A stretch of 64,000 nt of DNA from NCBI RefSeq assembly GCF_029023865.1, contig NZ_CP118969.1, positions 1,736,001 to 1,800,000 of the forward strand. The letters are read 5' to 3'. Shown piece after piece: positions 1 through 64,000 of this stretch; positions within the stretch are counted from its first letter, which is position 1, and each line of letters starts with the position of its first letter. This DNA is from Lactococcus lactis (GTDB taxonomy: Bacteria > Bacillota > Bacilli > Lactobacillales > Streptococcaceae). Below the pieces are notes generated by a model. That model saw only the letters and a program-made list of their open reading frames with translations, was not told the DNA's origin and made no database searches. Made by a program: the position numbers and the translations under genes.

Positions 1-100
1 TATGAGAAAAAAATGATATGAAAATAAAATTTATTTAATACTTTTAAGACTATAATACTGCCTTTCTTACTAGTTTAAATTTTACTGACGGTCAGCAAAA

Positions 101-125
101 AAGACTGACCACATCAGTCTTTTTT
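101..125. terminator. Intrinsic terminator of the alpha/beta hydrolase gene
   Basis: AAGACTGA and TCAGTCTT form an 8-bp stem with a 5-nt loop. A T-run follows on the plus strand and an A-run precedes it, so it can act in both directions. The hydrolase stop codon (114-116) lies inside the right arm. Confidence 0.8.
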
Positions 126-917
126 TATTTTGTTGAGAAAAACAATGACTGCTTGGTTGAATTTCTCAATTTCTTCCAAATGTAAGATATGCCCACATCC
201 TTCAAAAATTTGAACTTCTGAATTTGGATTGTTTTGTAATTCACGCGCTGCTTGAGCATGAATTGCTGGAAAAATCGGAGATTTCTCGCCGGCAAAAAAT
301 AAATGTGGTTTTTTTTCTTGCCCAAGCTCAGGACGCCAATCTTGCAAAATAACATTTTGCAGTAAAGGACGATAGCGTTTGAAATCAAAAGGTTTCATTC
401 CATGTCCCAGTGTTCGTTTTACACTATCTGACAACTTTTTTTGTGTCAAACGAGTTTTTGGAAAATCATCAATAAATACTGACAGCTCTGTCAGTGTTTT
501 CCCATATTGACCATTGAGCCAATCTGCCGATTTGAAGAAAGTTGGGGCCTGATCTTCTGTAATTATTGCTGATACATTTTCGTCAGTAAATAATTCTTCA
601 TAAGCCATAATTGTTGCCGCACCCATCGAATGGCCAATTAAGACAACATTTTTTAATTGTAAATAGTCAATTAATTCTTTTAGGTCCATTGCCAAACGGT
701 GTAAAGTCAAGCCATAATCAACTTGTTGTGAATCTCCATGTGAGCGATGATCATAAGTAATCACCCGATAACCAGCATTTACAAATGTTTCTATTTGGGC
801 AAACCATGTAACTTCACTGGACGAATAGCCACCAATTAGAATCAGAGGTTGATTTAACTGATTGCCATAATCATGAAAATTTATTTTTACTAAATCATTT
901 GTTGTAAAAAAAGACAT
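114..917 (-). CDS. Alpha/beta-fold hydrolase (267 aa)
   Basis: This is a predicted cytoplasmic serine hydrolase or esterase with unknown substrate. An N-terminal beta strand leads to an oxyanion-type segment (LILIGGYSS, about residues 25-33). The nucleophile elbow GHSMGA (Ser near residue 97) and the late catalytic histidine in GCGHILHLE (about 242-250) are visible, with a DHRSHGDS segment after strand 4. The length is normal for the family and no signal peptide is seen. The start is supported by GAGAGGAAAC just upstream of ATG. The gene stands alone: a bidirectional terminator lies at its end and a 250-bp non-coding stretch lies upstream. The substrate cannot be inferred from sequence; haloperoxidase-like or proline-iminopeptidase-like relatives are possible. 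Confidence 0.85.
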   Translation of the reverse strand: MSFFTTNDLVKINFHDYGNQLNQPLILIGGYSSSEVTWFAQIETFVNAGYRVITYDHRSHGDSQQVDYGLTLHRLAMDLKELIDYLQLKNVVLIGHSMGAATIMAYEELFTDENVSAIITEDQAPTFFKSADWLNGQYGKTLTELSVFIDDFPKTRLTQKKLSDSVKRTLGHGMKPFDFKRYRPLLQNVILQDWRPELGQEKKPHLFFAGEKSPIFPAIHAQAARELQNNPNSEVQIFEGCGHILHLEEIEKFNQAVIVFLNKIKKD

Positions 918-964
918 TTTTGTTTCCTCTCAAGCTTTTTCCAATGTTTTCATTGTAACAAAAA

Positions 965-1110
965 TTCTGTCAGCACTGACCAATTATGATTTCTAGTAAC
1001 TGATTATTCTTCAGCCAGATAAAAATACTGACAATAAGTAAAAAAATTCTGTCAGTAAAATTTTTTAATGATGAATTTAAAAACTGACAGCCTAGCTATC
1101 AGTTTAATTA
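965..1110. repeat. Cluster of the TTACTGAC/GTCAGTAA word in a non-coding gap
   Basis: The gap 918-1168 has no gene. It holds several copies of the recurrent lactococcal word: CTGTCAGCACTGAC near 967, TACTGACAA near 1026, CTGTCAGTAA near 1050 and ACTGACAG near 1084. Inverted pairs could fold and may end the beta-glucosidase transcript, which finishes at 1169. I see no promoter that I trust for the hydrolase. Confidence 0.5.
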
Positions 1111-1168
1111 AGAGATATGAGTAAATCATAAGTTTTCTATCATTATTTCATCTTTATCACTTATTATT

Positions 1169-2530
1169 CTAATCCAAATGATCACCATTTGAAGCAAATA
1201 CATTTTTAAACCAATGAAATGATTTTTTTGGAATACGTTTATGACTTTTTGGATCCACATAAACAGCACCGTAACGTTTATCAATAGCACCAGATGAAGC
1301 AGGAATATCAATCAATCCCCAACCAAGATAACCCATAACTTCTACCCCGTCAGTAAATATTGCCTTTTTCATGGCTTCAAGATGTTTCTGATGATAAGAA
1401 ATTCTCAAGTCATCAGCAATTTTTGTTTTCCCATCCCAGATTTCTGACTGACCAATGCCATTTTCAATAGGAAAAACAGGCAATCCAAATTCATTATATA
1501 ATCTACTTAGAATTCTTCTAAAGCCTTCTGGGTCAATGGACCAATCCCATTGATTATGTTCAAGCAACGGATTTAATTCCATTCCTTTAGTCAAATAAGA
1601 ATTTGGTGCATCATTTTCTGTCAGCTGACTTGCATCAAGTAAAATTGAGCGATAATAAGAAAAAGAAATAAAGTCAGAAATTCCATTTTTTAAAATTTCT
1701 TCATCTCCTTTTTGAAAATCCATTTGGATGTTCTGATTTTTAACATAGGTCATAACCTCATGCGAATAATGACCAAAAGCATAAACATCACAGAGATTTC
1801 GATTATAAAATTCATCAAATTTTCTAAGATATAGATTATCTTTTGGTGAAAAAGTTGCGGGATATATTTCCGTAGTCGCCAACATTCCTCCTATTTTTGC
1901 TTCAAAATTTTCATGCAAAAATTGGGTCAATTCACAATGAGCAAGCATGGTGTGATGAAAAACAGTATACATATCAGAGAGTGTCAGCTCTTTTTTCAAA
2001 ACTCCCGAATAATGCTCAAAACCGTCAGCAAAATAAAGATTATGCTCATTAAAAACAATCCAATATTTGACTTTGTCAGCAAATCTTTTCATCATTTCTT
2101 GCCCAAATCTTACAAATGCTTCTTTCACTTTTCGGCTCAAAAAACCATTGTACTTTTCAGCCAGATTTAATGGCATATCGAAATGATAGAGACATATCAT
2201 AGGCTCAATTCCACGAGCAAGCAAATCATCAATCAGACGATTATAAAAGGCAATTCCTTCCTCATTAAATTCACCATCGCCGTCAGGAACAATTCGTGAC
2301 CAAGAAATTTGGAAACGATACATATTCATATTCATTTCTTTCATAAGATCTAGATCTTGGGAATAATGATGATAATTATCATTTGTTACTTGCCAATCTT
2401 TGGCAGAACGTCCAGCGGTATTCACATCATAGACAGAGGGTCCTTTTCCTCCTTCATTCCAGCCGCCTTCGGTTTGCATTGACGAAGTTGAATTCCCCCA
2501 GAAAAAATCTTTTGGCATTTTATTTTCCAT
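1169..2530 (-). CDS. 6-phospho-beta-glucosidase, glycoside hydrolase family 1 (453 aa)
   Basis: This cytoplasmic enzyme splits 6-phospho-beta-glucosides (for example cellobiose-6-P or aryl-glucoside-6-P) delivered by a PTS. The GH1 hallmarks are visible: N-terminal DFFWGNSTSSMQTEG, the acid/base region VFNEHN (NEP-like, here NEH) and the nucleophile region FPIENGIG (ENG). The chosen start at 2530 (protein begins MENKMPKD) has AAGGGGAC upstream; a longer reading to 2611 would start inside the EIIC spacer without a ribosome site and adds 27 non-conserved residues. The gene follows the EIIC gene directly and is probably co-transcribed. NEH in place of the usual NEP is a mild oddity; lactase-type 6-phospho-beta-galactosidase activity is less likely but not excluded. 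Confidence 0.88.
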   Translation of the reverse strand: MENKMPKDFFWGNSTSSMQTEGGWNEGGKGPSVYDVNTAGRSAKDWQVTNDNYHHYSQDLDLMKEMNMNMYRFQISWSRIVPDGDGEFNEEGIAFYNRLIDDLLARGIEPMICLYHFDMPLNLAEKYNGFLSRKVKEAFVRFGQEMMKRFADKVKYWIVFNEHNLYFADGFEHYSGVLKKELTLSDMYTVFHHTMLAHCELTQFLHENFEAKIGGMLATTEIYPATFSPKDNLYLRKFDEFYNRNLCDVYAFGHYSHEVMTYVKNQNIQMDFQKGDEEILKNGISDFISFSYYRSILLDASQLTENDAPNSYLTKGMELNPLLEHNQWDWSIDPEGFRRILSRLYNEFGLPVFPIENGIGQSEIWDGKTKIADDLRISYHQKHLEAMKKAIFTDGVEVMGYLGWGLIDIPASSGAIDKRYGAVYVDPKSHKRIPKKSFHWFKNVFASNGDHLD

Positions 2531-2614
2531 TTTGTCCCCTTTTATCTTTAATTTTATAAAAAGAAATCCCGAAGAAAAAGTTTCTCCGGAGTTTCTAATC
2601 TCCTTATTCAATTA

Positions 2615-4033
2615 CTAAGCAATAACTTCTTCAACTTCAGCATTTGCTTCTTGTTCTAACAACATTTTGTCATATTTTTTAGCAAATGGAAGATAAATCA
2701 AAATTGATTCTAAAAGCGCAATAACTTGCAGCACTGCATATTGCCAGCCTCCGATTAAAAAGCCAGAAATAATTGGTGGAGTGGTCCAAGGAGCGGCAAC
2801 ACCATTCATTGGCGGAACAATGTGAAAATAAATCGCTCCGTAAACCGTAGCCGAAACGACTACTGGAACAAGAAAGAATGGCAGAGCAAGAACTGGATTT
2901 AAAACAAGTGGCAATCCAAATAAGAAAGGTTCATTGATATTAAATAAACCTGGGACTAACTCTACTTTACCAATTGACTTCATCTGTTCTGAACGAGCAA
3001 AGAAAATCGTAAAGATAATTAATCCAAAAGTAATTCCTGACCCCGAAAGATTAATAAAGTTATTATAGAATTCATTGGTCACAATATGAGCACCATTAGC
3101 TAAACTCAATTTGTGAGATTGATAAAGGGATGCATTGGCAAAGGTATTTGGAATCAGAAAGGCAGAGGTAATTGCTCCCATAATAATTCCACCATGAACC
3201 CCAAAGAACCAGAAGAATGGAACTAAGAGTGAGATAATAATAATTCCACCAAATGAGCCGCCTAAACCTTGTAGAGGGACAGATAACCAATGATAAATAA
3301 AGGTTACTGCATCGGTATGACCAATTTTATCAAATAAAGCATAGACAACCGTAGCAGCGACGACAATTACTCCTGTTGGAATCATTGAAGTGAATTGATT
3401 AGCAACATTTGATGGGACTTGTTCAGGAAGTGTAATCTTCCAGCCTGCTTTCATCATTGCTGAATAAGCCCAGCCTGATAGAATACCAATAATAATGGCC
3501 GCAATCATCCCTTGACCACCGTTCCAAGTTAAATTGAGCACTCCTGTCACTGGATTATTTATAAAGACTTGCATGGCATGAGGAAGCTTTTCAAAAGCAG
3601 CCGTTGCTTGTGTTCCTGTGAGATTCCCAATGCCTGAGGCTTCTTTCCCAGTAGCTAGTGCCGCTGTGATTGGATTTGCAATACTTAGAGATTGAACAAT
3701 GAAAAATGCAGAGAGAGAAGTTAATCCTCCTTGTAAAGCAACATCACCAAATCCAGCTTCTTTGACATAAGAATAGCCAATACCGACTGCTGCCCAAATC
3801 GCTAAAATACCGAATGATACGTTAAATGCTTGGGTAAAAATTGCTGACCAGCCATTGTCTGATAACCATTTTGCCACAGGTGGAATTGGAATATTCGCCA
3901 GAATTAAGAAAATTGACCCAACAATGATAAATGGCATGGCAAAAAGCATTCCATTTTTCAAAGCAGTCATCGCTCGTGTATTCACGAATTTCATAATTGG
4001 CGGTAAGACTTTATTATTTATGAAGCCGTTCAT
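2615..4033 (-). CDS. PTS EIIC, cellobiose/lactose (CelB-type) permease (472 aa)
   Basis: This is the membrane subunit of a sugar phosphotransferase system of the lactose/cellobiose family, with about ten hydrophobic segments. Family features include the N-terminal amphipathic part followed by TALKNGMLFAMPFIIVGS, the central FFGVHGG loop and the substrate-loop region with NINEPFLFGLPLVLNP (about 365-380), which carries the conserved NEP. Length is typical. No EIIA or EIIB gene is in the window, so it must borrow them; in L. lactis the separate PtcA/PtcB proteins are known to serve such EIICs (established for the species, inferred here). A good AAAGGAGG ribosome site precedes ATG. It lies between an RpiR regulator and a 6-phospho-beta-glucosidase. 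Confidence 0.9.
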   Translation of the reverse strand: MNGFINNKVLPPIMKFVNTRAMTALKNGMLFAMPFIIVGSIFLILANIPIPPVAKWLSDNGWSAIFTQAFNVSFGILAIWAAVGIGYSYVKEAGFGDVALQGGLTSLSAFFIVQSLSIANPITAALATGKEASGIGNLTGTQATAAFEKLPHAMQVFINNPVTGVLNLTWNGGQGMIAAIIIGILSGWAYSAMMKAGWKITLPEQVPSNVANQFTSMIPTGVIVVAATVVYALFDKIGHTDAVTFIYHWLSVPLQGLGGSFGGIIIISLLVPFFWFFGVHGGIIMGAITSAFLIPNTFANASLYQSHKLSLANGAHIVTNEFYNNFINLSGSGITFGLIIFTIFFARSEQMKSIGKVELVPGLFNINEPFLFGLPLVLNPVLALPFFLVPVVVSATVYGAIYFHIVPPMNGVAAPWTTPPIISGFLIGGWQYAVLQVIALLESILIYLPFAKKYDKMLLEQEANAEVEEVIA

Positions 4034-4047
4034 AAATAAACCTCCTT

Positions 4048-4333
4048 TAAGATGTGAGCCCGACGGTTCTGAAATGAGGAAAATTGTCTTTTGTGCTGGC
4101 GTTTTGCCCCACCAACAAGTGCTTTAACACTTAGCTGGAATGCTCAACGTATTTTATCTATCTACGCAGCAAGCTGCTACACAATCCATTCGCTCTAAGC
4201 GACTATCTTTGCTGATTTCATCAGCTACGCTGTCCGTTTTCTCTACTTGCTAAAGCAAGTGATAAAAAGGCAAAGTTGCAAGGCGAATCGCATTTTCACT
4301 TATTTCAAGAAGGTCGAACTCAATTTGTTAAGA
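4048..4333 (-). repeat. Modular hairpin element in the 5' leader of the EIIC gene
   Basis: This 285-bp non-coding stretch is built of small hairpins and fills most of the gap 4034-4447. Read on the minus strand it opens with AACAAATTGAGTTCGACC and ends with GTCGGGCTCACATCTTA just before the EIIC ribosome site, so its ends are imperfect inverted repeats. Inside are stems such as ACTTGC-TAAA-GCAAGT (4245-4260), AAGTGCTTTAACACTT (near 4110) and CGCTCTAAGCG. A 46-nt block (4228-4273) recurs exactly at 46399-46444. Related elements occur at other gene junctions in the window. Function is unknown. Confidence 0.65.
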
Positions 4334-4352
4334 CAGTTCAGATACTTTGAAT

Positions 4353-4382
4353 ACTGTACTCTTTTAATTAAACCGCTTACAA
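4353..4382 (-). promoter_or_regulatory. Promoter and cre-like site for the EIIC-beta-glucosidase operon
   Basis: On the minus strand, -35 TTGTAA (4377-4382) and -10 TACAGT (4353-4358) are 18 bp apart. A 14-bp sequence at 4368-4381 (TGTAAGCGGTTTAA) matches the CcpA cre consensus WGWAARCGYTWWMA at all but one position and overlaps the -35. Catabolite control by CcpA is therefore likely; activity is inferred. Just upstream, CCCCTT/AAGGGG arms at 4393-4417 could end the rpiR transcript. Confidence 0.5.
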
Positions 4383-4447
4383 TATAATAATACCCCTTAC
4401 AATTTTTTTTGCAAGGGGCTTTTCTATCTTTGTTACCTGTTACAGGA

Positions 4448-5203
4448 TTAGTTACATTTATCAGCTTTTTCCATTGCCTGATGAGCTAGTATTTCAATAA
4501 AAGCAATGACTGGGAGCTGAGAAGTCAAATTTTCAAGTGGGTCATAGGCGGAATATTCCGTTTGGAATCCATAAGTTAAATTTATATTTGAAAGTTTGGA
4601 TAAGGTCGTTTCTGGATGATTTGTAATTGAAATAATCTTTGCTGGCGCTTCCTCTCTTAGCTTGACAACTCGTTCAATAATCTTATCTGTTTCACCCGAA
4701 GCGGATAAGACAATGCTTAAAACGTCTGGTGCACCTTTGCCCTTAACGGCCTGATAAGGATCAGAAATGGCATAAGATTCTAAGCCAATATTTGTAAAAT
4801 AGCGGGCACCATATTCAGCTAAAGCTCCTGAAGAACCTACTCCAATAAAAATAATATAACGAGCTTCTCGAATTAATTTGACAGCTTCTTCTAATTTTCT
4901 TCCCGCTTCCTTAGAGGTTATTTTTCGTAAAAATAGGTCGAGTTGTAATAAATTTTCATAGTAATTCACTGGAATTTCTGTCAGTTGATTTTGGTTTTTA
5001 AGATAATATTTTAGTTCTACCCAGCCCTCAAAACCAAGTTTTCTGGTCATGCGCATAACTGTTGCTGTGGAAACATGGACAGCTTGTGCAAGCTGTCTGA
5101 CTGACATTTTATCAATACTTGATAAATTAGATAAGATAAAATTAAATGTCGCAGTTTCTAGTTCATTGAGCGTTCGAACTTGTTCGGGCAAGAAATCAAT
5201 CAT
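4448..5203 (-). CDS. RpiR-family transcriptional regulator with SIS domain (251 aa)
   Basis: This DNA-binding sugar-phosphate sensor has an N-terminal helix-turn-helix (about residues 20-75; SVRQLAQAVHVSTATVMRMTRKLG region) and a C-terminal SIS sugar-isomerase-like domain (about 110-240; FIGVGSSGALA and SASGETDKI motifs). It lies immediately upstream of, and in the same direction as, the EIIC and 6-phospho-beta-glucosidase genes, which suggests that it controls them in response to a phosphorylated beta-glucoside. Whether it activates or represses is not visible. A ribosome-site-like AAAGG lies rather far (about 14 nt) from the ATG, so the exact start is slightly uncertain. Confidence 0.85.
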   Translation of the reverse strand: MIDFLPEQVRTLNELETATFNFILSNLSSIDKMSVRQLAQAVHVSTATVMRMTRKLGFEGWVELKYYLKNQNQLTEIPVNYYENLLQLDLFLRKITSKEAGRKLEEAVKLIREARYIIFIGVGSSGALAEYGARYFTNIGLESYAISDPYQAVKGKGAPDVLSIVLSASGETDKIIERVVKLREEAPAKIISITNHPETTLSKLSNINLTYGFQTEYSAYDPLENLTSQLPVIAFIEILAHQAMEKADKCN

Positions 5204-5345
5204 TTTTACTGACCCAACCTTTCTTATGTTGTTGATTATTTATTTGTTATCCTGAGCGAACTCATCAGTAGCGATTTTTATTTAATAAATAAATTACTGA
5301 CAGAATTTTGAGGGTCAACTCTAAACTCTTCTGTGACTTCCAAAA

Positions 5346-5395
5346 TAAAATAAGCTAGTCGACAAATTGTCAACCAGCTTATTTTACTTTTTTTT
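5346..5395. terminator. Terminator after leuS
   Basis: TAAAATAAGCT (5346-5356) pairs with AGCTTATTTTA (5376-5386), with an inner GACAAATTGTC palindrome. T-rich tracts flank both sides, so it can end the leuS transcript (minus) and block plus-strand reading. The rest of the gap 5204-5468 holds TTACTGACAG words near 5296 and 5418 and nothing else I recognise. Confidence 0.75.
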
Positions 5396-5468
5396 CTTTA
5401 GCTCTCATTTTTTTTACTGACAGCTAATTATTATAAGATTTAACTGATAAATGTTCAGATTGTCATCT

Positions 5469-7958
5469 TTATTTTACAACAATATTAACTAATTTATTTG
5501 GAACAGCAATTACTTTGACCACGTTTTTACCTTCAAGAGCCTCAGCAACTGATTCACGACCAATTTTTTCAAGTTCTTCACGCGCTAAATCTTTAGCAAT
5601 TTTAATTTTTGCTTTTAATTTACCATTAATTTGAACAACAATTTCAACTTCTGATTCAATTAATTTGCTTTCGTCAAATGTTGGCCAAGCAACATAAGAA
5701 ATTCCAGCTTCATTACCTAATTTTACCCAAAGTTCTTCAGCAATATGTGGTGCAAATGGCGCCAAAAGTTGGACAAAGCCATTAGCGTATTCTAACGGTA
5801 AAGCTTTTGCTTTATTAACTGCATTAACAAAAATCATTAATTGGGAAATTGCAGTGTTAAAGTACATCAAGTCCAAACGCTCAGTAACATTTTTCACTGT
5901 TTCATTGTAAACTTTGTCCAACTCTCCATTATTTTCAGCTTTAATCTCTGAATTTTCAATCATTCGAACAGCTCGGTCTAGGAATTTACGAGCCCCTTCA
6001 AGGCCTTCTTCTGACCATGGAATACTTGCATCAAGTGGACCCATGAACATTTCATAAACACGTAAAGTATCAGCTCCATAATGTTCAACAACATCATCAG
6101 GATTAACAACATTTTTAAGAGATTTAGACATTTTAGCTGGAGCTTGTTCAAGGGCTTCACCTGTTTCCATATGGTAAAAGCCACTATCACGTTTTTCAAC
6201 CTTATCAGTTGCAACTAAGGCCCCACGATGATCACGATAAGAGGTTCCGAGAATCATTCCTTGGTTAAAGAGTTTTTGGAAAGGTTCTTTAGTTGGAACA
6301 ACTCCTAAATCATAAAGCACTTTATGCCAGAAACGAGCGTAAAGTAAGTGAAGAACAGCATGTTCAGCCCCTCCCACATAGATATCAACTGGCAACCATT
6401 CTTTGAGAAGTTCTGGGTCTGCCAAAGCTTCGCTATTATTTGGGTCAATATAGCGAAGGTAATACCAACTTGAACCTGCCCATTGTGGCATTGTATTAGT
6501 TTCACGGCGACCTTTTAGGCCATCTGCGCGTGTGACTTCCAACCAATCTGTCAAGTTAGCCAAAGGAGACTCACCAGTTCCTGACGGTTTGATATCAGAG
6601 GTTACTGGTAAAACAAGAGGAAGTTCATCTTCTGAGAGCGCTGTTGATGTGCCATCTTCCCAATGAATAATTGGAATTGGTTCACCCCAATAACGTTGAC
6701 GACTAAAGAGCCAGTCACGCAAGCGGTAAGTGATTTTCTTTTTCCCAATTTTCTTTTCTTCTAAAAATTCAATGGCTTTTTCAATCGCTTGTGCCTTGTC
6801 AAGTCCATTCAAAAATTCTGAATTAATATGAGGGCCATCTTCTGTATAAACAGCTTCTTCTACATTTCCACCTTCAACAACAGGCAAAATTTCAAGTCCA
6901 TAGACCTTAGCAAATTCCCAGTCACGTTCGTCGTGAGCAGGAACTGCCATAACAGCACCATGTCCATAAGAAGCAAGAACATAATCTGCAACCCAAATTG
7001 GCATTTTACGGCCATTAATTGGGTTAATCGCGTAAGCTCCGGTAAATGCTCCAGTTTTTTCTTTAGAAAGGTCTGTACGGGCTAAATCAGATTTCAAGCT
7101 CGCTTTGCGACGGTATTCAGCAACAGCTTCTTTTTGCTCAGGTGTCGTAATAGCATCAACTAAATCATGTTCAGGTGCAAGCACAGCATAAGTTGCCCCA
7201 AAAAGGGTATCAGGACGAGTCGTAAAGACTTCAAATGATTTGTCGGTTCCTGCAACTTCAAAAGTCACATCTGCTCCTACTGATTTCCCAATCCAATTCC
7301 GCTGCATTTCTTTGATTGATTCAGGCCAATCGACTTCTTCAAGGTCTTCAAGTAAACGTTCCGCATAAGCTGTAATTTTAAGCATCCATTGGCGCATTGG
7401 TTTACGAACAACAGGATAACCCCCGCGTTCAGAAGTTCCGTCTGGAAGCACTTCTTCATTGGCAATAGCCGTTCCAAGTTCTTCAACCCAGTTAACAGCT
7501 ACTTCTGCTTCATAAGCTAACCCTTTTTCATAAAGTTTAGTAAAAATCCACTGTGTCCATTTATAAAAATTTGGGTCAGTTGTATTAACTTCACGTTCCC
7601 AGTCATAACTAAAACCTAAGCTATTGATTTGACGTTTAAAGTTAGCAATATTTTCAGCTGTAAATTCTGCTGGGTCATTTCCTGTATCCATTGCATATTG
7701 TTCAGCAGGTAAACCAAAGGCATCCCAGCCCATTGGATGAAGAACATTGAACCCTTGAGCGCGTTTGTAACGGCTCAAAATATCAGTTGCAGTATAACCT
7801 TCGGGGTGTCCAACGTGAAGTCCTGCACCAGATGGATAAGGGAACATGTCTAGAGCATAAAATTTTGGTTTATTTTTATCTGTTCCTGTACGGAAAGTTT
7901 TGTTATCCGCCCAGTATTTTTGCCATTTGGCTTCTATTTCTTGATGATTGTATTCCAT
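5469..7958 (-). CDS. leuS: Leucyl-tRNA synthetase (829 aa)
   Basis: This class I aminoacyl-tRNA synthetase charges tRNA-Leu. The HIGH-type motif is in [16 protein letters not shown] (about 40-55) and the KMSKS loop is near 608-612 (KMSKSLKN). The CP1 editing insertion lies between them with [12 protein letters not shown] (threonine-rich site) and [15 protein letters not shown]. The C-terminal anticodon-binding and small C-terminal domain ends with [11 protein letters not shown]. Full length for bacterial LeuRS. The 70-bp leader upstream contains only a short GAGTTCA...AACTC inverted repeat and has no room for a T-box, which is notable for a Gram-positive synthetase gene. Confidence 0.98.
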
Positions 7959-7965
7959 ATTAAAG

Positions 7966-7998
7966 ATTTGAGTTCAATTTTATTAAACTCAGTTCCTT
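7966..7998 (-). repeat. Short inverted repeat upstream of leuS
   Basis: GAGTTCAATTTTATTAAACTC is a compact hairpin directly upstream of the leuS start. Its outer arms resemble the GAGTTCGA/GTCGGRCTC ends of the larger junction elements in this window, so it may be a minimal member. Confidence 0.4.
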
Positions 7999-8028
7999 TC
8001 TCATAATATTGCTAATGTAAATTGTCTT

Positions 8029-8700
8029 TTATAATAAATTATAAGCGAGAGTTAGGTCACTTCCCGAAAGCTGTAAGCCATATTTTTGCTCATATTTTTT
8101 GATTTTATTAATCAGCGTATTTCGATGAACATAAAGTATTTTTGCTGCTTTCGTTTGATTGCTACTTGCTTTATACATTGCTTCAACTAGTTTTTGGTCT
8201 TCAGGATTTTCTAATAAATCTTTACGGATTTCTTGTAAAATTCTATTTTCTGATAGATTTAGACTTTCTGATAAAATGTATTCACTAAAAGTTTGCTGAC
8301 TTTCAAAAATTTTGTATTCTTCAGAGTATGCTTCAGAGAGTTTATTTTTCTCGACAAAACGGCCAACATAAGCCGTCACCTCTTCACCCATATCTTGCGA
8401 AAGCGTTTGAAAAATATCAAAAAGTTCTGAGTTTGTGGGACTATCAGTTGAAAATGCTTCTATCACAATTTTTTCTTCCCCAATGCTTTTTACAAAATCA
8501 GGTAAAAGTAGCTTTAAAGTATTTTCCAATTCTTCAAAATTATTTCCTGAAAATTGTAAAATACGATAGCGGCCATTAGGAAGTTTATCAGTCTTCAATT
8601 TTCTGTCAGTAAAAATCAATTCTGTCAGTAACTTTTCTCGCTCTGTCAGTTGACTGGGGTCAACTTTCTCGTAAAGTTTTCTAATTTTTTCTAGTTCCAT
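8029..8700 (-). CDS. PucR/CdaR-type helix-turn-helix protein (223 aa)
   Basis: The C-terminal 60 residues form a PucR-type HTH: NQTKAAKILYVHRNTLINKIKK (about 178-199) followed by a YGLQLSGSDLTLAYNLL tail, as in PucR_HTH_30 proteins. The N-terminal 150 residues match no domain I can name; they are acidic and leucine-rich. The protein is probably a transcription factor of unknown target. It lies between prs (terminated just upstream) and leuS, in the same direction. The ATG at 8700 has no ribosome-binding site: it directly abuts the T-run of the prs terminator. Either the true start is internal or translation begins unusually. The DNA encodes three CTGTCAGT words near 8605-8650. Confidence 0.75.
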   Translation of the reverse strand: MELEKIRKLYEKVDPSQLTEREKLLTELIFTDRKLKTDKLPNGRYRILQFSGNNFEELENTLKLLLPDFVKSIGEEKIVIEAFSTDSPTNSELFDIFQTLSQDMGEEVTAYVGRFVEKNKLSEAYSEEYKIFESQQTFSEYILSESLNLSENRILQEIRKDLLENPEDQKLVEAMYKASSNQTKAAKILYVHRNTLINKIKKYEQKYGLQLSGSDLTLAYNLL

Positions 8701-8705
8701 TTTTT

Positions 8706-8728
8706 AAAAAAGCGACCTCTGGTCGCTT
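8706..8728 (-). terminator. Terminator after prs
   Basis: AAGCGACC and GGTCGCTT pair around an AGA loop and are followed on the minus strand by a T-run, which runs straight into the ATG of the PucR-type gene. Confidence 0.8.
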
Positions 8729-8772
8729 GAAGTCTTATCCTAAATCCACTTTGAATTCCAACAATTACTAGT

Positions 8773-9747
8773 TTAGATTTGTTCTGAAGGAAGATGTAAT
8801 TCAAAGAGTGGTGACAATGGACGGCGTTCGTGAATACGAATAATCGCATCAGCAAGCAAGTGAGCAATTGAAAGTTGAACAATTTTTTCACTTTGACGTT
8901 CTTCTGGCATTTCAATAGTATCCAAAACAACGAGTTTAGTAATTGCTGAATTATTAATTCTCTCGATAGCTGGTCCTGAAAGTACGGCATGAGTACATGA
9001 AGCGTAGACTTCTGTTGCACCAAGTTCTTTAAGGGCATTGGCCGCTAAAGTAATTGTTCCAGCCGTATCAATCATGTCATCAATCAAGATACATTTTTTC
9101 CCTTGAACATCACCGATGATATTCATAATTTCTGCCACATTGGCACGAGGACGACGTTTATCAATGATAGCAAGTGGTGCTTTCAAGAAGTTTGCTAACT
9201 TGCGCGCACGTCCTACTCCACCATGGTCAGGCGAAACGACAACGATATCATCACCAGCAGAAACCAATTGACGACGGAAATATTCAGCAATCAATGGTGA
9301 ACCCATAAGGTGGTCAACTGGAATGTTGAAGAATCCTTGAATTTGTGGTGCGTGAAGGTCGAAAGTAATTAAACGGTCGGCACCAGCAATTTGAAGCATG
9401 TTTGCTACGAGTTTTGATGTGATTGGTTCACGAGCACGAGCTTTACGGTCTTGACGAGCATAACCATAGTAAGGTAAGACAATGTTAATTGATGCAGCAG
9501 AGGCACGACGCAATGCATCCATCATAATCAAGAGTTCCATCAAGTTATCATTGACAGGGTCACTTGTTGATTGAAGGATAAACACATGATCACCACGAAC
9601 TGATTCGTCAATATGAACGACAGTTTCGCCATCCGAATGTGCACCAACACTTACTTTTCCAAGCTCAATTCCAATTTCTTTAGCCACTTTTTGGGCTAAT
9701 TCGTGGTTAGAAGAGAGCGAAAACAACTTCAAATTTGAATACGACAT
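8773..9747 (-). CDS. prs: Ribose-phosphate pyrophosphokinase, PRPP synthase (324 aa)
   Basis: It makes PRPP from ribose-5-phosphate and ATP for nucleotide, histidine, tryptophan and NAD synthesis. Class I features are visible: the N-terminal GVSVGxxxDGE-type segment, the flexible-loop [17 protein letters not shown] (about 95-111) and the PRPP-binding loop [13 protein letters not shown] (about 218-230). Length is typical. AGAAAGG precedes the ATG. It is probably monocistronic, since a terminator lies 45 bp after its stop codon and a 176-bp gap precedes it. Confidence 0.97.
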
Positions 9748-9923
9748 GAAGAGCCTTTCTTTAATTCCTACAGAACATAGCAGTTCTATTTTATGTAATT
9801 CTATTTTACATTAAATTCTCAATTTTTTCAAACGCTCATCGGCTTTATTTTAATGGAACCGTTGACAAGTAAAAAAGCATTGCCTAAACTGAACAAAACT
9901 TTTTTTACTTCTTATTTTATATT

Positions 9924-11303
9924 TTATAAAAGCTCTTTGAAAAGCCCTCTGACGAAAAATTCTTCATCAAAATCTTGTAAATCATTAAGCTTTTCACCTA
10001 AACCAATCAATTTAACTGGAATTTTAAGACTTTGAACGATTGACAAGACAATCCCACCTTTGGCCGAACCGTCAAGTTTAGTCAGAGCAATTCCTGTAAT
10101 TGGAGTAACTGCTGAAAATTCTTTGGCTTGTTGAATGGCATTTTGGCCTGTTGTTGCATCAAGTGCCAAAATCGTTTCATGCGGAGCATCTGGAATTTCT
10201 CGTTTAATCACTTTACCAATTTTTTCCAGCTCTTTCATCAAATTATCTTTATTTTGCAAACGTCCTGCAGTATCCACAAGTAAAATATCATAATTTTCAG
10301 CTTTAGCTTTTGCGAGAGCGTCAAAAACGACTGCCGCTGGATCTGAACCAGCTGGTTTTGTGACTACTTCAACGCCTGAACGATTTCCCCATTCAACTAA
10401 TTGGTCAATAGCACCTGCCCGGAAAGTATCCGCAGCTGCTAAGAGTACTTTTTTGCCTTCATTTTTATAACGAGCAGCTAATTTACCAATGGTCGTTGTT
10501 TTACCAACACCATTTACCCCAACAAAAAGGAAAACACTTAATCCATCCGTTTGGATATCCAATTTTGTCGGTAATTTTTCACCGTCAAACTTATCAACAA
10601 TTTTTTCAATAATCAATTGACGCAAGTCATCTGTTGATTTAGCATTAACTAATTTTGCTTCCTTGCGCAATTCTTCAGTCACTTCCATTGCCAAATCCAC
10701 ACCGACATCTGACATAATTAAAGTTTCTTCAAGTTCTTCAAAGAATTCTTCATCAACTGTCCGGAAGTTGGCAAAAAGTTCATTAAAGCCGTCAGAAAAA
10801 GTCTTACGAGTTAAAGTTAATGACTGTTCATATTTTTTCTCAGTTTCCTCACGTGATTGAGTGAAAATATTAGCCAGAGCATCAATATCAATGACAATCT
10901 CTTCTTCCTCATCTTCGTCAGTAACTTTTTTCTCAGTCACTTCTGTAGTTTCAGAGATTACTTTTTCGTCAGTAATTTTTTCTAATTTTTCATCATTTTC
11001 TGGTTTAACAATTTTTTCGTCAGTAACTTCTACTTCAACCTTTTCAGAAATAATAGGTTCATTTTCACTGACAGGTTCATCCGTAATTTCTGGCTCAACA
11101 TCGATCATTTTACTGACAGACTCGTCAGTAACTTTTTCTACTTTTGCTGGCTCTTCAGTTACTTCAGGCCGTTTAGCAGTTTCATTTTCTTTTTCATTCT
11201 TGACTGCTTCAGTGATTTCACTAGAGTGATTTTCACTGACAGGCACATCATGATTAGTGTCCTCTTGTTTCTTCTTTCCGAAGAGTCGGTCAAAAAGTCC
11301 CAT
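9924..11303 (-). CDS. ftsY: Signal recognition particle receptor FtsY (459 aa)
   Basis: This SRP-receptor GTPase docks ribosome-SRP complexes at the membrane. The NG domain occupies about residues 160-459 with P-loop [10 protein letters not shown] (about 260-269), DTAGR and [10 protein letters not shown]. The N-terminal 150 residues form an acidic, disordered A domain rich in Glu, Val and Thr. That region repeats V/I-T-D-E five times ([30 protein letters not shown]), mostly encoded by the genome-wide GTTACTGACGA word. The gene is the last of a three-gene operon after the HAD phosphatase and the VC0807-like protein (61-bp gap). Confidence 0.97.
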
Positions 11304-11364
11304 TTTTTCTCCTTAATAAAATATCACATTTTGATGATAAAGTTCATTCATATAATGAAAGATT

Positions 11365-11916
11365 TTAATTTAATTTTTTTCTTAAAAATGCAAGCCCTAA
11401 AACAAGGACTCCAACGGCTGAAAAATCGATTACCTTTGAAAGCAAAACGAAAGCCGTGGTCTCTACAAAAAAGGCTAATAAAATGACTGACAAAGCATGA
11501 AAAATAAAAACCAAGCCCATAAAAAGAGTCATTATTAACATTTTTCTGTGATTTTCACCCTCGCTAGCAAGCTCTAAAAGCGGTCGATTTAGAAGGACTG
11601 ACAGTAAAAAAATCGTTCCAATAGCAGCCGTTAAAATCGGGTGCCAGAGCTTGAAAGCAAGATTATTTCCATGCGTCAGATAAACAGCTAAGAGTGAAAT
11701 TAAAAAACCAATAATTGCCACTAAAGAAACAGGATTTAACTCTTTTTTTCTAATTAAAGACCAGAGCATATGAACAACTGGAAAGGCTGTTGCAATTCCT
11801 AAAGCTAAAGTGTCTGAATTCCCAAGCATTTTTAAAAACAAATAGGCAATAACTGGTAAAATAATCGCAAAAATTAAACTCGGCAAATACTTTTTTAGTT
11901 GAACTTCATCTTTCAT
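11365..11916 (-). CDS. VC0807-like integral membrane protein (183 aa)
   Basis: There are about six hydrophobic helices and no signal peptide. The pattern AFPVVHMLWSLIRKKELNPVS with the following long helices resembles the VC0807 family, related to intracellular septation protein A-like proteins; function is unknown. The gene starts 9 bp after the HAD phosphatase stop codon and is followed by ftsY, so the three are probably one transcript. Confidence 0.7.
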   Translation of the reverse strand: MKDEVQLKKYLPSLIFAIILPVIAYLFLKMLGNSDTLALGIATAFPVVHMLWSLIRKKELNPVSLVAIIGFLISLLAVYLTHGNNLAFKLWHPILTAAIGTIFLLSVLLNRPLLELASEGENHRKMLIMTLFMGLVFIFHALSVILLAFFVETTAFVLLSKVIDFSAVGVLVLGLAFLRKKLN

Positions 11917-11925
11917 TATTAGTCC

Positions 11926-12735
11926 TTAGAGTACATATTTTTCAATAATATGAGCAACAGCGTGTTGGTCATTAGTTAAATCAGAAATAATTCTTGCTTC
12001 TTCTTTAACTGCTGGGACAGCATTTGCCATAGCAACACCATATCCTGCCCAAGAAATCATTGATAAATCGTTTGCTTCATCTCCCATGGCCATTACATTT
12101 TCTGGTTTTAAGTTTAACTGATTAATCAATTGTGTCAAACCATAAGCTTTATTAATTCCTTTTGGCATAAATTCTAAAAGCTTCGCTTGAGTTTTAAAAA
12201 TCTCAAATTGGTCAAAATAAGATTCAGGAATTTTATCAAGACTAGCGTCCAACAATTCTTTTTCTGTACAAGAAACAATCTTATTATAAACCACATCAAG
12301 TGGAACTTGATCAAAATCAACTTTGATAAAAGTTAAAAGCTTATTTAAAGTGTCATATTGCGAGTCAATTTTACTTTTCGTCATATAAACTTTTTCTTCA
12401 CTCAAAACATCGCAAGGAATGCCAAGATTTGAAGTCAATTCTTTAATTTCTAAAATTTCATCATGTGAAAAACTTTTTTTAGATAAGATTTGACCCGTAT
12501 TTCTTTGGACCAGACCACCATTAAAGGTAATTGAAAAATCTTCAAAATCAAGCATTTCTAACGTTTTGAGAAAGGGTTGAATTGCAATCAAAGGACGCCC
12601 CGTTGTTAAAACAACATGGACCCCTTTTTGTCTTGCTGCATTAATAGCCAGACGATTTTCTTTTGAAATTTCTTTTGAAGAGTTGAGTAAGGTTCCATCC
12701 AAATCTAGGGCAATGAGTTTAATTTCTTTATTCAT
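11926..12735 (-). CDS. Cof-type HAD-IIB sugar-phosphate phosphatase (269 aa)
   Basis: This is a haloacid-dehalogenase phosphatase of the Cof subfamily. Motif I LDLDGTLLNS (about 10-19), motif II LTTGRP, the lysine motif in MPKGINKAYG (about 189-198) and motif IV MGDEANDLSMI with VAMANA are all present, and the C2B cap lies between motifs II and III. The substrate is probably a sugar phosphate or flavin phosphate. It is the first gene of the operon leading to ftsY. No ribosome-binding site precedes ATG, and a -10 box lies only 6 nt upstream, so the mRNA is predicted to be leaderless. Confidence 0.9.
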   Translation of the reverse strand: MNKEIKLIALDLDGTLLNSSKEISKENRLAINAARQKGVHVVLTTGRPLIAIQPFLKTLEMLDFEDFSITFNGGLVQRNTGQILSKKSFSHDEILEIKELTSNLGIPCDVLSEEKVYMTKSKIDSQYDTLNKLLTFIKVDFDQVPLDVVYNKIVSCTEKELLDASLDKIPESYFDQFEIFKTQAKLLEFMPKGINKAYGLTQLINQLNLKPENVMAMGDEANDLSMISWAGYGVAMANAVPAVKEEARIISDLTNDQHAVAHIIEKYVL

Positions 12736-12741
12736 TGTTTA

Positions 12742-12771
12742 ATTATAGCACACTGTATCAGTCAGGTTCAA
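12742..12771 (-). promoter_or_regulatory. Promoter giving a probably leaderless HAD-VC0807-ftsY mRNA
   Basis: On the minus strand, -35 TTGAAC (12766-12771), 18-bp spacer, and extended -10 TGCTATAAT (hexamer 12742-12747). Only 6 nt separate the -10 from the ATG at 12735, which places the transcript start at or next to the A of the start codon. Confidence 0.6.
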
Positions 12772-12839
12772 TAATGCTCACTAAAGTCAGATTGAGAATT
12801 AAACATTTACTAATATTTTTAGATTATTCATAAAAATGT

Positions 12840-12868
12840 TTGACAAATCTAAATCTTTTGATTACACT
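12840..12868 (+). promoter_or_regulatory. Promoter of the permease leader
   Basis: TTGACA (12840-12845), 17-bp spacer, TACACT (12863-12868). Predicted transcription start is about 12875, some 24 nt before the leader peptide ATG. Confidence 0.65.
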
Positions 12869-12898
12869 TAGAATAATTAAAAAAACGAGGTCCAATAA

Positions 12899-12952
12899 AT
12901 GACTTATTTACAAGCTTCTCTTAACTTGTTGTTGAAGGAGGGCTCACACTAG
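12899..12952 (+). CDS. Leader peptide of the permease attenuator (17 aa)
   Basis: This short reading frame codes for MTYLQASLNLLLKEGSH. Five of 17 residues are leucine, three of them consecutive TTG codons (12926-12934). CGAGG about 8 nt upstream of ATG is a plausible ribosome site. The stop TAG lies at the rim of the first hairpin of the downstream leader, the usual geometry for ribosome-controlled attenuation. The family is not one I can name; leucine sensing is inferred only from codon content. Confidence 0.6.
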   Translation: MTYLQASLNLLLKEGSH

Positions 12953-13034
12953 CTAATTTAAGCTAAATGTGTGAGTCCTCTTTGACGTTTGTCATTAACG
13001 AGGACGAAGAGACGTCCTCAGGACGTCTTTTTTT
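12941..13034 (+). promoter_or_regulatory. Transcription attenuator: pause hairpin, antiterminator and terminator
   Basis: Hairpin 1 pairs GGCTCACAC (12941-12949) with GTGTGAGTCC (12969-12978), with an inner TAGCT/AGCTA stem. An antiterminator pairs GAGGACG (13000-13006) with CGTCCTC (13013-13019). It excludes the terminator, AGACGTCC (13010-13017) with GGACGTCT (13021-13028) plus a T-run. In addition GTCCTC of hairpin 1 can pair with GAGGAC of the antiterminator. These mutually exclusive stems and the upstream leader peptide make a classic attenuator. The terminator would stop transcription about 80 nt before the permease start. Confidence 0.75.
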
Positions 13035-13111
13035 AATGTTTTATTATCAATTTATTAGTCAATAAAAGAGAGACGTCTCTGCTTATTGATTTAGAAAGCT
13101 AGGAATTATCG

Positions 13112-14452
13112 TTGGAAACTAATCAATCCTTAAAGAAAAAAATGGCCGCACGCCATATTACTATGATTGCTCTTGGTGGAGCAATTGGTGCTGGTCTTTT
13201 CAAAGGAAGCTCATCAGCCATTGCTGCCGCTGGTCCCTCTGTCTTAATCGCTTATTTTATCGGAGGAATCGTTCTTTATTTTGTAATGAAGAGTTTAGAA
13301 AAGCTTGTTCTAAGTTCAAAAGATCCACACGGCTTGTCCGGACTTGTTCAGCCTTATCTGGGTAATCATACGGCTGATTTTACGGACTGGGTTTATTGGT
13401 CAATGTGGATGATTAATATCATTGCTGAGGCTGTTGCTGCTGCAAGTTTTTTGCAGCTCTGGTTTGCTAATGTTCCCACTTGGGTTTTTGTCTTGATTAT
13501 TGCCCTTTTAACTTCCCTTATTAACTTATTCTCAGTTGCTCTTTTTGCTGAGACAGAATACTGGTTGGCATTTATTAAAATTAGTGTTGTTATTTTGTTG
13601 ATTATTTTTGGTGTTTTTCTTGTGGCAAAACAAATTTTTGATACTAATCTAGTGACTACTTTCTCTGGAATGACCGCTCATGGTGGCTTTGCTCCTCATG
13701 GCTTTAAAGGGGTCATTAATTCTTTATTAATTGTTATCTATTCGTATGGTGGTTCTGAATTAATTGCTATTACAGTTAGTGAAACAGAAGATCCTAAAAG
13801 AGCCATTCCTAAAGCCATCCGCGGTGTAATCGGTCGAATTATTTCATTTTATATTATTCCGATGTTCTTACTTCTTGTAATTTATAATTGGCAAACGTTG
13901 GCTACTTCTTCAATGAGCCCTTTTGTTATGGTCTTTAATAAAATGCATATTCCTTTTGCTGGCGATATTGTCAACTTGATTATCATTCTTGCCCTCTTCT
14001 CATCAATTAATTCTGGAATCTATGCTTCATCTCGCCTTTTGTATTTCCGTTTAAAAAATCGTCAAGGTAAAATGGCTCAAAGAATGGCTCATTTAAATAA
14101 ACATCACGTTCCTCAAAGAGCAGTTATTTTCTGTTCAGGTACACTTTATATCGGTGTTGTTCTTTCTTATTTTGTCGGTGATCGTTTGTTTAATTACTTG
14201 GCTGGTTCCCTTTCTTACACTGTTTTAGCCGTTTGGATTTTAATTAGTCTCGCTGGTTTTGGTCTCTCTCTTAAAACAAAATCATTATCCGGTAGAACAA
14301 TGAGTCTCTTAGCACTTATTGCTCTCTTTCTCATTCTGATTGGTATTTTATTTACTAATCCAATCGGTGTGACTGTCTTCACAGCAATTCTTTATTTCAT
14401 CATCTTTATCAGTTATCGAAAAAAGAATGATTCTGTCAGTAATTTAAACTAA
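13112..14452 (+). CDS. APC-superfamily amino-acid permease (446 aa)
   Basis: This secondary amino-acid transporter of the AAT type has about twelve hydrophobic segments. The consensus first-helix region MIALGGAIGAGLFKGSS (about 18-34) and the SETEDPKRAIPKA motif after helix 6 (about 227-239) are characteristic of amino-acid:H+ symporters. The start codon is TTG at 13112, supported by TAGGA 8 nt upstream. Substrate is not evident from the protein; the leucine-rich leader peptide suggests leucine or branched-chain amino acids, which is an inference. Orthologues in L. lactis are simply called amino-acid permeases. The gene ends at a strong bidirectional terminator. Confidence 0.88.
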   Translation: METNQSLKKKMAARHITMIALGGAIGAGLFKGSSSAIAAAGPSVLIAYFIGGIVLYFVMKSLEKLVLSSKDPHGLSGLVQPYLGNHTADFTDWVYWSMWMINIIAEAVAAASFLQLWFANVPTWVFVLIIALLTSLINLFSVALFAETEYWLAFIKISVVILLIIFGVFLVAKQIFDTNLVTTFSGMTAHGGFAPHGFKGVINSLLIVIYSYGGSELIAITVSETEDPKRAIPKAIRGVIGRIISFYIIPMFLLLVIYNWQTLATSSMSPFVMVFNKMHIPFAGDIVNLIIILALFSSINSGIYASSRLLYFRLKNRQGKMAQRMAHLNKHHVPQRAVIFCSGTLYIGVVLSYFVGDRLFNYLAGSLSYTVLAVWILISLAGFGLSLKTKSLSGRTMSLLALIALFLILIGILFTNPIGVTVFTAILYFIIFISYRKKNDSVSNLN

Positions 14453-14453
14453 T

Positions 14454-14487
14454 AAAAAAGACTTGATAATTAATCAAGTCTTTTTGT
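14454..14487. terminator. Bidirectional terminator between permease and YibE/F gene
   Basis: AAAAAGACTTGAT and ATCAAGTCTTTTT form a 13-bp stem with an AATTA-type loop and T-runs on both strands. A TTACTGACAG/CTGTCAGTA pair follows directly at 14491-14517. Confidence 0.85.
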
Positions 14488-14501
14488 TTTTACTGACAGA
14501 A

Positions 14502-15263
14502 TTATCTGTCAGTATTTTTTTGCTCAAAAGATTTTTGAACAAAATAACCAGAAAGCCAAATTGCAAATAGAATCCCTAACATTCCTAAAAGCATGGCGGC
14601 AACTTCAGCCATCAGCAATTTTGAATTAAAAATATCCGCCAAGCGATAGTTTAATCGTACAAACCAGAGAATTAGACCGACAGTTGCCCCCAAAACTCCA
14701 AAAAAGAGGGTATTGACAGCCGTTCCCAAAATTTGTTGAGATATAATTTCTCTTTGATTTTTAAATTGGTCAAGACTCATGTTTTCGTCCTGCTCAACAA
14801 CTTCCGAAAGGCTAGCTGCTAAAGCCATCGCTGATTCTGCTACCGCTCCAAGCATGGAAATAACCATGACTACAATGGCTACATTTGAAAAATTAAGCCC
14901 CACATTTAATGACAGATTTTCCAATTCATCAACATCTTCTGTAGCAAATCCCTGAAATTGACCAAAATGTTGAATGATTAAAGCAAGAATGAGCAAAGAT
15001 AAAACAACAATGATACTCGTTTTAAAAGCAATCAACGTGACTTCACTTTCATCAGCAGACATAAAGATAGCTATTGCCAAAATAATTACTGACAGAACTA
15101 TCAGAACTGCTATTGCATTAAATCCCCAAGAAATTAAAGTAATTAACACAAAAATAGCAATAAAATTAAAGGTCAAACCAATTAAATTTCGTAAGCCATC
15201 TTTTTTGGCAACGATAAGCATCAACACAATCAGTAAAATTAATAGGATCAAGAGTGCATTCAT
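14502..15263 (-). CDS. YibE/F-family membrane protein, second of pair (253 aa)
   Basis: This is a polytopic membrane protein with about seven hydrophobic stretches, a YibE/F-like arrangement and the conserved acidic loop SADESEVTLIAFKTS (about 68-82). Function of the family is unknown. The start ATG overlaps the end of the upstream YibE/F gene by 4 nt (15260-15263), so the two are translationally coupled and probably form a complex. The last codons contain a GTCAGTA-type word that is also part of the terminator region. Confidence 0.8.
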   Translation of the reverse strand: MNALLILLILLIVLMLIVAKKDGLRNLIGLTFNFIAIFVLITLISWGFNAIAVLIVLSVIILAIAIFMSADESEVTLIAFKTSIIVVLSLLILALIIQHFGQFQGFATEDVDELENLSLNVGLNFSNVAIVVMVISMLGAVAESAMALAASLSEVVEQDENMSLDQFKNQREIISQQILGTAVNTLFFGVLGATVGLILWFVRLNYRLADIFNSKLLMAEVAAMLLGMLGILFAIWLSGYFVQKSFEQKNTDR

Positions 15264-16378
15264 AAAGAACTCTCCTTTCCTTGATGACTTCTAGTCAAAG
15301 CAAAACTTGTGAAAACAGCGGTAATTGGCACAGCTAACACGATTCCAATGGCCGAAATAATTGTTTGTAATAACCCAAGATTAAGACCAACCGTTGCAAT
15401 ATAAGACCAAGAATTTCCATTTCTCAATAATAAAAGCGTCATCGGCAAAGTTTCCGCCATGAAAATCATGAACAAAACATTTGTCAAAGTTCCAATGAGC
15501 TCTTGCCCAATTGAAATTCCTGATTTAATGTAATCTTTTCTGACCATATTTATTTTGTTCAATTTATTTTGTCTAGCCATACCAAAAAGCCCTGCAACAA
15601 TATCACCTGTACCATCCATGATTGCCCCTAAAACTGAAATCATTGTCCCAACAAAGAAAAACTCTGATGGATTTTGGGTGACATAGTCCAAATATTCAAA
15701 ATGAATACCCGAATTCCCTGTCATTTTTAGAACGAATAAAACAACTGAAAAAGTTAAAGCAGTGGTTAATACGGTAGTTATAAAAGTATAGAGCATCTGT
15801 TTTGTGGGTCCCAAGACAAATAAAAGGGAGGAAGCTGCAAAAATTACTGACAGAATCCCAAATAGCAAAATGACAGGTGGATTAAATTCAACGTTAAGGG
15901 CGATGACAATCACAAAGTAAAGAAGGTTTAAGACTAGAGATAAGAAAAGAAAAATTGAAGCCCTAAATCGTTCAAAACTAATGACAAAACCAATAAATAA
16001 AACGAGTAGTCCAACAATTAGTGCATCCCTTTTTAAGGTCACAATTTGATAATTTCCCGATATTTTCTTTAAGATTACTTGCTGACCAACACGATAAATT
16101 TGTCCTGTTGTTTGAGAGAGAGTTGTCGTGTTTTTTAAATTTAAATTGCCAGGCTCTGCTCCTTTTGCATTGAGGACTTTTATTGACAATTCTTGCGTGA
16201 CTTGACGGTCTTTATTTTGAAAATCATCACTCACTTCGTGACTACTTACCGTTTTGGCAACCGTAATTTTGCCAACTGGCGCCTCGTACAAAAATTGGTC
16301 ATGACTCACAAGAAAAAATGCAACAATAGCAAAGATTATGGGAAGTAGCATTTTCTTGAATATCCATTTTATATTCAT
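15260..16378 (-). CDS. YibE/F-family membrane protein, first of pair (372 aa)
   Basis: An N-terminal membrane anchor (about 8-27) is followed by an extracellular domain of about 90 residues (VGKITVAKTVSSHEV to QVILKKIS) that looks like a small beta-rich domain, then seven or so membrane helices. GTMISVLGAIMDGTGDIVAG and SIGQELIGTLTNVLFMIF are typical of YibE/F proteins. The start at 16378 (MNIKWIF) is preferred because AAGGAAAG lies just upstream and the hydrophobic anchor follows at once; an in-frame extension to 16441 has no ribosome site. Function unknown. Confidence 0.82.
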   Translation of the reverse strand: MNIKWIFKKMLLPIIFAIVAFFLVSHDQFLYEAPVGKITVAKTVSSHEVSDDFQNKDRQVTQELSIKVLNAKGAEPGNLNLKNTTTLSQTTGQIYRVGQQVILKKISGNYQIVTLKRDALIVGLLVLFIGFVISFERFRASIFLFLSLVLNLLYFVIVIALNVEFNPPVILLFGILSVIFAASSLLFVLGPTKQMLYTFITTVLTTALTFSVVLFVLKMTGNSGIHFEYLDYVTQNPSEFFFVGTMISVLGAIMDGTGDIVAGLFGMARQNKLNKINMVRKDYIKSGISIGQELIGTLTNVLFMIFMAETLPMTLLLLRNGNSWSYIATVGLNLGLLQTIISAIGIVLAVPITAVFTSFALTRSHQGKESSL

Positions 16379-16439
16379 AACTTTCCTTTTTTCATCGACT
16401 AAAACAATGAATTTTAGTCCTATTTTTTTATGACAAATC

Positions 16440-16468
16440 AAAAGACGACAAAACTGCCGTCTTTTTTA
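16440..16468. terminator. Terminator after the EbsA-like gene
   Basis: AAAAGACG and CGTCTTTT arms with a 10-nt loop and T-runs on both sides lie between the EbsA-like stop codon and the YibE/F genes. Confidence 0.75.
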
Positions 16469-16879
16469 TTAGGCTTTTAAATCACTGACTTTATCAGAAT
16501 GTTCTATCGTATCATGCAAAGTTGCTAAAGCTTCTTTAGACTTTCCAAAAGTGAAGAATTGATAACGTTTGCCAGCATAAGAAAATCCAAAACCAAATTT
16601 AGTTGTTTTTACGGCTGTGATATATTTCAATTCAATTGTTTTCATTCGCACTCGGGGGAAAGTTGTAAAGTGAAGCTCGTCATCAGCAATGAAGAAACGG
16701 TGTGGCCAAATCAAAGTGATAAAGATAATATATGAAACAATCGCCAAAATAGTCAAAAACCAGTTGCCTTCTTTATTAAATTCATAAAAAAGTGTTCGCT
16801 CAAAGCTTAAAATGATGATGCCCCAGAGCAAAACTAATCGATGATTAAGTGACACTGGCAGAAAATATCCTGTTTTCAT
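16469..16879 (-). CDS. EbsA-like protein (136 aa)
   Basis: Two hydrophobic segments in the first 70 residues are followed by a PH-like soluble part (HRFFIADDELHFTTFPRVRMK onward). The layout and the FPRVRMKTIELKYI/TFGKSKEA signatures resemble the EbsA family, named from an Enterococcus gene at a pheromone-related surface locus. Function is not established. AGAGGAACC precedes the ATG. It follows ltaS in the same direction with a 90-bp gap. Confidence 0.7.
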   Translation of the reverse strand: MKTGYFLPVSLNHRLVLLWGIIILSFERTLFYEFNKEGNWFLTILAIVSYIIFITLIWPHRFFIADDELHFTTFPRVRMKTIELKYITAVKTTKFGFGFSYAGKRYQFFTFGKSKEALATLHDTIEHSDKVSDLKA

Positions 16880-16969
16880 TGGTTCCTCTCTTAATATAAA
16901 GTGCTGACCAGCCTCAAAATTAGATTAACTCATTTTGAAACATTTTGTCAGTAACTTATCTTATTTTTA

Positions 16970-19138
16970 TTAATCTTTCACCTTTGGTGAATCTTGTCCT
17001 TTTTCAACTTCTGGAATTTCAACCGAATAATCTGGTAAAGTTGATTTTCCTTGATTTTGACTAAGTAAACTATTTGATCTAGCTGCTAAATCTTCATTTT
17101 CTTTCTTCAGTCTCTTCTCGGTTGCCTTGACCGTATAGTTGTAATCTTTAGGGTCAACAGCTTTAAAGCCTTCTGGCGTATAGAACCTGAGGAGATTTTG
17201 ATTATTTAATTTATCAGATGCTTTTAAGAGATCAGAAACTTTTTGCTTGGTTTCTTTAACATATTGTTCTTGCTGAGCATTAAGTTTTTCAATCTGCAAG
17301 CCCGTTTGAGTATCATAATAGTTTCCATTCAAACTTGGTTGAGTAATGGTTGGAGTAACAAATCCACCATTTCTTAGAGCAACAAAATCTTGACGACCAG
17401 AAGCAAACATATCTTGACCAAACTGTACATATTTTTTCGTATCAATCCCAAGTAAATGCTCAAGCGTTGGCATAACATCAAGTTGACCAACATAAGTATT
17501 GATAATATGACCATTTGTATGTCCAGGAATATCTACCATGAATGGTGTTCTTTGTAACATTGTACTATCGTAACTATTGAAAGTATCAGCATTATAGCCA
17601 ACATAAGGCGCAAATGCCTTATTATCACTACCAGAAATTCCGTAGTGGTCACCATATAACACAATAATTGATTTATCGTATAAGCCAGATTTCTTCAAAT
17701 AATCATAAAATTGTTGAACTGCTTGGTCTAAGTAATGAGCCGTTTCAAAGTAACCGTCAACTAATTTATTCCCTGAATCAACAGTTGCAAAGTTCGGATC
17801 TTTGTCTTCATCATCCATTGTATATGTTAAGTGATTTGTAACTGTCAAATACTTAACATAGAAAGGTTGTTGCATTTGTTCAAGCAATGGTACAGAATCA
17901 CGGAAGAGTAATTTATCTTTAATTCCCCAAGGACTCATATTTGATGCGGAATTATCAAAGAAACTTTGGTCAAAGAAGTTTTGATAACCCATTTGTTTGT
18001 ATGTATTCAATCGATTATAGAAAGCACCAACGTTCCCATGAACCACAGCTGAACTATAACCATCGGTTTGATTCAAGATAGCCGGCATTGCTTGGAAAGT
18101 TTGGGTTGAACCATATTTGGCAAAAAGTGAGCCAGCTGGTAAACCAAATGTTGATGTTTCCAATAGATTTTCGGCATCAGAAGTTTTTCCTTGTCCAACC
18201 TGATTGAAGAAATTACTGAATGAGTAAGTCGAATTTGAATGATAGATTGAATTTAGGAAAGGCGTAACAACATGTTCTTTTCCGTCTGTTCCTTTAATTT
18301 TCAAATCAATCAATGCTTGTTGGAAAGATTCCAAGTGAATCTCAATAACATTGCGGTTTTTAGCAATTCCATACATTTTCAAGTTCGGTGCTAAATAACG
18401 ATTTGAAGCAATGTATTTTTGAATTTCTTGCAAGCTTTCTTTGCTGGCATCTTTGCGTTGCGTATTTGCTAAATTCGTATAATAACCGTCTGTTAACATC
18501 CATGGGCCTAAGCCAAGATATCGAACAATATAAGTTTTATCTGATTGGGCCTTACGCAAAATCAATTGGTGTTTATTAAAATCTCCAAACCAGAAATTCA
18601 AACCAAACAAAGCCAAGCCGATTGAAAGATAAGTAAATGCTCTTTTCGCACCAACCGGTCGTTGGTCGAATTTCATTTTTTTAGCAATCAATAAAACAAT
18701 AATGACTACAAGGTCAATCCAATAAACCCAGTCCATCAAATGAACAGGCACCGAGCCAAAATCAAAACCATGTTGGAACATTCCGGCCCCACCAGTCATC
18801 GTATCAATCGTGATGAAATCGGTGAATTCTCGATAATAGAGAATATTAAGATAGAGCAAAAAGTTTGCAGCTATCGTTAAGACCAGTGTCGCTAAATAGA
18901 AAAGCGAAGTTCTTCTAATAAAGAGTAAAACAGCAAAACAAATAGCTGTAAAACCAATTGGGTTAATAATCATCAGCAATAATTCTGCTGGACCAACTCC
19001 GCGAAGATTAAAAACTCCAAAGTAGGCAATCATCGATTTTACCCATACAAAAAATACAATAAAACTAAGCAAACCAACACGTGTGTTGAAAGCAGATAGT
19101 AATTTTTTCAATTTATTATCCCCAGAAAATATACTCAT
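16970..19138 (-). CDS. ltaS: Lipoteichoic acid synthase, LtaS family (722 aa)
   Basis: This membrane enzyme polymerises glycerol phosphate from phosphatidylglycerol onto a glycolipid anchor outside the cell. Five hydrophobic helices (about 15-185) are followed by an extracellular sulfatase-type alkaline-phosphatase-fold domain (about 260-600). The catalytic threonine lies in GQGKTSDAE (about residue 318), the first metal site in EIHLESFQ and a later one in LYGDHYG. The C-terminal 100 residues are low-complexity and charged. Length is a little above the usual 650. A promoter and two AT-rich hairpins lie in its 5' leader. Confidence 0.93.
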   Translation of the reverse strand: MSIFSGDNKLKKLLSAFNTRVGLLSFIVFFVWVKSMIAYFGVFNLRGVGPAELLLMIINPIGFTAICFAVLLFIRRTSLFYLATLVLTIAANFLLYLNILYYREFTDFITIDTMTGGAGMFQHGFDFGSVPVHLMDWVYWIDLVVIIVLLIAKKMKFDQRPVGAKRAFTYLSIGLALFGLNFWFGDFNKHQLILRKAQSDKTYIVRYLGLGPWMLTDGYYTNLANTQRKDASKESLQEIQKYIASNRYLAPNLKMYGIAKNRNVIEIHLESFQQALIDLKIKGTDGKEHVVTPFLNSIYHSNSTYSFSNFFNQVGQGKTSDAENLLETSTFGLPAGSLFAKYGSTQTFQAMPAILNQTDGYSSAVVHGNVGAFYNRLNTYKQMGYQNFFDQSFFDNSASNMSPWGIKDKLLFRDSVPLLEQMQQPFYVKYLTVTNHLTYTMDDEDKDPNFATVDSGNKLVDGYFETAHYLDQAVQQFYDYLKKSGLYDKSIIVLYGDHYGISGSDNKAFAPYVGYNADTFNSYDSTMLQRTPFMVDIPGHTNGHIINTYVGQLDVMPTLEHLLGIDTKKYVQFGQDMFASGRQDFVALRNGGFVTPTITQPSLNGNYYDTQTGLQIEKLNAQQEQYVKETKQKVSDLLKASDKLNNQNLLRFYTPEGFKAVDPKDYNYTVKATEKRLKKENEDLAARSNSLLSQNQGKSTLPDYSVEIPEVEKGQDSPKVKD

Positions 19139-19169
19139 TCTTCCTTAATTTAAAGAAAAACTGCAGTCA

Positions 19170-19239
19170 ATTCATTAATATAAAACTTATTAATGAATAC
19201 GAAAAACGCCAATTTCATTATTTTTTTAATAATGAAATT
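19170..19239 (-). promoter_or_regulatory. Two hairpins in the ltaS 5' leader
   Basis: AATTTCATTATT/AATAATGAAATT (19211-19239) and ATTCATTAATA/TATTAATGAAT (19170-19198) are perfect 12-bp and 11-bp stems between the ltaS promoter and its start codon. Neither has a T-run that would make it a convincing terminator. A role in mRNA stability or protein binding is possible. Confidence 0.55.
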
Positions 19240-19266
19240 TTTTAAATTCATGTTTTTGTTGCTTAA

Positions 19267-19295
19267 ATTATACGACTTTCCTTATTTTTAGGCAA
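19267..19295 (-). promoter_or_regulatory. Promoter of ltaS
   Basis: On the minus strand, -35 TTGCCT (19290-19295), 17-bp spacer, and -10 TATAAT (19267-19272). It gives a leader of about 120 nt. Confidence 0.7.
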
Positions 19296-19378
19296 ATCAT
19301 ATACCAAGCCATAAATTAGGCAGTCCTTCAAAAATCAATTTATAGTGTAGCATTTATAGATTAAAACTATCTTAAATT

Positions 19379-22300
19379 TCAATTAATAGCCGAATCAAGT
19401 TTCACCGAAATCATCTTAGAAACCCCAGCATCAGCCATTGTAACGCCATACATTGAACCTGCTGCCGCCATAGTTCCACGACGGTGTGTTACAACAATAA
19501 ATTGATTACTATTATCAAAGTGATTCATGTAATCACCAAAACGTTTAACATTGGCTTCATCAAGTGCCGCTTCAACCTCATCAAGAACCACGAAAGGTAC
19601 TGTTCGTACTCTTAAGATTGCAAAAATTAAAGCTAAAGCTGTCAGCGCTTTTTCTCCACCACTCATCAAATTTAAACTTGATAATTTTTTACCTGGCGGT
19701 TGTACTTTAATTTCAACCCCAGCTTCTAAAAGGTTGTCGCTTGTTAATTCTAAATCAGCAAGCCCACCAACAAACATTTGAGCAAAGGTCGTTTTGAAAC
19801 TTTCACGAATCGCATCAAAACTTGTTTTAAACCGAATTTTAACTTCATCATTCATGTCATCGATTGTACTCAATAAAAGATTTTTAGCTTCTAATAAATC
19901 ATCTTTTTGACTTGAAAGGAAAGTAAAGCGTTCATTGACTTCATAAAATTGAGCAATGGCATCCAAGTTAATTGGTCCTAATGCCTTGATTTGACGTTCT
20001 AGATTTTTGAGTTTTTGCTCAGCCTCCGCTAAATCATCCACTATTTTTGCAGTGGCTTGCGCCTCTTCAAAACTGATTTGATGTTCACTATTCAACGTTT
20101 CTTGAAGTGTCATCAATTGTCCTTCAATTTGTTCCAATTGCATTTCATAACGCGTTTTTTTCGTGTTAAGTTCTTGTGTTTGCTGGATAAAATCTTGATT
20201 GTGATGTTCTAAATCTTCCATTTGAGCTGCTAAATCTTCACGTTCAAATTTTAAACTAACCATTCGGACATTAATTTGACTCAAGCGTTCTTCTACTTCT
20301 GTCAGTTGTTTTGAGAAATTATTTCTTTCTGTTTCATCAAATTGGACAGGGTTTAAAAGTGCTGTCAGTTGATTTTTTTCTTCTGTCAAGGCTGACAAGT
20401 CTGTCAGTAAACGTTTTTCATCTGCTTTGGTGAATTTCAATTCACTGGCCACTTCTGATTGACGAAGTTGAGCCTGATTTAAAGCACTTGTTTTCTCTGA
20501 TTGCAAGGCTTTATGCGCTTGACTATTCGTTTTAACTTCTTCAAGTTGCTTTTCAATTTCAGCTTTTCGCTCTGTAATTTTTGCAAGAACTTCTACTTTA
20601 TGTTCATTTTCTTTAGTTAATTCAAGCAAATTACCTGTTGCTTCTTGATTTGCTGACAGATTAGTTAATTGTTCTAGCGCAACTTTTTGTTCTGTTAATT
20701 GTTCAATTTTCAAATTCAAAGATTGTTCAACAAAACGTTTTTCTTCCCCTTGAGTTTTCAAAAGTTCAATTTCTTTTAGCAATTCTTGACGAGCACTTTG
20801 GGCTTTTTGAACTTCTTTTTCTGAAATTTTTAACTGCTCTTCTGATAACTTAATTTGTTTTTCTAAATTACTTATTTCAACAGAAGTAAAAGTTGTTGAA
20901 TTACGTTTCCCAGCTCCTCCTGCATAAGAACCGCCAGGGTTAATCTGTGTTCCGTCAAGCGTAACAATCCGAACATTATAATTCATTGCTCGAGCGATAG
21001 CAGTTGCATTTTCTCCAGAATCAACAATCACCGTTGTTCCTAAAAGTGAGCTCATCGCCTTATGCAAACGACTTTCAAAGCTTACAAGATTGATTGCTAA
21101 ATCAACAAATCCTGTCATATTTTGAATACGATTTAAACCATTAAAGTCTCGTCCTTTAATCGTTGTCAACGGTAGAAAAGTCGCCCGTCCTAATCTTTTT
21201 TCACGTAGAAAAGCAATTGCTCTTTTAGCAGCATTTTCGTCTTCTGTGACTACATTTTGGCTCCCGCCACCTAGAGCAATATCAATGGCTGTTGTATATT
21301 TAGGGTCGAAGGTCAATAAATCAGAAACAACCCCAATCACGCCACCAATTTGCGAAGCATTTTGCATCACGGCACGGACACCAGCAAATAAATTACTATG
21401 ACTCTCACGGATATTTTGCAAGGAAGTCAAACGGGCCTTATGTTGGTTAAGTTCTTGCAGATAATCATACATTTTATTTTGGGCTAAACGTTCTAATTCT
21501 GCCTGTTTTTTCTCTGCTTGATTTCCTTCTTCAAATTTCGCTAAAAGGGTCTCGATTTCTTTTTTAACAGTATTTAAATTTTCCTGTGCTTCAGATAAAT
21601 CTTGACTGATTTTTTCAAATTTAGTCAAATTTTCTCTGACAGACTCATCCTGTTCAGATTGCCTACGGCTCAAATCTGTAATTTCAGCTTTATTTCTAAC
21701 GATTTCATTTGAGATTTGGGCTTCTTCTTCAACTAATTGAACAAATTCATCACGTAACCGTTCCATGACCACTTCTGGTGATTCAGATAAGGTCGCTAAA
21801 TCTGCTGACAGCTCTGTCAGTAATTTATCTAAGTCATTTTTTTCTGTCAGTAAAAGTTCTGATTTTTTTTGAACTTCTGCCAAATTTTGTTGAGTGATTT
21901 CTAAACGACTTTTTAAGTTTTCTAAACGTTCTTCGCGTTCCGCAGCTGATTTTTCTGATGAATCTTTTTGAACATCAAATAATTCAATTTTTCTTGTTAA
22001 ATCTGATTTTAGATTAGAAAAATTAAGTTGGTCAGCTTGCAATTTTTCTTGCTCGGCTTCTACTTTTTGGCGTTCTGTACGTAATTGACTGACTTGCTCA
22101 TCGTAAACTTTTTTACGAGTTGATAAACTCGCTAATTCCTGTGCCACTTGCGCCAAATCAAGTTCTGTTTGATCATATTTGGCTTTTTTAGATTCCAACT
22201 GACCAACCAGTACAGAAAGTGACAAGTCTGAACGTTCTGCTTCTAGTTCTTGAAAACGGAGTGCAGTATCTCTTTGCGATTGTAAGGGCACGAGCTGACT

Positions 22301-22903
22301 ATTTAATTCAAAAATGATATCTTCTAAACGGTCAAGATTATCTTGGGTTGAATTTAATTTTGATTCAGTTTCATTTCGTCGATTTTTGTATTTTAAAACA
22401 CCTGCCGCTTCTTCAAAAATGGCACGTCTTTCTTCCGGTTTAGAATTAAAAACAGATTCAATTCGTCCTTGGGAAATAATCGATAAAGAGTCACGACCAA
22501 GCCCAGTATCTGTAAATAAATCATGAATATCACGCAAACGACATTTACGACCATTCATCAAAAATTCGGAATCGCCATTTCGATATAAACGTCGGGTAAT
22601 AACAACTTCTTCATTCTCATCTTGTCCTTGCAAGTAATGATCAGAGTTGTCAAAATGAGCAATAACCTCAGCATAATTAAGAGCACGTCTTTTTTCAGTT
22701 CCAGCAAAAATAACATCGGGCATTTTCCCACCACGAAGTGCTTTAGCCGATTGCTCGCCCAAAACCCAGCGCAATGCTTCAACAATATTTGATTTCCCAG
22801 AACCATTTGGACCGACAACTGCGGTTATCCCTTTATCAAATTCAACTTTAGTCTTATCGGCAAAAGATTTGAAGCCGACAATTTCCATTTTTTTAAGATA
22901 CAT
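19379..22903 (-). CDS. smc: Chromosome segregation protein SMC (1174 aa)
   Basis: This ATPase of the SMC-ScpAB condensin organises and segregates the chromosome. Walker A GPNGSGKS (about 32-39), the long coiled coil, the hinge (about 500-660, with GGVIGVVSDLLTFDPKY and the glycine-rich GGSYAGGAG), the signature LMSGGEKA (about 1078) and Walker B FVVLDEVEAALDEANV are all present. Full length. It overlaps the end of rnc by 11 bp, so the two are co-transcribed. The coiled-coil coding region contains several CTGTCAGTAA words (for example near 20400, 21815 and 21846). Confidence 0.98.
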   Translation of the reverse strand: MYLKKMEIVGFKSFADKTKVEFDKGITAVVGPNGSGKSNIVEALRWVLGEQSAKALRGGKMPDVIFAGTEKRRALNYAEVIAHFDNSDHYLQGQDENEEVVITRRLYRNGDSEFLMNGRKCRLRDIHDLFTDTGLGRDSLSIISQGRIESVFNSKPEERRAIFEEAAGVLKYKNRRNETESKLNSTQDNLDRLEDIIFELNSQLVPLQSQRDTALRFQELEAERSDLSLSVLVGQLESKKAKYDQTELDLAQVAQELASLSTRKKVYDEQVSQLRTERQKVEAEQEKLQADQLNFSNLKSDLTRKIELFDVQKDSSEKSAAEREERLENLKSRLEITQQNLAEVQKKSELLLTEKNDLDKLLTELSADLATLSESPEVVMERLRDEFVQLVEEEAQISNEIVRNKAEITDLSRRQSEQDESVRENLTKFEKISQDLSEAQENLNTVKKEIETLLAKFEEGNQAEKKQAELERLAQNKMYDYLQELNQHKARLTSLQNIRESHSNLFAGVRAVMQNASQIGGVIGVVSDLLTFDPKYTTAIDIALGGGSQNVVTEDENAAKRAIAFLREKRLGRATFLPLTTIKGRDFNGLNRIQNMTGFVDLAINLVSFESRLHKAMSSLLGTTVIVDSGENATAIARAMNYNVRIVTLDGTQINPGGSYAGGAGKRNSTTFTSVEISNLEKQIKLSEEQLKISEKEVQKAQSARQELLKEIELLKTQGEEKRFVEQSLNLKIEQLTEQKVALEQLTNLSANQEATGNLLELTKENEHKVEVLAKITERKAEIEKQLEEVKTNSQAHKALQSEKTSALNQAQLRQSEVASELKFTKADEKRLLTDLSALTEEKNQLTALLNPVQFDETERNNFSKQLTEVEERLSQINVRMVSLKFEREDLAAQMEDLEHHNQDFIQQTQELNTKKTRYEMQLEQIEGQLMTLQETLNSEHQISFEEAQATAKIVDDLAEAEQKLKNLERQIKALGPINLDAIAQFYEVNERFTFLSSQKDDLLEAKNLLLSTIDDMNDEVKIRFKTSFDAIRESFKTTFAQMFVGGLADLELTSDNLLEAGVEIKVQPPGKKLSSLNLMSGGEKALTALALIFAILRVRTVPFVVLDEVEAALDEANVKRFGDYMNHFDNSNQFIVVTHRRGTMAAAGSMYGVTMADAGVSKMISVKLDSAIN

Positions 22904-23588
22904 GGTTTTGCCCTTTTATTGCATTTTCTGCTGCTTTTTGTTCTGCAACTTTTTTAGATTTTCCAAGCCCTCGTCCGAGTTCTTTACCATTGTTAAAAAC
23001 CGCGGCCACAAAGGAACGGTCATGAGCTGGCCCTTCTTCTTTCAGAATCTTGTAGCTAATCGTTGTTTCTCCACCAATTTGTAACACTTCTTGAAGTTCT
23101 GTTTTATAGTCAATCACTTTAACATAGTCATCATTTTTAACGTGAGGAATGACTACATGTTGGATAAATTTACGAACTTCAGCCATTCCTTGGTCAATAA
23201 AAAGCGCACCTAAAAAAGCCTCAAAAAGGTTCTCTAGTGTTGTTTCGCGGTCACGACCGCCCATTTTTTCTTCACCATGACCTAATCGCAAGAACTCACC
23301 AAAACCGCATGAGCGTGAAAAATTAGCAAGTGATTCTGTCCGAACAATGCTTGAGCGCATTTTGGAAAGTTCTCCCTCTAATTTCTCAGGATAAGTCCGA
23401 TAAAGATAATCAGAAATAACCAAAGATAGGGCAACGTCTCCCAAAAATTCCAAACGTTCATTGTTTGCAATCTTTGGGAGCCGTTCTTCATTTGTAAATG
23501 AAGAGTGTGTAAAAGCTGTTTTTAATAAATCTTCATCATTGAAGACTAATCCGTAATCATTTTTTAATTTTTTTTGAAGCTTGAGCAT
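22893..23588 (-). CDS. rnc: Ribonuclease III (231 aa)
   Basis: This double-strand-specific endoribonuclease matures rRNA and cuts structured or antisense-paired RNA. The catalytic domain carries the signature NERLEFLGDVALSL (about 42-55) and ENLFEAFLGALFIDQG. The C-terminal dsRNA-binding domain spans about 157-225 (DYKTELQEVLQ onward). The ATG at 23588 is preferred because GAAGGAG lies 6 nt before it; a GTG 15 nt upstream would place the ribosome site inside the gene. Confidence 0.97.
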   Translation of the reverse strand: MLKLQKKLKNDYGLVFNDEDLLKTAFTHSSFTNEERLPKIANNERLEFLGDVALSLVISDYLYRTYPEKLEGELSKMRSSIVRTESLANFSRSCGFGEFLRLGHGEEKMGGRDRETTLENLFEAFLGALFIDQGMAEVRKFIQHVVIPHVKNDDYVKVIDYKTELQEVLQIGGETTISYKILKEEGPAHDRSFVAAVFNNGKELGRGLGKSKKVAEQKAAENAIKGQNHVS

Positions 23589-23637
23589 AAAAATCTCCTT
23601 CACTTAAAACTTCTCTTAATTTTTAGTTTTATCCCTT

Positions 23638-23646
23638 ATTATACCA
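23638..23646 (-). promoter_or_regulatory. Extended -10 promoter for rnc-smc
   Basis: TGGTATAAT on the minus strand, about 50 nt before the rnc start. No good -35 is visible, consistent with an extended -10 promoter. Confidence 0.5.
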
Positions 23647-23698
23647 AAAAAAACGTTTTTTGTATGCCTTTCCCTGTGGAACGGGACTTTTGCGCCAT

Positions 23699-23762
23699 AA
23701 AAAAGAGAAAAAACATTAAATCTGGGCTATTCCCCCTTAATTAACGTTTTTTCTCTTTTTTA
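23699..23762. terminator. Terminator of the arg operon
   Basis: AAAAAAGAGAAAAAAC pairs with GTTTTTTCTCTTTTTT around a 30-nt loop that holds ATTAA/TTAAT. It overlaps the end of argF and has T-runs on both strands. Confidence 0.8.
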
Positions 23763-24761
23763 TATTTTAGGAATAAATAAATCCCCTAAAGTAGCCGCCA
23801 TGACTGCTTTTATGGTATGCATTCGATTTTCAGCTTGTTCAAAAACGACCGAATTATTTGAATTAAAAACTTCATCAGTAACCTCTAATTCATTAAGGTT
23901 ATAATTTTCCTTAATTTCTTTCATCACTTCTGTGTTTAAATCATGAAAGCTGGGTAAACAATGCATAAAAATAAAGTTTTTATTAATAATTTTTTCAACA
24001 ACTTTTTGATTAATTTGATAGGATTTCAATAATTTAATTCGCTTGGCTGTTTGAGCTTCCTCACCCATACTGACCCAAACATCAGTATAAACAATATCAG
24101 CATTTTCAAGTCCATTTAAATCTGTTCGGATACTTATTTTACTGCGACTTTTCATGGCATATTTACGTGCCAGTTTTTGTATTTCTAAAGCGGGTTGCAA
24201 GGACTCGGGCGAAATAATTGTGATATTTACGCCTAAAATTGCTCCAGTCACTAATAGAGAATTTGCCACATTATTTCGTCCATCACCAACATAAGCGAGG
24301 GTTAAATCTTGCAAATGGCCAAAATGCTCCTTGATTGTCATAAAATCTGCCAGCATCTGTGTCGGATGCCAATCATCAGTCAATCCATTCCAAACGGGTC
24401 TACCTGAATCTTTGGCTAGAATTTCCACATCACTTTGCTTAAACCCACGAAACTCAATGCCATCAAACATTGAACCCAAAACTTTCGCCGTATCTGAAAT
24501 AGATTCTTTTTTGCCCAACTGAATATCATTTGGCCCTAAAAATTCAGGATGTGCTCCCAAATCTACAGCGGCCGTTGTAAAAGCTGCTCTTGTTCTTGTA
24601 GATGTTTTTTCAAAAATAAGGGCAATATTTTTATCTAATAAATATTTATGTTGAATATGTTCTTTTTTTAACTTTTTAAGATGAATTGCAAAATCAATCA
24701 GATATAACAATTCATCTTTACTAAAATCTGTTTCTTTTAAAAAACTTCTTCCTTGAAACAT
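23760..24761 (-). CDS. argF: Ornithine carbamoyltransferase (333 aa)
   Basis: It joins carbamoyl phosphate and ornithine to citrulline. The carbamoyl-phosphate loop STRTR (55-59), the WHPTQ segment (about 149-153) and ornithine-loop HCLPSFHD (usual form HCLPAFHD) are visible. Last gene of argC-argJ-argD-argB-argF, which favours the biosynthetic enzyme rather than the catabolic ArcB or a putrescine carbamoyltransferase. Confidence 0.95.
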
Positions 24762-24788
24762 TCTCTCTCCTCTTATTTGCTTAAATTA

Positions 24789-25640
24789 TCAATGATTTAT
24801 CATTGTCCCTTGCCCTTTGTCAGTAAATAATTCCAATAACAAGGCGTGAGGAACACGACCGTCTAATAAAACAGCCTGACCCAATCCTTCAAACATGGCA
24901 TATTTAATGGCTTCAATCTTTGGAATCATTCCGTCAGTAATTTTTTTCTCTTTGACTAACTTTTCTAGATTGGTCAGATTGATTTCATCAATAAATGACT
25001 CCTCGTCAGGAAAATTGCCATATAAGCCACGAACATCGCTTAATAAAATAAATTGTTCAGCACTCAATGCACCGGCAATTCGACTGGCTGCGGTATCAGC
25101 ATTAACATTATAAATTTCACCATCAAGACCAATGCCGGCCGAAGCAATGACGGGAACAGCATCCGTTTGATTGATACGCTCAATGATTTCCGGATGAATC
25201 GCTGTAATTTCTCCAACATAGCCTAAATCTTCAGAAATAGGTTTGGCTTCTATCAATTTACCATCAATTCCTGAAACGCCAATCGCATTGCCACCTAAAC
25301 GAATGATATCTTGAACCAAACTTTTATTTACTTTTCCAGCTAAAGCTGTCAGTGCTAATTGAGCTGTTTTCTTATCTGTCACGCGCAAACCTTGAACAAA
25401 TTGGCTTTTTTGCTCATATTTTTCAAGTAATTCTCCAATCGCAGGTCCACCGCCATGAACCAAAACTACTTTAATTCCCACCGTTTTAAGTAATAAAATA
25501 TCTTTTAGAATACTTTCTTTCACTTTTTCATCAATCATCGCATTCCCACCATATTTAATGACAACCGTTTGGTCACGATATTTCAGAAAATATTTGAGAC
25601 TTTCGGTCAAAGTTTGAGCTGTGTTTTGTGAATCTCTCAT
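24789..25640 (-). CDS. argB: Acetylglutamate kinase (283 aa)
   Basis: It phosphorylates N-acetylglutamate, the second step of arginine synthesis. Amino-acid-kinase fold with VIKYGGNAM (about 26-34), VLVHGGGPAIG (about 59-69) and NVNADTAASRIAG. Its ATG overlaps the argD stop codon by 4 nt, indicating translational coupling. Confidence 0.96.
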   Translation of the reverse strand: MRDSQNTAQTLTESLKYFLKYRDQTVVIKYGGNAMIDEKVKESILKDILLLKTVGIKVVLVHGGGPAIGELLEKYEQKSQFVQGLRVTDKKTAQLALTALAGKVNKSLVQDIIRLGGNAIGVSGIDGKLIEAKPISEDLGYVGEITAIHPEIIERINQTDAVPVIASAGIGLDGEIYNVNADTAASRIAGALSAEQFILLSDVRGLYGNFPDEESFIDEINLTNLEKLVKEKKITDGMIPKIEAIKYAMFEGLGQAVLLDGRVPHALLLELFTDKGQGTMINH

Positions 25641-26770
25641 AAAATTTTCTCCAATAGTTCTGCTCCTTTTTGCAGTTCTTCTTTCGTCATGACAAGCGGT
25701 GGGAGTAAGCGAATGACATCATGACCAGCTGACAAGGCTAAGAGACCATTTTCACGCAGTAAAGCAAGAACTTCTGGAACTTTTTTCTCGTCAGTTAATT
25801 GAATTCCAATCATCAATCCCAAACCTCTGATGGACTTAACCGTCGCTTTTACTGACAGCTTTTCTGTCAGTAATTTTAAGAAAAAAATGCCTTTGACAGT
25901 CACTTTTTCTAAAAACTCACTGTCAATTTCTTTTAAAACTTCATTAGCCGAAGCCATGGCTAAAGGATTCCCACCAAATGTTGAGCCATGCTTTCCTGCT
26001 GAAAAATAACTGGCATATTTATTCTTAGCGAGCATCGCACCTGTAGGAATCCCATTCGCCAATGCTTTTGCCGAAGTAAAAATATCCGGCTCAAAATCAA
26101 AATGTTCAAAAGCAAATAATTTTCCAGTTCGACCAATTCCAGTTTGAACTTCATCAATAATCAGTAAAATTCCTTTTTGCTGACAAGTTTTTAGAGCTTC
26201 AACAAAATCTGGAGAAATTGGTAAAACGCCACCCTCACCCTGAATAATTTCAAAAATAATCGCGCCAATTTTTTCTTTTTCAAGAATTTGCTCAAGTGCT
26301 ACCACATCATTAAAAGGACTAGCCACAAAATTTGGTAATAAAGGCGAAAATCCTGCTTGGATTTTTTCTTGCATGGTAGCACTCATAGCACCAAAAGTAC
26401 GACCATGAAAGCCATCTGTAAACGCCAAAATTTTCTGATCTTTTTTGATGAGATGAGTTAATTTTAAAGCTGCTTCATTAGCTTCAGTCCCAGAATTACA
26501 AAAAAAAGCTTTATAAGAATGATTTTGACTTAACTTTTCAGCCACATCTTCTTGCAAAGGATTTTGATAAAGATTTGAAAGATGAGACAGGCTGTCTAAT
26601 TGAGCTTTCACCGCCACTTTTCCCTTTTCAAAACTATATCCTAAATTCATGACCCCAATCCCACTTGTGAAATCTAAATACTTATTTCCCCTGTCATCAA
26701 ATAAATATTGATTTTCTCCTTTGATTAAGCTAAACGGTAGGCGACCATAATTTTCAAATAAATTTGTCAT
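25637..26770 (-). CDS. argD: Acetylornithine aminotransferase (377 aa)
   Basis: This PLP-dependent class III aminotransferase converts N-acetylglutamate semialdehyde to N-acetylornithine. Seen are FCNSGTEANEAALKL (about 90-104), the IIDEVQTGIGRTG cofactor region and the PLP lysine in TSAKALANGIPTGA. Length is typical. It lies 12 bp after argJ. Confidence 0.95.
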   Translation of the reverse strand: MTNLFENYGRLPFSLIKGENQYLFDDRGNKYLDFTSGIGVMNLGYSFEKGKVAVKAQLDSLSHLSNLYQNPLQEDVAEKLSQNHSYKAFFCNSGTEANEAALKLTHLIKKDQKILAFTDGFHGRTFGAMSATMQEKIQAGFSPLLPNFVASPFNDVVALEQILEKEKIGAIIFEIIQGEGGVLPISPDFVEALKTCQQKGILLIIDEVQTGIGRTGKLFAFEHFDFEPDIFTSAKALANGIPTGAMLAKNKYASYFSAGKHGSTFGGNPLAMASANEVLKEIDSEFLEKVTVKGIFFLKLLTEKLSVKATVKSIRGLGLMIGIQLTDEKKVPEVLALLRENGLLALSAGHDVIRLLPPLVMTKEELQKGAELLEKIL

Positions 26771-26782
26771 TTTTTCTCCTTC

Positions 26783-27973
26783 TTAACTTGTATATAAAGC
26801 ATTAATTTCGACATATTTATAAGTCAAATCACAGCCCCAAGCCTGACCCAAGCCACTTCCAGCATTCAAGTCAGCAATAATTTCAATTTTATCTTCTTTT
26901 AATTTCTCAGAAAGAAAAGCTGCATCAAAGTCAACTGGTGTTGAATGATAAAGCACAAGTTCATCTTGAAGTTTTAATTCAATATCAGAAACTTCAAAAT
27001 TAGCCACCTGACCAATTGACGAAATAATCCGCCCCCAGTTAGGGTGTGCACCAAAAATTGCCGTTTTAACTAAACTTGAACCCACAATTTTTTTGGCAAT
27101 AAATCGCGCTGTTAAATCATTTGGCGCTCCTTTGACGGTCACTTCAATCAGTTTAGTTGCACCTTCACCATCAGCGGCGATTTGTTTGGCTAAGGACTGA
27201 CAAACCTTTGCCAGCATTTCTTTAAACAAAAGATAGTCTGAACTTCCTTCTAAAATTTCATTATTTTTAGCTTGGCCATTTGCCATCAACAAAACAGTAT
27301 CATTCGTTGAAGTATCTCCATCCACTGTAATCTGATTAAATGTCGTTTCAATAATTTCTGATAATGTTTTTTGTAGTAAAGCTTGAGCAATTTTTGCATC
27401 CGTCGTAATAAAAGCAAGCATGGTTGCCATATTTGGATGAATCATCCCCGATCCCTTACAAACCCCGGCCATATTCACGATTTGACCCCCAATTTCAGCT
27501 TCAAAGTTAATTGTTTTAGTTTGGGTATCTGTTGTTAAAATGGCTTTGGCAAAATATGCTGCTGTCCCTTCATTTTTGGATAACTTTGAAATCCCTGTGG
27601 CAATTTTTTCCATCGGAAGCTGTACTCCAATGACCCCTGTTGAGCAAACCGCCACTTCCTCAGCTTTGAGTTCAAATTTTTCAGCAAGCAATTTTTGTGT
27701 TTTCAAAGCATTTGCATAACCCTGCTCGCCTGTTACTGCATTGGCAACCGCCGAATTACAAATAATGGCCCGTGCTTGTCCTTTTTTGACAATTTGACGG
27801 TCAATCAATACTGGCGCTGCACAAACCTTATTGGTTGTAAAAACGCCAGCAATCGCAGCTGGAACTTGACTTAGTATTAACCCTAAATCTAAGTTTTTAT
27901 ATTTTAATTGTGCATGAACAGCATCTGCCAAAAATCCCTTTGGACTTGCAATTGTCCCTTTTATTTCTTTCAT
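26783..27973 (-). CDS. argJ: Bifunctional ornithine acetyltransferase/N-acetylglutamate synthase (396 aa)
   Basis: It recycles the acetyl group from N-acetylornithine to glutamate and may also make N-acetylglutamate from acetyl-CoA. The self-cleavage site is in KGSGMIHPNMATML (cleavage before the Thr of ATML, splitting alpha and beta chains). Its presence explains why no argE is needed. The gene starts 11 bp after argC. Confidence 0.96.
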   Translation of the reverse strand: MKEIKGTIASPKGFLADAVHAQLKYKNLDLGLILSQVPAAIAGVFTTNKVCAAPVLIDRQIVKKGQARAIICNSAVANAVTGEQGYANALKTQKLLAEKFELKAEEVAVCSTGVIGVQLPMEKIATGISKLSKNEGTAAYFAKAILTTDTQTKTINFEAEIGGQIVNMAGVCKGSGMIHPNMATMLAFITTDAKIAQALLQKTLSEIIETTFNQITVDGDTSTNDTVLLMANGQAKNNEILEGSSDYLLFKEMLAKVCQSLAKQIAADGEGATKLIEVTVKGAPNDLTARFIAKKIVGSSLVKTAIFGAHPNWGRIISSIGQVANFEVSDIELKLQDELVLYHSTPVDFDAAFLSEKLKEDKIEIIADLNAGSGLGQAWGCDLTYKYVEINALYTS

Positions 27974-27984
27974 TTCTTCCTCTT

Positions 27985-29007
27985 CTAAAGACTTGGCATA
28001 AATTTCAAGCCTAAACTTTCATCGTAGCCAAATAACTGATTAAAATTTTGTACTGCTTGTCCGGCAGCCCCTTTCATAAGATTGTCAATCACCGAAACAA
28101 CTGACAAAACATTTGTCACTGGATTATAAGCTAATCCAATATCGCAAAAATTGGTCCCAATCACATCTGAGAGTTGGGGCATTTGTCGTCGAATTCTGAC
28201 AAAGTTTTTTGTCGCATAGACCTGTTCATAAGCATTTTTTATCGTTTCAAAATCAAAATCAGCTGCAACTTTTGCATAGCTACTAACAAAAATCCCTCGA
28301 CTCACAGGAATTAAAGAAGTTGAAAATTGCAAGGCTTGAAAATTTGAATTCCAAATCTTCAATTGTTGAGCAATTTCTGGAATATGTTGATGACTATTGA
28401 TTTTATACATGGACATATTATCGACAACATTCACAAAATGACTCGCGTCAGACAGACCTTTTCCGGCTCCCGAAAGTCCTGACTTGGCATCCACAATGAT
28501 TGAGTCTAAATCAATCATCTTATTTTTAACTAACGGATAAAGTGCAAGTAGTGTGGCTGTTGCATAGCAACCTGGATTCGCTATATAGTTAGCTTTTGCT
28601 TGACCAATGTCTGCCAGATTATATTGAGCGCTTAATAAATATTCATTTTTTAAATTTGTATTTTTATACCATTTATTGTATATTTCTAAATCAGCTAATC
28701 GAAAATCTCCTGATAAATCAATGACAGGAAAATTATTATCAATAAAAGTTAAAGCTAATTTTTGACTAACACCCGCTGAGGTTGCAAAGAAAACCGCATC
28801 ACATTCTGCCATAATTTCTTCTTCATTAAATTCACTGATAGTCAAGTCAGTCAAGCCTTCAAGTTGCGGAAAGCACTCTGATAATTTTTCTCCATAATGA
28901 CTTGTTGCATATATTTTTGTTACTTCTACTTCTGGATGATAATAGAAAATTCGGAACAGTTCTAAGCCGCTATAACCTCTAATTCCGACAATTGCTACTT
29001 TTTTCAT
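27985..29007 (-). CDS. argC: N-acetyl-gamma-glutamyl-phosphate reductase (340 aa)
   Basis: This NADPH enzyme makes N-acetylglutamate semialdehyde. The Rossmann motif GIRGYSGLELFR (about 8-19) and catalytic cysteine in NPGCYATA (about 147) are seen. It is the first gene of the arg operon. The ribosome site is weak (GAAAGTG). Confidence 0.96.
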   Translation of the reverse strand: MKKVAIVGIRGYSGLELFRIFYYHPEVEVTKIYATSHYGEKLSECFPQLEGLTDLTISEFNEEEIMAECDAVFFATSAGVSQKLALTFIDNNFPVIDLSGDFRLADLEIYNKWYKNTNLKNEYLLSAQYNLADIGQAKANYIANPGCYATATLLALYPLVKNKMIDLDSIIVDAKSGLSGAGKGLSDASHFVNVVDNMSMYKINSHQHIPEIAQQLKIWNSNFQALQFSTSLIPVSRGIFVSSYAKVAADFDFETIKNAYEQVYATKNFVRIRRQMPQLSDVIGTNFCDIGLAYNPVTNVLSVVSVIDNLMKGAAGQAVQNFNQLFGYDESLGLKFMPSL

Positions 29008-29021
29008 ATTTACACACTTTC

Positions 29022-29088
29022 TATGTATTTTTATACACTATACTACTCTATTTTTTATTTGTCAAGAATTTTATGTATTATTATACTT
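29022..29088 (-). promoter_or_regulatory. argC promoter with two ARG boxes
   Basis: On the minus strand, -35 TTGACA (29060-29065), 17-bp spacer and -10 TATAGT (29037-29042). Two near-identical 17-bp ARG-box-like sequences flank it: TATGTATTTTTATACAC (29022-29038, touching the -10) and TATGTATTATTATACTT (29072-29088, upstream of -35), both read on plus. ArgR/AhrC-type arginine repressors bind such ATGTAT-N-ATACA boxes. Repression by arginine is expected. Confidence 0.75.
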
Positions 29089-29145
29089 TTTTAAACAAAA
29101 AAAGAGAAAGAATTAATTTCTTTCTCTTTGATAATTCATTAATTT

Positions 29146-29778
29146 TTAGTTTTCATAAATTCCGATATGCTCATGTTGATGGCTTCCATCCTCAATCATA
29201 TTAAGCACAGCCTCGGCGTAATCAGCATATGAAATTCGACTTTTACCCGCTTTATTATGTTCTAAAACATCGCCGGTAATTGTATAATTATTTGTTTGTG
29301 CTCCTTCTGGGTCAAAAAATTCTGCAGGAGAGAAGAAGGTCACATTAAGTTTTGAAGCTTCATAAATCAAGCTTGCTTTTGCCATCTCTAAAAGAGTTGG
29401 ATAGTAAGGTAAATCTGTTGGTGTCACATCAAGCAAGCGTTTTTCGTGACTTTCATCAAGATAGAGAGAGCTTGCTCCCCCAACAACAATTAAACGACTA
29501 TCTATATTTTCAAGAAGTTTTATCATCACATGGGCTACTTTTGAATAATCTTCCTCATGACCTGCCGGTGCCCGATGCGCTAAAACGATTGCATCGAATC
29601 CTGCTAAGTCTTCAGAAGTTAATTCAAAAATATCTTTTTCAAGAATAGTAGTCACTTCAACTTTTAATCGTGCTTTATTTCTAACAATGGCAGTCACTTC
29701 ATGACCGCGCCCAAATGCTTTTTGAGCGATTAAACTTCCTGCCTTACCAGAAGCAGCAATTACAGCGATTTTTTTCAT
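29146..29778 (-). CDS. NAD(P)-binding Rossmann protein, NmrA/YwnB-like (210 aa)
   Basis: This is an atypical short-chain reductase-like protein with N-terminal dinucleotide motif AASGKAGSLIAQKAFGRGHEV (about 8-28) and the conserved DGSHQHEHIGIYEN-type C-terminus found in YwnB/YlbE-like proteins. No catalytic YxxxK pair is obvious, so it may be a sensor or epimerase of unknown substrate. Monocistronic by position. Confidence 0.75.
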   Translation of the reverse strand: MKKIAVIAASGKAGSLIAQKAFGRGHEVTAIVRNKARLKVEVTTILEKDIFELTSEDLAGFDAIVLAHRAPAGHEEDYSKVAHVMIKLLENIDSRLIVVGGASSLYLDESHEKRLLDVTPTDLPYYPTLLEMAKASLIYEASKLNVTFFSPAEFFDPEGAQTNNYTITGDVLEHNKAGKSRISYADYAEAVLNMIEDGSHQHEHIGIYEN

Positions 29779-29881
29779 AAAAAGCTCTCCAATCTCTTAT
29801 TTATTTTAATTATAACAAATTAAGTAATTCTGACTTCTAAAAATGGTTCAAAAAAAACAGCCTGAGCTGCTTTTCATTTAT

Positions 29882-30391
29882 TTAACGACTCAAATCAACT
29901 CTTTTACCTAATTTATCCATGACAAATGCCCCGATAAATAAGCTGGCAAATTCACCTAGAGCTAATGTCCCCCAGGTCAGCAAAAATGGTGTTCCTGCGA
30001 CAAATTTTAATTCAAGAGCAATGGTGAACATACTTATCGAAAAGAAAATTGCAAAAAAGAAAAATGCTTTATTTAACTGACCATTCCAAAAATAATCTTT
30101 TTTAAAGCGGTCAAACAAAAGGACACCAAGACTTAAGAATACTAAAGTTGACAAACCACCGACAATCACATCTACCCAAGTGAAAGATAAAAAGTTTGAA
30201 ATCATACAACCAATTGTCACCGCAATAATATATTTTTTATTGAAGAAGGCTGTAAAATTCAACATTTCTGACACTCGAAATTGAATAGGTCCGTAAGAAA
30301 TTGCGCTCAAACCTGGTGTCATCGTTAGAATAACATACAGGGCCGCAACAATTGCGATTGTAACAATATCATAAGTTTTTGATTTTTTCAA
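29882..30391 (-). CDS. queT: Queuosine precursor transporter QueT (169 aa)
   Basis: This membrane S-component of an ECF-type importer is expected to bring in the queuosine precursor preQ1. There are about five or six hydrophobic helices, and ISYGPIQFRVSEMLNF is typical of the family (formerly COG4708). The start is set at TTG 30391 (protein begins MKKSKTYDIV) because AAAGGAGAA lies just upstream as the final part of a preQ1-II riboswitch. A longer in-frame reading to 30454 merely translates the riboswitch. Confidence 0.9.
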   Translation of the reverse strand: MKKSKTYDIVTIAIVAALYVILTMTPGLSAISYGPIQFRVSEMLNFTAFFNKKYIIAVTIGCMISNFLSFTWVDVIVGGLSTLVFLSLGVLLFDRFKKDYFWNGQLNKAFFFFAIFFSISMFTIALELKFVAGTPFLLTWGTLALGEFASLFIGAFVMDKLGKRVDLSR

Positions 30392-30480
30392 AAGGTTCTC
30401 CTTTGGCGACAAAATTCGCCTATAATATGCTTGAGCAAAGGGATGAAGGCTCAAGGGTTAACTCACTATTGAGCAACGTT
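30392..30480 (-). promoter_or_regulatory. preQ1-II riboswitch controlling queT
   Basis: On the minus strand, the optional first hairpin CTCA-ATAG-TGAG is followed by the P2 stem CTTGAGC/GCTCAAG (30449-30455 with 30430-30436), the conserved CATATTATA linker and the final stem GGCGA/TCGCC, which leads directly into CCAAAGGAGAA, the ribosome site of queT. Order, spacing and the CATATTA and CGCC-AAAGGAGAA segments fit the preQ1-II class known upstream of COG4708 genes in streptococci and lactococci. Binding of preQ1 should hide the ribosome site. An extended -10 TGCTAAAAT (hexamer 30484-30489) lies upstream. Confidence 0.9.
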
Positions 30481-30755
30481 TTTATTTTAGCAGATTTTTT
30501 GCGAAATGAAAAGGATTGACAAATATTTGCTTTCATCTAATTATTATTTGGTCATTATTTTTACTAACGAAGGAATCATTCTTTGTACTCGATAGAAATT
30601 CTAACAGGAGCATCGGAATATCCTGCCAACAAAAAAGCAAAAAAATTACTGACAGAAATTTTTTCACAGAAAACAAGCAATTGAACAACTTATCAGTAAA
30701 AATCAACAAGTCTGTCAGTACTTTTGTAGTTAATACAGACTTTCCCACAATAAAT
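30481..30755. other. Non-coding stretch with TTACTGAC words
   Basis: Apart from the queT promoter this stretch holds TTACTGACAG near 30647, ATCAGTAA near 30688 and CTGTCAGTAC near 30711. Open frames exist on both strands but show no family resemblance and no convincing ribosome sites. I see no gene. Confidence 0.5.
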
Positions 30756-30787
30756 AAAAGACTTACCAACATGCTGATAAGTCTTTC
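30756..30787 (-). terminator. Terminator after the SDR gene
   Basis: AAAGACTTA and TAAGTCTTT pair with a 12-nt loop; the minus strand continues TTTATTTATT. Confidence 0.75.
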
Positions 30788-30795
30788 AATATCTT

Positions 30796-31527
30796 TTATT
30801 TGATTGTCCAGCCACCATCAATCGGGACAATTGCTCCTGACATATAAGAGGCTTGTGGACTTGCTAAAAAGAGGGTCAAATCAGCCACTTCGCGAGGACT
30901 AGCCCATCGTTTAGCTGGTGTCTCATCAGCTACCCATTGAGCCATCTGACCATTATTTTCAGTGAAATCAGCCGCATTCATCGGTGTATTGATGGCACCT
31001 GGAGCGATGGCTGCTACTTGAATCCCGTGTTGCGCTTCATCCAAAGCTAACTGTTTTGTCAACCCAACAATGGCATGTTTACTGGCCGTATAAGCGACGC
31101 CACCACCACCGGCAACCAAGCCAGCAACCGAAGCCATATTGATAATTACGCCTGATTTTTGAGCTTTCATTTTTGGCAAGAATGCTGAAATCATCAAATA
31201 CATCGAATTGAGATTCGTTGATAAAATTCGTTGCCATTCTGCAAAGTCAGTTTCTTCCAAAGTTTTATAAGCATCCAAAACGCCCGCTGTATTGAGTAAA
31301 ACATCAATACTTCCCACTTCGTCAGCCAATTTTTCAACTGATTGAGCATCGGAAACATCAAGAATTTTTACTGACAGATTTTTTGAATTAATGACAGATT
31401 CGTCAGTAAATTCTTGTAAGTCCACAGCAACAACCTCTGCGCCTTTGGCTAAAAATACTTTTGTTTGAGCCAAGCCAATACCACTGGCAGCACCTGTAAT
31501 TAGCACTTTTTTCCCAGAAAATTTCAT
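30796..31527 (-). CDS. Short-chain dehydrogenase/reductase (243 aa)
   Basis: This classical SDR has cofactor motif TGAASGIGLAQ (about 11-21), LNTAGVL (NNAG-like), catalytic Tyr-Lys in YTASKHA (about 150-156) and PGAINTPM. The closest families are 3-oxoacyl-ACP reductase-like or acetoin/butanediol-type dehydrogenases; substrate unknown. It starts 16 bp after the Tad2-like gene and is probably co-transcribed with it. The ribosome site is weak (AGG). Confidence 0.85.
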   Translation of the reverse strand: MKFSGKKVLITGAASGIGLAQTKVFLAKGAEVVAVDLQEFTDESVINSKNLSVKILDVSDAQSVEKLADEVGSIDVLLNTAGVLDAYKTLEETDFAEWQRILSTNLNSMYLMISAFLPKMKAQKSGVIINMASVAGLVAGGGGVAYTASKHAIVGLTKQLALDEAQHGIQVAAIAPGAINTPMNAADFTENNGQMAQWVADETPAKRWASPREVADLTLFLASPQASYMSGAIVPIDGGWTIK

Positions 31528-31543
31528 TTTGTAGCCTATCTAT

Positions 31544-31795
31544 CTATTCAACCAAGGCCCAATCATCAGCCAAAACATCGCAAGGCGTTGGGGCCCACAT
31601 TGAAAAACCTTCACCCTCTCCCGAGACATTAATCAAGAAATAAGGGGTAACTTCCAACTTCTCACCAGATTCTAAAACAATCGAATCATAGAGTTTAACA
31701 TAATTTTCGGCACCAGACCAGCCTTGTGTTCTGACTACTTTTTTCCCAGCTTTAAGTAAAGCTAATGCTTCTTCAAAAGTCATTTTTTCCTCCAT
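31544..31795 (-). CDS. DUF2829 / Tad2-like protein (83 aa)
   Basis: This small cytoplasmic protein matches the DUF2829 pattern: MTFEEALALLKAGKKVVR at residues 5-22, a QGW segment, then PYFLI and the C-terminal MWAPTPCDVLADDW (family form WxPsqxDllAeDW). DUF2829 is the fold of Tad2 (Thoeris anti-defence 2), phage proteins that bind the cyclic ADP-ribose signal of Thoeris immunity; chromosomal copies of unknown role also exist. It is upstream of an SDR gene with a 16-bp gap. GAGG precedes the start. Whether it binds a nucleotide signal here is unknown. Confidence 0.75.
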   Translation of the reverse strand: MEEKMTFEEALALLKAGKKVVRTQGWSGAENYVKLYDSIVLESGEKLEVTPYFLINVSGEGEGFSMWAPTPCDVLADDWALVE

Positions 31796-31915
31796 ATTGT
31801 TTAAAACATACTGAATTTATTATAACAAAGTTCGAGAGGTTTTTGATAAATGAAAACCAGTTTTAACTATCCGATAGATTCAACTAATAAATAGTCCTCA
31901 AAAATTATACTCTAT
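31796..31915. other. Upstream region of the Tad2-like gene, no gene seen
   Basis: AT-rich; contains the probable promoter region of the Tad2-like/SDR pair on minus. I cannot assign boxes firmly. Confidence 0.3.
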
Positions 31916-31944
31916 TTGTTCCCCTTAAAATTTTGTGCTATAAT
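31916..31944 (+). promoter_or_regulatory. Promoter of the antisense RNA
   Basis: TTGTTC (31916-31921), 17-bp spacer, perfect TATAAT (31939-31944) on the plus strand, pointing toward the 3' end of the small-peptide gene. Confidence 0.65.
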
Positions 31945-31950
31945 AAGTTC

Positions 31951-32052
31951 AACAAAGTGCAACACGCGAAAAAAAAAACGGTCTGCTCTAACAGGCCGCG
32001 TGTTCAAACTTGGTTATGGTGGGACTAGTCGCTAATTGCGATTAGTTTTTTT
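31951..32052 (+). ncRNA. Candidate antitoxin antisense RNA (about 100 nt)
   Basis: A plus-strand transcript from the promoter at 31916-31944 would run to a terminator formed by CTAGTCGC/GCGATTAG (one G-U pair) plus a T7 run ending near 32052. It begins with a hairpin (GGTCTG/CAGGCC at 31980-31997) inside flanking AACACGCG/CGCGTGTT arms. About 80 nt overlap the 3' part of the opposite small-peptide mRNA, including its last codons and stop. This 3'-overlapping convergent layout is that of TxpA/RatA and BsrG/SR4 type I systems (established in Bacillus); function here is inferred. Confidence 0.55.
31969..31998 (-). terminator. Terminator of the small hydrophobic peptide mRNA
   Basis: CGGCCTG and CAGACCG pair (one mismatch) around a 6-nt loop and are followed on the minus strand by ten T (31978-31969). 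Confidence 0.7.
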
Positions 32053-32127
32053 AATTTCAAGCCAGAGCCTAACTAGATTAATTACGAAGTTCAAAACTTC
32101 GATAATCATCCCAAGTACCGCTAGCAT
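32032..32127 (-). CDS. Candidate type I toxin: small hydrophobic membrane peptide (31 aa)
   Basis: The peptide begins MLAVLGMIIEVLNF, continues as one hydrophobic helix to VRLWL and ends in the charged tail EIKKTNRN. This is the usual form of Fst/TxpA/holin-like type I toxins, although I cannot assign a family by sequence alone. GAGAGGA lies 4 nt before ATG. An in-frame alternative ATG at 32166 (44 aa, begins MKTKCFLGYGEDF) also has a good GGAGAAGG site. An 11-nt segment CTTGGTTATGG just before the inner ribosome site is complementary to CCATAACCAAG after the stop codon (32009-32019), so the mRNA can fold end to end. A promoter is likely at 32241-32246. Confidence 0.6.
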   Translation of the reverse strand: MLAVLGMIIEVLNFVINLVRLWLEIKKTNRN

Positions 32128-32235
32128 GAAATCCTCTCCATAACCAAGGAAACACTTTGTCTTCATAGGCACCTTCTCCATCTAGAATTTGTCAGGGCGC
32201 ATGAAACCAAGTGAACACTAAGAGCTTTCTCTCCT

Positions 32236-32246
32236 GATATACTATA
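32236..32246 (-). promoter_or_regulatory. Likely -10 region of the small-peptide mRNA
   Basis: TATAGTATATC on the minus strand directly after the metG terminator. The -35 is weak (TTTCAC or CTTTCA inside the terminator stem), so the promoter assignment is tentative. It would give a 5' leader of about 100 nt. Confidence 0.4.
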
Positions 32247-32251
32247 CGTAA

Positions 32252-32282
32252 AAAAACGTGAAAGATAACAAATCTTTCACAT
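32252..32282. terminator. Terminator after metG
   Basis: GTGAAAGAT (32258-32266) pairs with ATCTTTCAC (32272-32280), T-run on both sides. Confidence 0.8.
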
Positions 32283-32302
32283 TTTTTATTGTCTAATTAA
32301 TT

Positions 32303-34356
<2,054 letters not shown>

Positions 34357-34390
34357 AAAAACCTCTAAAATCGCATTGTCTGATTAAGTT

Positions 34391-34399
34391 TGTTATAAT
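34391..34399 (+). promoter_or_regulatory. Extended -10 promoter of exoA
   Basis: TGTTATAAT on plus, with no clear -35. It lies about 75 nt upstream of the exoA start. Confidence 0.5.
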
Positions 34400-34472
34400 T
34401 ATCATAGAAAAGTTAAGAATTCCTTTAAGTCACAGCTCTTTGGAAATTCTTTTAAAAAATAAAGGAACGATT

Positions 34473-35330
34473 ATGAACTATAAATTTATCTCATGGAATA
34501 TTGACTCACTCAATGCTGCATTGACTGGAACCTCAGAACGTGCTGCCCTTTCTCTTGCTGTTGTTAAAAATCTTGCCCAAGCACAACCAGACGTTTTAGC
34601 CATTCAAGAAACCAAACTTCCTTCTACTGGACCTAAAAAAGCTCATTTGGAAGTTTTGGAAGAACTGTTTAAAGGTTATAAAATCGTCTGGCGTTCATCA
34701 GTAGAACCCGCTCGTAAAGGATATTCTGGAACAATGATTCTTTATAAAGAAACTCTACCAGAACCAGCTATCACTTTTCCTGAAATTGATGCTCCTGAAC
34801 CTATGGATGCCGAAGGTCGAATCATCACCCTTGAATTTCCTGACTTCTTTGTCACTACGGTTTATACACCAAATGCGCAAGAAGGTCTGACACGACTTGA
34901 TTTACGTGGAATTTGGGATGATAACTATCGTGACTATCTCACAAGCCTTGATGCTCAAAAACCAGTCTTTGCTTGTGGAGATTTCAATGCAGCCTATACA
35001 GAAATCGACTTAGCCAATCCCCGTGGTAATCACAACTCAGCTGGATTTACTGATCAAGAACGTGAAAAATTTGGTCAACTTTTAGAGGCTGGATTTACTG
35101 ATACATTTCGTCAACTCCATGGTCAAGTTGAGAAATTTTATGAAGAAGGACGTAGTATTTATACTTGGTTTGCCCAACGTGCAAAAACTTCAAAACTAAA
35201 TAATTCAGGTTGGAGAATTGACTACTGGCTGGTTTCCAATCGTCTTGCCCAAGCAGTTAAAGTTTCTGAACCCCTTGATTCTGGTGAACGTTTAGACCAC
35301 GTCCCCATTCTCTTAGAATTTGAACTCTAA
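34473..35330 (+). CDS. exoA: Exodeoxyribonuclease III / AP endonuclease (285 aa)
   Basis: This DNA repair enzyme of the endonuclease/exonuclease/phosphatase fold cuts at abasic sites and removes 3' blocking groups. Conserved blocks are QETKLP (metal Glu), GYSGTMILY, VYTPNAQ, CGDFNAAY, RIDYWLVS and the final LDHVPILLE (catalytic His). The start at 34473 (MNYKFISWN) follows AAAGGAACG; an in-frame extension upstream to 34278 would run through the promoter and has no conserved sequence. Confidence 0.95.
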   Translation: MNYKFISWNIDSLNAALTGTSERAALSLAVVKNLAQAQPDVLAIQETKLPSTGPKKAHLEVLEELFKGYKIVWRSSVEPARKGYSGTMILYKETLPEPAITFPEIDAPEPMDAEGRIITLEFPDFFVTTVYTPNAQEGLTRLDLRGIWDDNYRDYLTSLDAQKPVFACGDFNAAYTEIDLANPRGNHNSAGFTDQEREKFGQLLEAGFTDTFRQLHGQVEKFYEEGRSIYTWFAQRAKTSKLNNSGWRIDYWLVSNRLAQAVKVSEPLDSGERLDHVPILLEFEL

Positions 35331-35333
35331 AAT

Positions 35334-35358
35334 AAAAGAACCTTAAAGGTTCTTTTTT
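35334..35358 (+). terminator. Terminator after exoA
   Basis: AAAAGAACC/GGTTCTTTT stem with TTAAA loop and T-run. Confidence 0.8.
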
Positions 35359-35359
35359 A

Positions 35360-35388
35360 TTGTCAATAAAACAAATAGAGACTATAAT
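35360..35388 (+). promoter_or_regulatory. Promoter of the GNAT gene
   Basis: TTGTCA (35360-35365), 17-bp spacer, TATAAT (35383-35388). Leader of about 18 nt. Confidence 0.7.
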
Positions 35389-35412
35389 TGAGTAAAAATA
35401 GTTGAGGAGAAC

Positions 35413-35976
35413 ATGTTTATGGTTAATAAAAATTTAGTTTTAGCAGAGCATCAGACCTTAGAAACTGAACGCTTGATACTTAGAAAATTACAACTTGAGG
35501 ATGCCCAAGAAATGTTTAACTATGCTTCTAATCCTGAAGTTGCTCGTTTTACTAGCTTTGAACCACATGATTCCATAGAAACAACTAAAGCCACAATTGC
35601 CAAGTTTTTTCTGCCTAACAGCCTCTATCATTGGGGGATTGTTGAAAAAACTTCAGGTCAGCTCATTGGTGAAATTTTTCTTAATCCTATCAATGAAAAA
35701 ACAGTCGAACTGGGTTGGATTTTAAATCAAGACCATTGGGGAAAAGGGATTATGCCAGAAGCTGCTGAATGTCTTTTGGCGCTTTCTTTCGATAAATTAG
35801 AAGTTAAAGTTATTCAAGCTAAACATTTTACAGAAAATGCAAAGTCTGGACGGGTCATGGAGAAGTTAGGAATGAAACACTTAGGAAAGGTTTATTCTTA
35901 CTTTCCTAAGTTTGAAAATCCTCTTCTTACAGACTATTGGGCAATTACTAGAGATGAGTATGACTTACTTCATTGA
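35413..35976 (+). CDS. GNAT N-acetyltransferase, RimJ/RimL-like (187 aa)
   Basis: This acetyl-CoA-dependent acetyltransferase shows the RimJ/RimL pattern: LETERLILRKL at residues 16-26, then ELGWILNQDHWGKGIMPEA (acetyl-CoA pyrophosphate loop Q/R-x-x-G-x-A equivalent, about 97-115) and AKHFTENAKSGRVMEKLGM. Substrate may be a ribosomal protein N-terminus, an antibiotic or a small molecule. GAGGAG precedes two closely spaced ATGs (35413 and 35419); either may be used. Confidence 0.85.
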   Translation: MFMVNKNLVLAEHQTLETERLILRKLQLEDAQEMFNYASNPEVARFTSFEPHDSIETTKATIAKFFLPNSLYHWGIVEKTSGQLIGEIFLNPINEKTVELGWILNQDHWGKGIMPEAAECLLALSFDKLEVKVIQAKHFTENAKSGRVMEKLGMKHLGKVYSYFPKFENPLLTDYWAITRDEYDLLH

Positions 35977-36070
35977 CTTACGAACGAAAGGTTTTCTAAT
36001 AAAAAGGTTTATTTTTTTAGATTTTTGTGGTAGTCTTAAAATATAAAAAAAGATGACGAAAGGCTACTAA

Positions 36071-36814
36071 ATGTCCCGTTCTGACGAAATCATTCGCATT
36101 GTGAGTGATTATAAAAAAATTGAAGTCAATCAACTTTCACAACTCCTTAATGTTTCAAACGTAACGATTAGAAAAGACCTTGATAAACTTGAAGAGAAAG
36201 GAATTATTAATCGCCAGCACGGTTTTGCTTTGATTAATAATACAGATGATATCAATTTTCGTTTAGCTAAAAACTATGATTTAAAGCGAAAAATTGCTGT
36301 CAAAGCTGCTGAAAATATTCTTGATGGGGATACAGTAATGATTGAATCTGGTTCTACTTGCGCTTTGCTTGCCGAAGAGTTAGCCTTTAATCGAAAAAAT
36401 GTCACTATCATCACTAACTCTGTTTTTATTGCCAATTATATTCGTAAATCCGACTCGGTAAAGGTAATTTTATTAGGAGGAGAATATCAAAATAATTCAC
36501 AGGTCAACGTTGGACCCCTGATAAAAAAGGTGGTTGATGAATTTTACGTTGATAAATTATTTATCGGTATTGATGGTTTTGACCCCGTCCGCGGTTTTAG
36601 AAGTAATGATCTCGCTCGTAGTGAAGCCATTCATGTCATGGCTGCTGCGGCTAAGGAAGTGATTATTTTAACTGATGCTTCTAAATTCAACCAAAATGGA
36701 ACTGTCACCTGTTTTTCATTCCCTGAAATTTCCCAAGTTTTTACTGACAAGTCAATCAATGCAGAAAGTCAAAAAATTCTCGATTTGAAAAAAATAAAGG
36801 TTACTACTATCTAA
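36071..36814 (+). CDS. DeoR-family transcriptional regulator (247 aa)
   Basis: N-terminal DeoR helix-turn-helix (VNQLSQLLNVSNVTIRKDL, about 19-37) is followed by the DeoRC sugar-phosphate sensor domain (about 75-235) with IESGSTCALLAEEL, GGEYQNNSQ and TDASKF. Such proteins usually repress carbohydrate genes, but no sugar gene adjoins this one, so its target lies elsewhere or is itself. AAAGG precedes ATG; a terminator follows directly. Confidence 0.88.
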   Translation: MSRSDEIIRIVSDYKKIEVNQLSQLLNVSNVTIRKDLDKLEEKGIINRQHGFALINNTDDINFRLAKNYDLKRKIAVKAAENILDGDTVMIESGSTCALLAEELAFNRKNVTIITNSVFIANYIRKSDSVKVILLGGEYQNNSQVNVGPLIKKVVDEFYVDKLFIGIDGFDPVRGFRSNDLARSEAIHVMAAAAKEVIILTDASKFNQNGTVTCFSFPEISQVFTDKSINAESQKILDLKKIKVTTI

Positions 36815-36816
36815 TT

Positions 36817-36841
36817 AAAAATGGACAATGTCCATTTTTTT
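36817..36841 (+). terminator. Terminator after the DeoR gene
   Basis: AAAAATGGACA and TGTCCATTTTTT form a tight stem with T-run. Confidence 0.8.
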
Positions 36842-36951
36842 ATTGACAGATTTTCTAAAATATGATATATTTTCTTCATAAGAAAGAATTATACTTTCGT
36901 TTGAAAGTTTTGCTTTTTTTGGAATCTCCTAAGATTTAAATATTATTACAT

Positions 36952-36982
36952 AAAAAAATGAGTCTAACCAACTCATTTTTTT
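36952..36982. terminator. Terminator after the ArsC/Spx-like gene
   Basis: AAAAAAATGAGT and ACTCATTTTTTT with a 7-nt loop, effective in both directions. The interval 36842-36951 is AT-rich with no recognised feature. Confidence 0.8.
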
Positions 36983-37331
36983 ATATTTTTTCATAAGATG
37001 ATTCTTTAAAACCAATCTGTTGAACTTGACCATTTTTCACTAGTAATGGACGTTTGATAAGCATTCCATTTGACGAAAGAAGTTCTGCCATTTCTTTTTC
37101 AGATAATGTTGCTAACTTATCTTTAAGATTTAAGTCACGATAAACTAAACCACTTGTATTGAAAAACTTTTTGATGGGAAAATCTGCTTCTTTAAACCAT
37201 TTCTCAAAGTTTTTTTGACTCGGTGGTGTTTCCTTCAAATCAATCGCTTGATAATCTATTCCAAGTTCATCTAACTTTGCTTTAGCTTTTCTACAAGTTG
37301 AACACTTTGGATACCAATAAAAATCGTACAT
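36981..37331 (-). CDS. ArsC/Spx-family thioredoxin-fold protein (116 aa)
   Basis: This small thioredoxin-fold protein has PKCSTCRKAKAKLDELG (CxxC at about residues 10-13) and the RPLLV segment in place of the active-site cis-Pro region (about 93-97). The family covers arsenate reductase-like and Spx/MgsR-like RNA-polymerase-binding regulators. The CxxC, the C-terminal GFKESSYEKI and lack of the Spx RPI-arginine context favour the YffB/ArsC-like branch of unknown function. It is transcribed alone, but near a sulfur-redox operon. Confidence 0.8.
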   Translation of the reverse strand: MYDFYWYPKCSTCRKAKAKLDELGIDYQAIDLKETPPSQKNFEKWFKEADFPIKKFFNTSGLVYRDLNLKDKLATLSEKEMAELLSSNGMLIKRPLLVKNGQVQQIGFKESSYEKI

Positions 37332-37406
37332 CTTATCCTCCTTATGCTTTAATTTTATTATAGCATATTAAAAAAGGATTTTTTGGTCCAATTTTCTATG
37401 AAAAAT

Positions 37407-37661
37407 CTATTTTTTAATGATTAATTTTATAGCTTGTTCGAGTTTTTCTTCCTTGTCAGTCACTTCTTTATCCAGTAAAAGTTCTTTGAGATTCTCAGCT
37501 ACGATTAGACCAATCAGGCTATCTAAGCTAGAGCGAACAGCAGTTAATTGAGTCACAACATCAATACATTCCTCTCCAGATTCCATCATCTTAAGTATTC
37601 CTGCGAGTTGTCCTGTCGCTCGTTTCAAGCGATTTTCCATTTTTTTGTCATATTTTTTCAT
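37407..37661 (-). CDS. CsoR/FrmR-family sensor, CstR-like but with one cysteine (84 aa)
   Basis: This all-helical repressor of the CsoR family begins KKYDKKMENRLKRATGQLAG, closely like staphylococcal CstR, the persulfide sensor. The first sensing Cys is present (Cys32 in GEECIDVV). At the position of the second CstR cysteine (Cys60 in S. aureus, segment ENLIEC) this protein has Leu61 in ENLKELL, and it lacks the His/Cys copper ligands of CsoR too. It is the last gene of an operon for reactive sulfur handling whose promoter bears a perfect palindrome, so it is probably the operon's repressor. Confidence 0.85.
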   Translation of the reverse strand: MKKYDKKMENRLKRATGQLAGILKMMESGEECIDVVTQLTAVRSSLDSLIGLIVAENLKELLLDKEVTDKEEKLEQAIKLIIKK

Positions 37662-37687
37662 CAGTCATCCTTTTCTTGTTTCGCTCC

Positions 37688-39331
37688 CTAATCAAGTAAT
37701 TCCTTGGTAACTTTGCTGTATAATCCAAAGGCACCATCCAAATTTTTCACTTTATAGCCCTCTTGTTTTAGAATACGTTCTGCATTGTAAGAGCGAAGTC
37801 CTGACTGGCAGCTAACAATATATTCAGTCTTTTTATCGAGTTCATTTAGCCGCTCACGTAAGTCATCAAGCGGAATATTTTGAGAATTTTTAAATTTCCC
37901 TTTTGCCAACTCATTTGGATTTCTCACATCAAGTAAGACTTTCCCTTTTGCTAATTCAGCCGCAAGTTCATGCCACTGAATATTTTCTGATTGCCCCAAG
38001 AGAAGGTTTATTGCGGCATAGCCAGCCATATTTACTGGGTCTTTGGCTGAACCAAAAGGAGGGGCATAGGTCAATTCCAATTCTGGTAAATCAAAAACGG
38101 TTAGTTTTGCTTTGATAGCCGTAGATAAAATATCAATTCTTTTATCTACTCCTTCTTTACCAATTGCTTGCGCACCAAATATTTGTCCACTTTCTGGTTC
38201 AAAAATTAATTTCAAAACAATTGAAGTCGCATCTGGATAATATCCCGCGTGATTATTTGCCGTGACATGAACAATTTTATGATTAATCTTTAAACCTCTA
38301 AGCTGAAACTCAGAAAGGCCTGTACTTGCCACTTGCAAATCAAAAACACGGACAATGGCCGTTCCAAGTGAACCGCGATTTTTAATTGGTAATCCACTAA
38401 TGATATCAGCTACCTGACGCCCTTGACGATTAGCTGGAGAAGCCAATGAAATTAAAGCATCCTGCCCTAATTGATTTTTGACAACAATGGCATCGCCTAC
38501 TGCGTAAATATCCTTAACCGATGTTTCATAATGTTCGTCAACAAGAATTGCATTTCTTAGTCCTAATTTGATGCCCGCACTTTTAGCTAGACTCGTTTCT
38601 GGCTGAATTCCCACAGAAAGAATCGTTAAATCCGATTGCAGACTTTCACCATTATCTAGCAAAATTTCATCATTTTTAAATTCGACAACTCCTCTATTTG
38701 TCATTACTGAAAGATTATTTTTAATTAATTCTTCATTGACAAAAGCTGCCATTTCGCGATCAATGGTTGGTAAAACATGTGGTGCTTTTTCGACGATTGT
38801 GACACTTAACCCTCGTTTAGCAAGATTTTCAGCCATTTCTAAGCCGATAAAACCAGCACCAATAATTGTTGCACTTTTAGGAGCTTTGGCTTTCAAATAG
38901 GTCATTATTTTATCCACATCAGGAATATTTCGTAAGCTAAAAACATTTGTCGCTTGGTTCAAACCTTTGATTTGTGGAATTAAGGGTTTAGCCCCTGGTG
39001 AAAGAATCAATTTATCATAGCTTTCAACATAGCTTTCGCCGTTTGAAACTACAGTCACTTTCTTTCCTTCACTATCAATCGCAATAACTTCAGAATTTTC
39101 GCGCACCTCTAGGTTAAAACGGTTTTTTAGAGCTTTAGCAGATTGAACAATTAACTTTTCTCGCTCTGCAATTTCTCCCCCCACATAGTAAGGTAAGCCA
39201 CAATTGGCAAACGAAACGTAAGGGCCTTTTTCAAAAACGATGATTTCTGCATTTTCGTTAAGACGTCGCAAACGGGTTGCAGCTGACATTCCACCCGCAA
39301 CTCCGCCAACAATTAATATTTTTTCTGTCAT
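37688..39331 (-). CDS. cdr: CoA-disulfide reductase with C-terminal rhodanese domain (547 aa)
   Basis: This FAD/NAD(P)H enzyme reduces CoA disulfide or CoA-persulfide and has a fused sulfurtransferase domain. The FAD motif IVGGVAGGMSAA (about 6-17), the single redox cysteine in SFANCGLPYYVGG (about Cys44), the NAD motif IIGAGFIGLEMAENL and the C-terminal dimerisation domain are visible. The rhodanese domain (about 455-545) has an active-site loop SCQSGLRSYNA. It overlaps the upstream rhodanese by 4 bp. The same fusion in firmicutes acts in persulfide clearance under CstR control. Confidence 0.93.
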   Translation of the reverse strand: MTEKILIVGGVAGGMSAATRLRRLNENAEIIVFEKGPYVSFANCGLPYYVGGEIAEREKLIVQSAKALKNRFNLEVRENSEVIAIDSEGKKVTVVSNGESYVESYDKLILSPGAKPLIPQIKGLNQATNVFSLRNIPDVDKIMTYLKAKAPKSATIIGAGFIGLEMAENLAKRGLSVTIVEKAPHVLPTIDREMAAFVNEELIKNNLSVMTNRGVVEFKNDEILLDNGESLQSDLTILSVGIQPETSLAKSAGIKLGLRNAILVDEHYETSVKDIYAVGDAIVVKNQLGQDALISLASPANRQGRQVADIISGLPIKNRGSLGTAIVRVFDLQVASTGLSEFQLRGLKINHKIVHVTANNHAGYYPDATSIVLKLIFEPESGQIFGAQAIGKEGVDKRIDILSTAIKAKLTVFDLPELELTYAPPFGSAKDPVNMAGYAAINLLLGQSENIQWHELAAELAKGKVLLDVRNPNELAKGKFKNSQNIPLDDLRERLNELDKKTEYIVSCQSGLRSYNAERILKQEGYKVKNLDGAFGLYSKVTKELLD

Positions 39332-39636
39332 TTTTTAATTTTTCCTCTCCAAGCTCGTATTCCTCCATTTACGTTTGTCACATCATAATTAGCTTTGTTT
39401 AATATTTTGTAGGCTTTTTTTGACCGCATTCCCGACTGACAAATTAATAAATACTTTTTGTTTTTGGCTAGAACATGTTCTCCCAATTTACTTAAAGGGA
39501 TATTTCGAGCGCCTTTTATATGTCCATTTTGAAATTCATGAGCTTCTCTTACATCAATTAATTGTGTTCCTTTTTTTAATTCAGTACTTACTTCTGCTGG
39601 ACTGATACTTTTTATTTTCTTAAATAATTCAAACAT
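39328..39636 (-). CDS. Rhodanese-like protein, second of operon (102 aa)
   Basis: Single rhodanese domain with DVREAHEFQNGHIKGARNIPL (about 24-44) and active-site cysteine loop LICQSGMRSKKA (about 68-79). It probably moves sulfane sulfur to the reductase encoded immediately downstream, with which it is translationally coupled (4-bp overlap). The N-terminus is a little hydrophobic but no clear membrane anchor is present. Confidence 0.88.
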   Translation of the reverse strand: MFELFKKIKSISPAEVSTELKKGTQLIDVREAHEFQNGHIKGARNIPLSKLGEHVLAKNKKYLLICQSGMRSKKAYKILNKANYDVTNVNGGIRAWRGKIKK

Positions 39637-39646
39637 CGTTCTCTCT

Positions 39647-39949
39647 CTAAAGTCTGTCAGTAAATACTAAGGGGCCATTCCAAGCAATGGTACCGCCTGA
39701 AATATTTATAGTATCAATTCCTTTTGTCGAAAGATACTGACAGGCCCTAGCTGAACGAGCACCTGACTGACAGATAAGATAAGTTCCGTCAGTAATTTCT
39801 GCATATCTTTCTTCTAGTTGACTCAATGGAATATTTTTGGCATTAGGAACATGACCACTGTTATACTCAAAATCTTCTCTTACATCTACAATTACTGGAT
39901 TTTCACTTTCTGTCAGTAATTCTAATTCACTTATGTCAATTGTTTGCAT
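39647..39949 (-). CDS. Rhodanese-like protein, first of operon (100 aa)
   Basis: Single rhodanese domain with DVREDFEYNSGHVPNAKNIPL and active-site loop LICQSGARSARA (Cys about residue 65). First gene of the persulfide operon; 10 bp from the next rhodanese. GAGGTG precedes ATG. Confidence 0.88.
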   Translation of the reverse strand: MQTIDISELELLTESENPVIVDVREDFEYNSGHVPNAKNIPLSQLEERYAEITDGTYLICQSGARSARACQYLSTKGIDTINISGGTIAWNGPLVFTDRL

Positions 39950-39980
39950 TTTTCACCTCTTGATTATTCGATTTATAATA

Positions 39981-40010
39981 ATTATATACCCCCAAGGGTA
40001 TATAAGTCAA
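39981..40010 (-). promoter_or_regulatory. Persulfide operon promoter with CstR/CsoR-type operator
   Basis: On minus, -35 TTGACT (40005-40010), 18-bp spacer, -10 TATAAT (39981-39986). A perfect 9-bp inverted repeat TATATACCC-N4-GGGTATATA (39983-40004) fills the spacer and overlaps the -10, so a bound repressor would block polymerase. TACCC/GGGTA palindromes are the operator type of CsoR/CstR proteins; the CstR-like protein of this operon is the natural ligand. Confidence 0.8.
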
Positions 40011-40028
40011 GTTTAATATTTCCAAATG

Positions 40029-40061
40029 AAAAAACCTAAGTTTTAAATAACTTAGGTTTTG
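40029..40061. terminator. Terminator after the CsbD-like gene
   Basis: AAAACCTAAG and CTTAGGTTTT with a 10-nt loop; T6 follows on minus. Confidence 0.8.
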
Positions 40062-40081
40062 CTTAATTTTGAGAAATTCAA

Positions 40082-40321
40082 TTATTTCTCGTTTTTATGT
40101 TTGACAGAGTCAACCGTATCATTAAATTTTTCTGCAACATCTTCAGCTAGGTCAGAAGCTTTGTCTTTGATATTTTCCAAGCCTTCTTTAGCTTTTCCCA
40201 TAAGTCCTTCTGTTTTACCTTTAGCTTCTAGTTTTTCATCACCAGTTACTTTACCTGTGGTTTCTTTAACTTTTCCACTTACTTTATCTTTTGTTGCATC
40301 AAGTTTGTCATTTAAAGCCAT
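40082..40321 (-). CDS. CsbD-like general stress protein (79 aa)
   Basis: This small, very hydrophilic lysine/glutamate-rich protein has the CsbD pattern DKLDATKDKVSGKVKETTG (residues 5-23) followed by TGDEKLEAKGKTEG. CsbD proteins are induced by stress in many bacteria; molecular role unknown. The helical repeats (KAKEGLENIKDKASDL) resemble LEA-type sequences. AGGAGG lies upstream of ATG. Confidence 0.88.
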   Translation of the reverse strand: MALNDKLDATKDKVSGKVKETTGKVTGDEKLEAKGKTEGLMGKAKEGLENIKDKASDLAEDVAEKFNDTVDSVKHKNEK

Positions 40322-40523
40322 TTTAAATCCTCCTAGTAATTGCGATTTTTTCTTTTATTATCATGAAAGTTTCATAATAATTTGTTAGAAAAACTAAATC
40401 AGTTAAATTTGTCAATCATTGACTGACAACCAATAATTTACGATTTCCCCTCCTTTAATCTTCTTAATCTATTCTCATTCTAACATCCGTAGCTCAAAAA
40501 GTACAGAAAACTGCTCATAAGAC

Positions 40524-40552
40524 AAAAAAAACTTGGAAAATTCCAAGTTTTA
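40524..40552 (-). terminator. Terminator after cysK
   Basis: AAAACTTGGAA and TTCCAAGTTTT, followed by T8 on minus. It overlaps the cysK stop codon. Confidence 0.85.
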
Positions 40553-41470
40553 ATAATCATAGAGTTCTGTTGAAAGATAACGCTCACCATTGTCAGCACA
40601 AAGAGCGAGAACTTTTTGACCTTTGCCAAGTTTTTTTGCCAATTCATAAGCTGCCCAAATTGCTGCACCAGAAGATATACCTACTAAAAATCCTTCATTT
40701 TTGCCTATTTTTCGTGCGGTCTCTAAAGCCTCATCACTTGTTACATCAATTACACCATCATAAGCTTTCGTATCTAAATTTGGTGACATAAATGGAATAC
40801 CAATTCCTTGAATGCGGTGTGGACCACTCTCACCTCCTGTTAAAATTGGTGATTCTGCCGGTTCGACAACAAAAGTTTTGATTTTAGAATTTTGACTTTT
40901 AAGATAGTGAGAAACGCCAGAAATTGTACCCCCAGTGCCTGCACAAGCAACAAATGCGTCCAGGCCATTTTCACCAAATGCTTCAATTATTTCTGGACCA
41001 GTCGTTAATTCATGGGCTTTTAGATTAGCTGGATTTTCAAATTGCATTGGCATAAACCAACCATTTTCTTCAACTAATTTTTGGCCTAAATCAATGGCAG
41101 CTTTGATGCCATCAGCTGCTGGAGTCAAAATCAATTCTGCTCCATAAGCTTGAATAAGCTGACGACGCTCTTTTGAGTAACTATCAGGCATGATAATAAC
41201 CACATTATAGCCTAAAGCTGCACCAGCCATGGCAAGTCCAATTCCTGTGTTCCCAGAGGTAGGTTCAACAATCGTTCCTCCCTTTTTTAAGCGACCATCT
41301 GCTTCGGCTTGCCGAAGCATTTGTAAAGCAATCCGGTCTTTAACTGAACCTCCAGGATTAAAATATTCAAGTTTTAAATAAATTTCTGCTCCATTTTCTG
41401 GACCATTTTTTAATTTGATAATTGGACTATTTCCAACTAATTCAGTAATATTTTCAACAATTTTTACCAT
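40550..41470 (-). CDS. cysK: Cysteine synthase A, O-acetylserine sulfhydrylase (306 aa)
   Basis: This PLP enzyme makes cysteine from O-acetylserine and sulfide. PLP lysine in [10 protein letters not shown] (about 35-44), substrate loop [12 protein letters not shown] (about 66-77) and phosphate-binding GTGGTISG are present. It follows metC in the same direction after 214 bp; the metC-cysK pair is a known lactococcal operon. Confidence 0.95.
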
Positions 41471-41474
41471 AATT

Positions 41475-41684
41475 AATTCCTAAATTACTGACAGCTTTGT
41501 GTCAGTTCAAGTCAACCAAATGAGCGCTTGAGGCGGGAGATAGATGAATTGTATGCACTTCTGTCAGTAAATTACTTTCAATTTCTACTGTCTAATTTTT
41601 CTGTCAGTTCAACAGGACCAATGTGAGCTGTTAAAGCGAGGGAGAAAGGAGTCGTAAGCTTTGCTTACAAGTCTGTCAGTAAAA
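41475..41684 (-). repeat. metC-cysK spacer with repeat-like modules
   Basis: This 214-bp spacer holds five TTACTGAC-type words (near 41486, 41561, 41600, 41671 and just inside metC at 41716), and a GTAAGCTTTGCTTAC hairpin near 41652 of the same style as the junction elements elsewhere. No gene is seen. Confidence 0.5.
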
Positions 41685-42907
<1,223 letters not shown>

Positions 42908-42929
42908 GAATTAACTTTTTTTATGTATA

Positions 42930-42957
42930 AAAAAACGAAGGACATCCTTCGTTTTTT
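42930..42957 (-). terminator. Terminator of the fab/acc operon
   Basis: AAAAAACGAAGGA and TCCTTCGTTTTTT form a 13-bp stem with a 2-nt core loop. T-run on minus; located at the accA stop codon. Confidence 0.85.
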
Positions 42958-43750
42958 AATATTTTCTAAATCTTTCGTAGCGTTGTTCTGCCAATTCTAT
43001 TTCTGTCAGTAATGACAATTCACCAAGTGATTCTGTCAGTTGTCTCTTGAGGTTATCAATCAGATTTTCCTCAGAAATAATAGCATCAACAAGACCCATT
43101 TCTAAAAGATGTGGCGCTGTAATTTTCATCAATTCAGCCGCTTCATCACGACGTGAACCATCTTTCCAGAGAATCGTCGCAAAACTTTCTGGAGAAAGTA
43201 CTGAATAAACAGCATTTTCTAAAATATATACTTTATTGGCAAGTGCAAGAGCTAATGCTCCTCCTGAACCACCTTCACCTGTGATGAAAGCAATAATTGG
43301 AACTTTAAGGTCAGACATTTCCAAAAGGTTTCTAGCAATTGCTTCACCTTGTCCACGTTCTTCTGCTTCAATTCCTGGATAAGCACCAGCTGTATTGATA
43401 AACGTAATGACTGGACGACCAAACTTTTCAGCTTGCTTCATCAGTCTTAACACTTTACGATAGCCATTCGGACTTGGTTGTCCAAAGTTAGTAGCTAAAT
43501 TTTCAGCAAGGTTACGTCCTTTTTGAATTCCAATAACGGTCACAGCTTGATTATTGAAGCGAGCAATTCCGCCGACGATCGCTTCGTCATCTGTTAACTG
43601 ACGGTCGCCGTGTAATTCAAAGAAATCAGTGAAAACTTTGTCAATAATATCTCTTGCCGAAATTCTGTCAGCCGCTCGTGCTTCATTAATAATGTCAGCA
43701 ATATTTTTTTGTGAAACTTCACCTGTCAGTGAATCAGTTGTTTCAGACAT
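42956..43750 (-). CDS. accA: Acetyl-CoA carboxylase carboxyltransferase alpha subunit (264 aa)
   Basis: With AccD it transfers CO2 from biotin to acetyl-CoA. The crotonase-like features [31 protein letters not shown] and [11 protein letters not shown] are present. The protein is about 50 residues shorter at the N-terminus than E. coli AccA, as usual in streptococci. The start overlaps accD by 8 bp. Confidence 0.96.
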
Positions 43751-44609
43751 TTTCCACCTCCGTATGAAGTTCTAAAAGAAGTGCCAATTTTTGACGTAAT
43801 TCAGTCCGCTTAACAATTGCATCAACAAAACCGTGATTCAAAAGAAATTCAGCTTTTTGGAAATCATCAGGTAAAGTTTGACGGACGGTTTGTTCGATGA
43901 CACGACGTCCAGCAAAACCAATTAAAGATTGGGGTTCAGCTAAAATAATATCTCCCAGACTGGCGAATGAAGCTGTCACTCCTCCAGTTGTTGGGTCAGT
44001 TAAAACTGTAATATAAAAAAGTCCTGCATTTGAATGACGTTTCACAGCAGCCGAAGTTTTGGCCATTTGCATCAATGACATAATTCCTTCTTGCATTCTT
44101 GCACCACCTGATGCCGTAAAAACAATAATCGGCAATTTTTCGGTAGTTGCATATTCAAATAAGCGTGTCAATTTTTCACCAACAACAGTTCCCATTGAAG
44201 CCATGATAAAAGTCGAATCCATAATTGCCAAAGCCGTTTTTTTCCCTTTAATTGTGGCCGTCCCAGTCATAACTGCCTCATCAAGACCAGTCCGTGCTTT
44301 TGTTGCCGCCAATTTTTCAGGATAACCTGGAAAATCCAAGGGATTTTTGCTTTCGATTCCAGTGAACATTTCAACAAAAGAATCTTTGTCAGCAACAATT
44401 GCTAACCGTTCTTTGGCTGTAATTCGGAAATTGTAATCACAATTAGGACAAACTTTATTTTTTCCTAAATCTTTTTGATAAATCGTATGTTTACAAGCAG
44501 GACATTTGGCAAAAAGTTCATCAGGAACTTCTGGCTGCTCGGCTTGCTTTTCAATAATGGAACGATTTGGATTAATTTTAATGTATTTTTTCTTTTGGAA
44601 AAGAGCCAT
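43743..44609 (-). CDS. accD: Acetyl-CoA carboxylase carboxyltransferase beta subunit (288 aa)
   Basis: The N-terminal zinc ribbon [10 protein letters not shown]...CPNC (about 35-57) and carboxyltransferase core with [21 protein letters not shown] and [12 protein letters not shown] identify it. Partner of AccA, with which it is translationally coupled. Confidence 0.96.
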
Positions 44610-44694
44610 CTTTGCATCCTTTTCTCATTTTTTTATAAATTTTACTGACAGATGAATTGTAAGCCATCTGACAATTCCGTCACTAATCTATTGA

Positions 44695-46062
44695 TTAATC
44701 TTCTTTTTGATATTCTGGTAAGAAAATATTTCCTAAGAAGCTTGTATCATAATCTCCTGCCACAACATGTGGGTCAGAAATTAATTCTAGTTGGAAATCA
44801 ACATTTGTAATGACCCCTTCAACGTCAAATTCAAGAAGGGCGCGTTGCATTTTCATCAGTGCTTCAAAACGATTTTCACCATGAACAATGACTTTAGCAA
44901 TCATACTATCATAATATGGCGGAATGCTGTAACCACTGTACATAGCGCTATCAACCCGCAAACCAACTCCACCACTTGGCAAGAAAAGATTAGTAATTTT
45001 TCCTGGACTTGGTGCAAAATTAAATTTAGGATTTTCCGCATTAATTCGACATTCAATCGCATGTCCACTAAAAGTCACATCTTCTTGCTTGACAGACAAT
45101 TCATTGCCATTGGCTACACGAATTTGTTCTTTTACAATATCAACACCTGATACAAACTCTGTGACCGGATGTTCAACTTGAACACGTGTGTTCATTTCCA
45201 TGAAATAAAACTTACCAGAAGATTCATCAAGTAAGAACTCAATGGTTCCCGCATTTTCATAAGAAACATGCTGAGCAGCTTTAACAGCCGCAGCTGTTAT
45301 TTCATTTCGTAAAGTGTGTCCAATTGCAACTGACGGAGATTCTTCAAGAACTTTTTGATTATTTCTTTGCAATGAACAATCACGTTCACCAAGATGAATC
45401 ACATTTCCTTGACTATCTCCTAAGATTTGAACCTCAATATGACGCGCTGGGAAAATCATTCGTTCGATGAACATGGCTCCATTACCAAAAGCTGCTTGTG
45501 CTTCCGCTTGTGCTGCCTCAAATGCTGGAACAAGTTCCTCAACATTATTAACCTTACGAATTCCTTTACCACCACCACCAGCTGATGCTTTAAGCATGAT
45601 TGGATAGCCAATTTCTTCAGCAATTTTTACTGCTTCATCAGTGGTATGAACTTCGCCCTCAGAACCCGGTGTTACAGGAACACCAGCTTTAATCATTTCT
45701 GCACGAGCATTGATTTTATCACCCATCATATCCATAACTTTTGCTGACGGACCGATAAATTTAATATTCATTTCTTCACAAAGACGAGCAAATTTTGAAT
45801 TCTCAGAAAGGAATCCAAAACCTGGGTGAATCGCTTGTGCGCCTGTTGCCACAGCAGCTGACAGAATATTATTCATATTAAGATAAGACTCAGTACTTCT
45901 AGCTGGGCCCACACAAATTACTTCGTCAGCTAAATGAACATGTAAAGCATCGCGGTCTGCAGTTGAATAAATGGCAACTGTACCCACTCCTAATTCACGA
46001 GCTGCACGAATAATTCTTACAGCAATTTCGCCACGATTGGCAATCAAAATTTTATTAAACAT
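44695..46062 (-). CDS. accC: Biotin carboxylase (455 aa)
   Basis: It carboxylates biotin on AccB using ATP and bicarbonate. N-terminal KILIANRGEIAVRII, ATP-grasp loop KASAGGGGKGIR (about 159-170) and EMNTRVQVEHPVTE are present. The start at 46062 (MFNKIL) has GGAG upstream at good spacing; an in-frame extension to 46104 is not conserved. A 393-bp gap separates it from fabZ. Confidence 0.97.
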   Translation of the reverse strand: MFNKILIANRGEIAVRIIRAARELGVGTVAIYSTADRDALHVHLADEVICVGPARSTESYLNMNNILSAAVATGAQAIHPGFGFLSENSKFARLCEEMNIKFIGPSAKVMDMMGDKINARAEMIKAGVPVTPGSEGEVHTTDEAVKIAEEIGYPIMLKASAGGGGKGIRKVNNVEELVPAFEAAQAEAQAAFGNGAMFIERMIFPARHIEVQILGDSQGNVIHLGERDCSLQRNNQKVLEESPSVAIGHTLRNEITAAAVKAAQHVSYENAGTIEFLLDESSGKFYFMEMNTRVQVEHPVTEFVSGVDIVKEQIRVANGNELSVKQEDVTFSGHAIECRINAENPKFNFAPSPGKITNLFLPSGGVGLRVDSAMYSGYSIPPYYDSMIAKVIVHGENRFEALMKMQRALLEFDVEGVITNVDFQLELISDPHVVAGDYDTSFLGNIFLPEYQKED

Positions 46063-46455
46063 AGATGTTCTCCATATGGGAAAATACCCCGAGCTTTTGC
46101 TCAATGGGTGTTTTGAAAGGAATGATAAAAAAGAAAGTCATTCCCAACAAAACAATTTTTTGATAAATAAAAATAACTCCGAATTTACCATAAGTAAAAA
46201 ATCTTATGGTTAAAATAAATTTTTGTTTCTTAATCATAAAAAATATGATTATTTTTAAATGAAGATGAGCTATTTACCTAAGGCAGGACACAACCTGACA
46301 TCTTCGATATCAGGTCACCTTGACCGTCTTTAATCCATACTCGCTACATCGCTAAAGCGATTAGTCGTAATGGTTATAAGCCTATCTCCACTTCGTTTCG
46401 CTGTCCGTTTTCTCTACTTGCTAAAGCAAGTGATAAAAAGGCAAGTACTAAAGCA
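46063..46455 (-). repeat. Long intra-operon spacer fabZ-accC with modular hairpin element
   Basis: There is no gene in this 393-bp gap. It contains ACCC-CGAGC-TTTT-GCTC-GGGT (near 46086-46110), ACCATAAG/CTTATGGT (about 46188-46210), and a hairpin-rich element 46258-46450 with TCGC-TAAA-GCGA and ACTTGC-TAAA-GCAAGT stems. The block 46399-46444 is identical to 4228-4273. The region could carry an internal promoter, processing site or partial terminator that sets accCDA levels. Confidence 0.6.
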
Positions 46456-46890
46456 CTAACGCCCTAAGGCAAAAGTCAAAGTTCCTTTAGCCGCCAATTT
46501 TCCATCAACAGTTGCTTCTGCTTCAACAACCGCAATTGGACCACGACGTTTGATAAATTTAGCATGTAAGACCAATTGATCTCCGGGAGTGACTTGTTTT
46601 TTGTACTTAACATTGTCCATTCCCGCATAAAAAACAAGTTTTCCTTTGTTTTCAGGTTTAGATAATTCTAAAACACCAGCCGCTTGTGCGAGAGCTTCCA
46701 TAATCAAAACCCCTGGCATTACTGGATATTGTGGAAAATGTCCTTGGAAAAATTCTTCATTAATCGTCACATTTTTAATTGCTGTAATTTCATCCTCAGC
46801 AATATCAATCACACGATCGACTAATAGAAATGGATAACGATGAGGCAAAGCCTCCATAATTTCAGTTACATTAATGTTTACTTCTGTCAT
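46456..46890 (-). CDS. fabZ: 3-hydroxyacyl-ACP dehydratase FabZ (144 aa)
   Basis: Hot-dog-fold dehydratase of fatty-acid elongation. [13 protein letters not shown] (about 15-27) and catalytic His in [20 protein letters not shown] (about 51-70; Glu later) are visible. L. lactis has a second copy elsewhere with fabI, so this is the cluster copy. Confidence 0.96.
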
Positions 46891-46914
46891 TTATTCTCAC
46901 TTTTCTTTTAGAGA

Positions 46915-47012
46915 TTCACTGACAGAACTTGTCAGTAAATTCTCTGGCACCTAAACCAGAGCTGTCAGTAACTTTTACATCAAAGATAAACTGACAGAGC
47001 TTTGTCAGTAAT
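46915..47012. repeat. Densest cluster of TTACTGAC/GTCAGTAA words
   Basis: The accB-fabZ spacer of 126 bp has at least five copies in both orientations: ACTGACAG (46917), GTCAGTAA (46930), CTGTCAGTAA (46963), ACTGACAG (46990) and GTCAGTAA (47003). ACTGACA/TGTCAGT at 46990-47009 is a hairpin. Confidence 0.65.
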
Positions 47013-47016
47013 TTTT

Positions 47017-47484
47017 TTATTTGATTCTCATCAAATCTTGACCAAATTCAACGACATCTTCTCCAGAAACCATAATTTCCGTGATAACTCCATCTTTTGG
47101 TGCAGGAATTTCATTCATTACTTTCATTGCTTCAATAATAAGCAAAGTTTGACCTTTTTTAACTGAATCACCAACTTTGGCAAATTCAGCCTTATCTGGT
47201 GAAGGTTTAAGATAGGCTACACCCACTAATGGAGAAGTAACTGCTTCCCCCTCAGCTTCAACAGCCGCTTCACTTGCTACGGGCGCTTCTGTACTTTCTG
47301 CAACTGGCGTTGCTTGTTGAGCTGTAAATGCAGGTGCAGTAGGTGCAGCACTTTGAGCTCCAACAAGGGCTTGACCTTCATTTTTAGAAAATGATAATTC
47401 ACCATCAGCATTTTTCCAAGAAAATTCACGTAAAGTAGAACCATTGAATTGGTTCATCAAATCTTTTACTTCTGAAATGTTCAT
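47017..47484 (-). CDS. accB: Biotin carboxyl carrier protein (155 aa)
   Basis: The C-terminal biotinyl domain carries the biotinylation site EAMKVMNE (Lys about 121). The centre (about 45-85) is an Ala/Pro/Thr/Val-rich linker. It carries carboxyl groups between AccC and AccAD. Only 6 bp after fabF. Confidence 0.96.
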   Translation of the reverse strand: MNISEVKDLMNQFNGSTLREFSWKNADGELSFSKNEGQALVGAQSAAPTAPAFTAQQATPVAESTEAPVASEAAVEAEGEAVTSPLVGVAYLKPSPDKAEFAKVGDSVKKGQTLLIIEAMKVMNEIPAPKDGVITEIMVSGEDVVEFGQDLMRIK

Positions 47485-47490
47485 TTTTAT

Positions 47491-48720
47491 TTACTCTCCA
47501 GTCCATTTCTTGAATGCCAATACAGCATTGTGTCCACCGAAACCAAAGTCTTGCGACAATGCAAGATTAATATCAGCAGGTTTACCTTCACCAAGAACAA
47601 CATTAATTGTCATTCCTTCATCAAGTTCAGTTGTTCCAGCATTTACTGGTGCATATTGATTCAAAAGTGCTTGAACAGTTGCCACTGCTTCAATTGCACC
47701 TGTTGCACCAAGTGCATGACCGTGCAATGCTTTTGTAGATGAAACATAAGCTTTATCGCCAATTACATTGTGAATTGCTTTGCTTTCAGTTTCTTCATTG
47801 GCATGTGTTGAAGTTCCGTGTGCATTAACGTAATCAACATCAGCTGGACTTGCACCAGCTTCTTCCAAAGCCAATTTAATCGCATTTTCAGCACCCACTC
47901 CTGAAGGAGTTGTCATATGGAAAGCATCATTTGTATTTCCGTATCCAACAATCTCAGCCAAGATATTAGCGCCACGAGCTTGTGCATGTTCAAGGCTTTC
48001 CAAAATCAATACACCAGAACCTTCACCCATTACAAATCCAGAACGATTTTTATCAAATGGAATACATGCTTTTTCAGGGTCAGTTTCTTTAGTCAAAGCA
48101 GTCAAGTTAGCAAAACCTGCAATTCCAAGTTCACAAATAGCCGCTTCAGCACCACCAGCAATCATTGCATCAGCATAACCATGTTTAATTTCACGGAAAG
48201 CTGAACCAATTGAATTAGCACCAGCCGCACAAGCCGTTACTTCAGCACGCGAAACCCCACGAGCACCTGTACGTAAAGCAACGTTACCAGTTGCCATATT
48301 AGCAATAGCAAGTGGAACGTAGAGTGGTGCTACCCCTTTACGAGGGCCTTTAGCGACAATGGCTTGTGAATTTTTTTGTGATTGTTCAAGTCCACCAATC
48401 CCAGAAGCCATGATACAGCCCAAACGGTCAAAATTAGTATTTTCTTCTGTAATACCAGACATTTCCATGGCATCAAGTGCTGCATAAACCGCATAAAGTG
48501 AGAAAGTATCCATGCGTCGTGCATCTTTTTTCTGGAAATATTTATCAAATGGAAATTCTTTTACTTCTGCTGCAACAGAAATCCCTGTTGCTTCAGCATC
48601 AAAGTGAGTGATTGGACCAATTCCAGTTTTACCAGCTTTAAGATTGTTCCAAAATTCTTCTGGGCTATTTCCAATTGCACTAACTACACCATAACCAGTG
48701 ATAACAACTCTATTTGTCAT
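47491..48720 (-). CDS. fabF: 3-oxoacyl-ACP synthase II (409 aa)
   Basis: This elongating condensing enzyme has a Cys-His-His triad in VTACAAGANSIG (Cys about 163), VNAHGTSTHANEETE and HGHALGATGAIEA. Full length. Fatty-acid operon position is as in streptococci. Confidence 0.97.
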   Translation of the reverse strand: MTNRVVITGYGVVSAIGNSPEEFWNNLKAGKTGIGPITHFDAEATGISVAAEVKEFPFDKYFQKKDARRMDTFSLYAVYAALDAMEMSGITEENTNFDRLGCIMASGIGGLEQSQKNSQAIVAKGPRKGVAPLYVPLAIANMATGNVALRTGARGVSRAEVTACAAGANSIGSAFREIKHGYADAMIAGGAEAAICELGIAGFANLTALTKETDPEKACIPFDKNRSGFVMGEGSGVLILESLEHAQARGANILAEIVGYGNTNDAFHMTTPSGVGAENAIKLALEEAGASPADVDYVNAHGTSTHANEETESKAIHNVIGDKAYVSSTKALHGHALGATGAIEAVATVQALLNQYAPVNAGTTELDEGMTINVVLGEGKPADINLALSQDFGFGGHNAVLAFKKWTGE

Positions 48721-48760
48721 ATTTTTATCCTCTTAATTTTAAAATTTATCAATGAATAAT

Positions 48761-49492
48761 TTACATTGAAACTCCACCATCAATGGTAAGTACTTGTCCA
48801 GTCATATATTCTTGTTCAGCCAAGAATTGAGTTGCTGTTGCAATTTCTTCAGGCATTCCAAAACGTTTCATTGGAATTTGCCCCTTCATTGCATCTTTAA
48901 CTTTATCAGAAAGAACTTCAGTCATATCTGATTCAATAAATCCTGGAGCCACAGCATTGACACGAACATTTCGTGCCGCAACTTCTCTAGCAATTGATTT
49001 TGTCAAACCAATAAGTCCTGCTTTTGAAGCGGCATAATTTGCTTGCCCAGCATTTCCCATAAGTCCAACAACTGATGAGATATTAATAATTGCTCCAGAA
49101 CGAGCTCTGGTCATCGGTTTCAATACAGCCTGTGTCATATTGAAAGCCCCAGTCAAGTTGATTTTAAGAACAGACTCAAAATCTTCTTCTGACATTTTCA
49201 AAGATAATCCATCACGAGTAATCCCTGCATTGTTTACCAAAATATCTACCGAACCAAGAGTTTCAATCGCTTCTGCAACCATTCGTTTTGCATCTTCTGA
49301 TTTTGAAATATCACCAGAAATACCAACTGCTTTAACACCATAGGCTGTAAATTCAGCTAATAATTCTTCTGAAATTGCTGAACGACCATTAATAATTAGA
49401 TTAGAACCCGCTTTAGCAAATTGAAGCGCAATTGCTTTACCAATTCCACGTGTTGAACCAGTCACAAAGACATTTTTATTTTTAATTTCCAT
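48761..49492 (-). CDS. fabG: 3-oxoacyl-ACP reductase (243 aa)
   Basis: NADPH-dependent SDR with TGSTRGIGKAIA (about 11-22), NNAGITRD, catalytic YAASKAG (about 152-158) and PGFIESDMT. Within the fab operon it is the elongation reductase. Confidence 0.97.
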   Translation of the reverse strand: MEIKNKNVFVTGSTRGIGKAIALQFAKAGSNLIINGRSAISEELLAEFTAYGVKAVGISGDISKSEDAKRMVAEAIETLGSVDILVNNAGITRDGLSLKMSEEDFESVLKINLTGAFNMTQAVLKPMTRARSGAIINISSVVGLMGNAGQANYAASKAGLIGLTKSIAREVAARNVRVNAVAPGFIESDMTEVLSDKVKDAMKGQIPMKRFGMPEEIATATQFLAEQEYMTGQVLTIDGGVSM

Positions 49493-49502
49493 TATTTAAG
49501 AT

Positions 49503-49562
49503 ATGAGCCTGCCTAAGAAGTTTTAGCACTTTAGTACTAAGATTTCAAAAGGACAAACTCAA
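49503..49562 (-). repeat. Short junction element between fabD and fabG
   Basis: On plus, GATATGAGCCTGCC ... GGACAAACTCAATT are the outer arms, with an inner TTAGCACTTTAGTACTAA hairpin (about 49525-49543). The ends match those of the larger junction elements. It occupies nearly the whole 85-bp spacer. Confidence 0.5.
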
Positions 49563-49577
49563 TTCCTTTCTTCAATT

Positions 49578-50504
49578 TTACTGATTAATCAAAGCTTCAA
49601 ATGAAGCTAAATTTTCAACATTAGCAATTTCTGCATTTTTATCAATTTTTTTAATGAAACCTGAAAGTACTCTCCCAGGACCAACTTCAATAAAACGAGT
49701 CGCCCCTAGTTTTTGCATTGTTTCAACAGATTCATAAAAACGAACTGGTTCCATGACTTGACGCGTCAAAAGTCCTTTGACTTCATCATTTTCCATTACT
49801 TTAGCACTCGTATTTGAGATTAATGGTAATTCAAAAGGTCTAAAATCAATTTTATCAAGTTCCAAAGCCAATTTTTCAGATGCTGGTTTTAAAATTGCTG
49901 TATGGAAAGGTCCTGAAACTTTTAATTCAATAAGTTTACGAACTCCGGCTTCTTTTAGCAACTCAACAGCATAATCAACCGCCTCAACTTCACCACCAAT
50001 AACAATTTGTGCGGGCGTGTTATAATTTGCTGGACTCACAATACCGCCTTTAAATTCGGCCGCTTTCTGGCAAATTTCTTCAATCAAGGCTGGGTCTGTG
50101 TTCATTACAGCGACCATTTTACCAGAACCAGTCGGTGCAGCTTCTGTCATATATTGACCACGTTTAGCTACAAGCTTAACTGCTTCTTGAAAATCAATGA
50201 TTCCTGATGCTACCAAGGCAGAATATTCACCAAGACTAAGACCAGCAACAAGGTCAGGTTTAATCCCATTCTCACTTAACAAACGTAAAATAGCAACAGA
50301 GGTTGTTAAAATTGCAGGTTGAGTGTACTTTGTTTCATTTAGTTTTTCTTCATCATTATCAATCAAAGCTCGCAAATCATATCCTAAAGCTTGACTTGCT
50401 TCATCAAAAGTTGCTTTAACTGTTTCATATTGGTCATATAAGTCACGTGCCATTCCAAGCTTTTGTGCCCCTTGACCTGAGAATAAAAATGCTGTTTTAG
50501 TCAT
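49578..50504 (-). CDS. fabD: Malonyl-CoA:ACP transacylase (308 aa)
   Basis: It loads malonyl groups onto ACP. Active serine in GLSLGEYSALVASG (about Ser 91), FSGQGAQKLGMA at the N-terminus and catalytic His in VSGPFHTAIL (about 201). Full length. Confidence 0.97.
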   Translation of the reverse strand: MTKTAFLFSGQGAQKLGMARDLYDQYETVKATFDEASQALGYDLRALIDNDEEKLNETKYTQPAILTTSVAILRLLSENGIKPDLVAGLSLGEYSALVASGIIDFQEAVKLVAKRGQYMTEAAPTGSGKMVAVMNTDPALIEEICQKAAEFKGGIVSPANYNTPAQIVIGGEVEAVDYAVELLKEAGVRKLIELKVSGPFHTAILKPASEKLALELDKIDFRPFELPLISNTSAKVMENDEVKGLLTRQVMEPVRFYESVETMQKLGATRFIEVGPGRVLSGFIKKIDKNAEIANVENLASFEALINQ

Positions 50505-50783
50505 AATATATAGTAATCAACCTTTTGAATCAATGATTCAAAATCAGTCAATTAGAATTCCTCGTATTTTCTTTTATAAAGTTAATTATTAGTATTGTAA
50601 AATGTTTTTTATCTTAAAAAAAATGACATTCTTCAATATGAAAATTATAGGACAAGCTCAGTATATCATTACTGAGCCCCCTATACTAGAATACTATTTT
50701 GAAAATAGAACTAGTCCAACGAAAAGAAGGGGCGAAATTCGCAAAAGAATCAACTCCTTTGCTCGCTTCACCCCCATCCCGAA
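50505..50783 (-). other. acpP-fabD spacer with three hairpins
   Basis: No gene is seen. Three stems stand in a row: GCTCAGTA/TACTGAGC (50656-50677), ACTAG...CTAGT enclosing CTATTTT/AAATAG (50685-50715), and a long imperfect one with GGGG/CCCC and GCAAAAG/CTTTGC arms (50729-50774) right after the acpP stop codon. None has a good minus-strand T-run, so they may instead guard the acpP mRNA 3' end or mark a processing point. Confidence 0.55.
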
Positions 50784-51005
50784 TTATTTGTTGTTTTCTA
50801 CGTATTTAACGAGGTCAGCAACTGTTTTCATATCTGCTTCTGTATCAACTTCAACGTCGAATTCGTCTTCGATGTCATTGATGATTTGGAAAAGGTCAAG
50901 TGAATCAGCGTCGAGCTCTTCAAATGAAGTTTCGAGTGTTACTTCTTCTTTTTCTTTACCGAGTTCGTCAACGATAATATCTTGTACTTTTTCAAATACT
51001 GCCAT
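50784..51005 (-). CDS. acpP: Acyl carrier protein (73 aa)
   Basis: This acidic four-helix protein carries growing acyl chains on phosphopantetheine. Attachment serine in [10 protein letters not shown] (Ser35). GGAG lies before ATG. It sits between fabH and fabD with hairpin-rich spacers on both sides. Confidence 0.96.
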
Positions 51006-51099
51006 AATTTTTTCTCCTTTAATTGAGTGAAAATATTTATATTATATCCGCAAAGCGGTTTATAACCATTAGTTAGTGAAGATTTTTTAAAATCTTTTT

Positions 51100-51171
51100 G
51101 TGAGTCAAAGTTAGCTGATAATGTTTTCTTATATAGACAACTTAAGAAAAACTTGCTAAACTTTGAAGCTC
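51100..51171 (-). repeat. Inverted repeat in the fabH-acpP spacer
   Basis: On plus, GAGTCAAAGTTAGC (from 51102) pairs with GCTAAACTTTGAAGCTC (to 51171). Arms begin with GAG and end with CTC as in the other junction elements. The adjoining CGCAAAGCGGTTTATAACCATTAG (about 51050-51073, described in parts) resembles modules at 46350 and 54705. Confidence 0.45.
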
Positions 51172-52149
51172 TTATAAATTAATAATTGCTGTACCCCAAG
51201 TGAGTCCACCGCCAAATCCTGTCAAGACGACTTTAGTTTGACCGTCCAAACTAAATATACCATTTTTTACGGATTCTGACAACAATATAGGGATACTTGC
51301 TGCCGATGTGTTACCATATTCTTGCATATTTTGAAGGAACTTTTGGCGCGTCACACCAAGCTTTTTAGCCATTTTATCAAGGATTCTTGAATTCGCTTGA
51401 TGAAGGAGATAATAATCTGCTTCTTCAGCAGACAAATTAGCTTTTTCTAAAGTTGCCTGGATATTTTTAGGAACATCACGTACGGCAAAATCAAAAATTG
51501 CTCGCCCTTCCATACTCAAGTTTGAACTTTCGTATGAGACAGAGGCAAATGGAGTTTGGATGTCAGCATAACTAGAAAGTAAACTGTTCCCACGACTTCC
51601 ATCTGTTTGCATTTTTTCAGCAAGAATCAGAGGTTGACTCGCGCCAGCTTCAATAAGCACACCAGCAGCTCCATCTCCGAAAAGAACAGCAGTTGATCGG
51701 TCTGACCAATCAATTACTTTTGAAAAGACTTCTGCGCCAATGACAAGCCCTCGTTGATATGCTCCTGAGGAAATTAATTTTTCCGCTGTTGATAGAGCAA
51801 AGACAAAGCCTGAACAAGCCGCAGTCAAATCGTAAGCAAAAGCATTAACTGCTCCTACTTGAGCTTGAACCCGTGCCGCGGTTGAAGGCATCAATGAGTC
51901 CGGAGTTACTGTAGCAACAATGATGAAGTCAATCGTTTCTGGGCTTAAGTTTGAATCGCTAATCAACTGCTTAGCAACTTTAGCTGCTAAGTCTGAGGTG
52001 TTCTCTCCAGTTGAAATATGGCGATTTTTAATTCCTGTCCGACTGTAAATCCATTCATCATTAGTATCCATTATTTTGGACAAGTCATCATTAGATACCA
52101 CATTTTCAGGCACATAGTGTGCCACTTGCGTAATTTTCGCAAAAGTCAT
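51172..52149 (-). CDS. fabH: 3-oxoacyl-ACP synthase III (325 aa)
   Basis: It starts fatty-acid synthesis by condensing acetyl-CoA or branched acyl-CoA with malonyl-ACP. Cys in [12 protein letters not shown] (about 112), HQANSRIL (His) and NTSAASIP (Asn). Its ATG shares one base with the fabT stop (ATAATG), so it is coupled to fabT. Confidence 0.97.
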
Positions 52150-52589
52150 TATTTCATATTCTCCAAAGAATCGTGTAAGGTTGCAAGTTCACCAGCCAAT
52201 TTATTTTCAGTAGTTCCATAAACGCTATCAAATAGATTATCTGTAATCGTATGGAAAAATTCACGGTGAGTTGCACAAAGCTCATCACCCTTCGATGTCA
52301 GTATAATGTGAGTCACTCGTCTGTCCGCTGTAGAACGCTTGCGTTCAATATATCCCTTATCTTCTAATCGATTGAGGGTAATTGTAATTGTTGACAAGGC
52401 CAATTTTTGATTTTTGGCAATATCTGTCGCACGACAAGTTCCTAGCGTATGAACCAGTGTCAAAATTTGTAATTCTTTTACTGTTACATCTGAATAAGCT
52501 GAGTCCTTTAAAAATTGCTCCTCTAATATCATAAAATCATGAAAGAGTTGAATCAGCCATTCATTCACCTTATCAAAATCTGTTTTCAT
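52149..52589 (-). CDS. fabT: MarR-family repressor of fatty-acid synthesis (146 aa)
   Basis: Winged-helix MarR protein ([37 protein letters not shown], seen as recognition helix about 66-80 and wing about 85-95). In streptococci and lactococci FabT, with acyl-ACP as co-repressor, controls the fab operon. It is the first gene of the cluster. GAGGATGAC precedes ATG. Confidence 0.93.
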
Positions 52590-52608
52590 CTGTCATCCTC
52601 TTCATTAT

Positions 52609-52800
52609 TTAGATGTGAGTCCGACTTTAGACATTACGAAAAAAAAGAAATTGAAATCAATAAAACCCCCTTATGAAATTTTATTATTACATTTAGATAG
52701 GGGATAAACTGATGCAAAAAAACATCATCAACTTACCCCCTGATTTATTATTCTATTTTTTCTTTCTCGCAAGATGAACTCAATTTGTTTTTATATTGCA
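52609..52800 (-). repeat. Modular hairpin element in the 5' leader of fabT
   Basis: On minus it starts AACAAATTGAGTTCATC, nearly the same as the EIIC leader element, and ends GTCGGACTCACATCTA before the fabT ribosome site. In between, GGGG/CCCC and TGATG/CATCA arms make a hairpin (about 52697-52741). It fills much of the 416-bp gap between fabT and manA; the rest holds TTACTGAC words. Confidence 0.55.
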
Positions 52801-52818
52801 AATGGTTTTCTGTATCAA

Positions 52819-52847
52819 ATTATATTATTTTTTAGAATGATTTGCAA
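52819..52847 (-). promoter_or_regulatory. Promoter of the fab operon
   Basis: On minus, -35 TTGCAA (52842-52847), 17-bp spacer, -10 TATAAT (52819-52824). ATTTGATACAGAAAA just downstream resembles half of a TTTGA-N-TCAAA FabT site; this last point is weak. Confidence 0.6.
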
Positions 52848-52952
52848 GTAATAATTTTTAGAAAACATCATCATTGCTCAATTTTTATAAAAAATATTAG
52901 TTTCTGTCAGTAAAATTTGCCTTCCCAAACTACTGACAGAAATAATTTCAAC

Positions 52953-52999
52953 AAAAAAAGTTACTGACAGAAAATTTAAAGTTTTCATCAGTAACTTTT
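52953..52999 (-). terminator. Terminator after manA built from an inverted TTACTGAC pair
   Basis: AAAAAAAGTTACTGAC (52953-52967) pairs with ATCAGTAACTTTT (52987-52999); on minus T7 follows. Confidence 0.7.
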
Positions 53000-53006
53000 G
53001 AATACA

Positions 53007-53954
53007 TTAGGCAGGATTGCTGGCAATAATTTCTAATTGACCAGACAAATTCCATTTTTCAATGTTGCTTGGTAAGATGAAATGAGCTCCTTTTTCAACT
53101 GGATATTCATTTCCATCAACTATTAATTTTCCTTGACCATCAAGTACAGAAACTAAAGTGTAATCTACAACTTTGGTAAATTCATGGTCACCATGAATTT
53201 GCCATTTATAAACATCAAAGAAATCTGATTTCACAAGAGTTGTAATTTCTGCATCAGCAAATTTTTCAGTTTTAACTTGATTTTCAGGAACTTTGTCGCC
53301 CGGAATATTCAATACATCAATTGATTGTTGAATATGTAATTCACGTAGATTTCCTTGGTCATCTTTACGGTCGAAATCATAAACACGGTAAGTTGTATCA
53401 GAAGATTGTTGTGTTTCAAGAATAACAATTCCAGCACCGATTGCGTGCATTGTTCCTGACGGAACATGGAAGAAATCTCCTGTTTTCACTTTTACCTTAC
53501 GTAACAAATGATCCCAATCACCAGATTTAATCATTTCTGCTAATTCTTCACGTGATTTAGCATTATGTCCATAGATAATTTCAGCACCTGGTTCAGCTGA
53601 AATAATGTACCAACATTCAGTTTTTCCAAGTTCACCTTCATGTTTTTGTCCATATTCATCATCTGGATGAACTTGCACAGAAAGCCAGTCATTGGCATCT
53701 AAAATTTTAGTTAGTAAGGGAAAAACTTCTTTTTTACTATCACCAAACAATTCGCGGTGACTTGCGTATAATTGGTCAAGTTTTTGACCTTTAAATTCGC
53801 CATTAGCAATTGTTGACACACCATGTGGATGAGCAGAAATAGCCCAATATTCACCAACTTTGTCTGATGGCAAATCATAGCCAAACTCTTTCAAATGGTC
53901 GCCGCCCCAGATTTTTTCTTGCAAAACTGAGTTCAAAAACAATGGTTCTTTCAT
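53007..53954 (-). CDS. manA: Mannose-6-phosphate isomerase, class I (315 aa)
   Basis: This zinc enzyme interconverts mannose-6-P and fructose-6-P. Cupin metal residues are visible in SVQVHPDDEYG and EGELGKTECWYI, with HVPSGTMHAIGAG in the second cupin half. The start at 53954 (MKEPLFLN) has GGAGG at ideal spacing; a TTG 12 nt upstream lies in the ribosome site. Monocistronic. Confidence 0.94.
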   Translation of the reverse strand: MKEPLFLNSVLQEKIWGGDHLKEFGYDLPSDKVGEYWAISAHPHGVSTIANGEFKGQKLDQLYASHRELFGDSKKEVFPLLTKILDANDWLSVQVHPDDEYGQKHEGELGKTECWYIISAEPGAEIIYGHNAKSREELAEMIKSGDWDHLLRKVKVKTGDFFHVPSGTMHAIGAGIVILETQQSSDTTYRVYDFDRKDDQGNLRELHIQQSIDVLNIPGDKVPENQVKTEKFADAEITTLVKSDFFDVYKWQIHGDHEFTKVVDYTLVSVLDGQGKLIVDGNEYPVEKGAHFILPSNIEKWNLSGQLEIIASNPA

Positions 53955-54052
53955 AATTTCCTCCAAATGAGCAGATTTTATTCGCTTTCATTTCACAATG
54001 TCTATTATATCACAAAATTTATCTAGAACAATTCTGTCAGTATTTTTATGAC

Positions 54053-54130
54053 AAAAAAAGTTACTGACAGAACTGTCAGAATGTATTCAACCTAAAGAAT
54101 ACACTCAATTTTTTCGTCAGTAACTTTTTT
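54053..54130 (-). terminator. Terminator after rbfA built from an inverted TTACTGAC pair
   Basis: AAAAAAAGTTACTGAC (54053-54067) and GTCAGTAACTTTTTT (54116-54130) pair, with an inner GAATGTATTC/GAATACACTC stem. T-runs on both strands. Confidence 0.75.
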
Positions 54131-54132
54131 AA

Positions 54133-54492
54133 TTAATATTCTGATTTATTGTTAAGCCCACGAAGAAGCTCATCAATTTTTGAACCATATTCAACAGATT
54201 CATCTTTTGCAAAAGTTAAATCTGGAATTTTGAAAATGGTCATGCGTTTTGCCAATTCACTTTTGAAAAGACCGGTTGCTTTTTTCAAAGCAGTTGCGGC
54301 TTTTTCATTATCAGAGGCAAGATTTGACAAGAGGCTATAATAAACAGTCGCTTGACTCAAATCACCAGTCAATTGAACATCAGTGATATTTACATCTTGA
54401 ACACGTGGATCACGTACTTTATTTCGTAAAATATCATTGATTTCGCGTTGAATTTCTACAGCGACACGGTCGCTACGAAAAGAATTTCCCAT
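54133..54492 (-). CDS. rbfA: Ribosome-binding factor A (119 aa)
   Basis: KH-fold protein needed for 30S maturation. N-terminal [27 protein letters not shown] is typical, followed by the [10 protein letters not shown] strand. Last gene of the rimP-nusA-ylxR-ylxQ-infB-rbfA operon. Confidence 0.95.
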
Positions 54493-54639
54493 TTTCTCCT
54501 CCTATTTTTTCGTTTAAAAATGTAGATAAATGATTTTTAAATCACTTTTCCACACCCACATTTAAAATGAGTAAAAGCTCCCAGAAACAATAAACTTAAA
54601 TAAAATTCATCATTTTTAACCAGTCGCCCTCACCTTTTA

Positions 54640-54800
54640 TTTAACTGAGTTCACCTTCTTAGAAGTCTGTGAAAATAGACAAAATAGAATCTACACTACG
54701 CGTATAACCATATTTCTCTATCTACGCTGTCCATTCTCGCTAAACTGCTAAAGCAGTTAGTCGAAGTAGCAATTATCATAACTTCTGGACAGTCGAGCTC
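54640..54800 (-). repeat. Modular hairpin element between infB and rbfA
   Basis: The 316-bp gap 54493-54808 has no gene. On minus the element opens with GTGAGCTCGACTGTCC after the infB stop codon and ends with AAGGTGAACTCAGTTAAA. It includes ACTGC-TAAA-GCAGT (about 54747-54760) and CTACGCTGTCCAT, close to the CTACGCTGTCCGT at 4226. The remaining 54500-54640 is AT-rich with nothing recognised. Confidence 0.55.
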
Positions 54801-54808
54801 ACACCTTA

Positions 54809-57643
54809 TTATTTACGTTCGATTTCAACCATTTTGTAAACTTCAAATGTATCATCAATTTCAACATCGTTGAAGTCTTCAACCATCAAACCACCTTCTT
54901 GAGCATTTCCGACTTCTTTAACGTCATCTTTGAAATGTTTAAGACTGGCAATAGCTCCATCATGAATCACGACACCTTCACGAATGACACGGACAGAAGC
55001 ATCACGGGCAACTTTACCACGAATAACCATAAATCCGGCAATTGTACCAACTTTAGAAACGTTGAATGTTTCGCGAACAATTGCTTCACCAATGATTTCT
55101 TCTTTGAACTCAGGATCAAGCATTCCACGCATCGCTGTTTCAACTTCTTCAATTACTTTATAAATGATGCTGTGCAAACGAATATCAACTTCTTCTTGAG
55201 CCGCTTGTTCACGTGCAAGACCAGTTGGACGAACATTGAATCCAATGATAATCGCATTTGATGCTGCTGCAAGTGAAATATCAGACTCTGAAATTGCCCC
55301 AACAGCTGAATGGACGATATCTACTTTCACACCTTCAACTTCAATTTTTTGAAGTGAAGCAGCAAGCGCTTCTGCAGAACCTTGAACATCCGCTTTGATG
55401 ATAATGTTAACAGATTTAGTTTGACCTTCTTTAAGAGTATCAAAGAGATTGTCCAAGTTAACACGACGTGTATTTTGACGTTTGATCAATTGAGCACGTT
55501 TAGCACGTTCTTCCCCAGCCGCACGAGCTGCTTTTTCATCTTCAAATACTGCGAAGTGATCACCAGCTTGTGGTACGTCAGAAAGTCCAGTTAATTCAAT
55601 TGGAGTTGACGGACCAGCTTCTTTAATACGACGTCCGAGGTCATTTGTCATTGTACGAACACGACCATATGTGTTTCCGACAACAATTGGATCTTGAACA
55701 TGAAGTGTTCCTTGTTGTACCAAGAGAGTTGCAATTGCCCCTTTACCTTGGTCAAGACGTGCTTCAACAACAGTACCAATGGCACGAACAGTTGGGTCAG
55801 CCTTAAGTTCTTGCACTTCTGCCACAAGAAGAACTGTATCTAACAATTCATCAAGATTTTGGTTAAATTTAGCCGAAATTTCAACAAATTCTGAACCATT
55901 TTCTGGATCCCAAGCGACTGGGAACACACCATGTTCAGTCAATTCTTGTGTTACACGTTGTGGATTTGCACCTGGTTTATCAATTTTGTTAATTGCAACA
56001 ATAATTGGCACCCCAGCGGCTTTAGAGTGATTGATTGCTTCAATTGTTTGTGGCATTACACCATCATCAGCAGCAACTACAAGGATTGTAATATCTGTGA
56101 CAGAAGCACCACGAGCACGCATAGAAGTGAAGGCTTCGTGACCTGGCGTATCAAGGAAAGTAATTTTCTTACCATTCGATTTGATTTGGTAAGCCCCAAT
56201 ATGTTGAGTGATACCACCTGCTTCACCCTCAGTCACACGAGATTCACGGAAACGGTCAAGCAAAGTTGTTTTACCATGGTCAACGTGTCCCATAATTGTA
56301 ACAACAGCTGGGCGTTCAACCATGCTTTCTTCTTTAAGATAACCATCTTCAACAAACAAACGTTCAATATCTGATTTATCTTCTTCAACTTTTTTGACTG
56401 GTGTTACACCATAATCCATGAGAATCAACTCAATTGTATCTTCATCAAGTGATTGGTTTTGATTGACCATTGTTCCCATCATGAAGAGTTTTTTGATAAT
56501 TTCAGCTGGTTCGCGTTTGATTGATTTAGCAATATCTTGAACATTCATTCCTACTTCATATTCAAGACTTTCTGGTAATTCATGGAATTTACGTTGAGTT
56601 GCTGGAACACTTGAAGATTGGTTGTTTTGGTGACGACCACGACCACCTTTTTGATTCCAGTTTGAATTACGCGCATTACGAACTTGATTACGATTATCAT
56701 TTACGCGAAGTGGACCACCTTTACGGTTACCATCTTTTGTATTATCGCGGTTATTATCAGATTTTTTACGGTCACGGTCACGACGGTTTGTTTTACCAGA
56801 AGTAGCTGGTGTAAACGAATCTGTTGCTGGTGCACTACCTGATGAAGCGAATTTGTCACGTTTTTGACCTTGATTTTGTCCTTGACCAGATGAACGGTTC
56901 TTATCATAATGGTTTCCACCTTGACCATTCCCATTTTGGTTAGGACGGCGATTATCATTACGATTATTTCGGTCATTACGATTTTTGTCGAATTTTTTCT
57001 TTTCAGGACGAGCTGCCGCTTGTTCTTTTTTGATATCTTCGGCACGTTTAATAACTTTGATTTGAATTCTTGGTTTTTGAGTCAATGATTTTTTCTTTTC
57101 TTCAGTAACAACTGGTTCTTTTTTATCAGCAACATTTTCTGGTTTTACTTCAGCTTTTGACGTTGCTGTGTTATCTTTTGTTTCTACTTTTTCAACTTTT
57201 GGCTCAGATTTAGCTTCAACTTTTGGTTCAGCTTTTTTAACTGGTTCACTAGCTTTAGGTTTTTCTGTAACAACAGGATGTTCAGTTGATGCAACTTCTA
57301 CTTTTGCTGCTTTTTCAGCTTCTTCTTTAGCTTTAATTCTTGCTAAAATTGCTGGGTCCTCAACAACTGCTTTTCCAGCAAATGTGCGTGGATGGTCTTC
57401 CTTGTTTTTCTTTGCTGACTCAGCAGCTTTTGGTTGACTTTTTTTAACAGGTTTTTCAGCAACTTTAGCAGTTTGGTCAGTGCCTGTTTTTGCACTTTGA
57501 ATGATTTTTTCTGCTTGTTCTGCTGTTACAGAACTTGAATGTGATTTCACTTCAAAACCGAGAGTTTGTGCTGCCGAAACAAGTTCAGCATTTGTTAATC
57601 CAGTTTCCTTAGCAATTTGGTTTATACGTTTTTTATCAGACAA
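54809..57643 (-). CDS. infB: Translation initiation factor IF-2 (944 aa)
   Basis: This GTPase places fMet-tRNA on the 30S subunit. An IF2_N helix pair at the N-terminus ([17 protein letters not shown]) is followed by a disordered region (about 55-340): Lys/Glu/Val-rich, then a very Asn/Arg/Gly-rich part (about 215-340). A second IF2_N-like motif lies near 370-420. G domain P-loop [11 protein letters not shown] is near 451, with DTPGHEAF and NKIDKP, followed by domains II-IV. Length is long but normal for lactococci. Confidence 0.97.
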
Positions 57644-57663
57644 TCTTTGTCCTCCTTATATCA

Positions 57664-57969
57664 TCAATTGTTCATGAGGCTCTCCATTTTCTTTGCAAAT
57701 CCATCGTCCACAAGTGCAATAACCTTGCGATTTTGTCCTATGGCGTGCGATAATTCTATTTCTGTAAAGAGTGTTGAGACAGCAATCTCATAATAATTTG
57801 ATTTATCAGTAATTCTTTTACTCAAATTTGCTGCGGCATCATTGGCAAGAAAAACTAATGTAGCTTTACTGCTTTGAATTGATTTAATCACCAATTCTTC
57901 ACCACTAATAATTTTTCCAGCTCGTTTTGCAATTCCTAGTAAATTTGAAATTTGTTGTTTTTTATCCAT
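57664..57969 (-). CDS. ylxQ: L7Ae-like RNA-binding protein YlxQ (101 aa)
   Basis: Small L7Ae/L30e/S12e-fold protein: LGIAKRAGKIISGEELVIKSI (about 12-32) and FLANDAAANLSKRITDK. RNA (K-turn) binding is expected; role not settled. Between ylxR (2 bp) and infB (20 bp). Confidence 0.93.
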   Translation of the reverse strand: MDKKQQISNLLGIAKRAGKIISGEELVIKSIQSSKATLVFLANDAAANLSKRITDKSNYYEIAVSTLFTEIELSHAIGQNRKVIALVDDGFAKKMESLMNN

Positions 57970-57971
57970 CT

Positions 57972-58298
57972 TTAGTCGTAGTCCGGCGCTAAATCAGCGG
58001 AATAGGTTGCAGATTCAAGTTCTCGTCGAGCAACAAGGTGTTCAACATAAGTGATTAACTCATCATAGAACTCATCAGCAATTTTAGTTTGAAAAGCTCG
58101 GTCAAAAACACGTTTTTTCTTAGCTTCTCTTGCTTCTTTATTCAAAATGGCAATATAAGCTCCGCGTCCATGTGCTTTACCAGAAGGGTCAATTGAAATT
58201 TCTCCCTCTTTATTATAAGCAATCCGTAACAAATCCTTTTTGGGAAATTGTTCATTCGAGACTAAAGATTTTCTCATTGGAGTTTTTTTCTGTTTCAT
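57972..58298 (-). CDS. ylxR: YlxR family RNA-binding protein (108 aa)
   Basis: DUF448 protein with TPMRKSLVSNEQFPKKDLLRI and DPSGKAHGRGAYIA. In B. subtilis the family member RnpM binds RNase P RNA. The usual Cys of RxC is Ser here (MRKSLVS). It is a little longer at the C-terminus than the usual 90 residues. GAGG precedes ATG. Confidence 0.92.
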   Translation of the reverse strand: MKQKKTPMRKSLVSNEQFPKKDLLRIAYNKEGEISIDPSGKAHGRGAYIAILNKEAREAKKKRVFDRAFQTKIADEFYDELITYVEHLVARRELESATYSADLAPDYD

Positions 58299-58319
58299 CG
58301 AAAATCCTCAAAATTTCTG

Positions 58320-58445
58320 TTGAAAAAATGACTGACAGCCAATTTCTTGACCACTAGAATATCAGCCATTTTACTGACGGACCTATAAAAAAGAAATTTT
58401 CAGCACCTTTGTGCTTTTTCTAAAATATTATTTTCTGTCAGTAAA
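58320..58445 (-). repeat. nusA-ylxR spacer with TTACTGAC words and AGCAC hairpin
   Basis: The 165-bp spacer has GACTGACAG (58328), TTACTGACGG (58372) and CTGTCAGTAAA (58434). The last two form an inverted pair that encloses AGCAC-CTTT-GTGCT (about 58399-58412). This may be a partial terminator inside the operon. Confidence 0.5.
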
Positions 58446-58463
58446 TTTTCAAGCTTTTAAAAT

Positions 58464-59612
58464 TTATTCTTCACTTTCGCTAACTTCAGGTGTTTCAACA
58501 ACTTCTTCAACTACAAGAGTTTCGTCAACTTTAGTTGTTGGAATTTCTTCCCCATCTTCACCCACGAATTCATAATCATCCAGATTGAATTCATCAGCCG
58601 CTTTAATATCAATTTTACTGTTTGTAACATGTGCAGCAAGACGAACATTTTGACCACGTTTACCAATGGCAAGTGACAATTGGTCGCGCGCAACAACTGC
58701 TAAACTTGAACCGTCAGCAGTAATCAAAACTTGTTCAATACGAGCAGGTTTTAAAGCATTGGCAACAAGTGTCGCTTTATCTTCTGACCATTCAATGATA
58801 TCCATTTTTTCACCCGCAAGTTCGCGAATGATTCCTTGGATACGTGAACCTTTAGCCCCAACCATTGTACCAATTGCATCAACATTTTCATCATGACTTT
58901 GAACGATGACTTTAGCACGGTCACCAGCATCACGAGCAATTGATTTGATTTCAACAGTTCCATCAAAAACTTCAGGAATTTCTTTTTCAAACATACGTTT
59001 GAGCATATCAGGCGCAGTACGTGAAATGAAGACACGAGTTCCTTTTGGAGTCAAGACAACATCAGTAACATAAACTTTTACACGGTCTCCCACATGGAAG
59101 TTTTCTTGTGGAATTTGGTCTTTCTTAGTCAAAAGAGCATCAACACGGCCAAGATTTACATAAACGGCACGAGCATCAACTTTTTCAACTGTTCCTTGGA
59201 TGATTTCATCTTTGTAACGGCTATATTCGTTATAAATAATTGTGCGTTCTTCTTCACGCATTTTTTGCATGATAACTTGTTTAGCAGCTCCAGCAGCAGT
59301 ACGAGCAAAATCTTTTGGTTTTTCTTCAAACATAATTTTGTCGCCAATTTCATAGTGAGGATTTAATTCATGCGCATCCTCAAGTGAAATTTCAAGACGA
59401 CTATCGAAAACTTCATCCACGACTTCACGAGTCGAATAAACATTGAAGTTTCCTTTCTTTTCATCAAAGATAACTTTAACATTTTGTGCTTGACCATATT
59501 GACGCTTGTAAGCTGCTGTGATAGCTTGCTCAATCGCTTCAATAACAATCTCAGATTTGATTCCTTTTTGCTCTTCTAACATTGCAAAGGCGTTCAGCAT
59601 TTCTTTGCTCAT
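58464..59612 (-). CDS. nusA: Transcription termination/antitermination factor NusA (382 aa)
   Basis: N-terminal RNA-polymerase-binding domain (about 1-125), S1 domain (about 132-200; VDARAVYVNLGRVDALL), and two KH domains (about 230-345; VGAKGSRIQGI and AIGKRGQNVRLA). The C-terminal acidic tail replaces the AR repeats of E. coli, as in other firmicutes. Confidence 0.97.
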   Translation of the reverse strand: MSKEMLNAFAMLEEQKGIKSEIVIEAIEQAITAAYKRQYGQAQNVKVIFDEKKGNFNVYSTREVVDEVFDSRLEISLEDAHELNPHYEIGDKIMFEEKPKDFARTAAGAAKQVIMQKMREEERTIIYNEYSRYKDEIIQGTVEKVDARAVYVNLGRVDALLTKKDQIPQENFHVGDRVKVYVTDVVLTPKGTRVFISRTAPDMLKRMFEKEIPEVFDGTVEIKSIARDAGDRAKVIVQSHDENVDAIGTMVGAKGSRIQGIIRELAGEKMDIIEWSEDKATLVANALKPARIEQVLITADGSSLAVVARDQLSLAIGKRGQNVRLAAHVTNSKIDIKAADEFNLDDYEFVGEDGEEIPTTKVDETLVVEEVVETPEVSESEE

Positions 59613-59654
59613 TTTTTTCTCTCTTTCTTTTTATAAGAAAATTTCATTTTTAAT

Positions 59655-59732
59655 ATAAGCTAAGTTCGACTACCTTGAATCAAGGAAGTTCTACATTTTC
59701 GCCTAACTCAAGGAAATCGAACTCAGCTTCTA
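59655..59732 (-). repeat. Junction element between rimP and nusA
   Basis: On plus, TAAGTTCGACTACCTTGAATCAAGG ... (split here for length) to ATCGAACTCAGCTTC: outer arms AAGTTCGA/TCGAACT with an inner CCTTGAATCAAGG palindrome (59672-59684). This fits the GAGTTCGA-ended element family. Confidence 0.5.
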
Positions 59733-59776
59733 ATTATTGATTCTCTTTAGAAAAATCAATAAATCCTGTCATATCT

Positions 59777-60250
59777 TTAAAATTTAACCATCGTTTGTGC
59801 TTTTGCAACAGCAGATAAAGGAATTTCAATATTTTTATGACGGGTCTTATCCAAGACATCTACCACTAAAGTTTCTCCATCAAAGCTTACCAAATCACCA
59901 GTAATTTCTTTTTCATTATTGATTTTTTGATAAAGTTTAACGAAAATATACTCACCAACTGCACCCGCAAAATGCTCAGCTTTACGCAAAGGACGTTCAG
60001 CTCCTGGACTTGCAACCTCTAGTAGATAACCTTCTGTTGGAAACGGGTCTGGACTAATGGTATCAAGCAAAGGTGAAATGATTTCACTCAACTCAGCCGT
60101 CTCATCAATTTCGATTCCGCCTTCTTTATCCACCAGAATTGAAAGCATCATATCTCCACCAAATTTTTCCCATTCAACTGCAAACAGTTCAAAAGGTTGA
60201 GGAATATGAGGTCTAATGAAATCTTCTACAATTTTAACAACATCATTCAT
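59777..60250 (-). CDS. rimP: Ribosome maturation factor RimP (157 aa)
   Basis: 30S assembly factor with the conserved [24 protein letters not shown] (about 80-95) and a C-terminal Sm-like barrel. The start at 60250 (MNDVVKI) has AAAGGAG at good spacing; the in-frame extension to 60289 is not conserved. First gene of the nusA-infB operon. Confidence 0.95.
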
Positions 60251-60312
60251 AGGCAATTCTCCTTTCATAAAATACAAAGTTAAAGTCAACTTCTATTTTA
60301 AAAACACAAGAG

Positions 60313-60338
60313 AAGGAGCGCCCTTACGAACGCTCCTT
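60313..60338 (-). promoter_or_regulatory. Leader hairpin of the rimP-nusA-infB operon
   Basis: AAGGAGCG (60313-60320) and CGCTCCTT (60331-60338) form a GC-rich 8-bp stem in the 5' leader, about 30 nt after the transcription start. No T-run follows on minus. It could serve autoregulation by NusA or mRNA stability; unproven. Confidence 0.5.
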
Positions 60339-60359
60339 TCTAATAGTTTATTTATATTT

Positions 60360-60387
60360 ATTATAACACGTTTCAAGTAAAAGTCAA
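60360..60387 (-). promoter_or_regulatory. Promoter of the rimP operon
   Basis: On minus, -35 TTGACT (60382-60387), 16-bp spacer, extended -10 TGTTATAAT (hexamer 60360-60365). Confidence 0.7.
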
Positions 60388-60444
60388 GCACACATTTTAA
60401 ATTTTTTATTAAGCCATTTTCATTAGTCTAAAGCCAGTTTATCC

Positions 60445-60473
60445 TTGAAAAAGCCTATCTCGAAGAGTACAAT
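60445..60473 (+). promoter_or_regulatory. Promoter of lrgAB
   Basis: TTGAAA (60445-60450), 17-bp spacer, TACAAT (60468-60473). Leader of about 42 nt to the ATG. Confidence 0.6.
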
Positions 60474-60522
60474 AAAAATTGTTGTAAAAATTATCCGTAA
60501 TTAACTTAGGGAGTTAACAAAT

Positions 60523-60927
60523 ATGAAAATTTACCTGCAATTATTAATCATTTTTGGCTTTTCTTTTATTGGAAATGTCATTTCAAACGTCTTTCGTTTA
60601 CCAGTTCCAGGCTCTATTCTAGGAATGATACTACTTTTCCTCGCATTACAATTCAAAATTCTTGAATTTCGTCATGTTGATGAAGCCGGCAGCTTTCTTA
60701 TCAATAATATGACCATTTTATTTTTGCCAGCCGGTGTTGGAATTATGGCCAAATGGAATTTGATTAGCCACTTTTGGGCACAAATCCTCTTGATTGTTGT
60801 TGGAGCACTCGTTATAAATATGCTCATCTTAGGAAAATTAGTTGAATGGATTAAAGTTAAATTTGAAGGCGATTATGTCGCTTTAAAACCAGATACTACC
60901 GTCACTTCTTCCACTGAAGACCAATAA
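60523..60927 (+). CDS. lrgA: CidA/LrgA-family holin-like protein (134 aa)
   Basis: Four hydrophobic segments with the family pattern VFRLPVPGSILGMILLFLAL (about 24-43) and LFLPAGVGIM. In other firmicutes LrgAB/CidAB affect murein hydrolase activity, and recent work links them to pyruvate transport. Whether this is an LrgA or CidA type cannot be told from sequence alone. TAGGGAG precedes ATG. Confidence 0.88.
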   Translation: MKIYLQLLIIFGFSFIGNVISNVFRLPVPGSILGMILLFLALQFKILEFRHVDEAGSFLINNMTILFLPAGVGIMAKWNLISHFWAQILLIVVGALVINMLILGKLVEWIKVKFEGDYVALKPDTTVTSSTEDQ

Positions 60928-60945
60928 TTTGGAGCATATAAAATC

Positions 60946-61644
60946 ATGAATATTATCACTACCGACCCTCTCTTTGGCTTTGTCCTTACCGTTCTTGTCT
61001 TTATGATTGGAGTACGAATTAATGAAAACTTTCGTAAGCCTTGGACAAACCCACTTCTTTTTGCGACTGTCGTAATAATCCTAATTCTCTCACTAGCTCA
61101 TATCCCTTATAAAAACTATTATATCGGGGGTTCAATTATCAATGACCTTATTGGACCTAGTACCGTTGCTCTTGGAATTCCTCTCTATAAAACTTTCCAC
61201 TTGATGAAACATCACGCGCGCTCAATTGTTAGCTCAATTGCTATTGCGGCTCTAGTCAACTGTATTTTTACCGCCCTTTGTGCTAAGTTTTTCAGCCTTA
61301 GTAAACTCGCTTCTCTTTCAATTTTCCCTAAATCAGTAACCACTGCAATGGCTATGGGAATTTCAGATAAAATGCATGGTGTTGAACAAATTACCGTTGT
61401 TGTCGTTGTTGCTACAGGAATCCTCACAAGCGTGCTGGGCGGCCCTCTCTTAAAACTCTTTAGAATTACTGACCCAGTTGCACAAGGGATTGCCCTCGGA
61501 GGAACTGGACATGCTGTCGGAACCGGAACAGCGATTGAACTTGGAAAAACCCAAGGTGCAATGGCAGCTCTTAGTATCGGAGTGACTGGTATTATGTATG
61601 TGATATTTGCTCCAATCATTGCCAAAATCATTCTTGGCTATTAA
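60946..61644 (+). CDS. lrgB: LrgB/CidB-family membrane protein (232 aa)
   Basis: Polytopic partner of LrgA with the characteristic IFPKSVTTAMAMGISDKMHG (about 126-145) and GGTGHAVGTGTAIELGKTQGA. Starts 18 bp after lrgA on the same transcript. Confidence 0.9.
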   Translation: MNIITTDPLFGFVLTVLVFMIGVRINENFRKPWTNPLLFATVVIILILSLAHIPYKNYYIGGSIINDLIGPSTVALGIPLYKTFHLMKHHARSIVSSIAIAALVNCIFTALCAKFFSLSKLASLSIFPKSVTTAMAMGISDKMHGVEQITVVVVVATGILTSVLGGPLLKLFRITDPVAQGIALGGTGHAVGTGTAIELGKTQGAMAALSIGVTGIMYVIFAPIIAKIILGY

Positions 61645-61658
61645 AAAACTCCTATATA

Positions 61659-61700
61659 AATAAATAAGGTTGAACATTTAATTGTCCAACCTTATTTATT
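61659..61700. terminator. Bidirectional terminator between lrgB and the pilin gene
   Basis: AATAAATAAGGTTG and CAACCTTATTTATT form a 14-bp stem with TTTATTT tails on either side. Confidence 0.75.
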
Positions 61701-61718
61701 TAGCTAAATTTAATCATT

Positions 61719-62444
61719 TTATTTAACTTCTTCTTCTTTTTTTCTGCGTTTTTTTAAGCAGATAATAATCAGAAATAAGACAAAACCATAAGAAGTTAAT
61801 AAAAGAGAACTAGCTACACCAGTTTTTGGTAATAATCCAAAAACTTTTTTTGATGAATCATCCTTACTTTTAGGAGCTTTAGGAACTTCAATTGGTTTAG
61901 GAGCAGGCTTAGGTTTGTTTGGAGGTCCGGTTTTTTCCTTATCAACACTAGATTTAGGATAAATATAAACTTCATTTAATCCTGAAACTGGAGCCTTGAT
62001 TACCAAGGGTAAAGCTGCTTTCAGCAAACCTTTCTGAGGGTTAGTTTGTTCTTCAATCAAATAATAACCATCAGACACAGATAAACTAGCTACTCCATTA
62101 GAGTCAGTCGCCAAATCAGCAACCTCTTTTAAAACTGTATAACTTGATGGCGGTGGATTTGTTGCCTTAAGTTCTGAACCATCCCCAGTAGGTGAAATTT
62201 CATAAACTAAATAATGAATTCCAGAAAGAACTGACAGTTCGTTTCCTAAATTATCCAAGGGGAGGTTATTAATCTGTAGTCCATCATTTGTCGTCTGATT
62301 CTCGCTAAAACCTGTCGCTCCAGGGCTTAGGCCATATTTTACAATAATTAAGCGACTATCAGCAAAAGCTTTTTGACTGACAAGTCCCAAAAACAAAAGC
62401 AAAGTGACTATTAAGAACCCCATTAACTTGCTACTTTTTGTCAA
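61719..62444 (-). CDS. LPXTG minor pilin subunit (241 aa)
   Basis: Secreted cell-wall protein: signal peptide (about 1-28, cleavage after KAFA), prealbumin-like/Cna-type pilin domain, an E-box-like YYLIEEQTNP (127-136), a YPK segment (162-164) like a pilin motif, Pro/Lys-rich stalk, LPKTG (205-209), hydrophobic helix and KKRRKK tail. The start codon is TTG at 62444, with a very strong GGGGGAGGG just before it; it overlaps the sortase gene by 14 bp. As last gene of a pilus operon it is probably the base or wall-anchoring pilin. Confidence 0.88.
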   Translation of the reverse strand: MTKSSKLMGFLIVTLLLFLGLVSQKAFADSRLIIVKYGLSPGATGFSENQTTNDGLQINNLPLDNLGNELSVLSGIHYLVYEISPTGDGSELKATNPPPSSYTVLKEVADLATDSNGVASLSVSDGYYLIEEQTNPQKGLLKAALPLVIKAPVSGLNEVYIYPKSSVDKEKTGPPNKPKPAPKPIEVPKAPKSKDDSSKKVFGLLPKTGVASSLLLTSYGFVLFLIIICLKKRRKKEEEVK

Positions 62445-63732
62445 TTATCCCTCCCCCTTTCTTTAATTTATTAATATTCAAGCATTTAATATACTTTATA
62501 TATCCCAATGCTTCTTCTGTTTTCAAAACATACTGCATTATTTTCTTATCACTAGTAAAAGCAGGGCCTACGACAAGCGCATGTTTTTCATCCCCATAAC
62601 CTTGTTTCTCATTAATATAATTTTGCCAGTTTTCCGTTTTATCTTTAAATATCCAGCGGGACAACTTTTTAATTCTTTTTAATCGATAAACATTTAAGAA
62701 AAGCTCTTCTGAGTTCAGCTTTTCTTTTTGAGCAAATTCATCTAACCACTGAAACGCTAGTTTCTTAGAATCAGTTAAATAAAAACCTTCACCAAAATCT
62801 CCTACCAATTGTCCATCAGAAAGAACAGGTTTTTCAATTTTTCTAGCAGCAACATGGTATAAGTTCCGCTTTCTCCCAAAGAGTAACCATAAAAGATAGA
62901 CTAATCCAAGAAACATTAAGAAAGCAGACCCAAACATCACCCAAAAATTATAACCAAACTGATTGCGTTGAATATCTTCTTGTGGCGTAACCTTTGATAA
63001 TGCTGTTCTTTCACCAGTAACTAGTAATCTTTTGTTATTAATACCTGTTGGATAACAAGTGACTAAAGTCACCAAATCTCGTCCTTTTTCAATACTCAAA
63101 GATGAAACTTGATTGGGAGCAACGATGCGAATATCATTAATCTTGTATTTTAGAGTGAGATTCAAAACATGAAGATAAAAGATATCACCATTTTTGAGTT
63201 TATCTAGATTAGTAAATAAAGTATCATTCACTCGCCCAGAATGAGCAGGTAAGACAGCATGACTATTGATTCCTCCAATTGGCAAAGAGGATTGAGGCAC
63301 ATGTCCAACCCCTAGTCCCAAAATTTTTTCAGAATCTCCAGGATAGATTGGAATATCATTGACTTTAATCTGAGGAATCGTGATGAAATCCATCATTCCC
63401 GTAGTATCAATTTTTAAGACATTGTTATAGTTAGGAATTGGCTTATTCCAAGCAATATGCTGACTTGCATCATAGATATATTCATTGTAAAGTTGCGCGT
63501 TATAAAGCTGTGCTTGACTAAGCAATTCCTTTACTTTAGCACTTCCTATATTTGAAAGATTTTTTTCATCGTATTTCTGAACAGATTTGATATTTTGCTG
63601 TCCTGCCAAATAGTTAACAACAATCGGGTAGAACAACAATCCAATAGCAATTATCCCAAGAATAATACTCAGTAAATTTCGGAAACTGAAGCCCTTTTTA
63701 CGGGAGGTTTTTGGTTTTTTCTTTGCCATCAT
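62431..63732 (-). CDS. srtC: Class C pilin sortase with DUF3990-like C-terminal domain (433 aa)
   Basis: It polymerises pilins. N-terminal membrane helix (about 20-42), sortase domain (about 110-245) with catalytic His164 (PAHSGR), Cys226 (TLVTCYPTG) and Arg235, second membrane helix (about 263-285). After that a cytoplasmic domain of about 130 residues (291-418) replaces the usual short tail. It shows LYH (291-293), IEKP, DFGEGFYLT (312-320) and VVGPAFTSD (387-395), the pattern of DUF3990 proteins of the ADP-ribosyltransferase superfamily. Two adjacent ATGs (63732, 63729) follow GGAGGGG; the second has better spacing. The typical DPF/DPW lid is not evident. Confidence 0.88.
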   Translation of the reverse strand: MMAKKKPKTSRKKGFSFRNLLSIILGIIAIGLLFYPIVVNYLAGQQNIKSVQKYDEKNLSNIGSAKVKELLSQAQLYNAQLYNEYIYDASQHIAWNKPIPNYNNVLKIDTTGMMDFITIPQIKVNDIPIYPGDSEKILGLGVGHVPQSSLPIGGINSHAVLPAHSGRVNDTLFTNLDKLKNGDIFYLHVLNLTLKYKINDIRIVAPNQVSSLSIEKGRDLVTLVTCYPTGINNKRLLVTGERTALSKVTPQEDIQRNQFGYNFWVMFGSAFLMFLGLVYLLWLLFGRKRNLYHVAARKIEKPVLSDGQLVGDFGEGFYLTDSKKLAFQWLDEFAQKEKLNSEELFLNVYRLKRIKKLSRWIFKDKTENWQNYINEKQGYGDEKHALVVGPAFTSDKKIMQYVLKTEEALGYIKYIKCLNINKLKKGGGIIDKK

Positions 63733-63793
63733 CCCCTCCTAATCTACAATATCAATTTGGCTAGTTTACCACTTCCATTAAAGATAAAGTTTT

Positions 63794-64000
63794 TTATTTC
63801 ACAACTTCTTCTTCGTTATCTTTACGACGTTTAATAGCAAAAGCAATCACCCCTGAAACAGTTGCAATAGCAATGATTCCCGCTAAACCTTGTCCACCTG
63901 TAAATGGTAATGCAAATGGTTTATTATTGGTAATTGTAGTATCAGTAGCAGCTGGTGCTGTGCTTGCGGTGACGGCACCAGTCAGGTTAGCTGCTGTGGT
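63794..64000 (-). CDS. LPXTG backbone pilin, 3' end only (68 aa seen)
   Basis: The C-terminal part of a wall-anchored protein cut by the window edge: Thr/Ala-rich stretch, LPFTG sorting signal (residues 31-35 of the visible part), hydrophobic helix and KRRKDNEEE tail. It lies 61 bp upstream of the class C sortase, the usual place of the major pilin in lactococcal pilus operons. Confidence 0.88.
   Translation of the reverse strand, partial: TTAANLTGAVTASTAPAATDTTITNNKPFALPFTGGQGLAGIIAIATVSGVIAFAIKRRKDNEEEVVK

Follow-up and report, generated by a model that had tools for sequence, protein, structure and literature searches.

A probable divergent type I toxin-antitoxin locus of the TxpA/SprG/Hol_Tox kind between metG and a Tad2-like gene of Lactococcus lactis

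In Lactococcus lactis, a short segment between metG and a Tad2-like gene carries a small hydrophobic frame on one strand that is faced by a promoter on the other. What does this segment encode, and, if its peptide is a toxin, how would the toxin message be kept silent? We addressed these questions in the window, that is, the whole 64-kb stretch of DNA analysed here, which belongs to a genome of 2.59 Mb in 3 contigs. In our assessment, the segment is very probably a divergent chromosomal type I toxin-antitoxin locus of the TxpA/SprG/Hol_Tox kind, in which the peptide would probably be harmful to the producing cell and the opposing RNA would probably silence the toxin message. This reading draws on sequence, conservation, layout and predicted folds, from which we infer transcription, toxicity, the involvement of RNase III and the locking of translation.

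Layout of the two predicted RNAs

The module lies between the Tad2-like gene (31544-31795, minus strand; PF11195 at 7.5e-21 in Pfam) and the gene at 32303-34291 (minus strand), which we take from its sequence to be metG. Its features, in window coordinates, are:

32241-32246, minus: likely -10 (TATAGT) of the toxin mRNA, with a weak -35 and a 19-nt spacer, adjoining the metG terminator (sequence)
31971-32234, minus: inferred toxin mRNA of about 264 nt (positions of the -10 and the terminator)
32164-32173, minus: leader box GGTGCCTATG, an upstream Shine-Dalgarno sequence plus AUG, like the Hol_Tox leader element (pattern match)
32128-32166, minus: in-frame N-terminal extension, with a start at 32166 that gives a 44-aa form (open reading frames)
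32133-32139, minus: toxin Shine-Dalgarno sequence GGAGAGG (sequence)
32032-32127, minus: toxin frame of 31 codons, stop included, for a single hydrophobic helix with a basic tail (translation, synonymous bias, relatives)
31969-31999, minus: toxin mRNA terminator, a stem plus ten T (sequence)
31916-31944, plus: antisense promoter TTGTTC-17-TATAAT with an extended -10 (sequence)
31951-32052, plus: inferred antisense (antitoxin) RNA of about 102 nt, consisting of a 5' hairpin, a linker with CTTGGTTATGG and a terminator (folds, terminator scanner)
32021-32049, plus: antisense terminator hairpin, overlapping the last toxin codons (terminator scanner)

At the level of sequence, the two elements expected of a type I system, a small hydrophobic frame and an opposing gene for a complementary RNA, are present. 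The hydrophobic minus-strand frame of 31 codons reported in a preliminary description of this DNA translates as claimed, and the good ribosome site noted there is the Shine-Dalgarno sequence 5 nt before the ATG. A polar stripe on the peptide helix was considered and set aside as unconvincing, its hydrophobic moment being matched by 269 of 5000 shuffles. The mRNA has its own terminator with ten T, as described before, with the stem in 31978-31999 and the run, read as A on the plus strand, at 31969-31978. The consensus terminator scanner omitted this terminator, the stem of which has one C.A mismatch in the window strain and none in the other three alleles described below; both the leader box and this stem are weaker in the window strain than in those alleles.

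On the opposite strand, we could confirm the letters of the reported promoter (TTGTTC at 31916-31921, 17 nt, TATAAT at 31939-31944) and add an extended -10, TGC-TATAAT. The sigma-70 scanner omitted this promoter because TTGTTC agrees with TTGACA at 3 of 6 positions. The antisense terminator that had been placed inside the end of the frame was listed independently by the terminator scanner. The two RNAs, the ends of which are inferred solely from promoter and terminator sequences, would overlap at about 31971-32052, or 82 nt, close to the 80 nt or so estimated previously. This overlap is confined to the 3' end of the mRNA and leaves the toxin Shine-Dalgarno sequence outside, as in TxpA/RatA-like pairs. 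The toxin promoter, in turn, has no good -35, which counts against the type I reading. The presumed -35 region is overlapped by a hairpin (32258-32280) that would terminate metG, so that read-through could feed the toxin mRNA.

The preliminary description was silent on a second start, on the leader box and on the long-range helix between ribosome site and mRNA tail discussed below. Upstream of the 31-codon start, the frame remains open, for 49 aa in all, and contains a second, well-placed start at 32166, from which 44 aa would be made. The leader-box pattern has a single match in the 64-kb window, at 32164-32173, and reads as a strong Shine-Dalgarno sequence plus AUG, so that a leader or the longer toxin form may be translated. 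In L. cremoris, the equivalent upstream start is out of frame and opens a 14-codon leader that stops 7 nt past the toxin start.

Conservation and neighbourhood among lactococci

Of the 17 other Lactococcus species genomes searched, two carry the module, at 87-89% DNA identity: those of L. cremoris (G002) and one more species. In the other 15, two of which are incomplete (71% and 85%), no DNA match was better than E 0.005. The fourth allele comes from a contig (L123) that is about 99% identical to the window over 6.3 kb and is filed under the Holosporaceae MAG UBA5542, most likely as mis-binned L. lactis contamination. The locus is thus represented by four distinct alleles, from three species-level genomes. 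Over 27 shared codons, two changes separate the frames of the window and L123, both of them synonymous. Between species, the same codons show 4-6 synonymous and 3-4 non-synonymous changes (pS 0.23-0.34, pN 0.05-0.06), which corresponds to a pN/pS of about 0.14-0.21, that is, to mostly synonymous change. The frame disruption and non-synonymous decay named in the preliminary description as grounds for rejecting the locus are absent over these 27 codons, but the C-terminus is replaced in L. cremoris, where a 1-nt deletion swaps the last four residues for six others.

The small size of the frame, the lack of an informative profile match, and the weaker leader box and mRNA terminator stem of the window strain would fit a decayed remnant or a chance frame amid intergenic terminator hairpins. 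We consider this very improbable, given the between-species pN/pS and the features kept in all four alleles, namely the 27-codon frame, the ribosome site, an 11-bp long-range helix, both terminators and the extended -10 of the antisense promoter.

The surroundings of the module appear to be old. Relatives of the Tad2-like gene occur in 15 of 18 Lactococcus genomes, in several of them within 1 kb of metG, which suggests long residence in the chromosome and not a recent arrival with a phage. The module itself is missing from one genome (G016) in which the Tad2-like protein is 100% and MetG 94% identical and 147 bases, stop codon included, separate the genes; nothing resembling the module was seen by eye at the metG junctions of six further genomes (G001, G004, G005, G011, G015 and G017). 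The module is therefore patchy at an old neighbourhood. Mobile cargo was considered as an explanation and rejected: the peptide has no match in plasmid or phage collections, and its own genome holds one copy. At Rfam gathering scores, the toxin locus matches no known RNA family, and the window yielded two strong matches elsewhere:

12872-13032, plus: leu-phe leader
30389-30494, minus: preQ1-II riboswitch

The synonymous bias and the metG-adjacent place in three species would fit any useful peptide, including a small membrane protein that is not toxic but, say, regulates a membrane enzyme, with the antisense RNA adjusting its mRNA. Such a protein is unlikely here, considering that convergent layout, self-pairing of the mRNA and distant similarity to Hol_Tox are typical of toxin loci, and that the locus is patchy, being missing in G016 despite the 100% identical Tad2-like protein.

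Relation to Hol_Tox and other type I systems

No model in Pfam, NCBIfam, PHROGs or PADLOC matched the 31-aa peptide; the 49-aa frame gave one NCBIfam line (E 0.027) and the 31-aa peptide one match among solved structures (E 6.6), both meaningless. The comparison with PF16935 (Hol_Tox) proposed in the preliminary description ended without a Pfam match: at the curated cut-off of 23.3 bits, none of three lactococcal peptides was matched, as against 28.5-34.2 bits for four streptococcal relatives. These relatives came from a search with the peptide of 335 Streptococcaceae genomes, which returned 3 strong lactococcal matches and 32 weak rows; of the 27 weak rows that were examined as loci, four are streptococcal Hol_Tox frames over the Pfam cut-off (L040, L043, L053 and L061), with L054 as a marginal case (E 0.005 against a local Hol_Tox profile). 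The lactococcal peptide scored E 0.11 against the local profile in a very small search set, and a profile of the three lactococcal peptides found nothing better than E 0.0178 in the 335 genomes outside the three lactococci. A mixed profile run against 395 genomes of the order was dropped as evidence, being circular for the streptococcal peptides that it contained.

Aligned with streptococcal Hol_Tox peptides, the lactococcal peptides share ten invariant columns, and with the nearest relatives they have the core N-F-V-I-x-L-V-x-L-x-L-E in common. In comparisons with 26 Hol_Tox peptides, 0 of 1000 class-preserving shuffles reached the best score of the peptide and 18 of 1000 its mean score, and among 425 hydrophobic segments of the window these scores were reached by 0 and 1, respectively; the best score is inflated by selection, as the streptococcal peptides that bear the similarity were found with this query, and the mean score less so.

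The RNA layout provides a further comparison. We collected 42 Streptococcaceae Hol_Tox loci (L067-L105 plus L040, L043 and L061) from a larger match set; L053 was dropped since it has no box within 75 nt upstream. The loci are not independent, with near copies such as L074 and L076, and the layout features were first spotted in some of them, so the following counts are descriptive, not blind: a leader box between -66 and -40 in 40/42 (0.6% of shuffles), a helix of at least 8 bp in register between leader and 3' part in 34/42 (3.9%), a convergent -10 in 38/42 (25%) and an mRNA -10 in 40/42 (23%), with box, helix and convergent -10 occurring jointly in 32/42. The distance from the upstream AUG to the toxin start is 38-51 nt across the 40 box-bearing loci and 38-39 nt in the four lactococcal alleles, all of which have the leader box, this spacing and the convergent -10. 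The lactococcal helix between leader and tail measures 8, 7, 7 and 5 bp, so that one of the four alleles passes the 8-bp rule. A stop-start coupling between leader and toxin was considered and rejected: leader stops scatter from -33 to +110 in 35 Hol_Tox loci, with 5 further in-frame fusions, which leaves the distance between the two starts as the sole conserved element. The genome of the window also has a Hol_Tox frame (L076, G000:C2:14019-14099), which is over the Pfam cut-off and has a leader box; it lies on the second contig, of 58 kb, possibly a plasmid.

Overall, the lactococcal locus resembles Hol_Tox loci in the leader box, some 41 nt upstream of the toxin start, the convergent antisense promoter and, by eye in L040 and L061, the antisense terminator at the end of the frame; 5'-3' pairing of the mRNA is predicted as well, at lower values than in Hol_Tox loci. 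It differs in that its peptide has no Pfam match and in its 11-bp helix between ribosome site and tail. Formally, it stands outside PF16935; it is real and conserved, and probably functional. The TxpA/RatA-like architecture proposed at the outset gains from this distant similarity and from the RNA layout features, each present in 34-40 of the 42 Hol_Tox loci.

Among described systems, TxpA/RatA and BsrG/SR4 of Bacillus subtilis have convergent RNAs that overlap at their 3' ends, as predicted here. The txpA/ratA overlap is given as about 75 nt, with decay by RNase III (PMC4147584), and TxpA, at 59 aa, is longer than the lactococcal peptide. SprG1 of Staphylococcus aureus, part of a pair termed a txpA/ratA homologue (PMC4147584), is described as yielding peptides of 44 and 31 aa from in-frame AUG54 and AUG93, 39 nt apart (PMC10579593); both sizes and the spacing equal those from the starts at 32166 and 32127. 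In contrast to our locus, SprG1/SprF1 is prophage-borne; the upstream AUG of L. cremoris does not share the toxin frame, and the two loci are likened by description, not by letters. The Fst RNAI/RNAII and Lpt loci of lactic acid bacteria likewise combine a convergent pair with a small membrane peptide (PMC6811638). As described, a proline at position 11 is required in Fst and conserved in Lpt (PMC6811638), and par carries direct repeats DRa/DRb in both convergent RNAs and a shared terminator (PMC4147584). Membership in Fst/par was rejected, as there is no proline in the 31 or 44 aa, there are no DRa/DRb-like repeats, and the two terminators are separate; the sole direct repeat lies wholly within the mRNA leader, and the long-range repeat is inverted.

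Predicted folding of the toxin mRNA and its implications

For the toxin mRNA of 264 nt inferred here, the predicted folding energy is -84.6 kcal/mol (z -4.60), a value that none of 200 shuffles matched, and for the mRNAs of the other three alleles it is -90.0 to -96.9 kcal/mol. Two long-range helices involve the mRNA tail:

32138-32148, minus: ribosome-site arm CTTGGTTATGG of an 11-bp helix (repeats, folds, alleles)
32009-32019, minus: tail arm CCATAACCAAG of that helix, in the antisense-covered 3' part of the mRNA (repeats, folds, alleles)
32212-32218, minus: leader arm GTGTTCA of a 5'-3' closing helix (folds of three of the four alleles)
32000-32006, minus: tail partner TGAACAC of the leader arm (folds)

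The 11-bp helix is perfect in all four lactococcal alleles, with the tail arm 5-12 nt past the stop, and it appears in the folds of all four, its 11 pairs invariant. A perfect long-range inverted repeat of 11 nt was reached by 2 of 300 shuffles, and 11 bp between the equivalent regions by 0 of 2100 shuffled Hol_Tox flanks. In pair counts over the four alleles, 97.9% of cells are paired and 3 of 95 pairs have changed on both sides (8 of 500 shuffles as high); covariation support across four sequences is thin, and the two long-range helices contribute none because they hardly vary. For bsrG, bsrE and txpA, the ribosome site is described as buried in 4-8 pairs (PMC6562991), in contrast to the 11 bp with the mRNA tail predicted here.

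The leader element at 32205-32219 and the ribosome-site element at 32142-32156 form a near-repeat of 15 nt (13/15), which suggests a duplication, and in the L. cremoris fold the ribosome-site copy displaces the leader on the mRNA tail. Compared with Hol_Tox loci, the predicted pairing is distributed differently. Mean pairing of the 5' end with the 3' part exceeds 0.3 in 41/42 Hol_Tox loci (folds to 110 nt past the stop) and is 0.03-0.22 in the lactococcal alleles, whereas mean pairing of the ribosome site with the 3' part exceeds 0.2 in 2/42 Hol_Tox loci (near copies, 0.21; folds to the same distance) and is 0.28-0.46 in the four lactococcal alleles folded to the mRNA end. Up to 90 nt past the stop, matches between ribosome site and tail in the 42 loci reach 8 bp at most; when the range is extended to 150 nt, longer ones appear in L085 (12 bp, with an arm of the mRNA terminator) and L094 (10 bp, at +138), at a predicted pairing of at most 0.06. 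In these models, the main predicted clamp would have moved from the 5' end to the ribosome site. The match in L085 joins the toxin ribosome site to 12 nt of the locus's own terminator arm and T-run, a possible contact between Shine-Dalgarno sequence and 3' end that has little weight in the folds.

Because the plus RNA would bind the very stretch of tail that is predicted to pair with the ribosome site, it might conceivably act as an activator, unlocking the toxin ribosome site by covering the tail and turning translation on. The predicted openness of the toxin Shine-Dalgarno sequence, however, is 0.37 in the free mRNA, 0.35 with the antisense overlap masked and 0.19 with only the tail masked. 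When the antisense-covered part is masked, a 5-bp local hairpin re-covers the ribosome site, which is why openness is not raised. In these folds, the result favours a double lock over an activating antisense RNA, and the tail clamp alone may not be decisive. In addition, 3'-overlapping antisense RNAs, as described in PMC4147584 and PMC6562991, repress. We therefore regard activation as highly unlikely and keep to an antitoxin role for the plus RNA.

As an antitoxin locus, the module could work as follows. The minus strand would give rise to the mRNA of about 264 nt for the 31-aa membrane peptide and possibly, from the upstream AUG, the 44-aa form, and the plus strand to the RNA of about 102 nt, of which about 82 nt would cover the 3' end of the mRNA. 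Fresh mRNA would be self-locked through its tail, which would form 11 bp with the ribosome-site region and, in the folds of all alleles but one of the four, 7 bp with the 5' leader; upon removal of the tail, the 5-bp local hairpin would cover the ribosome site instead. By analogy with RatA acting on txpA, the antisense RNA would most likely remove the mRNA through RNase III. Synthesis of the toxin would require both loss of the antisense RNA and a refolded or processed mRNA, with processing, refolding or leader translation as candidate routes. More tentatively, and with the odds in our estimate rather against it, the tail-binding element of a Hol_Tox-type leader may have been copied onto the toxin ribosome site in this lactococcal lineage, so that leader copy, ribosome-site copy and antisense linker compete for one tail in an RNA switch, the tail being at once the lock on translation and the target of the antitoxin.

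Among the literature matches listed, in their titles and abstract openings, there is no type I toxin-antitoxin locus of L. lactis; where the reviews PMC4147584 and PMC8167048, in the portions available, refer to Lactococcus, it is for the type III AbiQ system. A stress study of L. lactis reports 186 small and 60 antisense RNAs (PMC5603721), so the locus may already be listed as a transcript without a function, and neither toxin nor metG occurs in the main text of that paper as available.

To conclude, this kind of locus is already known; the parts of interest are the predicted clamp between ribosome site and tail, which is unusual, and the family-wide leader geometry. The locus may be the first type I toxin-antitoxin locus of L. 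lactis, a tractable dairy organism. The analysis further suggests that RNA layout recovers members of the class that profile searches miss, with the leader box of Shine-Dalgarno sequence and AUG, seen in 40 of 42 Hol_Tox loci, and the predicted 5'-3' pairing of the mRNA, seen in 41 of 42, as a possible RNA-level signature for finding them, and the predicted helix between ribosome site and tail amounts to a testable statement on how toxin mRNA may be silenced in Gram-positive bacteria.
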